From contig JAHJTB010000089.1 in assembly GCA_018830135.1 (NCBI GenBank), positions 1 through 49,994 on the forward strand: a stretch of 49,994 nt of DNA. The letters run 5' to 3'. Origin of the DNA: Pseudomonadota bacterium. Its GTDB lineage: Bacteria; Desulfobacterota; Desulfarculia; Adiutricales; JAGVGV01. The position numbers were made by a program, and so were the translations under genes. Below are positions 1 to 49,994 of this stretch, in pieces (position 1 is the first letter of the stretch; every line of letters begins with the position of its first letter). The notes under the pieces are model-generated. The model did no database searches. It saw only the letters and a list, made by a program, of their open reading frames with translations, and was not told the DNA's origin.

Positions 1-1548
1 GGAAAAGCCGGGGGAAAATATCAGGTCGAAGGTCTCCCGATCGGACAGTTGGGCCTCCGCGCCGATCAGTTTTCGCTCGACGGCCCGGGCCCGGATGCGC
101 TCGAGGTCCAGGCCGGCCCCGTCGTCCTGGATCTGGATGAGGACGTTGGCCCCGGAGTGGACGGCCGAAATTCGCAAGGTGCCTTGCGGGGGCTTGCCCG
201 ATGCCCGCCGGACCTCCGGGAGTTCGATTCCGTGGTCGATGCTGTTGCGGATAAGGTGGACCAGGGGGTCGTTGAGCCGCTCGATGACCGTCTTGTCCAG
301 TTCGGTCTCCTCCCCCTCGGTGACCATTTCCAGGTCCTTGCCCAGTTCGTTGGACAGATCGCGCACCAGCCGCCTGAACTTGCTGAACAGGGTCCCGATG
401 GGCACCATGCGGGTGCTCATGGCATTGTCCCGCAGTTCCGCTGTCAGCCGTTCGACCTCCTCGGCAATGAGCAGCAGGGAGGGATCGTCCCGGCCGGCGG
501 CGGTCTGGCTCAGGCGGGCCTGAACCGTGACCATCTCCCCGACCAGGTCAACGAGCTTGTCCAGGCGGTCCGAAGGGACCCGGATGCTGGTGACGTCCGC
601 CTTCCGCTGCCTCTGTTCCCGGACCTCCCGGACGTGCTGCTGTTCGAGCAGGGCGGACTGGACCCGATCCGGGGTGACGACTCCGGCCTCGACCAGCATC
701 TCTCCGATATGCCGCTGGGACACCAGCGTCTTTTCCAGGTCCGCCGCGGTCAGGTCCCCCCGCTCGATCAGTATCTCTCCCAGCCGCTTGTAACTCGCCT
801 CCTCCTCGAAACGTCCCTGCTCGTCAATGACGTCGATGTTCAGATCGCAGTCGTCCTCGACGAAAATGAAGACGTCCTTGATGGCGTCGATCCCCCGGGC
901 CGTGGTCAAGATCACGTCCCAGTAGGTGTAGCAGGCCTCGGGGTCGAAGACGTCCAGGCCGGGAATGTGGTCGGTCTGGGCCACGACCCGGGACTGTCCC
1001 AGTTCCTTTAGTTCGTTGAGCAGGAGAACCGGGTTGGTGCCCCGGCTGAAAATATCGGTATGGGGCCGGAACCGGATCCGGTAGGTCACCTCGTTGCCCC
1101 GCACGGCTTCAGGCGGGGCCGGCTTCCCCTCGTCGGCCGGGTCTTCTTCCGGCTGCCGCGCCCCCCGGTTCTTGTCCCTGAAAGCCGCTTCCAGGGCACG
1201 GGTCCGGGCTTGGTCCGGCGGTTCGCCTCCGTCCGCGGCATCGACCATGACCTTGATCTGATCCCGGGCGGCCAGGGTCAGGTCGATCAGGTCCCTGCCC
1301 GTTTCAAGCCGGCCGGATCGAACCATGTCCCAGGCGGTCTCCACCTCATGGGTGAAAGCGGCGATGTCGTCGAAGCCGAACATGGCCCCGGAACCCTTGA
1401 TGGTGTGCATGGCCCGGAAAATCCGGCCGATCAGTTCCTCGTCATCCGGACGTTCCTCCCATTCCAGCAGGGAGGTTTCCAGTTCGGCCAGGAGTTCGTG
1501 GGCCTCTTCCTTGAACGCCAGGCGGTGGATATCCATCTCGTTGGTCAT
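1..1548 (-). CDS. cheA: Chemotaxis histidine kinase CheA, C-terminus cut off by window start
   Basis: Minus-strand reading from ATG at 1548 (MTNEMDIHRLAFKEEAHELLAELETSLLEWEERPDDEEL...HTIKGSGAMFGFDD) gives an HPt domain with the HTIKGS motif; frame stays open to position 1; followed upstream by cheY and STAS genes. Confidence 0.85.
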   Translation of the reverse strand, partial: MTNEMDIHRLAFKEEAHELLAELETSLLEWEERPDDEELIGRIFRAMHTIKGSGAMFGFDDIAAFTHEVETAWDMVRSGRLETGRDLIDLTLAARDQIKVMVDAADGGEPPDQARTRALEAAFRDKNRGARQPEEDPADEGKPAPPEAVRGNEVTYRIRFRPHTDIFSRGTNPVLLLNELKELGQSRVVAQTDHIPGLDVFDPEACYTYWDVILTTARGIDAIKDVFIFVEDDCDLNIDVIDEQGRFEEEASYKRLGEILIERGDLTAADLEKTLVSQRHIGEMLVEAGVVTPDRVQSALLEQQHVREVREQRQRKADVTSIRVPSDRLDKLVDLVGEMVTVQARLSQTAAGRDDPSLLLIAEEVERLTAELRDNAMSTRMVPIGTLFSKFRRLVRDLSNELGKDLEMVTEGEETELDKTVIERLNDPLVHLIRNSIDHGIELPEVRRASGKPPQGTLRISAVHSGANVLIQIQDDGAGLDLERIRARAVERKLIGAEAQLSDRETFDLIFSPGFS

Positions 1549-1910
1549 CCCAGCACCTTTTTGATCACGGCGACAAGCTGTTCCGGCTTGAACGGCTTGA
1601 CGATCCAGCCCGTGGCCCCGGCGGATTTGCCTTCCTGTTTTTTGGTATCCTGGGACTCCGTGGTCAGCATGACGATGGGGATGAACTTGAAGCCGGCATT
1701 GGCCCTGAGTTGGCGAATCAACTCGATCCCGTCCATATTGGGCATGTTCAGGTCGGTAAGGACCATGTGGATCGGCCCCCCGTTGATCTTGGCCAGGGCG
1801 TCCCGGCCGTCGACCGCCTCGATTACGTTGTACCCGGCCTGTTTCAAGGTGAAACTGACCATCTGGCGAACGCTGTTCGAATCATCGACGGTCATTATGG
1901 TCTTGCTCAT
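1545..1910 (-). CDS. cheY: CheY-like single-domain response regulator
   Basis: MSKTIMTVDDSNSVRQMVSFTLKQAGYNVIEAVDG...VLTDLNMPNMDG...KPF; receiver acid pocket, phospho-Asp, T/S and K present. Confidence 0.92.
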   Translation of the reverse strand: MSKTIMTVDDSNSVRQMVSFTLKQAGYNVIEAVDGRDALAKINGGPIHMVLTDLNMPNMDGIELIRQLRANAGFKFIPIVMLTTESQDTKKQEGKSAGATGWIVKPFKPEQLVAVIKKVLG

Positions 1911-2269
1911 GACGTCGTCCTCCTGGCCCACAGACAGCTATGGTCGCGGTCGAGATGGCACCCGGTATGCCTCGAAAATCCGGCCGCCTCGATCGCGCGG
2001 ACCAGAAACTCGGGATGGGGCCTTGTAAGGCTGAAGCACTTGTCCCCCGCCAGAGCCGTCCGGTGGGCCGAACAAAACAGTTGCAGGCCGGGCAAGGTGA
2101 TTTCGGTCACCGACTCCAGGTCGACCACGACCCGGTCGGCCTTGGACAGCGCGTCCGCCAGAGCGGCTCTCAACTCGGCGGCCCGCTCGATGTTCAGTTC
2201 TCCGGCCATGATGATTTGACCGGTCCGACTTTTTTCATCCCATTTAAATTCCACTCCGGCCTCCTCCAT
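1907..2269 (-). CDS. STAS-domain protein (anti-sigma-factor-antagonist-like)
   Basis: MEEAGVEFKWDEKSRTGQIIMAGELNIERAAELRAALADALSKADRVVVDLESVTEITLPGLQLFCSAHR; STAS pattern, position in chemotaxis operon. Confidence 0.8.
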   Translation of the reverse strand: MEEAGVEFKWDEKSRTGQIIMAGELNIERAAELRAALADALSKADRVVVDLESVTEITLPGLQLFCSAHRTALAGDKCFSLTRPHPEFLVRAIEAAGFSRHTGCHLDRDHSCLWARRTTS

Positions 2270-2325
2270 CTCGTCCGGCTGCGTTCCGGTCAGACCGCTT
2301 CAGGTCTTTCCCCCCGCAACCCCGC

Positions 2326-4266
2326 TTAAAACAGTTCCACGTTGTCTCCCAGGTCCTCATCGCCCGATTCCTCGGCTTCCTCCTCCGGCTTGGGCGCCGG
2401 TTCGCTGAACAGCTCAACCCCGTCGCCCAAATCCGTTTCCTCCTCCGTCGTGGCGGCCGGGTCCCCGAAAAGCTCGATCCCGTCGCCTAAATCCGCTTCC
2501 CCGGCCGACGTCTCCGGGGCAGGGGCATCGAACAGCTCGAAGCCGTCGTCAAGTATGTCGTCCCCTTGAGGCGTTGGGTCCGCCGGGCCCCCGCCGGCCG
2601 CCTTTCGGTCCTGACTGGTCAGGACGGCCTGATGGACCGCCCTTTCACTTTCCATGGTGTACCGGCTGGCCAGGGCCTCGAGGCCTTCTCCGGAGCCGGG
2701 TTCACCGGAGGACGGGTCCGCCGGGGTCTGCTCCAGAATCTCGCCCAGGCCGACCAGGGCCTCGCCGATCCGGGTTTCCACGCGGCGGTGCACGGTCACG
2801 CCGCCCAAGAGGTCCCGGATGTCCTCGGTCAGGGCCCGGCTCTTGCCCTCCACCTCGTTCATCATAACCAGCGAACGGCTGTTGGCCTGTCGGACGGCAT
2901 CGAGGACCTCGGTCAGTTCACCGACCGCCGCTTCGACTTCGGCCGTCCTGGATCGTTCCTTTCGCAACTGGCTCCTGGCTTCTTCGATGTCCCGGTGGAC
3001 GGCGGCCAGGGTGTCGGTGTACTGCCTGGCCTCGCCGGCGACATCCCGTATGGCCTCGGCCAGGATGTCCAGGGTCATCCCCTGCCGGCCGATCTTGGCG
3101 GCCCGGATCGTGGCGTTCAAGGCGATGAACTTGATCGAGTAGCCGCTGCCCTGAACGCCGGCTAAAAACTCGTTCATCACCTCGATAGTTTCGGCGACTG
3201 AAGCGACGGCGGTTTCGATTTCACGCCCGGCCGAGTCGTGCCGCCGCAAAGCGGCCGCCGCCTCGAGCATGTCACGCTCCAGCCGGTCCAGAAAGGACTC
3301 CCCCGCCCCCTCCTTTTGATTGACGAACTCCCTGGTCTCCCGACATCCCTGGTCCAGGCTCTCGGCCACCCGGTCCAGGTTTTTGAATATATTTCTCACG
3401 GCCGCGTTGAAATCGTCCCCGGCCTGACGAAGCAGGGCCGTCTGAAGCTCGCAGGCGCCCCGGAAGCCTTGGTTGTTTTCGTCTTCGACCAGGTCGGTCA
3501 AGGCGTCCTTGACGTGCTCCAGACGCTGGCGGGTGATGTCGTGGAACTGCATGGACATGACCACTTCGCCCACGCTTCGGCTGATCTGTTCCGAGCGTTC
3601 GCTTACACACCGGATCGCCTCGGATGAAGCGCTCTGTTTGGCCAACAGGTCGGACAGACTGGAAGCAACCAGGTCCAGGACCGCGCGGCCCTGACCGCTC
3701 TGTTTTTCATGGAAGTCTCGCAGCTTGGATAAAAGAGACTGGACCTGCCGGTCCAGGCTGTCCAGACTGTCCAGCACGTCGGACGCGCTTTGTCCGATCT
3801 GGGCGGACTGTCTGGCCACCTCGTCGGAAAGGAATCTGAAGCTCTGGCCGCCGCCTCTGAGGTGGGCGCTTTCGATCCGGGTCAGCGTGCCCAGGATATT
3901 CAGGGTCCGGGCCACCAGGCCGAAACGGCCGAATACGCGCCGGGAACGCTCCAGGCAACTCCGGACGCTTTCCAGCGCGGCCAGATCGCCTTGCAGGACC
4001 TCTTCCGAGGCCTTCATATAGCCGGTCATCCGGCCGGCCAGTTCCCGCAGGTCTTCCACCGTCCGGCCCATGGATTCGCCGGACAGCAGGCCGGCCAGGG
4101 ACTTCCCGGTCTCCGTCATGTCCGCGGAACGGCGGTAGACATCCTGGAGGCTCTCGCCCAGGGCCAGAAAATCATCCTCGGTGGAGACGGTCAATGTCCC
4201 GATCTCTTCCGCGATCCGCTTGAGCCGGTCTTCCCGGCTGGCCATCGGTCGGTCAAGCAAACTCAT
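2326..4266 (-). CDS. Soluble methyl-accepting-chemotaxis-like protein with repetitive acidic ELF C-terminal tail
   Basis: Long helical/coiled-coil protein with MCP-like segment (GYSIKFIALNATIRAAKIGRQGMTLDILAEAIRDVAGEA); no evident TM helix; in chemotaxis operon. Confidence 0.75.
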   Translation of the reverse strand: MSLLDRPMASREDRLKRIAEEIGTLTVSTEDDFLALGESLQDVYRRSADMTETGKSLAGLLSGESMGRTVEDLRELAGRMTGYMKASEEVLQGDLAALESVRSCLERSRRVFGRFGLVARTLNILGTLTRIESAHLRGGGQSFRFLSDEVARQSAQIGQSASDVLDSLDSLDRQVQSLLSKLRDFHEKQSGQGRAVLDLVASSLSDLLAKQSASSEAIRCVSERSEQISRSVGEVVMSMQFHDITRQRLEHVKDALTDLVEDENNQGFRGACELQTALLRQAGDDFNAAVRNIFKNLDRVAESLDQGCRETREFVNQKEGAGESFLDRLERDMLEAAAALRRHDSAGREIETAVASVAETIEVMNEFLAGVQGSGYSIKFIALNATIRAAKIGRQGMTLDILAEAIRDVAGEARQYTDTLAAVHRDIEEARSQLRKERSRTAEVEAAVGELTEVLDAVRQANSRSLVMMNEVEGKSRALTEDIRDLLGGVTVHRRVETRIGEALVGLGEILEQTPADPSSGEPGSGEGLEALASRYTMESERAVHQAVLTSQDRKAAGGGPADPTPQGDDILDDGFELFDAPAPETSAGEADLGDGIELFGDPAATTEEETDLGDGVELFSEPAPKPEEEAEESGDEDLGDNVELF

Positions 4267-4851
4267 TGTCGCGCTCCATGTCCACCTTCGCTGCCGGCCA
4301 TATTCATCTCAAGGATTCGCCGGGTCCGGGTTCGTCCCGCCCCACATTCCCGACCGGGCCTTACCCGTGATCAGGCGGCCTGACAGACGGGTCCTTGCGA
4401 GCGATCGTTCGAACGTCCCCGAAGCGTCATCAGAATTCGTGGTCTATCGCGAGTTTGGCGGTTGTCCGGTTCCGTGCAGTCAGCGGGGTTGGTCTCGGGT
4501 TGCCCGGCCCGCCAATAAATAGAGCAAATACCGTACCACTGAGGGGAAAAATATTTTTATGCTACAAATCAATATGTTATATTATTGCCGGGTTGACGAA
4601 ACCTGTCCGAATCCAACCTCGGACGTTCCGGAGTCCGCTCGGATCAGACATTTTCCAATTTTCCTGGACAAGCGTACCGGCCAAACGTCCAAAAGGTATC
4701 AAGCGGTCGATTCGGCCTGGGCAGTCTTACAGTAGTTGGGGGCGGTTTCAGGCCACCCTGGCGCGGCCTCTGTTCATTGTGGGATGACAGGCTTTCGGCA
4801 CGAGCGTCGAACCAAAGGCCCCACTCTAAGGGGATACCCCCAAAGGCGGCT

Positions 4852-7800
4852 TCAGCCGCTGTTTATCATGGGCTTGATCTTTTGAAGGGGCATGACGACC
4901 TTGAACCCGAGTCCTCCGGAGCGGACCATCTCGATACGGCCGGCCAGCCGCCCCTGGACCAGGGCCTCGACCAGGTCCAGTTCCAGACCGCTCCTCCTGC
5001 CCGAGGCCGGCTGATCGGACAACCCGGCGCCATCACCGGTCACGGTCAGTTCCAGGCTGTTTCCGTGGACACGGGCCTCGACCCGGATCCGGCCCGGGCC
5101 TCCTTGTGGAAAGGCATGCTGGATGGAATGGGTGATCAGTTCGTTGACAACCAGACCGCAGGGCACGGCCTGGTCGATAATCACGCGCGGTTCGCCGCTG
5201 ATCTCGACTTGAAAGGCAATGCCCCGCCGGCCGGTCTGGTACAAACCGGACAGGGCGGCGACGAGTTTTTGCAGATAGGTTCCCAGGTCGATGGCAACCA
5301 TGGTTTCGGCGTCATAGAGCGACTCGTGAACCAGGGACATGGCGGCGATACGGCTTTGGGCCTCCTGAATGAAATCGAGGTCCCCCTTGCTGCGGGCTCG
5401 GGCCGCCTGGAGATTGAGCAGGCTGCTGATGACCTGCATGTTGTTTTTGACCCGGTGATGGACTTCCCGGAGAAGCACTTCCTTTTCCTTCAGCGCCGTC
5501 TCCAGCTTTTCCCGGGTCTGTCGGCGCTCGGTGACGTCGCTGATGAAATACAGGGCCGCCGGATTGCCTTCCCATTCGATGGGCACGCCGTTGACCTGGA
5601 CCCAGATCATGTGGCCTTTTTTATGGACGATCCGGGTTTCATAGTTCTGGGGCACGTCTTCTCCGGACAGCCTTTTCCGATACCGTTCCAGGATCAGTTC
5701 CCGGTCGTCCGGGTGGACGAACTCGATGAAGGGCCGCGCAAGGTCTTCATCCGCGGTGTAACCGGACAGCCGGCTGCCGCTGGGATTGATGTATTTGACC
5801 GCACCGTCCTGCAGGACGCAGATGATTTCATAGGCGTTTTCCACCAGGACCCGAAATTTCTCATCCGAGGCCCTCAAGGCCTCCCGTGCCCGTTCCCGCC
5901 CGGTAATATCCTCTCCTGAACTCAGGGTGCCGGTAACCCGGCCCGCGTCGTCCCGCAACAGCGCGTTGCGCCATCGGATAAGCCGTTCCCGGCCGTCTTT
6001 TCCGCGAATACGGCTTTCCACGAACCCCAGTTCTTGCACTTCTGCTTCCAGTAAACCCTTGAATTCCGATCCGGCCTTTTCTCGAACGTCCTCGGGCAGG
6101 CAGGTGTCGAACCAGTTGCGGCCGATCAGTTCCCGCCCTTCGTAGCCCAGGACCTGGTTACCCTTCCGGTTGATGAGCGTGACCCGGCCCTCCCGGTCCA
6201 GGGCCAGCAGGATGACTTCCACCACATCCAGGCATTTCCGGGCCAGACGGTTTTCATCGCCCGATCCTGTTTCGACCAGGGCTGCCTCCACTTCGGAGCA
6301 GACGCCGAAAGTACCCTGGAAGGCGCCGTTGGCGTCAAACAGCGGAATCCCGGACAAATGGACCTGGAGGCGGGTCCCGTCTTTCCTGATGAATACGATT
6401 TCATAGCTTCCCGACCTGCCCTCCCGCCGCTTGCGGAATTCCCGGCGCTGCATGTCCTGATAGCTCTTGTCCACGATTTTCAGTCCCGGATGGCCGATCA
6501 GTTCTTCCCGGGTGTAGCCCAACATCCGGCAAAGGTGCTCGTTGACCTGTTGAAACCGGCCTTGGGCATCGATATGGATCACTCCGTCATTGATGGTTTC
6601 GACCAGTCGGCGCAACCGGGCCTCGCTCTCCTTGAGCGCCTCATCCGTCAGCCTGCGGGCGGTAATTTCCCGGGTGCTGAATACGGCGCCCTGCTCCCGG
6701 CCCGCTTCGTCGAACAGAATCCGGCCCAGGGTCTCGAACCAGAGATACCGGCCGTCCTTGTGGCGCATGCGGTACTGGGCCTCGACGGGCTGGGGTTCCA
6801 GGGAAACTTGCCTTTCCTCGATGATGCGCGCCAGTTCCAACAGGTCATCCGGATGGACCAGGGCCACGATGGGCCGGCCGATCAGTTCACCTTCGTCGTA
6901 TCCGAGGATGGTCTGGTAGGATGGACTGACAAAGATAAAATTGGCCTCCTGGTCGCACATGGCGATCATGTCGGCGGTGTATTGGGTCACGAGCTCGTAT
7001 AGCGCCTCCTTTTCCCGGAGCGCGTCCTGGGCCTTCCTCCGATCGGTCACGTCCCGGGCGATGCCTCGAAAGCCGATGGGCTGGCCGGCCGAATCCCGGA
7101 CCAGGGAGGCGGACAACTCGTGATAGACCAGGGAACCATCCGGCAATACGGCATCGACCTGGACCTTCTTGGCCGGCTGGCCCGTGGTGTAAATCCGGTT
7201 GAAGGCGTTGAAAATCGTTTCCGATGATTCCGGAGTCATGTATTGGCGATAGTTGGCCCCGATGATTTCTTCTTTCGGGCGTTTGGCCAACTCATGAAAC
7301 CAGGGACTGATGAAGGTGTAGCTGCCTTTCAGATCGACTTCGAAATAGCCTTCATCGATACTGTCTGTAAGCGTCCGGTACTTGCGTTCGCTCTCGCGCA
7401 AGGCATCCTCGGTCCGTCTACGTTCCGTGACGTCCAGGGCCACGCCTCGGAAACCCACCGGCCGGTCGTCCCGGTCACGGATCAGGGAGATCGAAACCTG
7501 AAGGATTGTTTTGCGGCCATCCTTGGTCCTGCTGTCATACTCCAGGGCCTGAATCGGCTTCCCGGTGCGAAAGACCCGATTGTATTCGAGGTATACGGCA
7601 TCGGCCGTTTCGGCCGGGACATAATCCCGGTAATTCATGTTGAGGAGTTCCTCGTGGGGATAGCCGACGATCTCGCTGAAGGCCTGATTGAAAAAGAGCA
7701 GGTTCCCGGCCAGGTCGATCTCGAAATATCCCTCCTGCATACTCTCCAGGATGGTCCGGTATTTTTCCTCCTTTTCCTTCAACTCCGCTTCCGCCTGCAG

Positions 7801-8592
7801 GCGGCTGGTCACGTCCCGCAACACGGCCATGGTGGCCGGACGCCCCTGGTATTCAATCAGGTTCGACCGGCCCTCCATGATCATTCGCCGGCCGTCCCGG
7901 TTGATGAGGGGCACCTCGAACTGTTTCATGCCCGTATCGCCCCGCATGCGAGACTGGTGCATCTCGATCATCAACTCCCGGGCCTCCGGGGCCACCACCT
8001 CGGTGAAATGCCGATCCGCGGTGTCCGCGGTGGAATAACCAAGCATTTTTTCATAGGTCGGATTGCGGTACACGGTCTTACCGTCCTGGATGACCACGAT
8101 GGCGTCGTTCATGGATTCGGCCAGGGTCCGATACATGCCCTCGCTCTCCTTGAGGGCCTCCTCCATTTTTCGTCTTTCCGCGTCCACCTCGGCCACGTAC
8201 AAGGCCATCTCGATCGTGACCTTGAGGTCCCGGTCCTGGAAGGGCTTGAGCACGTAGCCGAAGGGCAGGGCCAGTCTGGCCTGCTTCAGCCTTTCCTCCT
8301 CGGCGTACGCGGTCACGAAAACAACCGGGACGTTCCAGCGGGATCGAAAAACTACCGCGGCGTTGATCCCGTCCATCTCACCGGCCAGAACGATGTCCAT
8401 CAGCACCAGATCGGGCGGGTCCTGTTCCGCCAGGTCCAGCGCCTCCTCGGCCGAAGCCGCGGTGGCCCGGACCGAATACCCGAACTCCCTGAGCCTGGCC
8501 TCCAGGTCCGAAGCAATGATAATCTCGTCTTCAACAATCAGGATTCGAGGTGATTTCAAAGCGGGTGCCCCCTTCTCGCTGACCCTCCGCAT
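4852..8592 (-). CDS. Hybrid sensor protein: N-terminal receiver, multiple PAS/PAC domains, HisKA_2-type dimerisation/phosphoacceptor region, degenerate HATPase
   Basis: N-terminal PRILIVEDEIIIASDLEARL..VLMDIVL receiver; repeated PAS/PAC segments (DGRYLWFETLGRILFDEAGREQG, VGFRGVALDVTERRRTEDALRESE); REVHHRVKNNMQVISSLLNLQ; C-terminal HATPase-like fold. Confidence 0.88.
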   Translation of the reverse strand: MRRVSEKGAPALKSPRILIVEDEIIIASDLEARLREFGYSVRATAASAEEALDLAEQDPPDLVLMDIVLAGEMDGINAAVVFRSRWNVPVVFVTAYAEEERLKQARLALPFGYVLKPFQDRDLKVTIEMALYVAEVDAERRKMEEALKESEGMYRTLAESMNDAIVVIQDGKTVYRNPTYEKMLGYSTADTADRHFTEVVAPEARELMIEMHQSRMRGDTGMKQFEVPLINRDGRRMIMEGRSNLIEYQGRPATMAVLRDVTSRLQAEAELKEKEEKYRTILESMQEGYFEIDLAGNLLFFNQAFSEIVGYPHEELLNMNYRDYVPAETADAVYLEYNRVFRTGKPIQALEYDSRTKDGRKTILQVSISLIRDRDDRPVGFRGVALDVTERRRTEDALRESERKYRTLTDSIDEGYFEVDLKGSYTFISPWFHELAKRPKEEIIGANYRQYMTPESSETIFNAFNRIYTTGQPAKKVQVDAVLPDGSLVYHELSASLVRDSAGQPIGFRGIARDVTDRRKAQDALREKEALYELVTQYTADMIAMCDQEANFIFVSPSYQTILGYDEGELIGRPIVALVHPDDLLELARIIEERQVSLEPQPVEAQYRMRHKDGRYLWFETLGRILFDEAGREQGAVFSTREITARRLTDEALKESEARLRRLVETINDGVIHIDAQGRFQQVNEHLCRMLGYTREELIGHPGLKIVDKSYQDMQRREFRKRREGRSGSYEIVFIRKDGTRLQVHLSGIPLFDANGAFQGTFGVCSEVEAALVETGSGDENRLARKCLDVVEVILLALDREGRVTLINRKGNQVLGYEGRELIGRNWFDTCLPEDVREKAGSEFKGLLEAEVQELGFVESRIRGKDGRERLIRWRNALLRDDAGRVTGTLSSGEDITGRERAREALRASDEKFRVLVENAYEIICVLQDGAVKYINPSGSRLSGYTADEDLARPFIEFVHPDDRELILERYRKRLSGEDVPQNYETRIVHKKGHMIWVQVNGVPIEWEGNPAALYFISDVTERRQTREKLETALKEKEVLLREVHHRVKNNMQVISSLLNLQAARARSKGDLDFIQEAQSRIAAMSLVHESLYDAETMVAIDLGTYLQKLVAALSGLYQTGRRGIAFQVEISGEPRVIIDQAVPCGLVVNELITHSIQHAFPQGGPGRIRVEARVHGNSLELTVTGDGAGLSDQPASGRRSGLELDLVEALVQGRLAGRIEMVRSGGLGFKVVMPLQKIKPMINSG

Positions 8593-8700
8593 GTCCGTCG
8601 GGCGCTCGACATCCGGGACCGGCCAGGGATTCGACTTGCCTGTCCTTGACGAAAACAGGATGCCGCATCCGGCGCACAGGTATCCGCTTGGTATTGCCCC

Positions 8701-8728
8701 CGTAGAAAAAATCGGTCTTTTTTCTACG
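8701..8728. promoter_or_regulatory. Perfect 11-bp inverted repeat (CGTAGAAAAAA-tcggtc-TTTTTTCTACG) upstream of hybrid kinase gene
   Basis: Read directly: stem 8701-8711 pairs with 8718-8728, 6-nt loop. Confidence 0.55.
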
Positions 8729-8974
8729 TGCCGATGCCCTGCCCTGATATTGATAGTTCATCCAAGGGATGTCAAGGGGCCAGGAGGCTGAGGGCCTGCC
8801 GGGTTTCGGAATAAGGTTGACTTGAACAAACGGGATGGACTACCATAACCATATCTCTTTAATTGGTTGGTTTTAAAACAAGTTCGGGATCAATGCTTCG
8901 ACGGACCGCCAAGCGGTCCACCGCTTCGAGCCCTTTGCCATTATGGGCTTCGAATCGCGGGCGTCCGGAACGGC

Positions 8975-9096
8975 AATTGAAGCTCCCCGCGGCAAGCCGC
9001 GGGGAATCTTCGAATGTAAGGAAGAAAAACCCATATTAGTTGGCGGGCTAACCCCGCACCAAGCTACGGGGAATGGGCCCGCCTGCATGTTCAATT
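8975..9096 (+). repeat. Dispersed two-hairpin repeat, copy A
   Basis: AATTGAAG-CT-CCCCGCGGcaagCCGCGGGG-AAT-CTTCGAATGTAAGGAAG...CATATTAGTTGGCGGGCtaaCCCCG..CGGGGaatgGGCCCGCC..TTCAATT; related sequence at 30555. Confidence 0.8.
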
Positions 9097-9176
9097 CGCG
9101 ATCCTCGACGCCGGTTGCCTTGGCGCGGATCAGTCCATTGTTATCAGACCATTCTTACTCCAAAGGAGAATGAATC

Positions 9177-10853
9177 ATGGAGGAACGGATCTGGCACAAG
9201 TCGTACGACAAGGAAGTCCCCCCCAGCCTGGACTACGAAAAACGAACCATCCCGGAAGCCCTGGCCAAAACGGCCCGCGATCATCCGGACCTGACGGCCC
9301 TGATCATGATGGGAAAAAAGATCACCTACCGGGAGCTTGACGATCTGGTCAACCGCTTTGCCGCGGCCCTGATGGACCTGGGCCTGGGGAAAGGCGTCAA
9401 GGTCGCCCTGTCCATGCCCAACATCCCTCAGATGGTCATCGCCGCCCAGGCCGTCTTTCGGTCCGGCGGGGTCGTGGTCATGTGCAACCCGCTCTACACG
9501 GAAAGGGAACTCGAGCATCAGCTCAATGATTCGGAAAGCAAGATCGCCGTGGTCATGGACCTTTTGGTCCCCCGAATTCAGAAACTCAAGGCCAGCACCG
9601 GAATCGGACCCATCATCGCCTGCCATATCCGTGATTATCTGCCCTTCCCCCTCAAGCAGCTCTTCCCCTTTGTCAAGAAGGAGATGCATCGCAAGACCGT
9701 CCCGGGGGAGGGCGTTTACGACTTTCTGGACCTGGTGGGCAAATACCCGGCCCAGCCTCCCCGTGTGGATGTGGGCTGGGAGGACCTGTCCACGCTCCTT
9801 TATACCGGCGGAACCACCGGCGTATCCAAAGGGGTCATGCTCAGCCACGCCAACATCAGCATCAACGTCCAGCAGCTCCGGGCCTGGACTCATGACGTGA
9901 TCGAGGGCAAGGAACGCCTGCTGGCCAACTTTCCCTTCTTTCACTCGGCCGGCTTCACCGCGCTGATGAACCAGTGCATCTTCCGGGCCTTCACCGACAT
10001 TCTGGTGCCCCGGCCCGAGCCGCAGGTGGTCCTGGAAATGGTCCGCAAGTACAAGCCGACCTTTTTCCCGGCCGTGCCGACCACGTACGTCGGCATCCTC
10101 AATCACCCGGACTTTGCCAAGACGGACTTCAGCCAGGTCAAAGGGTGCGTTTCCGGGGCCGCGCCGCTGGCCCTGGAAACCATTCGCGAATGGGAGGAAA
10201 AGGTCGGAACGACCATTGTCGAGGTTTACGGTCTGACCGAATGCTCACCCCTCTCCCACGCCAATCCCTGGCGGGGCCAGACCAAGGTGGGCAGCGTGGG
10301 CCTGCCTATCTCGGACACGGACTGCCGCATCGTGGACCTGGATGCGGGTGAGACCGACATGCCCCAGGGCCAGCCCGGAGAGATACTCCTCAAGGGCCCC
10401 CAGGTGACCCGGGGTTACTATCAGAAACCCGAGGAGACGGCCGAGTCCTTCCGGGACGGCTGGTTTTATACCGGCGACATCGGATACATGGACGAGCAGG
10501 GCTATCTGTTTATCGTGGACCGAAAGAAGGACATGATCATCGCCGGCGGGTACAACATATATCCCCGTGATATCGATGAGGTTTTGTTCGAGCATCCCAA
10601 GATTCTCGAGGCCTGCGCCGTGGGCGTACCGGACCCGTACCGAGGGGAAACGGTCAAGGCCTTTGTCGTGACCCGACCGGGCGAAACCTTGACCGAGGCC
10701 GAGGTTATCGGGTATTGTCGAGAAAAACTGGCCGCGTACAAGGCCCCCAAGCTGGTCGAGTTCGTGGACGAGCTGCCCAAAAGCATGATCGGCAAAGTCC
10801 TGCGGCGGGAACTCCGGGAACGGGAGATGAATAAATCCCAAGGGGCCGAATAG
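9177..10853 (+). CDS. Long-chain fatty-acid--CoA ligase (AMP-binding)
   Basis: LLYTGGTTGVSKGVMLSHAN, VYGLTECSP, GWFYTGDIGYMDEQGYLFIVDRKKDMIIAGGYNIYP; GGAG RBS before ATG. Confidence 0.93.
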   Translation: MEERIWHKSYDKEVPPSLDYEKRTIPEALAKTARDHPDLTALIMMGKKITYRELDDLVNRFAAALMDLGLGKGVKVALSMPNIPQMVIAAQAVFRSGGVVVMCNPLYTERELEHQLNDSESKIAVVMDLLVPRIQKLKASTGIGPIIACHIRDYLPFPLKQLFPFVKKEMHRKTVPGEGVYDFLDLVGKYPAQPPRVDVGWEDLSTLLYTGGTTGVSKGVMLSHANISINVQQLRAWTHDVIEGKERLLANFPFFHSAGFTALMNQCIFRAFTDILVPRPEPQVVLEMVRKYKPTFFPAVPTTYVGILNHPDFAKTDFSQVKGCVSGAAPLALETIREWEEKVGTTIVEVYGLTECSPLSHANPWRGQTKVGSVGLPISDTDCRIVDLDAGETDMPQGQPGEILLKGPQVTRGYYQKPEETAESFRDGWFYTGDIGYMDEQGYLFIVDRKKDMIIAGGYNIYPRDIDEVLFEHPKILEACAVGVPDPYRGETVKAFVVTRPGETLTEAEVIGYCREKLAAYKAPKLVEFVDELPKSMIGKVLRRELREREMNKSQGAE

Positions 10854-10944
10854 GTTGGAGACCGGTCGAGGAGCGATGCAACGCTCGGTACCGGCCTGAG
10901 TATCCATTAAACCCGGCCGATGTCGGCCGAAACCAGGTGATCGG

Positions 10945-11262
10945 GTGTCGTCAAATCGGGAAAAAACCTATCGCGAAGAAGCGCTGAAAATCCTGCCCTG
11001 GGTATGCGCGCACTGCGGACGGGAATTCAGCGGCAAAAAGCTACGTGAACTCACCGTCCACCACAAGGACCACAACCACCTCAACAACCCCCGGGACGGC
11101 AGCAACTGGGAGTTGTTGTGCATATACTGCCACGACAACGAGCACGCCCGCGAGGAAGTGGCCGAGGCATACGACAAGACCGCCTCGGGCGGCGCGCAAA
11201 AAACGTTTTCCACCCACCAGCCCTTCGCCGGCCTCGAGAGCCTGTTGAAGGGCAAAAAGTAG
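10945..11262 (+). CDS. HNH-nuclease-like protein, YajD family
   Basis: CAHCGREFSGKKLRELTVHHKDHNHLNNPRDGSNWELLCIYCHDNEH: HNH motif with paired CxxC; GTG start. Confidence 0.85.
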   Translation: MSSNREKTYREEALKILPWVCAHCGREFSGKKLRELTVHHKDHNHLNNPRDGSNWELLCIYCHDNEHAREEVAEAYDKTASGGAQKTFSTHQPFAGLESLLKGKK

Positions 11263-11277
11263 CCGGACCGGGGAAAG

Positions 11278-11721
11278 CTAACTCTGGGTCGGAGGGATCA
11301 GCAGCACCGGCACCGGCGATTTCTTGACCACTTCCTCGGCCACGCTGCCGAAAATGATCTTTTCCAGGCCCCGACGACCGTGAGTGCCCATGATGATCAT
11401 ATCCGGGCGCTCGCTTCTGGCCATTTTCAGGATTTCCTCGGAAGGATAGCCCGTGACCACTTTCGAGGAGACGAGGGGGTCTCGGAAGTTGATTTCCATG
11501 AACTCCCGCAGGCGCATTTCGCCCTGTTTGGCCACCTCCTCCTCAAAATTATTGATGTAGGGCAGGGGCACGCCCATGCCGGCGTAATGCTCGAAGGCCC
11601 GGGCCACGAACAGGACCAGAACCCGGGCTTGGTGTTTGACCGCCATCTCCTTGACCCACGGCACCAGCACGCGGGAGACCTCGCTCAAATCAACGGGGAA
11701 AAGGATATATTGTACGGGCAT
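11278..11721 (-). CDS. Universal stress protein, UspA family
   Basis: MPVQYILFPVDLSEVSRVLVPWVKEMA...MIIMGTHGRRGLEKIIFGSVAEEVVKKSPVPVLLI; G-2x-G-9x-G(S/T) ATP-binding pattern. Confidence 0.93.
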   Translation of the reverse strand: MPVQYILFPVDLSEVSRVLVPWVKEMAVKHQARVLVLFVARAFEHYAGMGVPLPYINNFEEEVAKQGEMRLREFMEINFRDPLVSSKVVTGYPSEEILKMARSERPDMIIMGTHGRRGLEKIIFGSVAEEVVKKSPVPVLLIPPTQS

Positions 11722-11745
11722 GTCCCAACTCTCCTTTCATGACGT

Positions 11746-12189
11746 CTATAACCCGTTCTCCGGGCCGCGGAGCGATCGGCCCCGGACGTCCCAGGCGGCA
11801 GGACCGGAACGAAGGGGAATCGGCCAGGCCGCTTCGGTCTCCAGGGCCATGGAGATTTTCCTGACCAGGTCCTTGCGGTCGGCGAGCTTACGGACTACGT
11901 AGTCGGCGGCCAGCAGGCGAGGATCGCAGCGCAGCGAGTCGTAGCCCCCCGTCCAGACGACGACCGGCAGGTCGTACCAGGTCTTTCGGATCTCACTCAA
12001 CAGAGTCAGCCCGCCGTACCCCCGCATTTGAATCATAAGCACGACCAGGTCCGGCCGCCCGGTTCGAATGCGAGCCGCGACCTCCCGGTATCGGACGCAC
12101 CTGGCCACCGCGTATCCGAGGCGGGACATTTCGTTTTCCAGGTCCATTCCGGCCTTATGATTCTCGTGGACGAACAGTATTTTTTTCAT
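11746..12189 (-). CDS. CheY-like receiver-domain protein, probably a pseudo-receiver
   Basis: MKKILFVHENHKAGMDLENEMSRLGYAVARC...RPDLVVLMIQMRGYGGLTLLSEIRKTWYDLPVVVWTGG; receiver-like fold pattern but Met at phosphoacceptor position. Confidence 0.7.
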   Translation of the reverse strand: MKKILFVHENHKAGMDLENEMSRLGYAVARCVRYREVAARIRTGRPDLVVLMIQMRGYGGLTLLSEIRKTWYDLPVVVWTGGYDSLRCDPRLLAADYVVRKLADRKDLVRKISMALETEAAWPIPLRSGPAAWDVRGRSLRGPENGL

Positions 12190-12461
12190 GCTCCCCTTCT
12201 CCGGGATTTGTATTTCGGGCCGACAGGCGTTATGCACTTTACATCTTTGTAGCAACTTCCTTGCCAAAAAAATGGAGTCCCCGCCCTCGGATATTCCAGG
12301 GGGCTTGGTCAGATATCATCTCAATATATTTATTGTTTTTTCGATATCGATTCAAGGCTGGACCGATCGGCTTCCGGCCTGTAAGCGTCTGGTAACGGAC
12401 CGGACCGAACGCGGGTTTACAGACTGTCAATCATGCTGACAGTCAGGGCCGGAGGTGAGGC

Positions 12462-13793
12462 TCAGGTTTCGACGATCTCGCCGACCAGATCGTAATCATG
12501 GGCCTGGGTGATGCGGACCGGTTCGATTCGGCCTGGAGCGGCCGTGCCCTTGGTGATGTAGACCAGGCCGTCGATATCCGGGGCCTGCCCGGCCGTGCGG
12601 CCGGCCAGGAGCAGATCGGTTTCCTCCGACAGCCCTTCGATGAGAACGGGCAGAATCCGGCCCACCAGTTGTTGCTGGGCGCCCCTGGAAATCCGCCGTT
12701 GCAGGGCCATGAGTTTCCTGCGCCGGACTTCCTTGATGCGCTGGGGGACCTGGGTCTTCGAACGGGCGGCGGCCGTTCCCTCCTCGGGGGAGAACTTGAA
12801 GACCCCGAGGTGTTCAAAGCGGGCCGCCTGGACGAAATCGAGCAGCCGGGCGAAATCTTCTTCGGTTTCGCCCGGGAACCCGACCATCATGGTCGTGCGC
12901 AGGGTCAGGCCGGGCACGGCCCGCCTGAGACGCTCGACCAGGCCGATCGGGTCGATTCGGCCGGAACGTCCCATGCGCTTGAGAACGGCCGGGCTGGCGT
13001 GTTGGAGGGGCAGGTCCAGGTAGGGCGCCACCTTTTCCTGGCCGGCCATGACTTCGAGCAGCTCTCGGCTCAGGCCGGACGGGTAGGCGTACATGACCCG
13101 GAGCCATTGCAGCCCCGGTATTTCGGCCAGATCGGCCAGCAGCCGGGCCAGGGTCTCCTTGGGGGCGAGGTCCCGGCCGTACGCGGTCGTGTCCTGGGCC
13201 ACCAGGACCAGTTCCACGACGCCGGATTCGGCCAGGGCCGAGGCCTCTTCCAGCAGGACCGTCCGCGGCCGGCTGCGAAGCGGACCGCGCAGGCGGGGGA
13301 TGAGGCAGTAGGTGCAGGCGTTCGAGCAGCCTTCGGCGATTTTGAGATAGGCCTGAAAAAAGGGAGCGCTCCGCAGGCGCGGGCCCGGCCGGTCCGGGGC
13401 GAAGCCCGGGTCCTGGCATTGGATGCGTCCATCCGGCGGTTTATCGAGATAGTCGGCCAGACGGTCCAGGCGGCCGGTGCCCAGGAAGACGTCCACCTCG
13501 GGCAGGGAGGCGGCCAGTTCATTCTGGTATCGCTGGGGCAGACATCCGGTAACGACCAGCCTGGCTCCTTGATCGCGTTTGAATTCCCCCATGGCCAGAA
13601 TGGTTTCCACCGACTCTTGCACGGCCGACTGGATGAAGGCGCAGGTGTTGATGACGATGAGCCCGGCCTCGGCCGGATCATCGACGACCCGGTATCCGAG
13701 TTCGGCCAGGCAACCGAGCATGTATTCGCTGTCGACCCGGTTCTTGGGACAGCCCAGGGAAATCAGGTGGACGCGGAGGTCTTGATCAGACAT
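12462..13793 (-). CDS. rimO: Ribosomal protein S12 methylthiotransferase RimO
   Basis: MSDQDLRVHLISLGCPKNRVDSEYMLG...KIAEGCSNACTYCLIPRLRGPLRSR; RimO/MiaB family with radical SAM CxxxCxxC. Confidence 0.95.
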   Translation of the reverse strand: MSDQDLRVHLISLGCPKNRVDSEYMLGCLAELGYRVVDDPAEAGLIVINTCAFIQSAVQESVETILAMGEFKRDQGARLVVTGCLPQRYQNELAASLPEVDVFLGTGRLDRLADYLDKPPDGRIQCQDPGFAPDRPGPRLRSAPFFQAYLKIAEGCSNACTYCLIPRLRGPLRSRPRTVLLEEASALAESGVVELVLVAQDTTAYGRDLAPKETLARLLADLAEIPGLQWLRVMYAYPSGLSRELLEVMAGQEKVAPYLDLPLQHASPAVLKRMGRSGRIDPIGLVERLRRAVPGLTLRTTMMVGFPGETEEDFARLLDFVQAARFEHLGVFKFSPEEGTAAARSKTQVPQRIKEVRRRKLMALQRRISRGAQQQLVGRILPVLIEGLSEETDLLLAGRTAGQAPDIDGLVYITKGTAAPGRIEPVRITQAHDYDLVGEIVET

Positions 13794-14736
13794 AGGAACG
13801 GATGATGTAGTATTCGATGGACCGGCCGACCATCAGGTAAATGGCGATGAACAGAATCAGTCCCAGAGCGACGACGGCCGGACGGGTCCGGCCGGGGCGG
13901 CCGGCGTCTTCCCGGGACCATCCCCGGCCCTGACGGAACAGGGAGACGAAGTTGGTCATGACGTACAGTTCCACCGCAAAAGGGGGAAATCCGCCGAAAC
14001 CGAGCAGCGGCATTTCGAAGACTTGAAGATAATGGACAAAGGGGATGTTGTAAACCCATTTGGAGACCGCCCAGAAGTTCCAGAACTCCCAAAGTCCGCC
14101 GCAGATCAGGCCGGCGGTCAACAGGAGATAGAACCGGCGCGGATCGCCACGCTCCCAGTCCCCCATGAGGGACCGGCCTCCGCGGGCGTGGACGGCGGGT
14201 TCGAGCAAAAATATGAATCCGCCCCAGACGAGCGGGAAAAAATATCGGGGCCAGAATATCGGGGCAAAGAGAAAAAAGACGCCGATCAGGACAAAGGGCC
14301 GGTACCAGGCCCGGGTGTGGGAGATCGGGCGAACCCGGCGGCCGCGGTACAGGCCAAGAGCCTCCAGGAGTTCGAAGGTTTCGAAGATGCCCGGCAGGAC
14401 CGTGCCGTAGGCGATAAAATAGCTCACCCAGCGGAGCCATACCGACCGGGTGATGCCCACGTACCGCCAGTTGTCCAGGTAGACGTTGAACCCGTCGAAA
14501 ATCATCCAGAAGGCCACGGACATGGGGATGAGGATCAGGAACTCCCGCCGCCGCCGGGTCCACAACGAGTCGCCGGTCAGATGATAGACCGCATGATCGA
14601 CGACGAGGATGTATGACCACCAGGCCAGCTTGTAAAAGAAGAGGGGGAAAGGCCACACGTCGGCCAGCATCAGGACTTCCGAGACGATCAAGACGGCCAG
14701 TCCGATGAAGCCGTGATATTTTCGGTTCGGGGGCAT
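13786..14736 (-). CDS. Hypothetical polytopic membrane protein
   Basis: Multiple hydrophobic segments, Trp/aromatic rich; overlaps rimO start by 8 nt. Confidence 0.75.
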   Translation of the reverse strand: MPPNRKYHGFIGLAVLIVSEVLMLADVWPFPLFFYKLAWWSYILVVDHAVYHLTGDSLWTRRRREFLILIPMSVAFWMIFDGFNVYLDNWRYVGITRSVWLRWVSYFIAYGTVLPGIFETFELLEALGLYRGRRVRPISHTRAWYRPFVLIGVFFLFAPIFWPRYFFPLVWGGFIFLLEPAVHARGGRSLMGDWERGDPRRFYLLLTAGLICGGLWEFWNFWAVSKWVYNIPFVHYLQVFEMPLLGFGGFPPFAVELYVMTNFVSLFRQGRGWSREDAGRPGRTRPAVVALGLILFIAIYLMVGRSIEYYIIRSYV

Positions 14737-14795
14737 GTCTTACGAGCCTGCTCTCAGCCCGGAGGCCGGGCGCCCGATCTCGGTAAAACAATTTT

Positions 14796-15239
14796 TCACC
14801 GGGCCGGCGGCGGCTCCATGGGTATGGTGAACGGTTTTTCTCCCGAATCGGTCGGGCAGATAAAATGGATGTCGCCCTTGAGCGGCGTCGTTTTCAGGGC
14901 CTCATGGGTGATGACGAATTCCAGGGAACGGGTGCGTTTGCCGAAAGGGTGCAGCGAAACCGGCCCGTCGGCGGTCGGGATGGTGACGTACACTTGCCGC
15001 CGCCTCCGAGGCAGGCCTTGCACTTCTCCGTCCTTAACGGTCAGGGGATAGATGGTCAGTTGGCCCCGGCCCGGGTCATGCACCAGTTCCAGAAAGTATG
15101 TCTGGCCATCGACCGCGAGCATCCGGCCGCCGTGCGGTCCCGCCTCGGCGGCCGGTGAGAAAGGCCCGGCCGGCGGCCAGAGCGTCAGGGCCGCTATCAG
15201 CCACAAACCGGCCAAGGCTTTCACCAAGATGCGCTTCAT
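14796..15239 (-). CDS. Hypothetical exported protein
   Basis: MKRILVKALAGLWLIAALTLWPPAGPFSPAAEAGPHGGRM: signal-peptide-like N-terminus. Confidence 0.65.
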   Translation of the reverse strand: MKRILVKALAGLWLIAALTLWPPAGPFSPAAEAGPHGGRMLAVDGQTYFLELVHDPGRGQLTIYPLTVKDGEVQGLPRRRRQVYVTIPTADGPVSLHPFGKRTRSLEFVITHEALKTTPLKGDIHFICPTDSGEKPFTIPMEPPPAR

Positions 15240-15253
15240 GGGTCCCCCTTGCT

Positions 15254-15865
15254 TCAGGCCTCGACCTCGTACGGCAGGCCCTGGATATCGCGGCCGGTGA
15301 CGATGCGCATGAATTCGGCTTCCATATCGTTCCGATTCCGTTGAACCTCGCGCATCAAGGCGCTACGCATACGTTGCGTCCGGGGCGGCAGCCGGCGGTA
15401 CAACTCGAGCATGGGCGCGCAAAAATACCAGGTGCAGACAAAGGGCCGCAGGATGCGGGGCAAGGTGCAGCCGGCCGGACTCAGGTAGCGGCAGGGCTGG
15501 TCCTCGCGCTCCCGAATCTGCCGGGGCGGCGGGGTCAGGCCGAGGGCGTGCATGAAGACCAGGTCCGTAAAATTGTAGTCCACCCGCGCCTTCAGGCAAC
15601 AGATCGAGTCGCAGTCCGGGCAGACCGCCTCGGCAAACCGGTCGAACATGGGAAACAAGACCTCCAGCCCCTGTCTGGCCTGCCCGGCGAAAAGACGCAC
15701 CGGGTCCGCGACCGGGCCGTAGCGGTCGAAGAGATAGGCCAGTGTCTCGTGGGCCTGTCGCCATTCCCGCTCCGTAGCCCAGAAAAAGGAGGGCAAGGTC
15801 ATTTGTCCTCGAACGTTCGCCTTCATAGGTTTAACCCCGCGGCCAATCCATTTTTCGATTACCAT
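15254..15865 (-). CDS. Hypothetical Cys-rich protein, possible metal-binding
   Basis: CPDCDSICCLKARVDY...CRYLSPAGCTLPRILRPFVCTWYFC; clustered conserved-looking Cys. Confidence 0.65.
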   Translation of the reverse strand: MVIEKWIGRGVKPMKANVRGQMTLPSFFWATEREWRQAHETLAYLFDRYGPVADPVRLFAGQARQGLEVLFPMFDRFAEAVCPDCDSICCLKARVDYNFTDLVFMHALGLTPPPRQIREREDQPCRYLSPAGCTLPRILRPFVCTWYFCAPMLELYRRLPPRTQRMRSALMREVQRNRNDMEAEFMRIVTGRDIQGLPYEVEA

Positions 15866-15990
15866 GATTCACCCGGCGCGTCAAACCAGGGGCGAGGCCA
15901 CGACGCAGATAAAGACCATTGCCCCGGGGACCGGTTCTTGGTTACAATTCTTTCAGCAACCGTGCTCAATCAGGGAAGGAGGCAGCCGCC

Positions 15991-17763
15991 TTGGCAGAAC
16001 AGCGTTTCGAGGACCCGCAAAAAAAAGCCTGGATGGTCAGTTTTTTCGACGAAAACCATCTCAACTACGCCACCTCGCCCGAACTGGTCGCGTCCCCGGC
16101 CCAGGTCCGCTTCATGGTCTATCTCCAGCCCGACGAACGCTTCTATCCCTGTTCAGAGCGGATATTTGAAGAAGTCATGGCCCGAAAAAAAAGCCCCCTC
16201 CTGGGCGAGATGTACAACCAGGTCTGGAGCCGCATCTTCAACCTGGTCGAAAGCAAGATGGACGATCCCGAAAAACGGGCCTTCCTGATCGACCTGCTGA
16301 ACATCAAGTTCGACCATGAAACGGCCAATTACAACACCCTGCCCTCCCGGGTCGAAAAACGCCTCTTCAAGCTTTTCATGGTCACGACCATGATCGAAGA
16401 CCCACTGGCCAGGGAAAAGGAGACCTTCAACCGGCGGGCCGCGAACCTGTACGACAGTCCGGACTTTGTCCGGGCCGTCAACCACCCGCCCGGCCCTCAT
16501 ACGCCTGCGCCCTGTTTTTCGGATGTCAACGTGGAGTCCGTCCGCAGACACCTGGACGCCACCAAGCTGCGCCGTCTCTTTCAGGCGTCCGTCCAGACCC
16601 GCCTCTGGGAGTCCGAGTACGATCCGCCCGACTTCGAACAGTGGCAGGACATCTTTGATCGCCCGGTCACGAGCGACGGATGGGAAGACCTCGAGAACTT
16701 TCTTTTGACCCCGGTCGATGACCTGGTCGGCCACTGGGTCCCGCGCCGGATTCTCTACCTGGCCAACCGGACCGGTGAAATCGTTTTCGACCTGGCCGTG
16801 ATTCAGTTCCTCATCCGCCTGGGCCATACGGTCATCATGGCCGTCAAGAACGCGGCTATCTATGACGTGGTTTACCTGGGCGACCTGGAGAACGATCCGG
16901 TCCTGCGGCGCCTGACCGAAGACGCCGAACTCATCACCGATTCCGCCCTGGGTAAAAACCAGCTTGCCGCCGCCCTGCGCAACGACAAACCTTTCAAGCT
17001 CATCACCGACGGCACCATGGAAAAGCTCAATCTGTTGCGCACGTCGGCCACCTTCGCCCGGGTCTTCAAGGAGGTGGACGGCGTCATCTCCAAGGGCGCC
17101 GACCAGCGCCGGAGGTTTTTCCTGTCCCCCTTCGAGTTCACGCAGGACGTGTACAACCTTTCCCCGGCCGAGAACTCGGGGCTGAGCGTCCAGCACAAAC
17201 CCATCTGCCCCCGTGTCACCCGCTTCACCACGTCGGACCTCGAGGACAAGGCGCAGGACATCATCGACCAGATGCGGGAGGCCAAGCGCCGGGGCATGAT
17301 CGTGATATTCTACAGCGGCATCGTGGGTTCCGTTCCCGGGGAAACCGAAACCGCCATCCAGGTCATGACGACCTTCATCGAGGACCTCGAACGCCAGCAG
17401 GCCGGGACCATGATCATAAACCCGGCCAAATTCTTTGAAAAAGGCATGGATGCCGACGACCTGATGTACATGTGGGAAATCGTTCAGCGCAGCGGCCTGA
17501 TCGACATCTGGCGTTTCCAGAGCTACCAGGACATCGAACACAGCTTCGCCCTCCTGGGCCGCAAGGTCCCTCCCCAGTGGGTCGGCAAGGACGCCACCTA
17601 TTCCACCGGATCAACCAAGGAACGGTCCATTGCCGCCGACGTCCAGAAGTCCAATCCCGAAATGCAGATCATCGGGCCGGACCTGGAAAAGTTCCTGCGT
17701 CGGGGCGAATACGGCATCGGCCTGTTCCACGATACCCGGCTGGTCAATCTTTATCAGCCTTGA
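15991..17763 (+). CDS. ARMT1-like / DUF89 domain protein
   Basis: RILYLANRTGEIVFDLAVIQFLIRLGHTVIMAVKNAAIYDVVYLGD...DGVISKGADQRR resembles DUF89 signature; TTG start at 15991 preceded by GGAGG. Confidence 0.65.
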   Translation: MAEQRFEDPQKKAWMVSFFDENHLNYATSPELVASPAQVRFMVYLQPDERFYPCSERIFEEVMARKKSPLLGEMYNQVWSRIFNLVESKMDDPEKRAFLIDLLNIKFDHETANYNTLPSRVEKRLFKLFMVTTMIEDPLAREKETFNRRAANLYDSPDFVRAVNHPPGPHTPAPCFSDVNVESVRRHLDATKLRRLFQASVQTRLWESEYDPPDFEQWQDIFDRPVTSDGWEDLENFLLTPVDDLVGHWVPRRILYLANRTGEIVFDLAVIQFLIRLGHTVIMAVKNAAIYDVVYLGDLENDPVLRRLTEDAELITDSALGKNQLAAALRNDKPFKLITDGTMEKLNLLRTSATFARVFKEVDGVISKGADQRRRFFLSPFEFTQDVYNLSPAENSGLSVQHKPICPRVTRFTTSDLEDKAQDIIDQMREAKRRGMIVIFYSGIVGSVPGETETAIQVMTTFIEDLERQQAGTMIINPAKFFEKGMDADDLMYMWEIVQRSGLIDIWRFQSYQDIEHSFALLGRKVPPQWVGKDATYSTGSTKERSIAADVQKSNPEMQIIGPDLEKFLRRGEYGIGLFHDTRLVNLYQP

Positions 17764-17881
17764 CCGCCGAAATCGGGTGGCCCCTCCCATCCGGGGGGGC
17801 TTGCCCGGTTGGCCAGATAATGGTTGACAAGACCGGCCCGCTGGCCTACGAATCCCAGGTGAAAGGTCCGGGAAAACCACG

Positions 17882-19411
17882 ATGACTCAACCCGTCAAGA
17901 CCATTATGCTTCTGGGTACCGGCTCGGACGTGGGCAAATCCATTGCCGCCGCCGCCTTCTGCCGCATCCTCAAGCGCCGCGGCTTCAAGGTCGCGCCCTT
18001 CAAGGCCCAGAACATGTCCAACAATTCCTTTGTCACCGTGGAAGGCGGGGAGATCGGACGGGCCCAGGTGGTCCAGGCCGAGGCGGCCGGTCTGCTTCCT
18101 TCCAGCGACATGAACCCGGTCCTGCTCAAGCCCACCTCCGGGCTGGGCTCGCAGGTGGTGGTCCAGGGGCGGGTTTACGGGCAGATGCAGGCGGCCGAGT
18201 ATCACCACTCGAAAAAAAGGCTGGTCGGAGCGGTGATGGAATCCTTCCACCGCCTGGCCTCCCGTTTCGAAGTCATCGTCATCGAGGGGGCGGGAAGCTG
18301 CGTCGAGATCAACCTGCGGGCCAACGACATCGTCAACTTCGCCATGGCCCGGCGGGTCCAGGCCCCCTGCCTGCTGGTGGCCGACATCGATCGCGGCGGC
18401 GTCTTCGCCCAGATCATCGGCGCCATGACCCTGATGACCCGGCGGGAAAAGGAACTGACCCGGGGGTTCATCATCAACAAGTTTCGCGGCGACCCGGCCC
18501 TGTTCGAGGACGGCGTCCGGATGATCGAACAAAGGACCCGGCGGCCCATCTTCGGGGTGGTCCCGTTTTACGAGCGGATTTTTATCGACCCCGAGGATTC
18601 GGTGGCCGTGCAGACGGACAAGCGCCCCATCCGTCCGACCCGCCCGGATCACCTGAACGTGGCCGTGGTCCGCCTGCCCGGAATTTCCAACTTCACCGAC
18701 ATGGAGGCCCTGGAACGGGAACCGGACGTTCTGCTCAATTACCTGTTCCGCCCGGACCGGCTCGATTCGTACGACCTGGTGATTCTGCCCGGGACCAAGA
18801 ACACGATCGAGGATGCGGTCTGGCTGAAACGGAGCAGGTGGAGCCGCTGGATTCTGGATTACGCCGCCCGGGGCGGATCGATCATCGGCCTGTGCGGCGG
18901 GTATCAGATTCTGGGCCGTCACATTTACGACCCCTTGGGCGTCGAGTCGACCCGCAAGCGGGTGTCGGGTCTGGGGCTGCTGCCCGTGTCCACGACCCTG
19001 GAAGGCGACAAGGTGCTGCGCCGGGTGACCGGGGTGGACCTGGTTTCAGGCCCCCGGGTCCAGGGTTACGAGATTCACATGGGCCGAACCATGCGGGATG
19101 AGGACGGGGACCGGGCCGACGGGTCGGCGACGCCGCTTTTGAAAATCCGCCGGCCCGGCGAAGGACCGGCCTGGGAGGATGGCTGGAGCGCGGACGGGGG
19201 CCGGGTTCTCGGCACGTACGTCCACGGCCTGCTCGACTCCCCGGCCTGGCGCAAGGACTATCTCAACCGGCTTCGCCGGGCCAAGGGCCTGGCCGAACGG
19301 AAACAGTCCGCCCCGGCCCGCCGGGCCCGCTTCCACCAGTATGACCTGCTGGCCGACCATTTCGAGGCCCACGTCGACGTGCCGGCCATTCTCGAGGTGA
19401 TGGGCCTGTGA
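17882..19411 (+). CDS. cobQ: Cobyric acid synthase
   Basis: MLLGTGSDVGKSIAAAAFCRILKRRGFKVAPFKAQNMSNNSFVT...DIDRGGVFAQIIGAMTL...GLCGGYQILG. Confidence 0.95.
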   Translation: MTQPVKTIMLLGTGSDVGKSIAAAAFCRILKRRGFKVAPFKAQNMSNNSFVTVEGGEIGRAQVVQAEAAGLLPSSDMNPVLLKPTSGLGSQVVVQGRVYGQMQAAEYHHSKKRLVGAVMESFHRLASRFEVIVIEGAGSCVEINLRANDIVNFAMARRVQAPCLLVADIDRGGVFAQIIGAMTLMTRREKELTRGFIINKFRGDPALFEDGVRMIEQRTRRPIFGVVPFYERIFIDPEDSVAVQTDKRPIRPTRPDHLNVAVVRLPGISNFTDMEALEREPDVLLNYLFRPDRLDSYDLVILPGTKNTIEDAVWLKRSRWSRWILDYAARGGSIIGLCGGYQILGRHIYDPLGVESTRKRVSGLGLLPVSTTLEGDKVLRRVTGVDLVSGPRVQGYEIHMGRTMRDEDGDRADGSATPLLKIRRPGEGPAWEDGWSADGGRVLGTYVHGLLDSPAWRKDYLNRLRRAKGLAERKQSAPARRARFHQYDLLADHFEAHVDVPAILEVMGL

Positions 19412-19929
19412 CCTCGCGACAGGGTCTGGTCATGGTCAACACCGGCCCTGGCAAGGGCAAGACCACGGCCGCCCTGGGCGCGGCCCTTCGGGCCGCGGGC
19501 CAGGGTCTGCAGGTGGCCATCGTCCAGTTCATCAAAAACGCGCCCACCGGTGAACTGACCGCCCTGGAAAACGTCCCCGGCATCGAGATCAGGCAACTGG
19601 GCCTGGGCCGGATCGTGTCCCCCGAACGGGCCGAAGGGCATCGGGCCGCGGCCGAGGCCGCCTGGCGGGAATGCCGGGCCATGGCCGCTTCCGGCGACTG
19701 GGACATGATCGTGTTCGACGAAATATGCGTGGCCTTGCACTACGGGTTGATTTCGTCCGAAGAGGTCCTGGCCCTCGTCCGGAACCGTCCGGCCGGACTG
19801 CACATGATTCTGACCGGCCGCCATTGTCCAAAGGATGTCCTGGCCGAGGCGGACACGGTCACGCACATGGACGCGGTCCGGCACCATCTTTCGGCCGGCG
19901 TCAAGGCCCAGCCGGGCGTGGAATACTGA
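19408..19929 (+). CDS. cobO: Cob(I)yrinic acid a,c-diamide adenosyltransferase (CobA/CobO/BtuR)
   Basis: GLVMVNTGPGKGKTTAALGAALRAAGQGLQVAIVQFIK...LILTGRHCPKDVLAEADTVTHMDAVRHHLSAGVKAQPGVEY; stop/start overlap with cobQ. Confidence 0.93.
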   Translation: MTSRQGLVMVNTGPGKGKTTAALGAALRAAGQGLQVAIVQFIKNAPTGELTALENVPGIEIRQLGLGRIVSPERAEGHRAAAEAAWRECRAMAASGDWDMIVFDEICVALHYGLISSEEVLALVRNRPAGLHMILTGRHCPKDVLAEADTVTHMDAVRHHLSAGVKAQPGVEY

Positions 19930-19947
19930 CCTCTGGAGCATGAACCC

Positions 19948-20268
19948 ATGGAACTGCCGTTTATCTGGGAGACCCTCGAACGCACCCTGGCCGACATCGA
20001 GAGCGGCCGGGGAGACTTTGAAACCATGACCATGACCGCCCAGGCCGGGATTCTCCTGCTGCTCGATTATACGCCGGAGGAGATCATCGGCCAGGTCCTG
20101 GGCTCCTCCCTGCCCCAACGGGCCCTGATCTCCTGGATTTTTCACGAAGGCCGCCTGATTCCGGGCGTGGACCGCGGCACGCTCGAAGCCCTGCGCGAAT
20201 GCTGGGACCGGGACCACGGCCCGGAAAAGGGCTGCGTCCAGATGGCCACGCATACCCGCATTCGTTGA
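19948..20268 (+). CDS. Hypothetical protein
   Basis: Short ORF immediately downstream of and co-directional with cobO; GGAG upstream. Confidence 0.6.
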   Translation: MELPFIWETLERTLADIESGRGDFETMTMTAQAGILLLLDYTPEEIIGQVLGSSLPQRALISWIFHEGRLIPGVDRGTLEALRECWDRDHGPEKGCVQMATHTRIR

Positions 20269-20276
20269 GGACGGCC

Positions 20277-21500
20277 TCAGTTCCGGGCGCCGGCCTTCAT
20301 CGTCTCCAGAAAGGCAGTCAGCGTTTCGTACGTCTGTTTCGACGAGTAGTTCCGCTCGTCGGTCATGTCCCCTTGCAGGTTGACTGCGGGCAGGCCCCGG
20401 TCCCGCATGGCCTCCCGAACCAGGCTGAAGGCGGCGTTTTCCTGGTGGCAGGCCGGCGTGTGAAAATGGATGACGCCATCCACCTCGTACCATTCGGCCA
20501 GGCCCGCCAGTCGCTCGACCCGCCCCCGGGCCGGTCCGACCAGGAAGTTTTCCAGGGCTTTCACGGCCAGGGCCTCGAACGGGTGATCCTCGTCCAGTTC
20601 GGACCACCACACCGTGGCCACTTCGACCACCGGGATGCTGACCTGATGTTCCTTGAGCGTGTCGAAGATGTTGGTCCTCTGGACAGGCACCCAGGGATAC
20701 CACAGGACCCGTTTGCTTTCCGGGAGCACGGCGCCCTTGTCCACCCGACCCTTCAGCTCCCGGGCCAGCATGCCGTAGATTTCCTCGAGCACGGGCGCCC
20801 CCCACAACAGCCCGCCGGCCAGGCTCAGCAGACAGGCCCGGACGCCGTCCCAGGGACAGGGCCGGTTTTTCATCAGATCATTGACGGTCTGCATGGAGGC
20901 CCGGGCCCGGTTGGAGCTTCGGACGGACTCCTTGAACCGGTCCATATCCAGGCGGGTCCCGGTGATTTTTTCGAGTCGGGAAGCGATCTGTTTGAGCTGC
21001 GCGGTCACGTACCGGACCGCGTCCCGGCTTTTCTCGTGGGGCACGTCGAACAGCACGCTGTCCAGGCCCTGATTCCGGGCCACGATCTCGTTGGCCTTGG
21101 CCTTGCCCTGACAATAATAGCTCGAGGTCAAAAAAAGATCGCCGGCGGGCAGCATGCCCTGCATCATGCAACTGATGATGAGCCGATCGAAGGAACAGAC
21201 GTCCCGGGAAAACCCTTCGTTTTCCGAGACGGTCATCAGGGTCGACCCGTGGCCGCCCACGGCGGCGGACAGGTTGTTGCAGGCGATTTCAAAGTCGAAG
21301 GGCACCACGTCAAAGGCCCACAGCAGCTCGGTCGTGAAAGCATATCCCGAGACATAGACCGTTGCGGCCGTTTCGTCAAAGGCCCGGACCATGTTGGCCA
21401 TCAACGACTTGTTGAAAAGGTCGAACCCTCGCGGCCGGTCCGCGTACCGCTGTTCGAGAAAGGACAAGGCCTGTTCGAATTCCTGCTTCATGGCGCTCAT
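20277..21500 (-). CDS. 2-hydroxyacyl-CoA dehydratase / benzoyl-CoA reductase-type subunit
   Basis: SGYAFTTELLWAFDVVPFDFEIACNNLSAAVGG...CSFDRLIISCMMQGMLPAGDLFLTSSYYCQGKAKANEI; HgdB/FldBC-like pattern; likely start MSAMKQEF. Confidence 0.75.
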   Translation of the reverse strand: MSAMKQEFEQALSFLEQRYADRPRGFDLFNKSLMANMVRAFDETAATVYVSGYAFTTELLWAFDVVPFDFEIACNNLSAAVGGHGSTLMTVSENEGFSRDVCSFDRLIISCMMQGMLPAGDLFLTSSYYCQGKAKANEIVARNQGLDSVLFDVPHEKSRDAVRYVTAQLKQIASRLEKITGTRLDMDRFKESVRSSNRARASMQTVNDLMKNRPCPWDGVRACLLSLAGGLLWGAPVLEEIYGMLARELKGRVDKGAVLPESKRVLWYPWVPVQRTNIFDTLKEHQVSIPVVEVATVWWSELDEDHPFEALAVKALENFLVGPARGRVERLAGLAEWYEVDGVIHFHTPACHQENAAFSLVREAMRDRGLPAVNLQGDMTDERNYSSKQTYETLTAFLETMKAGARN

Positions 21501-21544
21501 GACGCTTTCCTCCCGGTATGCGTCCCCATGGGGACGGCCCATAT

Positions 21545-22612
21545 TTATAAAACGCTGCCGATCATTTCCACGAAGGCTTCCACCCGAATCCGGAGCCGTT
21601 CCACGTCGCTCCAGACATAGTCGTTTTCCAGGACCAGGAGCGGCGTGCCCGTTTCCTTGAAGCGCTTTTCCGCCTGGGGCGCTTCGAACAGGCTGTAGTC
21701 GCAGTATTTCAGCCCGGAAAAAACGACCCCGTCCACCCCGTACTCCCGGGCCAGGCTTTCCATCCGGTCCAGGCGGTCGCCGACACCGGGCATGCGGGCG
21801 CAGGACGGTTTGAGCAGGTAGCGGCGGGCCAGGGCCGTGATCGGCGGCAGGCCTTCTTCCACCTGGCCGGCGTAATGTCTCAAGCCGTTGCAGCCGTCGA
21901 ACAGGACCACGGCCCCGCCGGCCCTTTCGATCATGTCGAACAGGGCCGGGCGGTGGATGAGGTTGCCCGTGACCATGATGCGGGGCCGTCCGTCGGGCGC
22001 CGATTTCTCGTCGTCGATTCGTTCGGCCCGCGTCCCCGGCCAGGAGGGGTTCTCCGATTTGGGCTGGGAGGACTCGCGGGCCAGCAACCCGAGCAGTTCG
22101 GAGCCTTTCAGCCCGACCGGGTCCGCCTTCCGTCCTTGAAACAGTTCCTCGACCCAGCGGCGGCGTTCGTTCATCACGGCAATGGCGCGTCCGAGCTTTT
22201 CCTCGCTGATATCGGCGCCGAAATCCGCTTCGAGGCGGTTCTTCAAATCCAGAATCCGGGCCGCAAAGTAGTCGATCGCCTCGTCGCTGGTGTTTTTCGG
22301 GACCTCCAGCATGTAGGTCCAGGGGGTTTCGACGTGGCGCAGCCAGAGATCGTACATTCGCCGGATACCGTCGCAGGTGTTGGCGAACACGATTCCGGCC
22401 AGGTCGTCGAAACGGTGCTGGAGACCGCTGTCAATCAGGTTCTTCAGATAGGGACACAGGTTGGTGAAGGCGATGGCGTCCGCCTCCTTGACCCTGTCCA
22501 CGCGGCCTTCCAGCCGCACCGGGTTCAGACCGGCGGCCAGGATCAGTTCCTCGGGGACAAAGGAACAGAACCAGCCGATTTTCGGGGACTCCGGATCGGG
22601 GAGATCATGCAT
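21545..22612 (-). CDS. 2-hydroxyacyl-CoA dehydratase family subunit
   Basis: IGWFCSFVPEELILAAGLNPVRLEGRV...TNLCPYLKNLIDSGLQHRFDDLAGIVFANTCDGIRRMYDLW; typical family start and Cys placement. Confidence 0.82.
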   Translation of the reverse strand: MHDLPDPESPKIGWFCSFVPEELILAAGLNPVRLEGRVDRVKEADAIAFTNLCPYLKNLIDSGLQHRFDDLAGIVFANTCDGIRRMYDLWLRHVETPWTYMLEVPKNTSDEAIDYFAARILDLKNRLEADFGADISEEKLGRAIAVMNERRRWVEELFQGRKADPVGLKGSELLGLLARESSQPKSENPSWPGTRAERIDDEKSAPDGRPRIMVTGNLIHRPALFDMIERAGGAVVLFDGCNGLRHYAGQVEEGLPPITALARRYLLKPSCARMPGVGDRLDRMESLAREYGVDGVVFSGLKYCDYSLFEAPQAEKRFKETGTPLLVLENDYVWSDVERLRIRVEAFVEMIGSVL

Positions 22613-22671
22613 GCCGCACCTCCTTATTCAGCAGGGATGGATCAAGCAGACCATGTCCGGCCGCGGACTGC

Positions 22672-22689
22672 ATCCCCCGGCCGGGGGAT
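22672..22689. promoter_or_regulatory. Perfect 18-bp palindrome ATCCCCCGGCCGGGGGAT
   Basis: Read directly; between two minus-strand genes; a T-run follows on the plus strand only. Confidence 0.4.
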
Positions 22690-22750
22690 CATGACTTTTT
22701 TTAAAGGGATTTTTACGGATTCACCGGGAAAAAAGGAGCAGGGCGGCCCG

Positions 22751-23878
22751 TCAGGCGTGCTTCTTCCGGCTTCGCCCCTTGTCTTCGTACATGGCCTGAT
22801 CGGCCCGTTCGACCAGGTCGTCCAGCGAGGCGTCATCCGCCTGGAACGTGGACGCGCCCACCGAGACCGAAACCCCGATCCCGTCGAAGCCTTCGAGGGA
22901 AAAGGACAACTGGCCGACGCTGCGCTTGAGCCATTCGGCCAGCCGGAGGGCTTCGGAGAGGTCCACGTGGGGCAGAAGCAGGCCGAACTCGTCCCCGCCC
23001 AGCCGGGCGAACAGGTCGGTCCGTCGGATTCGGACCTGAATCACATCGGCCACCTTTTTCAGGACCAGGTCGCCGGCTTCGTGCCCGTACGTGTCGTTGA
23101 TGGGCTTGAACTCATTGAGGTCCAGAAACAGGCAGGACAGGCCGTACCCGTGTCGCTGGGCCAGGGCGAAGGTCCGGCGGCCGTGCTCGAAGAAATAGCG
23201 ACGATTGTGTATACCGGTCAGCGGGTCCGTGGTGGCCAGCTTTTCGTTCCGCTCGTGCACGATCACGTTGTCGATACACAAGGCCGCCGTCACGGCCAGG
23301 TCCTCCAGCAGATCGGTCGTATACCCGGCCGGGAAACGGGTCGCGGATTTGGACCCCAGATTCAGGCATCCCATCAGTTTGCCATGATGGACCATGGGGG
23401 CGCAGACGCACGAGGCCGCGGCCGGATCGAACAGATGGCGACAGGCCAGACCTTCGACCGGCCCGATGTACGATTCGGGCCGGTGGTCCCGGTTCAGCGT
23501 GTCCTTCAACGCCTCCCCGGGGACGAGTTTCAGGTGGGAGCGGAGTCTGGCCGGAAGCGAAGTTACGAGCTGGTTGCCCTCCGGGAGCACGTCTTCGGCC
23601 AGAATGATCTCGACGAAATCCACTTCCCGGCGTTTCAGTTCGCGAACGAGCACGGCCAGCAGTTCGGACAGGGTCCGGGCGGCGATGAGCTTGTAGCGGA
23701 TGTCCCGGACCCGGCCCATGGCCGCCTCGTTCAACTCGAAGATGCTCTGGACTTCTTTGAGCAACCTCACGGTCCGGCCCCTGTCTTTCGTAAGGCCGGC
23801 CCGACCGGAGGTCGAGCGGTCCGGCCGCGCCTTGTTCCGCCACCGATTCTTACCTGATCCGCGTTTGTCTTCAGCCAT
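22751..23878 (-). CDS. GAF-like plus GGDEF diguanylate cyclase
   Basis: TDPLTGIHNRRYFFEHGRRTFAL..., ARLGGDEFGLLLPHV intact GGDEF motif; preceding GAF-like region. Confidence 0.9.
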   Translation of the reverse strand: MAEDKRGSGKNRWRNKARPDRSTSGRAGLTKDRGRTVRLLKEVQSIFELNEAAMGRVRDIRYKLIAARTLSELLAVLVRELKRREVDFVEIILAEDVLPEGNQLVTSLPARLRSHLKLVPGEALKDTLNRDHRPESYIGPVEGLACRHLFDPAAASCVCAPMVHHGKLMGCLNLGSKSATRFPAGYTTDLLEDLAVTAALCIDNVIVHERNEKLATTDPLTGIHNRRYFFEHGRRTFALAQRHGYGLSCLFLDLNEFKPINDTYGHEAGDLVLKKVADVIQVRIRRTDLFARLGGDEFGLLLPHVDLSEALRLAEWLKRSVGQLSFSLEGFDGIGVSVSVGASTFQADDASLDDLVERADQAMYEDKGRSRKKHA

Positions 23879-24172
23879 CGTCGTTTCCCGTTCACCGAAA
23901 CGCTGTCCCGCGTCTGCCCGGCCCTCCGGCCCTTCTCGCGTTCGAAGGCCGATAATTCAAAAGGAGCCGGTTCTGCCTGTTTCCGAAGGTTTAACACATG
24001 TTCCAGGAACGGTCAAATGACATGGCGGCGGCATTCGGGTCGCAAGGGCGGCCTGATTTCGCCCACCGGGACCCGGCGAGGCGCTATTTCAGGCTTCCGG
24101 CCCGCCAGCCTCGCCTCCGCGGTCGTATTATTGCTTGACAGGGCCGGGGCCGGTGTTTCATCCTTGGACCGG

Positions 24173-24259
24173 GCCCGGATGGCGGAATAGGTAGACGCAA
24201 GAGACTTAAAATCTCTCGGCCTGAAGGCCGTGCCGGTTCGATCCCGGCTCCGGGCACCA
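24173..24259 (+). tRNA. tRNA-Leu (anticodon UAA), CCA encoded
   Basis: GCCCGGATGGCGGAATAGGTAGACGCAAGAGACTTAAAATCTCTCGGCCTGAAGGCCGTGCCGGTTCGATCCCGGCTCCGGGCACCA: acceptor stem, anticodon loop CTTAAAA, long variable arm, T arm GGTTCGATCC. Confidence 0.95.
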
Positions 24260-24322
24260 ATATAAATAAAAAACTCAGGTTGACCAGATACGAGGGGGAA
24301 GTGATCCGCCGGGTGGCTGGAA

Positions 24323-24365
24323 GTCCCGGAAGCTCAGAGACTGAAGGCTTTTCGGGACTTTCTAA
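24323..24365 (+). terminator. Putative terminator downstream of tRNA-Leu
   Basis: GTCCCGGAAG..(loop)..TTTTCGGGAC stem followed by TTTCTAATTTTG. Confidence 0.4.
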
Positions 24366-24552
24366 TTTTGTTGCAGGGGAATTCAGCTTTTTTTTACGGG
24401 AAATATCGGAAATTTGAAAAGAGAACTCATTTTGAATTCATATGTAGGAAATTCGTTTTACTATTGGAACATAGATTTCAACTGTCTTTAGTCATTGACA
24501 AACAGCATATTTTTACATTAAAATAGTTGAATTTAAAACAGCTGGTTTTCTT

Positions 24553-25371
24553 TTGGTGTATCGTAGTTTATACTCGAATCATAGATTACTATCAGACTCT
24601 GTCAAGAAAATGGTAAATCCTGCTACCGAAACAAGTTACGAGTTGGTTATTGAAAATATCTTAGCAAATGCAATATTCATGAAAGACAGACAAATGAAGC
24701 ACAGAGTTATTTTTAAATTAAAAAACTCATTTCCAGCTTATAGGGGATCACCGCTGCTTTTTATTGCAGAATTTTTAGCAAAAATTCTTCAGATTCTTGG
24801 CCCCTTAGGTTTAATACGATTGTATGGAAAAAAGAAGAAAGAACCTGTTCCAATGGCATGGGTTGATATCTGGGTTTTAGGGTTGTTAATCGTTGAGCTT
24901 ATTTCACTTATTCTTCTTGATTTTGATGTATCTTGGCTCCGTTATCTTTGCTTCCTTTTTGGCATATATGGATTAGTAGAAGTATTGGCGGCTACATCAA
25001 GAGATATAATATTGGCACCAATTATTCATAAAGGTAGCAATGGTGGATATATCCAAATACGGTCACGTCGAAGATGGTTAATCCTAACTGTATTTAACCT
25101 AGCACAAATAATAGTCTGTTTCGGTATTTTAATTTATTATTACAAGGATCAATTTACTGGGAATATTTCCTCGTGGGTAACTGCATTGTATATAAGTTTT
25201 GTTTCATTTACTACTCTTGGATATGGAGATTTTTCTCCAAAATGTGATACAACGCGTTGGATAGTCATTGCCGAATTATCCTATTTCCTATTTTTTTTAA
25301 TCATTAAAATTTCCACTGCGGTTTCCGTCATAAGGGTCAAGAAAAAAGGCCTCCATCGACTCACAGATTAA
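24553..25371 (+). CDS. Two-pore-domain-type K+ channel-like membrane protein (AT-rich, accessory)
   Basis: YISFVSFTTLGYGDFSPKCDTTRW: TxGYGD selectivity filter flanked by hydrophobic helices; true start may be ATG at 24610. Confidence 0.8.
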   Translation: MVYRSLYSNHRLLSDSVKKMVNPATETSYELVIENILANAIFMKDRQMKHRVIFKLKNSFPAYRGSPLLFIAEFLAKILQILGPLGLIRLYGKKKKEPVPMAWVDIWVLGLLIVELISLILLDFDVSWLRYLCFLFGIYGLVEVLAATSRDIILAPIIHKGSNGGYIQIRSRRRWLILTVFNLAQIIVCFGILIYYYKDQFTGNISSWVTALYISFVSFTTLGYGDFSPKCDTTRWIVIAELSYFLFFLIIKISTAVSVIRVKKKGLHRLTD

Positions 25372-25380
25372 ATCATCATT

Positions 25381-25560
25381 GCTCCCCTGAAACTTTTATG
25401 ACGACGGCGGCGTTGACCAGTTTGAGGAAGGCCAGGGCCAGGCCGGCCATGAACAGGGCCGAGAGCAGGCCGATCCGCTCATAGACCACGCCGTGCCGAT
25501 TCTGAAAGAGAAAGATGAGGATGACCTGAAGGGCCATGACCGTCCCGCCGGTCAGAGTCA
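25381..25560 (-). pseudogene. Truncated and internally deleted 3' fragment of the spermidine-synthase-like gene at 28308-30614
   Basis: About 120 bp (25441-25560) reads identical to about 28711-28830; then jumps to the gene's 3' terminus (LAFLKLVNAAVVIKVSGEQ*), with the join in GGCCAGGGCCAGG repeats. Confidence 0.85.
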
Positions 25561-25832
25561 GTACAGAAGCAGTAATGGGACACCCAAATATTGGCCGATA
25601 AACATAATCCCCCAGGATGTGCCTCGGCTTCCTTTTCCTTGAATACAACTAGGTTAGAAGTGTGCGGAGTTTTTGGCTTGTCCATGTCACGGAGAGCCGA
25701 AAACACCTTGAGCAGACTGTCCGCAGGCTTACCTCAGAATCCGCTTGTTTTTTCCTCTCCCATTTATTATTTTAGGATAATGATGAAACGTAAATTAACC
25801 GAAGCCCTTATTTTAGCTTCGAGCAGGTCGTC

Positions 25833-27020
25833 ATGAATAGAAAGCCGCAGGGGCGTTATGTGACCATATCCACGGTGGGCGAGAAGGCCAAGGCTTTCAT
25901 CCCGGACCCGCTCCCGCCCCATCCGCCCATTGATTGGTCTTCGGGTTTACGGGCCAAGTTCGACCAGGCGCACTTGGCTCTCGGCCGGCTGGACAGCGTT
26001 TCCGCCCTCCTGCCGGACACCTTGCTGTTCATCTATATGTATATCCGGAAGGAAGCGGTTCTTTCATCCATGATCGAGGGCACGCAGTCCTCCATCTCCG
26101 ATCTCCTGCTCTTCGAACTGAACCAGGAACCAGGCGTTCCACTGGAAGACGTCCGGGAGATAAGCAACTACGTGGCCGCCATGAACCACGGCCTTTCCCG
26201 ACTCAATGGAGGATTTCCGCTCTCCCTGCGCCTGCTCAGGGAAATCCATGGGGTCCTGTTGACAAAAGGCCGTGGCAGCGCTCAAGCCCCGGGGGAGTTC
26301 CGCCACAGCCAAAACTGGATCGGCGGCACCCGGCCGGGCAACTCCGCCTTTGTCCCGCCGCCGCCTGATCGGGTCCAGGAATGCATGGGGCAGCTCGAAA
26401 TGTTTTTGCATGACCGGCCGGAACAAACGCCGGTTCTGATTAAAGCCGCTCTGGCCCATGTCCAGTTCGAGACCATCCACCCCTTTCTTGACGGTAACGG
26501 CCGCCTGGGTCGCCTGCTTATTACCCTGCTGTTATGTGAGCAAAAGGTCCTGGCTCAGCCCATGCTCTATCTCAGCCTCTTTTTCAAGACCCACCGCCGG
26601 CACTACTACGATCTGCTCAACATCGTGCGCCAGACGGGCGACTGGGAATCCTGGCTCGACTTTTTCGCCGAAGCGGTCATTGCGACCGCCTCCCAGGCCG
26701 TGGATACCACCCGGCAGATACTTGCCCTGTTTGATGACGACCGAGACAAGATCAGCGGGCTCGGACGCGCGGCCGCATCCGCCCTTCAGGTCCATCGGGC
26801 CTTCCTGCAACATCCCATCGCTACCTCGGGTCGGCTGACCGGCCATACCGGCTTGACCCCGGCCACGGTCAACAAATGTCTGGCCAACCTGGAACGGCTC
26901 GGAATCGTACGCGAACTGACTGAACAGAAACGCAACCGCCTCTTCAGCTATACCCGGTACATCGAGATCATGAACCAGGGCACCGAACTGCCGGGAGACA
27001 TCGTTCAAGACAGGGTATAG
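25833..27020 (+). CDS. Fic-domain protein (class II-like, N-terminal inhibitory motif)
   Basis: HPFLDGNGRLGRLL matches HPFx(D/E)GNGRxxR; SSMIEGT matches (S/T)xxxE(G/N); C-terminal winged-helix-like region. Confidence 0.93.
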   Translation: MNRKPQGRYVTISTVGEKAKAFIPDPLPPHPPIDWSSGLRAKFDQAHLALGRLDSVSALLPDTLLFIYMYIRKEAVLSSMIEGTQSSISDLLLFELNQEPGVPLEDVREISNYVAAMNHGLSRLNGGFPLSLRLLREIHGVLLTKGRGSAQAPGEFRHSQNWIGGTRPGNSAFVPPPPDRVQECMGQLEMFLHDRPEQTPVLIKAALAHVQFETIHPFLDGNGRLGRLLITLLLCEQKVLAQPMLYLSLFFKTHRRHYYDLLNIVRQTGDWESWLDFFAEAVIATASQAVDTTRQILALFDDDRDKISGLGRAAASALQVHRAFLQHPIATSGRLTGHTGLTPATVNKCLANLERLGIVRELTEQKRNRLFSYTRYIEIMNQGTELPGDIVQDRV

Positions 27021-27106
27021 GCGGGGGGGCAGGACTTGAAGTCGGCCGATCTTCGGCGAAAAAAAGGCTGCATGTGCTACTGCCAGCGCCCGTTTCCGTC
27101 TTCCTT

Positions 27107-27480
27107 CATCACTCCCCGGAAATTCGGATAACCGCGGCGGCGTTGAAGAGTTTGAAGAAGGCCAGGGCCAGGGCGGTCAGGCCCAGGACCGGGGCCAGGA
27201 CCACGCCGGTGACCAGGGCGCCGGCGTGGTCGGCGGATTCCAGGGCGCTCAGGGCCCGGGTCACGGTGGGACGGGCGCGGTCCTTGAGATACAGGGCGAA
27301 GAGCAAAGCGAACTCCAGCCCAGCCAACAGTCCGGCCAAACCGGCCAGAAGCAGTTCCAGGGCGGGCAGGACCTTATCGGTCCGGACCCCGGCGGCGACG
27401 TTCTGCCGTCCGATCAGTCCGCCCAGGGCCAGGCCGGCCATAAACAGGGCCGAGAGCAGGCCGATGCGTTCAAAAATCCG
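27107..27480 (-). pseudogene. Second, more diverged 3' fragment of the spermidine-synthase-like gene
   Basis: FERIGLLSALFMAGLALGGLIGRQNVAAGVRTDKVLPALELLLAGLAGLLAGLEFALLFALYLKDRARPTVTRALSALESADHAGALVTGVVLAPVLGLTALALAFFKLFNAAAVIRISGE* parallels the full gene with short deletions. Confidence 0.85.
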
Positions 27481-27486
27481 GGGACA

Positions 27487-27519
27487 CATTACTGATTTAT
27501 TAGGATCACGGCACCGGAG
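27487..27519 (-). pseudogene. Tiny remnant of a further 3' end of the same gene family
   Basis: CATTACTGATTTATTAGGATCACGGCACCGGAG vs CATTACTGGTTCACCCGGATCACGGCGGCGGCG at 28306-28338 (25/33 by eye); encodes SGAVILINQ* vs NAAAVIRVNQ*. Confidence 0.5.
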
Positions 27520-27613
27520 TAAATTGCGACCTCCCATTTCAGTCGAGAATCTCCTTTTCCGGCCATCGCCCATGCCTGGAAATTCGCTGACTGTCTCGCT
27601 TCAACCAAGCAGG

Positions 27614-27859
27614 TCATTTCCAGAATTTGTCCGGATCAATTTTGAACCGGCGCAATATGGCCAAAATGACCGGGATGCTGATCTCCGTGCCAGGGCCGTG
27701 ATCCTTGACCGGGTACTGGGGGCCTTTATTGGAATTCGGCTCAATCGGTCTGAGCAGGATGCGTTCGGAGTCCTTGCCCCTCCTGGGCAAACTCACAATT
27801 CCGTGAGGTTTGATTCTCTTAAGAAGTTCTTGCAGTTTCAGAGGCCGTTTATTCGACAC
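27614..27859 (-). CDS. HicA-like toxin
   Basis: 81 aa basic protein: KLQELLKRIKPHGIVSLPRRGKDSERILLRP...EISIPVILAILRRFKIDPDKFWK; overlaps the upstream HicB-like ORF. Confidence 0.6.
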   Translation of the reverse strand: MSNKRPLKLQELLKRIKPHGIVSLPRRGKDSERILLRPIEPNSNKGPQYPVKDHGPGTEISIPVILAILRRFKIDPDKFWK

Positions 27860-28199
27860 GACAGATGGATTGAGCGTGGCAGGAGTTGGCTATAATCCAG
27901 GAAGGCACCGCTTCGCCATGAAAATGGGATTCCAGCGGGACCCGGCGTTCCACCTGTTCTCTGCATTGAAAGAACTCTTTCCAGGCGTCTGCGGGAGCGG
28001 GATGGTAAAGGTTCTCGAGGTTGTCGTTGTTGAATGCATAGGCCACCTGGGCGCAAATCAGGTCCAGCATGTCCTTTTCCACGTCTTCGACGGTGGCGGC
28101 GGTGGCGACGATATCCAACTCCAGGCAGTGGGCCAGCCAAGCGTATTCCATCTCTTTAACGAGAATGCTGAAATGCATGGCTTTGTCTGGAGCATCCAT
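27849..28199 (-). CDS. HicB-like antitoxin / small partner protein
   Basis: MHFSILVKEMEYAWLAHCLELDIVATAATVEDVEKDMLDLICAQVAYAF resembles the HicB N-terminal fold; 11-nt overlap with HicA-like ORF. Confidence 0.55.
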   Translation of the reverse strand: MDAPDKAMHFSILVKEMEYAWLAHCLELDIVATAATVEDVEKDMLDLICAQVAYAFNNDNLENLYHPAPADAWKEFFQCREQVERRVPLESHFHGEAVPSWIIANSCHAQSICRVE

Positions 28200-28307
28200 G
28201 GTTACCCTCCTCTTCCACGCCCAAGGCGATATTTAATTTATTGACTCACCGTTCCGCTTTGTCAAGATTTATCGGTAACGCCGTTCCATTGGAATTCCGG
28301 AAACGCA

Positions 28308-30614
28308 TTACTGGTTCACCCGGATCACGGCGGCGGCGTTGAAGAGTTTGAGGAAGGCCAGGGCCAGGGCGGTCAGGCCCAGGCCCAGGACCGGGGCCAG
28401 GACCACGCCGGTGACCAGGGCGCCGACCAGGGCCCCGGCGTGGTCGGCGGCCTCGAGGCCGGCCAGGGCCCGGGTCACGGAGGGCCGGGAGCGGTCCTTG
28501 AGATACAGGGCGAACAGGAGGGCGAACTCCAGGCCGGCCAGGAGTCCGGCCAGTCCGACCAGGGGCAGAATCACGTCCGGGATGAGGTCCCAGGCGTTGA
28601 GGGCGGCCAGTCCGGCCAGCCCGGCCAGGAGCAGTTCCAGGACCGGGAGGACCTTTCGGGTCCGGACCCCGGCGGCCACGCTCTGGCGGCCGATCAGGCC
28701 GCCCAGGGCCAGGCCGGCCATGAACAGGGCCGAGAGCAGGCCGATCCGCTCATAGACCACGCCGTGCCGATTCTGAAAGAGAAAGATGAGGATGACCTGA
28801 AGGGCCATGACCGTCCCGCCGGTCAGAGTCATGGTCCAGGCCGAGATTCGGGCCGGGGCGGGCCGAATCACTATGATGACCAGGGGCAGGCAGAGCAGTC
28901 CCAGGGCCAGGGGGCCCCAGCGGCGAACTTCGAGGGCCTGTCTCAGCAAGGCCCGGGTCCAGGGCCGTCCGGTCATCTTCTCCCACCAGACGAGCCGCAG
29001 ATAGTAGCTCAGAGGTACGGCGTCGGTGTTGAGGACGGTTTCACGGTCCGATTCCAGACGGGCTTTGAGGTATTCGACGGCGGTGGGCTGGAAGAACTGG
29101 TAGAAGGAGCGCGGTTTGAAGTAAGGCGAGGTGAAACCGAGGCGTTCATAGCGGCTGCCCAGTTTGTCCGGATCGCCGCTGACCGGACCGGACTCGGGGC
29201 CGGCGAAAAAGAAGTGCCGGTCTCCTGGCGTGACCACGACCACGGGAAACACGGTTTTCAACGTGCGGTACAGGGAGAGGCCGTAGGAGCGCATCTCCCG
29301 GCCCCAGTAGTTGTCCGCGCCGGCAATGGACGTGACCAGGACGCCTTGGGGCCGGAGCCGACTCGCGGCCTGTTTGAAGAAGTCCTGGGTGTAAAGCCGG
29401 TTGATCCGGGCGTTGTCCGGGTCCGGGGCCATGATCGCGATCAGGTCGAAGGACGGCCCCTCGGCCCGGGCCAGGTAGCGGCGCAGGTCGTCGTGAACGA
29501 TCCGCAGACGGGGGTCGTCCAGGTCCCGGGCCTGATCGGGAGTGAGATGGCGGGCCACGAGGCCGGTTTCGTCCGGGTCGAGGGCCACGTAGACCAGTTC
29601 CCGGACACCGAACTTCAGCATTTCGTGGATGAATGCGCCCGGCCCCGGACCGGCCAGCAGGACCCGGTCGAAACGGCGGGCCTGGGTCAGGAAGAGCAGG
29701 GTCAGGACCTGGTATTCCGAGGGATCGGGCCAGGAGGCGATGAAGCTCTGGTCCCCGAACAGGGACATTTCACCGCCCCGCCGGGCCAGGGCCAGGTGCT
29801 GGTAGGGCGTGTCCCTGGCGGCCAACAGTTCGTAATTCGGGTGGGCCCGGGCGAAACGGACCCGGTCGGCATGGGCGTCCAGTTCGGCGGCCAGCCCGCT
29901 GAAATGCAGGGTCAGCCCGGCGGCCAGGACCAGGGCGGCGGAAACGGCCCTGGCCGTGGCCCGGCCGGGCAGGGCCACGGCCAGGGCCAGCAGGACCAAG
30001 CCGGCCATGAAGGCCAGGGCCTGGATTGATCCGACCCGGCCGGCCATGAAAAAGGTGTACAGGAGCAGACCCAGGCAGGACCCGGCGGACTCGACCCAGA
30101 AGATTGAACCGCCCAGGCCGGAACGTTCCGCTTCCCGGCCCTGGAACCGCTCCCGCCAGTACGATCCGGCCAGGACGAAGAGCCCGCCCACGAACAGGGA
30201 GCCCGGCGCGGTCAGGGCCGCGGTCCAGCCCAGGGCCAGTTCGAAGGGCGCGGCCTCGCCCGGGGCCAGGCCGGTCAGGCCGGGGATGAGATAGGACATC
30301 GCCAGCAGCCCGCCCAGGCAGGCCAGCCAGAGCCACGGGGCCAGCCAGAGACAGAACTTGAGCCGGCGGCCACTGAGGTTCAGGGCGCCCGCGACCTGGG
30401 CCCCCAGGAATACGCCGGCCAGCCATCCGGCCAGGACCAGGGCGATGATTATTTCGCTGCCGTAGAAGGCAACCAGGAGCTGGCGGAGAAAGACCACCTG
30501 GGCCACCAGGGCCAGGGCCCCGAAGGAGCCGACCAGCAGCCCGAAGGCCGCCAGATTGAATATCCCCCCGGCAGGCCGGGGAGGATATTCGACATGTAAG
30601 GAAGAGAGAGCCAT
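28308..30614 (-). CDS. Membrane-fused spermidine-synthase-like protein (N- and C-terminal TM bundles around an aminopropyltransferase/Rossmann domain)
   Basis: DRVLLAGPGPGAFIHEMLKFGVRELVYVALDPDETGLVARHL...DDPRLRIVHDDLRRYL...YTQDFFKQAASRLRPQGVLVTSIAG; hydrophobic segments on both sides. Confidence 0.82.
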   Translation of the reverse strand: MALSSLHVEYPPRPAGGIFNLAAFGLLVGSFGALALVAQVVFLRQLLVAFYGSEIIIALVLAGWLAGVFLGAQVAGALNLSGRRLKFCLWLAPWLWLACLGGLLAMSYLIPGLTGLAPGEAAPFELALGWTAALTAPGSLFVGGLFVLAGSYWRERFQGREAERSGLGGSIFWVESAGSCLGLLLYTFFMAGRVGSIQALAFMAGLVLLALAVALPGRATARAVSAALVLAAGLTLHFSGLAAELDAHADRVRFARAHPNYELLAARDTPYQHLALARRGGEMSLFGDQSFIASWPDPSEYQVLTLLFLTQARRFDRVLLAGPGPGAFIHEMLKFGVRELVYVALDPDETGLVARHLTPDQARDLDDPRLRIVHDDLRRYLARAEGPSFDLIAIMAPDPDNARINRLYTQDFFKQAASRLRPQGVLVTSIAGADNYWGREMRSYGLSLYRTLKTVFPVVVVTPGDRHFFFAGPESGPVSGDPDKLGSRYERLGFTSPYFKPRSFYQFFQPTAVEYLKARLESDRETVLNTDAVPLSYYLRLVWWEKMTGRPWTRALLRQALEVRRWGPLALGLLCLPLVIIVIRPAPARISAWTMTLTGGTVMALQVILIFLFQNRHGVVYERIGLLSALFMAGLALGGLIGRQSVAAGVRTRKVLPVLELLLAGLAGLAALNAWDLIPDVILPLVGLAGLLAGLEFALLFALYLKDRSRPSVTRALAGLEAADHAGALVGALVTGVVLAPVLGLGLTALALAFLKLFNAAAVIRVNQ

Positions 30615-30675
30615 ATCAGTTGGCGGGCTACCCCCTCGGCAGGCCTCGGGGGATGCGCCCGCACTGCATGTTCAA
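30555..30675 (+). repeat. Dispersed two-hairpin repeat, copy B
   Basis: ATTGAATAT-CC-CCCCGGCAGGCCGGGG-AGG-ATATTCGACATGTAAGGAAG..CCATATCAGTTGGCGGGCTACCCCC..GGGGGATGCGCCCGC..TTCAA; shares core with copy A, stems differ but still pair. Confidence 0.8.
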
Positions 30676-31832
30676 GACCAGACTCCCGGAATGGCGGCCC
30701 GGCAGCGGGGGCAGCGGCCCGCGTCCATATGATTTTCCACGGCCCACATGCCGGTGCGCTGAATGAGCAGACGGCCGCACCGGGGGCAGAAGGTGTCGCC
30801 GCCGGGATGGCCGGGCACGTTGCCCAGGTAGACGTAGCGCAGTCCTTCGGCCTTGGCCGCCTCGCAGCAGCGTTCCAGGTCGGCCACCGGGGTCGGCGGG
30901 ACGTTCTGGAGTTTGTACATGGGCCGGAAGCGGGTGAAATGAATGGGCACGTCCGGCCCCAGATGGGTCTTGATCCAGCGGGCCATGGCCGTGACATCCG
31001 CCTCCCGGTCGTTGGCAGCGGGTATGACCAGGTTGACGATTTCGACCCAGACGCCGAGGCCGACCAGGTTTTCCAGGGTCTCGAGGACGGGCTTGAGCCG
31101 GCCGTGGCAGTAGTCGCGGTAGAAATCGTCGGTAAAGGCCTTGAGATCGACCTTGTAGGCCTTGAGGAAGGGAACCAGTTTCCGTTGCGCTTCCAGGGAT
31201 GTGAAGCCGTTGGAGACCACGGTGCACCTCAACCCGGCCTCATGGCCCAGCCGGGCGGTTTCGTGCATGAACTCGTAAAAGACCGTGGGCTCGTTGTAGG
31301 TGAAGGCCAGGTTGGGGATGTCGTTTTTCAGGGCCAGGGCGACCAGGGTTTGGGGCTCGATATAGCGGGCTTCGACCTTTTCGGGCCGGAACTGGGACAA
31401 CTGCCAGTTCTGACAGAATTTGCAGCTCAGGTTGCAGCCGGCCGTGGACAGGGACAGAACCATGCTGCCGGGGACCACGTGGTAGAAGGGCTTTTTTTCG
31501 ATGGGGTCGTTGTTCAGGGCCGTCACCCGGCCGTAAACCAGGGTCATGTATTCGCCCTGGCGGTTCATGCGAACCCCGCAGGCGCCCCGGCCGCCGGGCG
31601 CGACCTCGCACTGGCGGGGGCAGAGGCGGCAGCGGACGATTCCGCCTTCGAGCCGGTCGTAAAACATGGCCGGACGGACGAAGCGTTCGTCTTCAATGGA
31701 AAGCCCGGCCCCCGGCGGGGCGGCGCCGTCCGGAGCCTGGTCCTGGGCCCGGGCCGTGCCCAAAGGGCATACCCCCAGTCCGGCCGCGGCAACGGCCAGG
31801 CAGGTGGAACGCAGAAAAGTCCGTCGGTTCAT
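30672..31832 (-). CDS. amrS: AmmeMemoRadiSam system radical SAM enzyme with twin-arginine-like leader
   Basis: MNRRTFLRSTCLAVAAAGLGVCPLGTARA leader; CRLCPRQCEVAPGGRGACGVR; CNLSCKFCQNW; FTYNEPTVFYEF; C-terminal CPRCGR..CPRC. Confidence 0.88.
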   Translation of the reverse strand: MNRRTFLRSTCLAVAAAGLGVCPLGTARAQDQAPDGAAPPGAGLSIEDERFVRPAMFYDRLEGGIVRCRLCPRQCEVAPGGRGACGVRMNRQGEYMTLVYGRVTALNNDPIEKKPFYHVVPGSMVLSLSTAGCNLSCKFCQNWQLSQFRPEKVEARYIEPQTLVALALKNDIPNLAFTYNEPTVFYEFMHETARLGHEAGLRCTVVSNGFTSLEAQRKLVPFLKAYKVDLKAFTDDFYRDYCHGRLKPVLETLENLVGLGVWVEIVNLVIPAANDREADVTAMARWIKTHLGPDVPIHFTRFRPMYKLQNVPPTPVADLERCCEAAKAEGLRYVYLGNVPGHPGGDTFCPRCGRLLIQRTGMWAVENHMDAGRCPRCRAAIPGVWS

Positions 31833-31839
31833 GTCGGCC

Positions 31840-33393
31840 CTACTTCCCGGCCCCGGCCTTTTCATCCTCGCCAAAAACCTGGGCGCTGAACCGGTAGAGG
31901 TCCACGTTCGCCTGCCGCCAGGTCCCGGCGGGCAGGCCGGCCTTGACGCAGGTCTGGTCGAGGAACTTTTCCCGATCCCAGCCGTTCTCGACGGCCACCT
32001 GGGGCAGCAGCAGCCCCTGACGCTCCCCCTGGGCGATCATGAGTCCGTCCCGACCGACCTGGATGTCCTCGACCCGGTCGACCAGTTCGAACGGGGTCAG
32101 TACCGAAATTTCCAGGCTGACGCCTTCCCGGTATTCGGAGCGGGTCAGAGGGGAAAAGCGCGGGTCTCGAAAGGCGGCCGATACGGCCATGTAGGGTACG
32201 ACCTCGGACACGGGATGGTTGGCGGCCAGGTGGCCGATACACCCTCTCAGGCCGTCCTTCATCTTGATGGTCACAAAGGCCCCGCCCAGGGAATTCAGGG
32301 CCGGGGAGAGCCCCTTGGGGAAGGTGAAATCCCTGCCGTCAAAGGCGCAGTCCAGGGCGCGCCGGGCCAGGCCCAACAACTGGGCTTTCTCCGCCGGACC
32401 GAGTCGAGGCGGGGCCGGGTCCGCCTTGTTCCCTTTCGATTTCGGGTCGGCTCCGTTCCCTTCGACCAAGGCCGCGGCGACGTAGCCGACGACATGGTCG
32501 TTGTCGCCGGTGACCGTACCGGAATGGTCGTATTTCAGAATCTCGGCCCGGTTGGCTCCCAGGGACCGGGCGGCCTCCATGACCGCGATGAGGGGGCCTT
32601 CGCCGCAGGCCTCGGACCGTCCGTTGAGCATGTCGAGATGGAGTCCCCGGCCGTCAAGGCCCCGGACCCGTTCGATGACCCGGGCGTCCAGAAGCCTGGC
32701 CTCCGGGGCCGGGTGTTCATGGGACAGATCGGTGCTGGCCAGCAGCAGCGCATTTCGGCCCCGCATGGCTTCAGCCAGGGCCCGGCCCAGGGCGACCGAG
32801 GAGCCGTAGCGCCGGTTGCCCACCAGCAGAGGCACGATCCTGGCCTGGGGCAGCACGGTCTGGATGAAGGGAAGCTGTATCTCCAGGCAGTGTTCGCTCT
32901 GGTGGATTTCGGGCCGGCCGGTCACGAGCGGGCCGGCGGCCTTCTGGATGCGGTCGGCCAGGTCGCGGTCCAGGGACACCCGTCCCAGGGGAGTTTCATA
33001 GTCCTGGTAGTTGAGGGAGGCGCCTGGGAAGGCGGCCCGGTGGCTGGGACCGATCAGGACCACGGTTTCGAAGGTCCGGTTTTTCAACAGGTTGTAGGCA
33101 AAGGCGGCCACGGGCCCGGAATAGCGGTGTCCGGCATGGGGGACGACCAGGGCCTTCAGCCTTCCTTGGACCTTGGGAACGGCGGCCCGGTCGAGAAAGG
33201 CCCGGACCTGGCTTTTCAGTTCGCCGGCCTGGGCCGGGTACCACTGTCCGGCCAGGGCCGAAGGTCTGAGTCCGACTTCGGTGGCCCGGGCCGAAGCGAG
33301 CGGCAGGGCCAGGAAAAGAATCAGGATGGCGATCTGGAGCCGGACCGGGCGGCCCGGTCCGGGAGAGCTCGGGATGCGGCGGTTCCGGGACAC
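31840..33393 (-). CDS. AmmeMemoRadiSam Memo (AmrB) - AMMECR1 (AmrA) fusion with signal peptide
   Basis: RPVRLQIAILILFLALPLASARA signal; VVPHAGHRYSGPVAAFAY..LIGPSHR..STDLSHEH (Memo); GLRGCIGHLAANHPVSEVVPYMAVSAAFRDPRFSPL (AMMECR1). Confidence 0.9.
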   Translation of the reverse strand: MSRNRRIPSSPGPGRPVRLQIAILILFLALPLASARATEVGLRPSALAGQWYPAQAGELKSQVRAFLDRAAVPKVQGRLKALVVPHAGHRYSGPVAAFAYNLLKNRTFETVVLIGPSHRAAFPGASLNYQDYETPLGRVSLDRDLADRIQKAAGPLVTGRPEIHQSEHCLEIQLPFIQTVLPQARIVPLLVGNRRYGSSVALGRALAEAMRGRNALLLASTDLSHEHPAPEARLLDARVIERVRGLDGRGLHLDMLNGRSEACGEGPLIAVMEAARSLGANRAEILKYDHSGTVTGDNDHVVGYVAAALVEGNGADPKSKGNKADPAPPRLGPAEKAQLLGLARRALDCAFDGRDFTFPKGLSPALNSLGGAFVTIKMKDGLRGCIGHLAANHPVSEVVPYMAVSAAFRDPRFSPLTRSEYREGVSLEISVLTPFELVDRVEDIQVGRDGLMIAQGERQGLLLPQVAVENGWDREKFLDQTCVKAGLPAGTWRQANVDLYRFSAQVFGEDEKAGAGK

Positions 33394-33397
33394 GGTC

Positions 33398-35083
33398 TTA
33401 CTCCTTTTTGCGAGCCGCGTCGGGCAGCAGGATGCGGTTGGTCCGGGATCGGGTTTCGCCCACGGAGTTGACGTACACGGCCGGCCGGCCTTCGACGGGG
33501 CATTTGTTCGAGCATATTCCGCAACCGATGCAGCGCCCCAGGTTGACCTGAGGCGCTTTGAGGGTTACCTGCCGGTCCCGGTCGATCCGGGTCTCGTAGG
33601 GCACGAAATAGATGGCCTTGGGACTGGTCGGGCAGACTTCCTCGCAGACGATGCACGGTCCCTGGCCCGACCAGGGCAGGCAGCGGCCGCGATCGATAAA
33701 GGCCGACCCGATGGCCAGGGGCGTTTCAATCTTTTCCTTGCCGGTGATCAGCCGGATGGCCCCGGTGGGACAGACGCTCGAGCAGAGGGTGCAGGTGTAT
33801 TCGCAGTAGCCCAGGTCGAAATTGAGGTACGGGGTCCAGAGCCCTTCCCACCCGGCTTCGGCCAGGGTCGGGTTGAGGACGTTGGTCGGGCAGACGCGCA
33901 TGCACAGCCCGCAGCGGATGCATCGCCGGAGAAACTCGGACTCCTCCAGGGAGCCGGGCGGCCGGACCAGCGCGGGTTCGGGCCGCTGAACTCCGGCCAG
34001 GGAGGCGCGTCCCAGACCGACCAGGGCCGCGCCCCCGGCCAGGGAAGCCAGGACGGCCCGCCGGGCCAGGTCCGGGGCGTCCCGGGGCGGTTTGGGGGAT
34101 GGTTCCGGACCGGGGCGCATGAACTGGAACTTGAACTGGAGCACGCCCTCTGGACAGGCGGCCACGCAGTTGAAGCAGAGGTGGCATTCATGCCTCAGCC
34201 ATGGGTCTTCCGGATGGGGACCGCAGGCGCCTTGACAGTCGGCCCGGCAGAGACCGCAACGGGTGCAGCCTTCAGCGTCCTTGGTCAGATTGAGCGCCGC
34301 GTACCGGGAGGACAGCCCCATCAGCGCGCCCAGGGGACAGAGCGCGCGACAGAAGAAACGGGGCCGGACCAGATCGAGGACGAGCATGAAGACCAGGAGG
34401 CCGCCCAGAAGAAAGGCGCCCTGATAGGCCCGCGGCCCGAATCCCAGGACCGGATCGAAGGCATAGGGCCCGAGGTAGGCCAGAAATTTCAAGGGGCCGG
34501 CCGAACCCGCGGCCCAGGCCGTGGCCTGGGCGATCAGGTGGCCCAGGGCGGGAAAGAGCCCCAGGACCAGTCCCCGGTAGAGGAAGGAGAGCGGGTCCAG
34601 CAGACCGGCCTGGTCCGACCCGAGCAGGGCGGCGGCGAGAAACAGGATGAGCAGATAGTATTTGAGGTGCTGACTGGAATCCGGCTGGTTGAGCCGGGTC
34701 TTTTCCGCCAGGGACTTTTTCCGGCCGACCATGGTCACGAACTGATGCAGGGCCCCGAAGGGGCAGACAAAGCCGCAGAAGAACCGGCCCATGAGCAGGA
34801 CGGCCAGCAAAACGGCCAGGGAGATGAGGAGCGTCGGCTTGAGCGCCCAGGTGGACAGCATGGTTCCCAGGCCGACCAGGGGGTCCAGGTCGAAAAACCA
34901 GGTCACGGGCGCGGACAGTCTGAGGTCCTTGCCCGCGCCGGTCACGGCAAAGAGGGAGGCGTTGAAGCCCTGGGGCACCTGGGCCTCGGCCGCCAGATAG
35001 ACGAAGAGGACCAGGAAACCGGCCTGGCTGATTCGCCGGGCGGTCCGCCAGCCTGTAAAGCGTTTGCCCCTTGACTTTTTCAC
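33398..35083 (-). CDS. NapH/NapG-like fused membrane polyferredoxin
   Basis: CGFVCPFGAL, CRALCPLGAL, CTRCGLCRADCQGAC, CHLCFNCVAACP, CIRCGLCMRVCP, CTLCSSVCP, CIGCGICSNKCP; multiple TM helices in N-terminal half. Confidence 0.9.
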   Translation of the reverse strand: MKKSRGKRFTGWRTARRISQAGFLVLFVYLAAEAQVPQGFNASLFAVTGAGKDLRLSAPVTWFFDLDPLVGLGTMLSTWALKPTLLISLAVLLAVLLMGRFFCGFVCPFGALHQFVTMVGRKKSLAEKTRLNQPDSSQHLKYYLLILFLAAALLGSDQAGLLDPLSFLYRGLVLGLFPALGHLIAQATAWAAGSAGPLKFLAYLGPYAFDPVLGFGPRAYQGAFLLGGLLVFMLVLDLVRPRFFCRALCPLGALMGLSSRYAALNLTKDAEGCTRCGLCRADCQGACGPHPEDPWLRHECHLCFNCVAACPEGVLQFKFQFMRPGPEPSPKPPRDAPDLARRAVLASLAGGAALVGLGRASLAGVQRPEPALVRPPGSLEESEFLRRCIRCGLCMRVCPTNVLNPTLAEAGWEGLWTPYLNFDLGYCEYTCTLCSSVCPTGAIRLITGKEKIETPLAIGSAFIDRGRCLPWSGQGPCIVCEEVCPTSPKAIYFVPYETRIDRDRQVTLKAPQVNLGRCIGCGICSNKCPVEGRPAVYVNSVGETRSRTNRILLPDAARKKE

Positions 35084-36054
35084 ACCGCTATTTCGATCCG
35101 CTTTCCGGCTCCGGGGTCGATACGCCCCAGACCCTGTTGTTCGGCCAGCAGGATGTACCCCACTTCATCGGGATAGACGTCGAACAGGGCCGTCGCGGCC
35201 GCGTCAACGGCGACCTGATCGATCCCGGCGATGACCGTGTTCCGGCCGATCACGTCCGACAGCCGGCCTCCGGAAGGGCCGTTGCGAACCATGATCCGGG
35301 TGGCGTCGACCAGGACCAGGGTCGGCTGAAAAAAACGGGCCAGGTCCACGATGGACTGGTGGATGTCCTGGTGCAAGGCCCCCCGCCGGCCGCCCACGGC
35401 CCCGATCCAGTTCTTCATACCCAGGGTCAACCGGGTCAGGCCATGGCTTTTGGCCACGGGCGCGTTGATGAGCTTGTCGGCCTGGATGACGGGCATGAAC
35501 ACGGACCATTGCCCCAGACGACGACCGCCCAGGTCCATGTCCTTGAAATGTTTGGACTCCGGGTACAGCAGCCCGGCCCCGGTCTCTTTGGCCACGGCTT
35601 CGATGCCCGTGTTGAGATAACATCGTTGGGCGTTGTTGATGGTGTTGTCCACCAGATGGACCTTTTTGGCCCCGGCCCGGTAACAGAGCCGGACGATGGC
35701 CGCCAGGACTTCGGGGCTGGTGTTGGCCGCCAGTTCGGGCGGCCGGTCCCAGGACATGTTGGGCTTGACCGCGACCACGTCACCCCGGGTAATGAATTTT
35801 TCCATGCCGCCCAAGGGTTCGAGAACCTTGGCCACCAGTTCGGCCTCCCGTCCCGCCCGGTTTGAACGGGCCACGACCACCTGGTCCGGAGCCCCGGGAA
35901 TCCGGAAGTCCGACTTGATCTCCAGGCGGGTCTCGGGAGCCGCCAGGGTGTTCCGTCCGTATAGTCCGCCGTACGCCCCGACGGTCAGGGCCGCGGCCCC
36001 GCCCAGTTTGGCCAGGCGCTTGACCGCCTGGCGACGCGTAATCTTTTCCGACAT
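35080..36054 (-). CDS. DUF362 domain protein with Tat-like leader
   Basis: MSEKITRRQAVKRLAKLGGAAALTVGAYGG; GDVVAVKPNMSWDRPPELAANTSPEVLAAIVRLCYRAGAKKVHLVDNT. Confidence 0.85.
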   Translation of the reverse strand: MSEKITRRQAVKRLAKLGGAAALTVGAYGGLYGRNTLAAPETRLEIKSDFRIPGAPDQVVVARSNRAGREAELVAKVLEPLGGMEKFITRGDVVAVKPNMSWDRPPELAANTSPEVLAAIVRLCYRAGAKKVHLVDNTINNAQRCYLNTGIEAVAKETGAGLLYPESKHFKDMDLGGRRLGQWSVFMPVIQADKLINAPVAKSHGLTRLTLGMKNWIGAVGGRRGALHQDIHQSIVDLARFFQPTLVLVDATRIMVRNGPSGGRLSDVIGRNTVIAGIDQVAVDAAATALFDVYPDEVGYILLAEQQGLGRIDPGAGKRIEIAV

Positions 36055-36209
36055 GCTTTTACCTCCGGAATGGAGTCCGGCTCGATCATCCGCCCGGTCC
36101 GGGGCCCCATATAGCGGCCGGCCTGAATCGCCCCGTCTATTAAATGTAGCCGTTTTCCATCGGATCACAAGCCGTTCGGTCAGGCCTCGCCGAAAATCGT
36201 GCGCTCCTG

Positions 36210-37739
36210 TCAGGTTGACTCCAGGTCCCCGGCCGACTCATCGGGCGCTGAAGGAGACTGGGGCGGCGGAGACGGGTCCGCTTCGGGTCCGGGCCGTTCT
36301 TCGGACCCGAAGAAGGTCAGAATCGACCGGATCAACTGGTCCTGGTTCTGAATATGATCCCGGAGCAGTTGCAGTTCGTCTTCCAGGTCCCGAACGCGGG
36401 TCCGCAGGTCCCGGATTTCCTCCCAGCCGGGTCCCGAGGGAGCGGAGGGGGGGGCTTCGGAAGCGGGCGTCTTTTCGGGGGCCTCCGATTGTTCGGACGC
36501 GGCTTCCCCCTCCGGGGCCGTCCCAGGCTTCCCGGACGGGGAGGCCTGGTCATCCGTGACAGCCGGGGCGGCTGCGTCGGCGGATGTGGATGATTCTCCT
36601 TCTTCTCGCGGCGTGGCGTCACGATCCGGGGCCTTGGCCGCCTGTTCCTCGGCCGGGGCCGGCGGCGAGGCCGGTTCAGCGGGCCGCGGAGCGACCGGCG
36701 GCGGGGCGGGTACGGTCTTGGCCGCCGGAGCGGGCACCGGAGCGGCCGGGAGGGCGGCCCGGGTCGTGACCGGCCTGAGAGAGGCGACCCAGGCCTGGGG
36801 GTCGGGAAAGACGGGCCGGCCCGCGTCGGCCAAGCCGAGCAGCCCGGTCAGGGCGCAGAGCAGCAGGAAAAGCGCCCACATGAAATAGCTCCCCAATGAT
36901 CGATACGATTTTCCGAACAGGACCCGGACCTGAAGGAAGAGGAAAAGCAGCGCGCCCAGAGGCAGAACGACCTGGACCATCAGGTAGCCCGATCCCAGAA
37001 ATCCCAGCCAGCCGCTCATGGCGCCGGGCTGTTCGAGAAGTCCCTTCAGATCGGCCCCGCCTTGAACCAGGGCGATCACCGGCGCCATCACGGCGTACAG
37101 CACCAGGACGGTCAGCAGGAGAGGCAGCCAGAACGGACGCGGCCAAGTGATCCAGACGGCCGCCAGGACGGCCAACAGGGCCAGCCCGTACCACAAGGGC
37201 AGCAGCAGTCCGCCGGTCAGCCCCCAAAGGCCGAAGCCGGCCAGGCCGTATATCCCAAAGGCCAGGGCCAGGATGATTCCATTCCCTACCGCTTCAATGC
37301 CGACCTTGGTTTCCAGGGCCAGCTTTTTCCAGCCCAGGCCGACCAGGGCCAGGCAGAGAAGCGCCACGCCGCCGGCTTCCCAGACAAAAGGCGCGTCGGC
37401 CAGGTAGGCCTGCACGGCCAGGGCCGGCAGTCCGACGCCGAGCAGGACCAACAGAAGCCAGTGCAGCGCGATCCTGGCCATTTTGGACGCTCGGGCGACC
37501 CGGGCCTCTTTTTCATAAAAAGGCTTGAATTCATCCGAAGGCGGTTCGGTGTCAGTCCCTGTCTCTTCCCGGAGGACGGTTTCTTCCCTTGGCCCGTCAT
37601 CGTCGGCAATCGGGACGGCGTCCTGTTCCATTTCCAGGACCGGAGCCGAAGTTTCGGTTTGCTCATCCGCCGGCCGTTCGGTGGCCGATGCTTCGGGTTC
37701 GGATGCCGTTTCGGGCGCCGGCTTGTTGTCTTCGATCAC
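36210..37739 (-). CDS. Hypothetical multi-TM protein with acidic N-terminus and Pro/Ala/Glu-rich plus coiled-coil C-terminus
   Basis: GTG start at 37739 preceded by AAGGAG; hydrophobic core then PAPAAKTVPAPPPVAPRPAEP... and coiled-coil IRDLRTRVRDLEDELQLLRDHIQNQDQ. Confidence 0.65.
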   Translation of the reverse strand: MIEDNKPAPETASEPEASATERPADEQTETSAPVLEMEQDAVPIADDDGPREETVLREETGTDTEPPSDEFKPFYEKEARVARASKMARIALHWLLLVLLGVGLPALAVQAYLADAPFVWEAGGVALLCLALVGLGWKKLALETKVGIEAVGNGIILALAFGIYGLAGFGLWGLTGGLLLPLWYGLALLAVLAAVWITWPRPFWLPLLLTVLVLYAVMAPVIALVQGGADLKGLLEQPGAMSGWLGFLGSGYLMVQVVLPLGALLFLFLQVRVLFGKSYRSLGSYFMWALFLLLCALTGLLGLADAGRPVFPDPQAWVASLRPVTTRAALPAAPVPAPAAKTVPAPPPVAPRPAEPASPPAPAEEQAAKAPDRDATPREEGESSTSADAAAPAVTDDQASPSGKPGTAPEGEAASEQSEAPEKTPASEAPPSAPSGPGWEEIRDLRTRVRDLEDELQLLRDHIQNQDQLIRSILTFFGSEERPGPEADPSPPPQSPSAPDESAGDLEST

Positions 37740-38108
37740 GTCAGCTCCTTGATAACCAAATAAATTTATTATAATTATTTTATCACGGCCCGCCGACCGG
37801 GGACAAGCAAAAAAGATCGCCATCCAAAACCCCTGCCAGCGATCGGGGGCGGTTCCAAACCGTATCGCGGCCTTTGGCGGGTTTATCCGCAAAGGCGGAA
37901 TGAATGTTCTTCCGGCGGTTGAGCGACGGGGCCACTCCGAAAAATGCAGGTTGAAGATCGGATCGATCTCGGTTAAGGTGGTTTCAATCAAGGCATCGGG
38001 CGACTTTTCATCATCGTAAGGCGGGGTATACGCCTGGCGCGTTGAGATATTTCTTGGCCGGATGGCCCGGATTTCGACGCTCCCGCACTTGGGGGAAGGA
38101 GATTTGCC

Positions 38109-39806
38109 ATGACGGAGGAACGCACATTCAAGGCCTGGCACCGAGGGTCTGACATGACCCGGCGCGATGTGCTGAAAAAGGGACTTGGGGCTGCGGCCGT
38201 TTTGGCCGCGGGCGGAACCGGGGCCGCGTTGCGGAGTGGAGGCTGGACCGCCATAGCCGGTGAGCCCTACGACTGCGTCATCCGGGGCGGACTGGTTTAC
38301 GACGGGATTTCGTCCGAGCCTCGCCAGGCGGACGTGGCGGTTCGGGGGGATCGGATTACGGCCGTGGGCCGGATCGAGGGTCCGGCCGCCCGGGTCGTCC
38401 AGGCCGACGGCCTGATAGTGATGCCGGGTTTCATCGACGTGCATACCCACTGCGACCTGACCTTCAAGCGGTCCGGGTTGAAGCGTCACCTGGCCCGGGT
38501 CATGCCCAGTTGGAAAGGCAACTACAACTATCTCCACCAGGGCGTAACCACCGTGGTCACGGGCAACTGCGGCTACGGATACACGGATGTCGATTACTGG
38601 TTCGGACTGCTCGAGGATATCGGGTTCGGGACCAACGTGTATCACCTGGCCCCGCACGGCATGCTGCGGGAGGCCCTTTTCGGTCCGGACCACCAGGGCC
38701 CCTTGAACGCCTCGCAACTGGACCGGCTGGCCGGCCGGGTCGAGGAGGAAATGCAAAAAGGAGCGGTGGGGCTTTCCGCCGGCCTGGAGTACGCCCCGGG
38801 TATCTGGGCGGACGTCCGGGAGATATCGACCTGCGCCCGGGCGGCCCGCAAGCATGGCGGACTGTTCACGGTGCACATGCGGGACGAATCCGGCGCCGTG
38901 AAGCCGGGCGGGCGTCCGGCCCTGCTGGAATCGATCGCCGAGGTCGTGGAGGCGGCCCGCCAGGCCGAGGTCGGCCTGGAAATTTCCCATCTGAAAATCA
39001 GCGCGCCATACAACGACCTGCGTCCCGGCCAGGTCTTCGACCTGATCGAGGAAGCCAGGCGACAGGGGCTGGACGTCACCGCCGACCAGTATCCCTACAC
39101 GGCCGGCAGCACCTACATCTCCATCTTGCTACCCGACGAATTCAAGTCCGGCCTGGGCGTCAAGGACCGGTACAAGACACGTTCCGGTCAAGTGGAGATC
39201 GAGAAGGCCATGGCCGAGGTCTTCTCCTACCTGCCACCGGACCGGATACTGATCAGCTTCGACCCGAACGACGAGACCCGGGAGGGCAAGACCCTGGAAG
39301 TCCTGGCCGAGACGACCGGCCGGACTCCGGCCCGGGCCTACGCGGAGATGGTCTGCGAGGACCCGCCGCCCACGGGCATATTTTTCATGATGAAGGAGGC
39401 GGACGTGCGGGCGCTGATGCAGCCGGACTACGTCATGACCGCGTCGGACGGCTGGACCGTGCCCAAGGACATGACCAAACCCCATCCGCGCTGCTATGGG
39501 ACGTTTCCCAAAAAGATACGGGAGTATGTTCTGAAGGAGCGGATCGTGGACCTGCCCCGGGCCATCCGCTCGATGACGTCTCAGCCGGCGGAAAAATTCA
39601 GGCTGAAAGACCGGGGCCGGATCGAGGTCGGGTATTTCGCCGATATCGCGGTGATCGACCTCAAGGGCCTTAACCATCACGCCAGCTACCTGGACCCGCA
39701 CCAGTACGCCAGCGGGGTCCGACATCTGCTGGTCAACGGCGTGGCGGCCATTGAAAACGGTCAGGCCACTGGTGAACGGGGCGGCCGGGCTTGCAGACGA
39801 AGCTGA
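38109..39806 (+). CDS. N-acyl-D-amino-acid deacylase / D-aminoacylase-like amidohydrolase with Tat-like leader
   Basis: MTRRDVLKKGLGAAAVLAAGG leader; YDCVIRGGLVYDG, MPGFIDVHTHCDLTF, TTVVTGNCGYG, MTASDGWTVPK. Confidence 0.85.
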   Translation: MTEERTFKAWHRGSDMTRRDVLKKGLGAAAVLAAGGTGAALRSGGWTAIAGEPYDCVIRGGLVYDGISSEPRQADVAVRGDRITAVGRIEGPAARVVQADGLIVMPGFIDVHTHCDLTFKRSGLKRHLARVMPSWKGNYNYLHQGVTTVVTGNCGYGYTDVDYWFGLLEDIGFGTNVYHLAPHGMLREALFGPDHQGPLNASQLDRLAGRVEEEMQKGAVGLSAGLEYAPGIWADVREISTCARAARKHGGLFTVHMRDESGAVKPGGRPALLESIAEVVEAARQAEVGLEISHLKISAPYNDLRPGQVFDLIEEARRQGLDVTADQYPYTAGSTYISILLPDEFKSGLGVKDRYKTRSGQVEIEKAMAEVFSYLPPDRILISFDPNDETREGKTLEVLAETTGRTPARAYAEMVCEDPPPTGIFFMMKEADVRALMQPDYVMTASDGWTVPKDMTKPHPRCYGTFPKKIREYVLKERIVDLPRAIRSMTSQPAEKFRLKDRGRIEVGYFADIAVIDLKGLNHHASYLDPHQYASGVRHLLVNGVAAIENGQATGERGGRACRRS

Positions 39807-39819
39807 ACCCGACGGGGCT

Positions 39820-41340
39820 TTATTCGCGTTTCTTCAGTTCGCTCTTCTTGATCTTGCCCGAGGCCGTCTTGGGCAGTTCGTCGATGATCTCCATGAACTT
39901 GGGAATCTTGTAGGTCGCGACCCGTTCCCTGAGAAAGGCGGCCATTTCCTCGTAGTCCAGGCTCTGGCCCGGCTTGAGGCTGACGTAGGCGTGTCCGGCC
40001 CGGCCCCATCGTTCGTGCGGCACGCCGATGATGGCGGCCTCGAATATTTTGGGGTGCATTAGCAGGACCTTTTCCACCTCGGCCGGGTAGATGTTTTCTC
40101 CGCCGCTGATGAACATGTCTCCCATGCGGTCCACGGCGTAGATGTATCCGTCCTCGTCCACACGGGCCAGGTCCCCGGTGTGATGCCATCCGTTGCGGCT
40201 GACGCGCCCGGTCTCCTCCGGCCGGTTCCAGTAGGCCGTCATGCGGATCGGGCCCTGAACCACGATCTCGCCGATCCCCCCGGGCGGCACGGGCCGGCCC
40301 TCTTCGTCGACGACCCGGACATCGCCATGGAGAACGGGCAGCCCCACGGCGCCCGCCTTTTCCCGGGCCTTGTCTTCCGGGACCCACAGTTCGATTGACG
40401 TTTCGGTCTGACCGAAAAGCTGTCGGACCGGCAGGCCGTTGTCCAGGGCTTCGTGCATCAGGTCGGCCGAAGCGGGTTCACCGGCCACGACGATGGTTCT
40501 CAGTGAGCCGATGTCGCGGTCTCGGGGCCGGGTCTCCTTGAGCAGGGTGTTGAGCATGGTGGGCACGAGCATGGACTGGGTGACCCGGTGGGTTTCGATC
40601 AGATTGAGAAACCGGAACGGATCGAAGTGGTCTTCCAGGACCAGGGTCCCGCCCACGTAGAGAATGGGCACGGACATGATGTTCAGGCCCCCCGAATGGA
40701 ACAGCGGCAGGGTCACCAGCATGACGTCCCGGGAATAGAGGTCGAAATAGATTTGGGCATTGAGGGTGTTGAACAGGGTCTTCCGATGGGACAGCAGGGC
40801 GCCTTTGGGCGTGCCGGTGGTGCCCGAGGTGTACATGATCATCTGGGGCTTATCCAGGTCGTCCCGGGCCGGGCCGACCGATGGTTCGGAATCGGGCCGG
40901 CCGTCGAGAGCGCCTTCGTAGGAACTGTGCCAATCGCCTGCTTCTCGCCCCCAGGCCAGACAGACGGGGCGGTGATCCGGCTTGAGCAAGGCCAGGCATT
41001 TCTCGGTCCGTTCGCCCAGGCCCGGCTCGAAACAGAGCACTTTCAGGCCGCTGTCTCCCACCTGGTAGGCCACTTCCGGAGGGGCCAGCCGAAAGTTCAG
41101 GGAGACGAAGATAAGTCCGGCCTTGGCGCAGGCAAAATATACTTCCAGAAATTCCGGACGGTTGCGGGTATAAGCGCCGACCCGGTCCCCGGGGTCCAGG
41201 CCCATGTCCAGCAGGGCGCGGGCCAGACGGTTGGTTCGCTCGTTGAGTTGGGCGTAGGTCAGGGTCCGGTTATCGAAGACGATGGCCGTTTTGTCGCCCG
41301 AATATAGGCTTCGTTTATACAACCAGTTTCCGACGTTCAT
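39820..41340 (-). CDS. Acyl-CoA synthetase (AMP-binding)
   Basis: [61 protein letters not shown]. Confidence 0.93.
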
Positions 41341-42494
41341 GCTTCTTTCAACAACTCCCGTGCAATGATGAGTTTCTGGATTTCCGAGGTCCCGCCGCCG
41401 ATTTCGATCAGCTTGGCGTCTCGCATGTAGCGTTCGACCGGGTACTCCCGGGTGTACCCGTAGCCGCCCAGAATCTGGATGGCATCCAGTCCGGCGCGGG
41501 TCCCCATGATCGAAGCGTAGTATTTAGCGATGGAAGCTTCCTTGGTCAGCTTGACGCCCTGATCGACGAGAGGGCAGAGGGTGTAGGTGAACTGCCGGGT
41601 GATGGTCAATCGGGTGGCCATTTCGGCCAGCATGTTCTGCACCATCTGAAAGGAGGCAATCGGCTGTTTGAACTGGATGCGTTCTTTGGCGTATCGGGCC
41701 GCGGTTTCGAGGCAGGCCTGTGCGATGCCGACGCTGGTGATGGCTCCCAGGATGCGTTCCTCGTCCAGGGTCTCGAAAAGGACGGGGAAGCCCCGGCCCT
41801 CACCGCCCATGACCTGGTCGGCCGAGACGCGGACGTTTTCCATGAAGACCTCGCCGGTCGGCGAACAGCGCATGCCCATTTTCTTGAAGGGCTGGCTGGT
41901 GCTCAAACCATCCATGCCCCGTTCCAGGATGAAGAGGGTCCCGCCCTGGGCGCCCCGGCTCCCGGCCTGGCGGGTGACGACCATGAAGTAGTCGGCGATC
42001 GGCCCGTTGGTGATAAAGGTCTTGGAACCGTTGATGACGTAATGGTCACCGTCCTGGCGGTAATTGGTTTTCAGGGACAGGGCGTCCGACCCGGCCTCGG
42101 GTTCGGTCAGACAGAAGGCGGCCACGGCTTCGCCCTGGATGACCTGGGGAATATACCGTTTCTTCTGCTCCTCCGTCCCGTACTTGGCGATAAAGTAGCA
42201 GAAGTTGGTCGTGCACATGTTGACCGACATGCCGAAACCGGCGGAGACCCGGCAGAACTCTTCCTTGATCAGGGCATTGGTCAGCAGGTCGGCGGCGCCG
42301 CCGCCCAGTTCACTCGGGCTGGTCGAGCCGATCAGGCCGTTCCGGCCGGCCTTGCGGTAGACTTCCAGGGGAAAGCGCTCCTCCTCGTCGATATCATGGG
42401 CGATGGGGGCCAGTTCGTTCTCGGCGAACTTGCGCGTCATATCCCGAACCATGCGGTGTTCTTCGGACAAGAGAGCGTCGAGCATTATCCTCAT
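41337..42494 (-). CDS. Acyl-CoA dehydrogenase
   Basis: [79 protein letters not shown]. Confidence 0.95.
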
Positions 42495-42530
42495 AGAAAA
42501 ACATCCTTTTCCGAACTCGGATTATATCAT

Positions 42531-42580
42531 AATTGAAGCCCCCCACTGCGAGATGCGGGGTATCTTCAACATGCAAGATA
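42531..42580 (+). repeat. Partial copy C of the dispersed hairpin repeat
   Basis: AATTGAAGCCCCCCACTGCGAGATGCGGGGTATCTTCAACATGCAAG shares flanks and hairpin 1 layout with copy A; downstream half differs. Confidence 0.5.
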
Positions 42581-42625
42581 GAAATTCTTTTTCAGGACGG
42601 CCGCCAAGGCGGCCGCCCGGCCATA

Positions 42626-44167
42626 TCAGTCCTGAGCCTGGCCGTACTTCTCCCTCAGGACCCGTTTGAGAATCTTGCCGCCGAAAGTCCCCTTGGGCAG
42701 TTCGTCCACGAAGATGACCGAGGTGGGCTTTTTATGGCTGGCCAGGTGCCGGCGGCAGTGTTCGATGACCTCGTCCGCGGTGATCTGGGCGCCTTTGGCC
42801 CGGACGATGACGGCCCGGATGGATTCGCCCCATTTTTGATGGGGCACGCCGATGATCGCGCCTTCGGATATGCCGGGGTGGCGGTGCAGGACCTCTTCGA
42901 TCTCGGCGCAATAGACGTTCAGGCCGCCGGTCTTGATCATGTCCTTGATCCGGTCGACCATGTAGATGAAGCCCAGATCGTCGTATCGTCCCACGTCCCC
43001 GGTGTGCAGCCAGCCGCCGCGCAACGTCCGTTCGGTTTCCTCGGGGGCCTTGTAATAGCCCTTGAAGACCGAAGGTCCCCGGACGATGATTTCTCCCTCT
43101 TCGCCCACGGGCAGGTCGTTGTCGTCGGGGTCAACGATGCGGACCTCGGTGCACATGTAAGGCCGGCCGGCACTGCCCCATTCCCGGGGCTGGTCCGTGG
43201 GCCTGAGAACGGTCACGGCCGGTGATGCCTCGGTCAGGGCATAGGAGCAGTACAATGCGCCGTTGGGCCAAAGCACCCTTTCGATCTCCTCCTTGAGGTC
43301 CGGATGAAGGAAGCCCTGGCTGTTCAGCCATTTGGAGATCGATGAGGTGTCGCGCGGCCGTTTCTTCTGGACGTCGAGCAGCATGCGGAAGATGGTCGGG
43401 TTGCCGGTGATGAAGGTGGTCCGTTCCTGTTCGACCATGTCCAGATAGCGGCCCGGGTCGAAGCCGGAGCTGCCGATAAATGTCCCGCCGGCGTACATGT
43501 AGGCCATGAAGCGCGACAGGGCGGCGGTGTGGTACATCTGCATGGGGAAGTAGACCCGGTCTTCCGGCGTGGGGCTCTGGTTTTCGGTGGTCACGCAGAT
43601 GACGTTCCAGAGCAGGCTCTTGTGGGTGAGGATGGCCCCTTTGGGGCGGCCGGTGGTCCCGCCGGTGAACATGAGAAAGGCCTCGTCCGCTTCGAGGACC
43701 CGGTCGGGCGGTTCGTCCTCCGAGGCCCGGGACATCAGGTCCTCATAGTCCCGGGCGAAGCCGGGCGTTCCGCCGCCCATGCAGATGAACGACTTGAGCC
43801 TGGGGACCCGCTGTCGCAGGTCTTCGGCATGGCCGGCGAAATCCCCATGAAAGACCAGGGTCTCCGAATCGGTGAATTCGGCCTCATACGTAATATCGTC
43901 CAGCGTGGCCCGGGAGTCCAGCGGCGTGGTGATGATGCCCAGCTTGGCGTGGGCCAGGTAGACCTCCATAAGCTGGATGCAGTTGTTCGACAGGGTGGCG
44001 ACTCGGCTGCCCCTGCCCAGACCCAGGCCGAGCAGGGCCTGGGCGTATCGGTTGACGCGACGATTGAGCTGATCGTAGGTCAGGGCGCTCTTGTCGTCCA
44101 TGACGGCTTTTTTGTTGGGATACTTGCGGGCCGAGCGGGCGAAGGCCTGCCCCAGCGTCATTTCCAT
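42626..44167 (-). CDS. AMP-dependent acyl-CoA synthetase
   Basis: LMFTGGTTGRPKGAILTHKS; GWLHTGDVGRYDDLGFIYMVDRIKDMIKTGGLNVYCAEIEEVL. Confidence 0.93.
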   Translation of the reverse strand: MEMTLGQAFARSARKYPNKKAVMDDKSALTYDQLNRRVNRYAQALLGLGLGRGSRVATLSNNCIQLMEVYLAHAKLGIITTPLDSRATLDDITYEAEFTDSETLVFHGDFAGHAEDLRQRVPRLKSFICMGGGTPGFARDYEDLMSRASEDEPPDRVLEADEAFLMFTGGTTGRPKGAILTHKSLLWNVICVTTENQSPTPEDRVYFPMQMYHTAALSRFMAYMYAGGTFIGSSGFDPGRYLDMVEQERTTFITGNPTIFRMLLDVQKKRPRDTSSISKWLNSQGFLHPDLKEEIERVLWPNGALYCSYALTEASPAVTVLRPTDQPREWGSAGRPYMCTEVRIVDPDDNDLPVGEEGEIIVRGPSVFKGYYKAPEETERTLRGGWLHTGDVGRYDDLGFIYMVDRIKDMIKTGGLNVYCAEIEEVLHRHPGISEGAIIGVPHQKWGESIRAVIVRAKGAQITADEVIEHCRRHLASHKKPTSVIFVDELPKGTFGGKILKRVLREKYGQAQD

Positions 44168-44177
44168 GACCGCCTCC

Positions 44178-45017
44178 TTACTTGTTCAACAATGGTAGCA
44201 TTTCACGGGTATCATCGAGGCCGGCCACTTCCATCCCGAACTCGCGAATGAGCCGGGCGGCCTTGTCCACCAGTTCCGCGTTGCTTTGGGCCAGGACGCC
44301 CCGGGACAGGTAGAGGTTGTCCTCGAAGCCGACCCGGATATTGCCGCCCATGAGTGTGCCGACCATGCCCAGGGTCAGCTGATGTCGGCCGATGCCCACC
44401 GTCTGCCACGTGTACTCCGGGGGAATGCTCTCGTGCAGGGCGACCAGGTTTTTGATGGTCGCCGGGATGCCGCCCATGACGCCCATGACGAAGCTGATCT
44501 GGTAGGGCGGATCGAGAAGTCCGGGCCGTCTAATCCAGTGCTCCACGTTCTGGACCATGGACAGGTCATAGACCTCGAACTCGGGCATGACCCCGATCTC
44601 CTTCATCCGCGTGGCGTACAGTTCCATGACCTCCGGCAGATTGGGAAAAAGCCGGCGGCCGAAGTTCATGGAGCCCGCGTTGAGGGAGGCGGAATCGGGC
44701 CGGAGTTCGACCACGGGGCGGAGCCGGTCCTCGGGGCTCAGGCCCAGAGTGGTCGCCCCGCCGCCGGTGGTGATCTGGGTGACGATGGGGCAGGCGTCCC
44801 GGACGGCGTCCAGGTAGGCCCGGAAAACCTCGAGGTCGGACGTGGGGGAGCCGCTGTTCGGGTCCCGGGCGTGGAGGTGGACGACGGTCGCGCCGGCCTC
44901 GAAGGAGCGCTTGGTCTCCGCGGCGACCTCCTCCGGGGTCACGGGCAGGTTGGGGTTGTCGGCCCAGGTGGGTATGCTGCCCGTGGGGGCCACGGTGATA
45001 ATAACCTTTCTGCTCAT
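44178..45017 (-). CDS. BKACE / 3-keto-5-aminohexanoate cleavage enzyme family (DUF849)
   Basis: MSRKVIITVAPTGSIPT..AGATVVHLHARDPNSGSPTSD..GGNIRVGFEDNLYLSRG. Confidence 0.92.
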   Translation of the reverse strand: MSRKVIITVAPTGSIPTWADNPNLPVTPEEVAAETKRSFEAGATVVHLHARDPNSGSPTSDLEVFRAYLDAVRDACPIVTQITTGGGATTLGLSPEDRLRPVVELRPDSASLNAGSMNFGRRLFPNLPEVMELYATRMKEIGVMPEFEVYDLSMVQNVEHWIRRPGLLDPPYQISFVMGVMGGIPATIKNLVALHESIPPEYTWQTVGIGRHQLTLGMVGTLMGGNIRVGFEDNLYLSRGVLAQSNAELVDKAARLIREFGMEVAGLDDTREMLPLLNK

Positions 45018-45092
45018 AATGTCTCCCGTGGGACGCCCGGAGGATGACCGGCGCGGGCCCCGGTCATCCGTCGGCGGGCCGTGGCTGAGTCG

Positions 45093-45638
45093 TTATTCGA
45101 GGGGACGGAAGTAGAAGTCGGTGATGGCGCCGTGCCTTTCCTCGCGAAAATAGGCTTTGACCCGGGTGCCGACCTTGATCTGGGACACGTCATCGACCTC
45201 CATGTTGGTCATCATGACGAAGTCGGACCCGTCGAGCTGGATGTAGGCGCAGATAAAAGGCACCTTTTTGATGAAGGCGCTGGTGGTGAAGTACTGGACC
45301 GTGCAGGCCTTGATCGTGCCGGTGCCTTCGAGGGGCAGCCATTCCGTGGGCACGTAGCAAAGCGAGCAATGGTCGCGCGGCGGGCAGTAGACCTTGCCGC
45401 ACTGGGTGCATCTGGCGCCGTAAATGGTCTTGTTCTCGCGAATCTCCCGGAAAAATCGCGACTGCCGGCCCAGGCTGTATTTGAAAAAGACCTCCATTTT
45501 GTCCGGTATTTCCAAGGGCTGGTCCATGGGAACCTGTCCGGACAGTTCGGCCTCGTATTCCCTTTTCAGATATTCGACGGGAATACCGTATTTAGCCTCA
45601 TGATATTGGTACCACTTTTCGCGTTCCTGCTCGTTCAT
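45093..45638 (-). CDS. DUF35 Zn-ribbon/OB-fold protein (thiolase-partner type)
   Basis: GARCTQCGKVYCPPRDHCSLCYVPTEWLPLEGTGTIKACTVQ; start overlaps stop of adjacent thiolase-like gene. Confidence 0.9.
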   Translation of the reverse strand: MNEQEREKWYQYHEAKYGIPVEYLKREYEAELSGQVPMDQPLEIPDKMEVFFKYSLGRQSRFFREIRENKTIYGARCTQCGKVYCPPRDHCSLCYVPTEWLPLEGTGTIKACTVQYFTTSAFIKKVPFICAYIQLDGSDFVMMTNMEVDDVSQIKVGTRVKAYFREERHGAITDFYFRPLE

Positions 45639-46834
45639 GACTTGTCTCCCTCCAGGACCAGGCAGATGGTCCAGGTGCACAAGGTTCCACCGATGCTTTG
45701 GACCAGGCCGCGCCGGGCGTTCTTGACCTGCCGCTCACCGGCCTCTCCCCTCATATGCAGGGCCACCTCATAGGTCTGCATGATTCCCGTAGCCCCGACG
45801 GCGTGTCCGCAGCCGATCAGTCCGCCGCTGACGTTGACCGGAATCCGGCCGTCCGGCAGGACCGTGCCCTCGTCTATCAAGCGTCCGCCCTGCCCTTCCT
45901 CGCAGAAAAAGCAGTCCTCGTAGGCCATGATTTCCGTGCCGCTGAACGCGTCGTGCAGTTCGGCCAGGTCCAGCTCACGGACCGGGTCCTTGACGCCGGC
46001 CATCTTGTAAGCGCTCTGGGCGGCTACCCGGGAGGATTCGAAGGTGTACAGATTGGGCCGGTTGCCCGGCATGACGTAATCCACCGAAGCGCCCACGCCG
46101 GTGATCCAGACCGGATTGTCCGTCAACTCCCGGGCCACTTCCTCACTGGCCAGGATGACCGCGGACGAGCCTTCGGAATAGAGGCAGTTGTCGTAGAACT
46201 TGAACGGCTCGACGATCTTGCGGGAATTGAGCACGTCCTCGACGGTGATGACTTTGGGCGACTGGGCGATGGGGTTCTTGGTCGCGTTCAAATGGTTCTT
46301 GACCGAGACCTTGGCCATCTGCTCCTCGGTGGGGTTGCCGTATTTTTCCAGGTGGGCGATAACGGCCAGGGCGAAGCCGGAAGCCGCGGTCCGGCCGGCC
46401 GGGTTGTCGTAGGTCATGTCCGCCGTATACAGGATGGCCCGGAGCACTTCGGGCGTGGTGACACCGGATTCATAGTTGAAACAGTCGTTGCATTTCTCCA
46501 CGCCCAGGACCAGGCAGACGTCGTACAGGCCGCTGGCCACCTCGGAATACCCGATTCTCATGGCCGCGCCGCCGGTGGCCCCGCCCGAGTTGACCCGGAC
46601 CATGGGCTTCAGGCCCAGGCCCAGGTAGTCGTGGACGAAGGCGTCCGGCTGGTATTGACGCTGAAAAAAGTCGTTGTAGATGCCGTAGACCGCGCAGTCG
46701 ATCCGGGTCCGATCGATCCCGGCATCCTCCATGGCCATTTTGGCCGCGTCGAAGGCCAGCTCATAATAGGTCTTGTCCACCCATCTGGCCTTGAACTTGG
46801 TGGTCCCCATTCCCACGATGCCCACTTTTCTCAT
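45635..46834 (-). CDS. Thiolase-superfamily protein lacking the nucleophilic Cys (possible Ltp2-like aldolase)
   Basis: VGIVGMGTTKF, VNSGGATGGAAMRIGYSEVASGLYDVCLVLGVEK, LAELHDAFSGTEI, GGLIGCGHAVGATG. Confidence 0.88.
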   Translation of the reverse strand: MRKVGIVGMGTTKFKARWVDKTYYELAFDAAKMAMEDAGIDRTRIDCAVYGIYNDFFQRQYQPDAFVHDYLGLGLKPMVRVNSGGATGGAAMRIGYSEVASGLYDVCLVLGVEKCNDCFNYESGVTTPEVLRAILYTADMTYDNPAGRTAASGFALAVIAHLEKYGNPTEEQMAKVSVKNHLNATKNPIAQSPKVITVEDVLNSRKIVEPFKFYDNCLYSEGSSAVILASEEVARELTDNPVWITGVGASVDYVMPGNRPNLYTFESSRVAAQSAYKMAGVKDPVRELDLAELHDAFSGTEIMAYEDCFFCEEGQGGRLIDEGTVLPDGRIPVNVSGGLIGCGHAVGATGIMQTYEVALHMRGEAGERQVKNARRGLVQSIGGTLCTWTICLVLEGDKS

Positions 46835-47140
46835 TGGTGCACTCTCCCTTTGGATGTTTGACGAATCAATCCCGCATGGACGGGTCCCTTATCTCGTTCG
46901 CTCCGCGTCGGGCCGGCGCCTTAGGACATCGGCCCCGGCCTGTTCCTGGGATATCGGCTGCCATCCGCTTCGGCCCGCATTTTTCACCTTGACTTTCAGG
47001 GCGGTGGTGTATTAGGATTTGATCAGATTTTTTACTAAATCCTTGATGGATTGTCAAGCGCTAATTCCCCGTTTCCAAGTCCGGAGCCGCTTTTTCGGGC
47101 CCCAGCGGACGGGTCCAGATCAAATCCGAGGATATCGCGA

Positions 47141-48682
47141 ATGGACACAGAATCGACGATCAATCTCTTTCGAACCATATCCCGATCGGCGCGCCGGTTC
47201 GGGGATAAGACGGCCCTGGTTTCCCATGAAGACCAACGCCTGTCCTACGCCGAACTCGATCGCCTGAGCAACCGGTTCGCCCGGGGACTTTCGGCTTTGG
47301 GCTTTTCCAAGGGCGATCACATCGGCACCCTGTCCTTTAACGCCAACGAACTCCTGATCGCCTTTTTCGGAATTCTGAAGATCGGGGCGGTGGCCGTGAC
47401 GGTCAACGTCCGGCTGGCGGACCCGGAGATTCTATGGCTCCTGGACCATTCCGATGTTGCGGCCCTGGTTTTCGACTCCGACTTCAAGGACCGGGTCGAC
47501 GCGCTGCGACCGGACCTGCCCCGCCTGAAGCACCTGATCATGTTCGGCGGGGAACCCTCCCCCGGCGTGTCGGCCTTCGAGGCCATTCTGGAAAGCGGCT
47601 CGGACCAGGAGTCCGGGGTTGTGGTGGAAGGCGAAGACACGGCCTTTATCATCTACACATCCGGGACCACGGGGCGCCCCAAGGGCGTCATGGTCACGCA
47701 CAACGGTTTCCTGTGGAACTGCGTCAACTGGTCTTGCGCCGGGAGTTTTCGGGAGTGCGACGTCGCGCTTCAGGTCTTCCCCCTCTTCCATGTCGCCGCC
47801 ATCGGCAGCGTCCTGACCCATCTGTATCTCGGGGCCACGATCCACATCAAGAAGTCCTTCGATCCCCGCGACTATATGGAAACCATCGCCCGGGAACGGA
47901 TCAACCGCCTTGCGGCCGCGCCCACGGTCTTCGCCATGCTTCTGGCCCTTCCGGAGATCGAGACGTACGACACGAGTTCCGTGGAACTGATCGGCTCGGG
48001 TTCGGCGATCATGCCCACCGAGATTCAAAGGCGTCTTCAGGCCGTCTTTCCCGCGGCCAGGCTGTTCGACACCTACGGCATGTCCGAGGCCTCCGGCGGC
48101 ATCACCACGCTCCAGACCGAGGACTTTCACCGGAAGACGGCCTGCGTGGGCAGACCGCACCTGAACCTGGAAATGCGGGTCGTCGACGACGATGACCATG
48201 ACGTCTCCGTCGGCCAGGTGGGCGAAGTCATCTTCCGGGGGAACAACCGGATGAAAGGCTACTACAAGGACCCCGAGAATACGAAATCGGCCATACGCGA
48301 CGGCTGGTATCATACCGGCGATATGGGCCGCCTTGACGAAGAGGGGTTTCTGTACATCGTCGACCGGAAGAAGGACATGGTCATCACCGGCGGAGAAAAC
48401 GTCTATCCCCGTGAGGTCGAGGAAGTGCTTTACACGCATCCCGGCATCGCGGAAGCGGCCGTGATCGGCGTGCCGGACGCCAAGTGGGGCGAAGCGGTCA
48501 AGGCGGTGATCGTCCTCAGACCCGGGCATTCCGCCGCGCCCGAGGAAATCATCGCCTTCTGCCGCAAGCATATCGCGGGCTACAAGTGCCCCAAGAGCGT
48601 GGTCTTTGTCGAGGCGCTGCCCAAGAATCCGATCGGCAAGGTACTCAAACGCACGCTCAAGGAACAGTACGACCGGTCGTAA
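47141..48682 (+). CDS. Long-chain fatty-acid--CoA ligase
   Basis: FIIYTSGTTGRPKGVMVTHNG; YGMSEASGG; GWYHTGDMGRLDEEGFLYIVDRKKDMVITGGENVYP. Confidence 0.94.
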   Translation: MDTESTINLFRTISRSARRFGDKTALVSHEDQRLSYAELDRLSNRFARGLSALGFSKGDHIGTLSFNANELLIAFFGILKIGAVAVTVNVRLADPEILWLLDHSDVAALVFDSDFKDRVDALRPDLPRLKHLIMFGGEPSPGVSAFEAILESGSDQESGVVVEGEDTAFIIYTSGTTGRPKGVMVTHNGFLWNCVNWSCAGSFRECDVALQVFPLFHVAAIGSVLTHLYLGATIHIKKSFDPRDYMETIARERINRLAAAPTVFAMLLALPEIETYDTSSVELIGSGSAIMPTEIQRRLQAVFPAARLFDTYGMSEASGGITTLQTEDFHRKTACVGRPHLNLEMRVVDDDDHDVSVGQVGEVIFRGNNRMKGYYKDPENTKSAIRDGWYHTGDMGRLDEEGFLYIVDRKKDMVITGGENVYPREVEEVLYTHPGIAEAAVIGVPDAKWGEAVKAVIVLRPGHSAAPEEIIAFCRKHIAGYKCPKSVVFVEALPKNPIGKVLKRTLKEQYDRS

Positions 48683-48757
48683 GCGGCCGGCACTCGCGGG
48701 CGCGCCTCCCCGGAAGCGCTCTCGGCCCAGCATGTCATCGTCACCAAGGAGGTTGAA

Positions 48758-49906
48758 ATGGGACGACAAATCTATACGGAAGAACATGACATCTTCCGGG
48801 CGGCCTTCAAACGGTACCTGGAAAAGGAGGTCGTTCCTCATCTTGAGGAGTGGGAGGAAAATCATGAAGTCCCCCGCGAGGCCTGGAAGAAGATGGGAGA
48901 ACAGGGCTATATCTGTCCCTGGCTGGAGGAGGAGTACGGGGGCTCGGGGGCCGGCTTCGAGTACTCGATCATCATCAATGAAGAGATGAGCCGGGTCCGG
49001 GCCAACGGGTTTTCGGTCGGGCTGCACAGCGACATTATTGCCCCGTATATCAACAGTTTCGGTTCCGAAGAACAAAAGGCGAAATACCTGCCCGGCGCCG
49101 CCACCGGCGATATCCTTCTGGCCGTGGCCATGACCGAGCCTGACGCCGGCTCCGACCTGCAGGCCATCCGGACCCGCGCGGTCAAGGACGGGGACCACTA
49201 CGTGATCAACGGCCAGAAGACCTTCATCAGCAACGGCTACTGCTGCGACCTGGCCGTGGTGGCCTGCAAGACCGACCCCAACGCCAAGCCGGCCTATAAG
49301 GGCATCAGCCTGATCCTGGTCGAGGCCGGGACGCCCGGGTTCAACAAGGGCCGCCGCCTCCAGAAAATGGGGCTGCAGATCCAGGACACGGCCGAACTGT
49401 ATTTCGAAGACTGCCGCGTTCCGGCCACGAATCTGCTGGGGCAGGAAGGTCGCGGTTTCTATTACCTGATGGACAAGCTGCAGCAGGAGCGGCTGATCGC
49501 GATCATCCGGGCCCAGGTCGGGGCGGAGGAGATGCTCAAGCTGACCATGGACTACGTCAAGCAGCGCCATGCCTTCGGCAAACCCATCGGTTCCTTCCAG
49601 CACAACGCCTTCAAGCTCGCTGAAATGGCCACCGAGATCGAACTGGGCCGGACTTTTTTCGACGATCTGCTGGCCGATCACCTCGAAGGCAGGAACATCG
49701 TCAAGAAGGTTTCCATGGCCAAGTGGTGGATCGGCGAGATGTGCAACCGTGTGGCTTACCAGTGCCTCCAGCTCCACGGCGGGTACGGCTTCATGGACGA
49801 ATACGTCATTTCGAAGTGGTACCGGGACGTGCGGGCCATTACCATCTACGCCGGAACGACCGAGATCATGAAGCAGGTCATCGCCCGGGAGATGGGCCTG
49901 TTGTAA
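48758..49906 (+). CDS. Acyl-CoA dehydrogenase
   Basis: [82 protein letters not shown]. Confidence 0.95.
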   Translation: MGRQIYTEEHDIFRAAFKRYLEKEVVPHLEEWEENHEVPREAWKKMGEQGYICPWLEEEYGGSGAGFEYSIIINEEMSRVRANGFSVGLHSDIIAPYINSFGSEEQKAKYLPGAATGDILLAVAMTEPDAGSDLQAIRTRAVKDGDHYVINGQKTFISNGYCCDLAVVACKTDPNAKPAYKGISLILVEAGTPGFNKGRRLQKMGLQIQDTAELYFEDCRVPATNLLGQEGRGFYYLMDKLQQERLIAIIRAQVGAEEMLKLTMDYVKQRHAFGKPIGSFQHNAFKLAEMATEIELGRTFFDDLLADHLEGRNIVKKVSMAKWWIGEMCNRVAYQCLQLHGGYGFMDEYVISKWYRDVRAITIYAGTTEIMKQVIAREMGLL

Positions 49907-49923
49907 AGCGATCACCAAGAACA

Positions 49924-49955
49924 GCAAAGGGGCGCGAACTCTCGCGCCCCTTTGC
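49924..49955 (+). terminator. Rho-independent-like terminator after acyl-CoA dehydrogenase
   Basis: Perfect 14-bp stem GCAAAGGGGCGCGA-actc-TCGCGCCCCTTTGC followed by GTTTATT. Confidence 0.75.
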
Positions 49956-49994
49956 GTTTATTGGCCAGACTTCGGCAGGTGGCCGTCAGCCCGA

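Follow-up and report, generated by a model that had tools for sequence, protein, structure and literature searches.

Accessory genes between truncated copies of a gene's 3′ region: possible scars of serial insertion with long target duplication

The window (the whole stretch of DNA analysed, 49,994 nt) spans a complete contig of a 6.8-Mb genome that is assembled in 562 contigs with 6% contamination. Its minus strand carries an intact gene of 768 aa, hereafter P1, whose product has a spermidine-synthase-like core between N- and C-terminal hydrophobic segments, with two NCBIfam models, PRK03612 and MFS_SpdSyn, both scoring below cut-off. The closest ortholog is 48% identical (genome G003) and the other orthologs are 24–33% identical. 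Directly upstream of P1 are AmmeMemoRadiSam-type genes (radical SAM, then MEMO1/AMMECR1-like; window 30672-33393), and MEMO- or AMMECR1-like neighbours also stand beside P1-family genes in G003 and G005 (L028, L009). Downstream of P1, on the same strand, are three copies of the P1 3′ region (R, B, and A), which are separated by a HicBA-like gene pair and a Fic gene. The features of this locus, by coordinate in the window, are:

24173..24259, plus strand: tRNA-Leu(taa), lying beyond A with the ion-channel-like gene
24553..25371, plus strand: ion-channel-like gene, outside the 129-nt repeat (Pfam Ion_trans_2, 7e-10)
25376..25443, minus strand: fragment A, 3′ tail (SGEQ*), joined to the 5′ part across a 345-nt in-frame deletion at CCTGGCCCTGG
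25432..25560, minus strand: fragment A, 5′ part, a perfect 129-nt copy of P1 codons 595-638 (100% identical to 28703-28831)
25833..27020, plus strand: Fic-family cargo gene (SoFic-like), 395 aa (Pfam Fic_N 1e-25, Fic 2e-20; PADLOC SoFic 3e-118)
27106..27477, minus strand: fragment B, P1 3′ copy from codon ~622 with an SGE* tail (83-88% nucleotide identity in blocks)
27474..27520, minus strand: remnant R, the last ~30 coding nt, the stop, and ~17 nt past the stop, with a P1-type end (NQ*)
27614..27859, minus strand: HicA-like cargo gene, 81 aa (adjacent homologue with 48-65% identity at at least seven other loci)
27849..28199, minus strand: HicB-like cargo gene, 116 aa (homologues in 8 other genomes, 25-57% identity)
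28308..30614, minus strand: P1, intact parent gene, 768 aa (Pfam Spermine_synth, E 3e-8)
28703..28831, minus strand: P1 copy of the perfect 129-nt direct repeat, codons 595-638 (exact match, offset 3271)

The copies, their order, their orientation, their identities, and the perfect repeat are read directly from the DNA. An earlier note on this DNA had placed three fragments here in the orientation of the parent, and all three proved real: within the genome, B and A match P1 at the protein level (E 6.5e-43 and 3e-20, respectively), and R is 74% identical to P1 across 47 nt, a score reached by 0 of 3000 dinucleotide shuffles. The same note described the fragments as 3′ ends of P1, which holds for B and R but not for A, since A (25376-25560) is a mosaic, its two parts meeting at a junction that is an 11-nt repeat, rather than a plain 3′ end. 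Together, P1 and A form a perfect 129-nt direct repeat that brackets a 3.1-kb block of unrelated genes, and the only other exact direct repeat of at least 40 nt in the contig is a 46-nt block in B. The copies start at different points (codon 595 in A, ~622 in B, and ~757 in R), and in A and B the homology to P1 gives out ahead of the stop codon, whereas in R it continues 17 nt past it. R and the P1 end are 47-nt direct repeats that span the stop codon and bracket the HicAB-like pair. The tails are of two kinds: A and B end in ...SGE(Q), and P1 and R in ...NQ. R (end 27474) and B (start 27477) abut.

Fragment B has diverged from its parent in ways that can partly be polarised. It carries three in-frame deletions (66, 12, and 6 nt), each at direct repeats, and relatives keep the parental length at these sites, so the losses belong to B; the few polarisable replacements between P1 and B also fall on the side of B. 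Over 119 codons, the two differ by 25 synonymous and 12 nonsynonymous changes (dN/dS 0.25 by NG86 and 0.08 by YN00; differences by codon position 12:6:25), a substitution pattern that fits a former functional copy and a decaying fragment beside a constrained parent alike and does not separate them. Along P1 itself, GC content shows no clear change, and its 3′ part therefore bears no independent mark of being incoming.

The proposal, made from the sequence, that the genes between and beyond the copies are accessory is supported. Homologues of the HicAB-like genes lie side by side at seven or more loci from other families of the phylum, with the HicB-like homologues elsewhere mostly adjoining a HicA-like gene, and their distribution is patchy (among 297 genomes of the phylum, 9 have the HicB-like gene, the present genome included). 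They thus form a two-gene module conserved in unrelated genomes, with neither a HicA nor a HicB profile match: Pfam, NCBIfam, and PADLOC gave no relevant match to the pair, and one unrelated PADLOC match had an E of 0.04. The Fic gene, positioned between B and A, belongs to a family that is widespread on plasmids (hundreds), and the ion-channel gene stands apart in composition (GC 34% vs 62%). This low-GC channel gene is directly downstream of tRNA-Leu(taa) (window 24173-25371), which is a typical insertion place, here without a repeated tRNA end: the last 12-20 nt of the tRNA have no second copy in the window and no significant match in the genome.

We recognised no recombinase or mobile-element gene between the repeats or around the locus, and none is apparent in the window's list of open reading frames, which was inspected as a list, with profile scans covering some of the reading frames. 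The sequences between the fragments have no real copies elsewhere in the genome. The earlier note proposed a search for the same 3′ end beside unrelated cargo at other places; no further copy of the P1 3′ end occurs anywhere in the genome. None of the HicAB-like pairs of other genomes (n = 7) is bracketed by gene-end copies, and thus the pattern does not follow from the cargo as such. Around these other pairs, the two significant flanking repeats (L186:1178-1244 and 3106-3173; L190:1282-1318 and 2342-2378) are hairpin-like non-coding repeats, not gene ends.

Relatives close enough for a comparison of the locus were found neither in the order (41 genomes) nor in the class (63) nor among wider genome and viral contigs, and the wider genome-contig scans returned one distant Chloroflexi match only. 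At nine P1-family loci of distant relatives, the gene is present as a single copy with neither fragments nor tandem copies nearby, which makes the layout specific to this lineage, as far as seen.

Within the genome, the layout is not confined to P1. We searched gene ends for nearby copies in a sample of 1.38 Mb (~20% of the genome), with reversed sequence as a control, in which no match scored as high as 30. Once full tandem paralogues, dispersed repeats, and cases at contig edges were excluded, four further clear loci were left (C247, C381, L125, and C562). At C247 (L080:9812-12058), an OsmC gene is followed by a radical-SAM gene, which begins at the OsmC stop and has 46% GC vs ~66% for host genes, and an 81-nt copy of the 3′ end of OsmC (90%) lies beyond it. 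At C381:29192-32696 (L078:9192-12696), a nitroreductase-like gene is followed by sequence that includes TetR and DUF4405 genes (47% GC vs ~66% for host genes), beyond which its 3′ end recurs as a 126-nt copy (79%). The layout is mirrored at L125 (813-1625) and C562 (L086:3808-10484), where 5′ fragments lie upstream of intact genes of 824 aa and 421 aa, at 0.5 kb and 6.4 kb from the intact copy, respectively. Because the layout recurs at the unrelated OsmC and nitroreductase genes, the pattern is not specific to P1. Throughout the sample and the window, the pieces that form high-identity scars (≥75%) lie downstream of the intact copy when they derive from a 3′ end and upstream of it when they derive from a 5′ end, a rule that rests on ~5 loci. 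Such geometry would be automatic under insertion with target duplication, because gene-breaking inserts would be lost, and a tandem duplication that starts or stops within a gene would give the same geometry.

The best explanation, which we hold with middling confidence, is that accessory DNA inserted serially at the 3′ part of P1, that long target duplications of variable length accompanied the insertions, and that decay followed. Foreign DNA would have entered this part of the gene several times, with recombination duplicating a target segment whose size varied (47 to ~370 nt at this locus), such that each insertion would have kept P1 intact and left a 5′-truncated copy of its 3′ region beyond the insert, and the copies would then have decayed through substitutions and deletions at short repeats. 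The youngest event would be marked by the perfect 129-nt repeat of P1 and A, which encloses the stretch between the P1 3′ end and a point upstream of Fic, and would look like an insertion of ~3.27 kb made by one crossover (Campbell type) or with long target duplication. Here, the incoming DNA may have supplied the 3′ end now on P1, while A would be the displaced older end, shortened later, and R and B would be older scars, left near the HicAB-like pair and the Fic gene by previous events. The 3′-only polarity would need no special enzyme, because insertions breaking P1 would have been lost. We infer from the arrangement that insertion made the duplications, that the events had this order, and that the mechanism was of RecA type or used microhomology. 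Target-derived direct repeats on the order of 100 bp do flank the inserts (129 nt for P1 and A, 47 nt for R and P1, 81 nt at OsmC, and 126 nt at the nitroreductase gene), no transposase was recognised around the locus, and no short target duplication explains the layout. The exact abutment of R and B needs an extra step under this account, and gene conversion acting later on what was left of an old paralogue could also have produced the 129-nt identity. Overall, the locus looks like insertion with target duplication and not like a special hotspot built by P1.

Decay of a tandem paralogue array stays a serious rival, if a somewhat unlikely one, because the two tail types and the R–B abutment fit it well: the NQ and SGE tails look like two paralogue lineages, and the abutment resembles a tandem junction. 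By this account, P1 was duplicated in tandem, the additional copies were truncated from the 5′ side, and accessory genes inserted into them as they decayed, with a recent duplication, or gene conversion, behind the 129-nt identity. The genome does have full tandem paralogues at other places, and B, with mostly third-position differences and only in-frame indels, resembles a once-functional copy; however, selection on P1 itself can explain part of the third-position bias, while the deletions and the few replacements assigned to B fit a decaying fragment. Against the array, only the 3′ part was kept in all three copies, and the nine loci of (distant) relatives are without tandem copies. These loci, and the repeat that brackets a block of unrelated genes, sustain the earlier view that more than simple decay of full-length tandem paralogues took place. 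An artefact of assembly or strain mixing in part of fragment A or its junctions is improbable. An exact 129-nt repeat is near the largest k-mer of common assemblers, and the fragmentation and contamination of the assembly would favour such an error, but artefacts would not have diverged as far as B and R have, and the alternative path requires a separate 3.27-kb circle and a deleted gene, with no other contig having such junctions.

Site-specific integration appears highly improbable; under it, the P1 3′ end would be the target of an integrase and would be restored by every arriving element, in the manner of islands at tRNA genes. The 47-nt direct repeats of R and the P1 end around the HicAB-like pair do span the stop codon, as such a process might leave them, and cargo also sits at the 3′ ends of two other genes in the genome. 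Against this, the repeats hold HicAB-like and Fic genes only, with no integrase-type gene recognised, the copies share no common crossover point or core and end differently, the repeats are 74-100% identical with very different lengths, the genome has no further copy of the P1 3′ end, and the tRNA-Leu end is unrepeated. A dedicated integrase-like att site at this 3′ end, as once suggested, is thus not borne out. What carries over into serial insertion with target duplication, as a conditional part of it, is the recurrent rebuilding of the 3′ end or use of its homology, while the analogy to tRNA integrases is dropped.

Insertions of restriction-modification genes with long, variable target duplications, on the order of 100 bp, have been described from strain comparisons (PMC1643837, PMC3874152, PMC3031569), including insertion with long target duplication by Nobusato et al. 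2000, as described in PMC1643837 and PMC3874152. The present case resembles these insertions and has their repeat features, with accessory genes between ~100-bp target-derived direct repeats of variable length and without a transposase. Unlike the known cases, which concern restriction-modification genes and have an empty site in a sister strain, the layout here is read from one genome, its cargo is HicAB-like and Fic, and its copies are serial and decayed. Homology-facilitated illegitimate recombination, in which homology anchors one end and the other end joins at 3-10 bp of microhomology, usually replacing ~1 kb of resident DNA (PMC3240628), is a possible route; it too places foreign DNA next to a resident gene, and would here imply an anchored donor end and a microhomology junction. 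Integrase islands at gene 3′ ends likewise have a rebuilt 3′ end and a displaced 3′ copy at the far end, but at P1 no integrase was recognised, the copies are long and unequal with no common core, and the site is not used again elsewhere in the genome. Partial tandem duplication with paralogue decay shares the truncated same-strand copies beside an intact gene and differs in that unrelated genes here lie between the copies, with a composition unlike that of the host gene in the best examples.

A broader proposition, which we regard as quite unlikely, is that accessory genes in this lineage land recurrently, and independently of any enzyme, at the 3′ ends of ordinary protein genes. Each arriving piece of DNA would carry a substitute 3′ end, so that the host gene survives and a dated scar stays behind, and one locus would record three successive events. 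If the reading of serial insertion is right, truncated 3′ copies of host genes would be readable scars that mark and order recombinase-free insertions of accessory or toxin-antitoxin-like genes, which are otherwise invisible to island finders relying on integrases and tRNA repeats. Since the layout is found at several unrelated genes of one genome, a genome-wide census is possible.

Several candidates from the sampled sequence were not retained. L145 was dropped as a 5′ fragment, as its shared stretch is a recurring sequence (PKLQLGNP in translation), and two further cases, L146 and C502, were left out because they are paralogues truncated at contig ends, as was C220, a dispersed repeat. The short PKLQLGNP-like sequence, which looks like a dispersed palindromic repeat, recurs at L145:4487-4654 and 8168-8335 and in C247 near 9900, beside several genes and the OsmC fragment. 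Separately, a two-gene block is repeated ~7 kb apart at C95:2548-5955 and 10453-11724 (L071) with 85-90% identity, and its second copy is internally fused or deleted.

Follow-up and report, generated by a model that had tools for sequence, protein, structure and literature searches.

The usual AmmeMemoRadiSam systems, exemplified by G042 and G043, consist of AMMECR1 (AmrA, TIGR04335), Memo (AmrB, TIGR04336), and the radical SAM enzyme AmrS (TIGR04337), which are encoded by separate genes and carry no leader peptides. Memo-AMMECR1-radical SAM systems made up of the same three families were reportedly described by Burroughs et al. in 2019 (JBC, cited in PMC7159879). Radical SAM enzymes are regarded as confined to the cytoplasm, and neither SAM nor strong reductants are known to occur outside it. 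Radical SAM enzymes need electrons of about -500 mV, which could not be supplied by quinol. Searches of the mainly open-access literature turned up neither a radical SAM enzyme described as exported nor the variant discussed below.

Organization of the locus

In the window, the 49,994-nucleotide stretch of DNA analysed here, the AmmeMemoRadiSam proteins score above all three family cut-offs and have intact metal sites but differ from the usual systems in carrying leaders on both AmrS and Memo, in the fusion of Memo to AMMECR1, and in having SpeE-like and DUF362 neighbours. The five genes are close-packed on the minus strand from position 36054 to position 28308, forming a single run in which neighbouring genes are -4 to 57 bases apart:

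35080..36054, minus strand: DUF362 protein with a Tat-type leader, MSEKITRRQAVKRLAKLGGAAALTVG, a predicted LarA-like fold, and conserved H204 and K214 (PF04015, AF2, Foldseek)
33398..35083, minus strand: polyferredoxin resembling a NapH-NapG fusion (profile matches, predicted topology, MLMS-1 architecture)
31840..33393, minus strand: Memo (AmrB)-AMMECR1 (AmrA) fusion with a Sec-type leader containing LQIAILILFLALPLASARA (TIGR04336, TIGR04335, ribosome-binding site, conservation)
30672..31832, minus strand: AmrS radical SAM enzyme with a predicted Tat leader, MNRRTFLRSTCLAVAAAGLGVCPLGTARA (TIGR04337, clade, leader, Cys conservation, start)
28308..30614, minus strand: SpeE-like protein with seven predicted transmembrane (TM) helices, a spermidine-synthase-like domain, and seven more TM helices (AF2, fold, loop charges, neighbourhood)

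The contiguous minus-strand genes for AmrS, the Memo-AMMECR1 fusion, the polyferredoxin, and the DUF362 protein, listed in the original prediction, are all present as claimed, as is the Tat-like leader of the DUF362 protein, whose start at ATG 36054 is supported by an upstream GGAGGT. The fusion starts at GTG 33393, preceded by AAGGAG. The most probable start of AmrS is ATG 31832, which lies 8 bases beyond the fusion stop codon, and the SpeE-like gene begins after a gap of 57 bases downstream of AmrS.

A leader-bearing clade of AmrS

The window AmrS scores 354.2 bits against TIGR04337 (curated cut-off, 220), and a sequence search of the PDB, at the threshold used, returned no relative. A tree of 138 AmrS proteins places nearly all members that carry a leader in one clade of 94 (SH-aLRT 95) that spans about ten phyla, including that of the window, Planctomycetota, Calditrichota, KSB1, Acidobacteriota, and Spirochaetota. 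An RR motif is found in 90 of the 94, an RK motif in 3, and a single member is leaderless; a small Spirochaetia-type group (L063/L198, L050) has RK in place of RR. Leaderless AmrS paralogues, often encoded in the same genome (that of the window included), fall outside this clade and start right at the domain, with no N-terminal extension. The CxxxCxxC motif (C147, C151, and C154 in the numbering of the 400-residue open reading frame) is present in 94 of 94 members; there are two more conserved four-Cys sets, and 11 Cys residues are kept in at least 93 of the 94. Residues of the Fe-S and SAM sites are equally conserved in the exported and leaderless proteins.

The leader of the window AmrS combines an RR motif, a moderate h-region, and an AxA site, and by these features it is predicted to be a genuine Tat leader. 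AxA-type cleavage sites are common among the exported AmrS leaders, the core of which is unusually Cys-rich (95/112). In 159 close pairs, the leader region has accumulated 3049, 1260, and 842 substitutions at codon positions 3, 1, and 2, respectively, a coding-type pattern indicating that the leader is translated and under selection rather than a start-site artefact or a chance stretch. Together with the widely kept RR motif, this bears out the proposal of a Tat-like leader on AmrS; the search for orthologues without a leader, suggested as a check on that proposal, did not refute it, as the leader is retained in 93 of the 94. TatC was found in 45 of the 49 genomes tested, that of the window among them, and the four genomes without a match are possibly incomplete.

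The Memo-AMMECR1 fusion

AmrA and AmrB are encoded beside AmrS in the window as one fusion, which scores 258.7 bits against TIGR04336 and 167.3 bits against TIGR04335, both above cut-off. Its putative metal ligands H86, H118, and C263 correspond to H49, H81, and C244, the metal ligands of MEMO1 (PMC11081632); the match of C263 to C244 comes from the family alignment, as the PDB alignment stops before C263. The Memo ligands are conserved, as assessed in 45 fusions plus 20 Memo proteins encoded singly. The AMMECR1 part carries the RGCIG motif at residues 383 to 387.

By a fixed rule based on an 11-residue hydrophobicity window (an earlier 13-residue version overlooked many true leaders), leaders were scored in 41 of 44 fusions versus 4 of 20 single Memo genes (p = 7e-9); one further fusion has a leader recognizable by eye. 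Two of the four single genes adjoin exported AmrS genes, and the other two resemble upstream non-coding reads. Sec-type leaders are thus found on the fusions and on Memo proteins beside exported AmrS, whereas stand-alone Memo proteins elsewhere lack them; a few fusions carry lipoprotein-like leaders. The fusion had been predicted to be secreted, with folded Fe-S proteins going through Tat; it does have an export leader, but one that is Sec-like, not Tat. In anammox genomes, the fusion is encoded far from AmrS, and the conserved extra genes near it are mostly housekeeping neighbours.

Proteins encoded near leader-bearing AmrS

A comparison of 73 exported with 31 leaderless AmrS loci placed genes for Memo, DUF362, and SpeE beside the exported form, with hardly any next to the leaderless form. 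A SpeE-like gene is found near 33 of the 73 exported but 0 of the 31 leaderless AmrS genes, in keeping with the earlier suggestion that the adjacent SpeE-like protein may belong to the module, and a DUF362 gene lies beside 22 of the 73, in many phyla, versus 1 of the 31.

The window SpeE-like protein (AF2 pLDDT 87.9; TM helices 7+7) shares with the polyamine aminopropyltransferase SpeE the domain fold (TM-score about 0.72 on target) and a SAM-type GGGxGG motif. It differs in having 14 TM helices, in the enzyme domain being predicted outside (from topology prediction, AF2, and loop charges in 25 orthologues), and in scoring far under the equivalog cut-off (117 versus 472 for PRK03612), although the Pfam domain is recognized (33.8; cut-off, 22.9).

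The DUF362 protein scores 166.1 bits against PF04015 (gathering cut-off, 24). The top 13 PDB matches of its AF2 model (pLDDT 79) in Foldseek all belong to the LarA/malate racemase family (E 1e-4; TM 0.36-0.49), so the modelled fold appears to be LarA-like (LarA and DUF362, Pfam clan CL0471, PMC11770544). A possibly equivalent H-x9-K spacing occurs in the DUF362 protein, which in LarA holds the cofactor-tethering lysine; hhalign does pair the His and Lys of DUF362 with those of the LarA cofactor site, but at P = 0.005, which makes the correspondence tentative. The window protein differs from LarA in its Tat leader, and any cofactor would be putative; a profile search gave no match to Lar_N (PF09861), and its relatives match this domain weakly (0.0062 and 0.00099). 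A test of a possible nickel-pincer role found LarC in 20 of 23 genomes, three DUF362-carrying genomes being without it. A PDB search with the DUF362 sequence yielded mainly TAL-repeat matches to an Ala-rich segment, which were disregarded.

The polyferredoxin scores 101 against NapH (cut-off, 234) and 94 against NapG (cut-off, 269), missing both equivalog cut-offs, and is therefore related to these proteins without being either. The internal RR-hydrophobic segment noted before corresponds to RR at residues 341-342, right before the last predicted TM helix (344-362), and the predicted topology puts Fe-S motifs on either side of the membrane. The polyferredoxin of MLMS-1 likewise combines a NapH-NapG fusion, an RR preceding the fifth TM helix at about residue 340, and Fe-S motifs on both sides; it belongs to the dual Sec-Tat type and was Tat dependent in a reporter test (Tooke et al. 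2017, PMC5449189). Unlike it, the window polyferredoxin adjoins an exported AmrS in one run, and its own export is a prediction. Such genes are near few exported AmrS genes, only in the class of the window (window, L126, and L133), with a NapH-only relative at L349. The proposed electron-moving role thus agrees with the dual Sec-Tat type but is weakened by this restriction to one class.

A probable exported variant of AmmeMemoRadiSam and alternative readings

The favoured reading, to which we assign a probability of about 70%, is that of a conserved, exported variant of AmmeMemoRadiSam in which AmrS and the fusion would act jointly outside. The export prediction itself is strong. The sequences show the leaders, their grouping in one clade, the co-varying Memo leaders, the gene neighbourhoods, intact catalytic residues, and topology; the export part of the original prediction, that the module may work at or outside the membrane, gains from the clade-wide and co-varying leaders. 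AmrS would fold and load its metal clusters in the cytoplasm before passing through Tat, the fusion would cross unfolded through Sec and acquire its metal, iron or copper, once outside, the DUF362 protein, LarA-like in its predicted fold, would take the Tat route, and the SpeE-like domain would be kept outside by its 14 helices. As folded partners, AmrS and the fusion could then meet only outside, and the export routes match the cofactors (Tat for the Fe-S protein AmrS, Sec for the fusion), which counts for an exported variant. The two most likely act jointly on a periplasmic or membrane-bound substrate, and in the class of the window the two-sided polyferredoxin may carry electrons across the membrane. 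From these features we infer actual export, joint action, an electron route, and the use of SAM outside; radical SAM chemistry there would imply SAM and low-potential electrons in the same place. That such an enzyme works outside in many phyla, with electrons crossing the membrane and SAM or a SAM-like ligand available to AmrS and the SpeE-like domain alike, is proposed tentatively, at somewhat less than even odds. Several points weigh against the favoured reading: the background on SAM and -500 mV electrons given above, the small number of exported AmrS genes with a polyferredoxin nearby, the distance between fusion and AmrS in anammox genomes, the four genomes without a TatC match, and the RK group.

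An AmrS leader arising from a wrong start site or a chance hydrophobic stretch is hardly credible: Shine-Dalgarno sequences precede 50 of 90 upstream starts versus 27 of 71 internal starts among the orthologues, a comparison that leaves this reading some room, but RR conservation, the coding-type substitutions, and paralogues beginning directly at the domain led us to reject it. The leader could also be an uncleaved anchor holding the enzyme on the cytoplasmic side, where SAM is, to work on the substrates of the leaderless paralogues. The Cys-rich core does hint at more than targeting; however, by the positive-inside rule an RR ahead of the helix places the domain after it outside, AxA-like ends are seen in many leaders, and a Sec leader precedes the Memo partner, making an anchor quite improbable.

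Export without radical turnover, with AmrS performing one reaction with pre-bound SAM or serving in non-catalytic metal or substrate binding, would dispense with extracytoplasmic SAM and reductants, suits the transport of loaded, folded proteins by Tat, and fits the scarcity of adjacent polyferredoxins. We consider it unlikely, as conservation at the Fe-S and SAM sites matches that of the leaderless proteins and a Memo partner that crosses by Sec cannot be met in the cytoplasm. A likelier alternative concerns the class of the window, where the polyferredoxin may be a local accessory or may form with DUF362 a separate Tat module that adjoins the exported system by chance. At L126 and L133, the DUF362-NapHG pair lies next to a Tat aldo/keto reductase and is divergent from Memo-AMMECR1 and AmrS, and the window DUF362 shares only some 25% identity with the DUF362 proteins linked to AmrS in other phyla; against this stand the uninterrupted run of all five window genes and the presence of DUF362 beside exported AmrS in many phyla. 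Chance adjacency is therefore possible, though we would bet against it.

Implications

There appears to be a second copy of AmmeMemoRadiSam, every part of it apparently exported, in bacteria of about ten phyla. A catalytically intact, widely conserved exported lineage would pose the problem of how SAM and strongly reducing electrons get outside; if SAM or a SAM-like ligand serves AmrS and the SpeE-like domain there, this would mean a hitherto unrecognized SAM supply to the periplasm. In the exported lineage, the substrate must be periplasmic or membrane-located, the presence of partners resembling LarA and SpeE limits the range of possible chemistry, and the leaderless AmrS copy in the same genomes is a natural control. 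Such a lineage would offer an entry point to MEMO1 and AMMECR1, two conserved proteins of humans with an enigmatic molecular function.

Organization of the gene run

The contiguous minus-strand cluster of the original prediction is confirmed as a close-packed run, of which the gene for a SpeE-like membrane protein is the fifth member:

36054-35080, minus: DUF362 protein (above the Pfam cut-off)
35083-33398, minus: NapH/NapG-type polyferredoxin (related, below equivalog cut-offs)
33393-31840, minus: Memo-AMMECR1 fusion (both halves above family-model cut-offs)
31832-30672, minus: radical SAM enzyme AmrS (above the family-model cut-off)
30614-28308, minus: SpeE-like membrane protein (related, below equivalog cut-offs)

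From DUF362 to the SpeE-like gene, a 4-base overlap is followed by gaps of 4, 7, and 57 bases. Minus-strand pieces at 27112-27600 and near 25379 match the C-terminal transmembrane part of the SpeE-like protein and resemble remnants of a second copy. On the plus strand, an amidohydrolase-like protein (by eye) with the Tat-type leader MTRRDVLKKGLGAAAVLAAGG is encoded at 38109-39806.

Leader-bearing and leaderless AmrS

The source genome (6.8 Mb, 562 contigs, contamination 6.2%) encodes two AmrS proteins, one with a Tat-type leader (predicted to be exported) and one leaderless; each clusters in the tree with its counterpart from related genomes, so neither looks like contamination. The sample was obtained by scanning genome contigs and adding paralogs found in those genomes and their relatives. 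In the tree of 138 cores (leader excluded), built by a quick method without bootstraps and containing some long branches, nearly all leader-bearing AmrS belong to one clade of 94 entries (SH-aLRT 95), and the leaderless forms, which start right at the domain (e.g., MKEA or MREA), lie outside it. This clade spans Planctomycetota (including Brocadia, Kuenenia, and Scalindua), Calditrichota, KSB1, LCP-89, Acidobacteriota, Spirochaetota, Krumholzibacteriota, Sumerlaeota, Auribacterota, Zixibacteria, and Desulfarculia. The Tat-like leader originally proposed for the window AmrS is borne out by these homologs: the twin-arginine position holds RR in 90 of 94 entries, as read from the leaders themselves (RRKF scored as RR, locus L203 included), and RK in 3 (two identical), and one entry has no leader. 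Within the window's phylum, the most similar loci beyond the source genome have RR (25/29) or KR (4/29), which is not a frequency, as these loci were picked by similarity. Among 159 close-relative pairs, which overlap and are not independent, leader substitutions at codon positions 3, 1, and 2 number 3049, 1260, and 842, the pattern of a coding region under selection.

Within their hydrophobic core, exported AmrS leaders are rich in Cys: 95 of 112 have at least one and 61 at least two, with a preference for positions 13 and 16 after the first Arg, often as C-x-x-C, versus 6 of 42 other Tat-like leaders; examples are loci L021, L033, and L306 and the window leader (31832-31746). Tandem exported AmrS pairs, each with its own RR leader, are found at L335, L336, L337, and L338. 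The AmrS at L063 and L198 (Spirochaetia genome G089) has RK, and a search for TatC in that genome gave no match; the related L050 AmrS also has RK, and its genome encodes TatC. Scalindua rubra (G091) carries one leaderless AmrS copy (L077) and a leaderless fusion (L272) as well as a leader-bearing AmrS (L067).

The Memo-AMMECR1 fusion

The signal-peptide-like start noted earlier on the fusion proved typical: with duplicates removed and one fixed hydrophobicity rule, hydrophobic leaders were scored in 41 of 44 fusions versus 4 of the 20 Memo genes that stand alone (p = 7e-9). Two of those four adjoin exported AmrS, and the remaining two appear to be sequence read from upstream of the gene; among the fusions that failed, L050 has a clear leader by eye, L007 a weak one, and L272 none. 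These leaders are Sec-like, and a few end in lipobox-like motifs. Genomes with leaderless AmrS only, such as G042 and G043, encode Memo and AMMECR1 separately, both without leaders. In anammox-type genomes (L265-L273, L275-L277), a second, leaderless AMMECR1 gene adjoins the fusion.

The active sites are retained. Of the 94 exported AmrS entries, 93-94 retain each of eleven Cys residues (82, 85, 89, 99; 147, 151, 154; 363, 366, 388, 391; numbering of the 400-aa ORF). Memo H86, H118, and C263 correspond to the iron and copper ligands H49, H81, and C244 of MEMO1 (PMC11081632), and the AMMECR1 half keeps RGCIG.

Partner proteins

At loci flanked by 2.5 kb or more on either side, partners were counted within 4 kb of AmrS; the surveyed entries are related to each other, and the exported set was partly gathered by similarity to the window, so that significance values for these counts serve as a rough guide only. 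Exported versus leaderless AmrS were accompanied by Memo in 20/73 versus 0/31, DUF362 in 22/73 versus 1/31, and the SpeE-like gene in 33/73 versus 0/31 cases, the last in agreement with its suggested membership in the module. Anammox genomes have the AmrS and fusion genes at separate positions.

Both the structure model of the SpeE-like protein (pLDDT 87.9) and the mean hydropathy of 25 sequences predict 7 + 7 transmembrane helices flanking a spermidine-synthase fold with an intact GGGxGG motif. Loops on the N-terminus side hold about 17 Lys/Arg versus about 5 in the remaining loops, which predicts an outside location for the domain.

With the DUF362 model (mean pLDDT 79), the first 13 places in a PDB structure search were LarA and malate racemases. 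A weak profile alignment (P = 0.005) pairs H204 and K214 with LarA's invariant His and Lys, and the L282 DUF362 protein has HGIVGFSGGMK where LarA has HxxAGFSGGxK. One Pfam clan already holds both families (PMC11770544).

The window polyferredoxin has the same layout as the MLMS-1 protein, whose translocation is Tat-dependent by reporters (PMC5449189). The electron-moving role originally assigned to it is possible, with electrons passing from cytoplasm to periplasm, although NapGH itself is a quinol dehydrogenase. Such proteins occur near exported AmrS in only three genomes, all of the window's class. At L349, a NapH-only relative adjoins AmrS. L126 (1530-2831 and 2869-5860) has a single run of genes for a Tat-leader aldo/keto reductase, a NapH/NapG polyferredoxin, and DUF362, oriented divergently from the fusion and AmrS genes.

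Proposed function

Tat is the route for Fe-S proteins leaving the cell, and Sec that for proteins loading metal later; judged by their leaders, the module components obey this rule. Export of the module is well supported by sequence. The weak point of an outside-acting system is SAM supply, to which the SpeE-like domain, also predicted outside, may, speculatively, be tied. The fusion would cross unfolded through Sec, so that once folded it could meet AmrS only outside; we therefore think that the substrate is periplasmic or in the membrane. The module is a conserved variant, predicted to be exported, of the known AmmeMemoRadiSam system.
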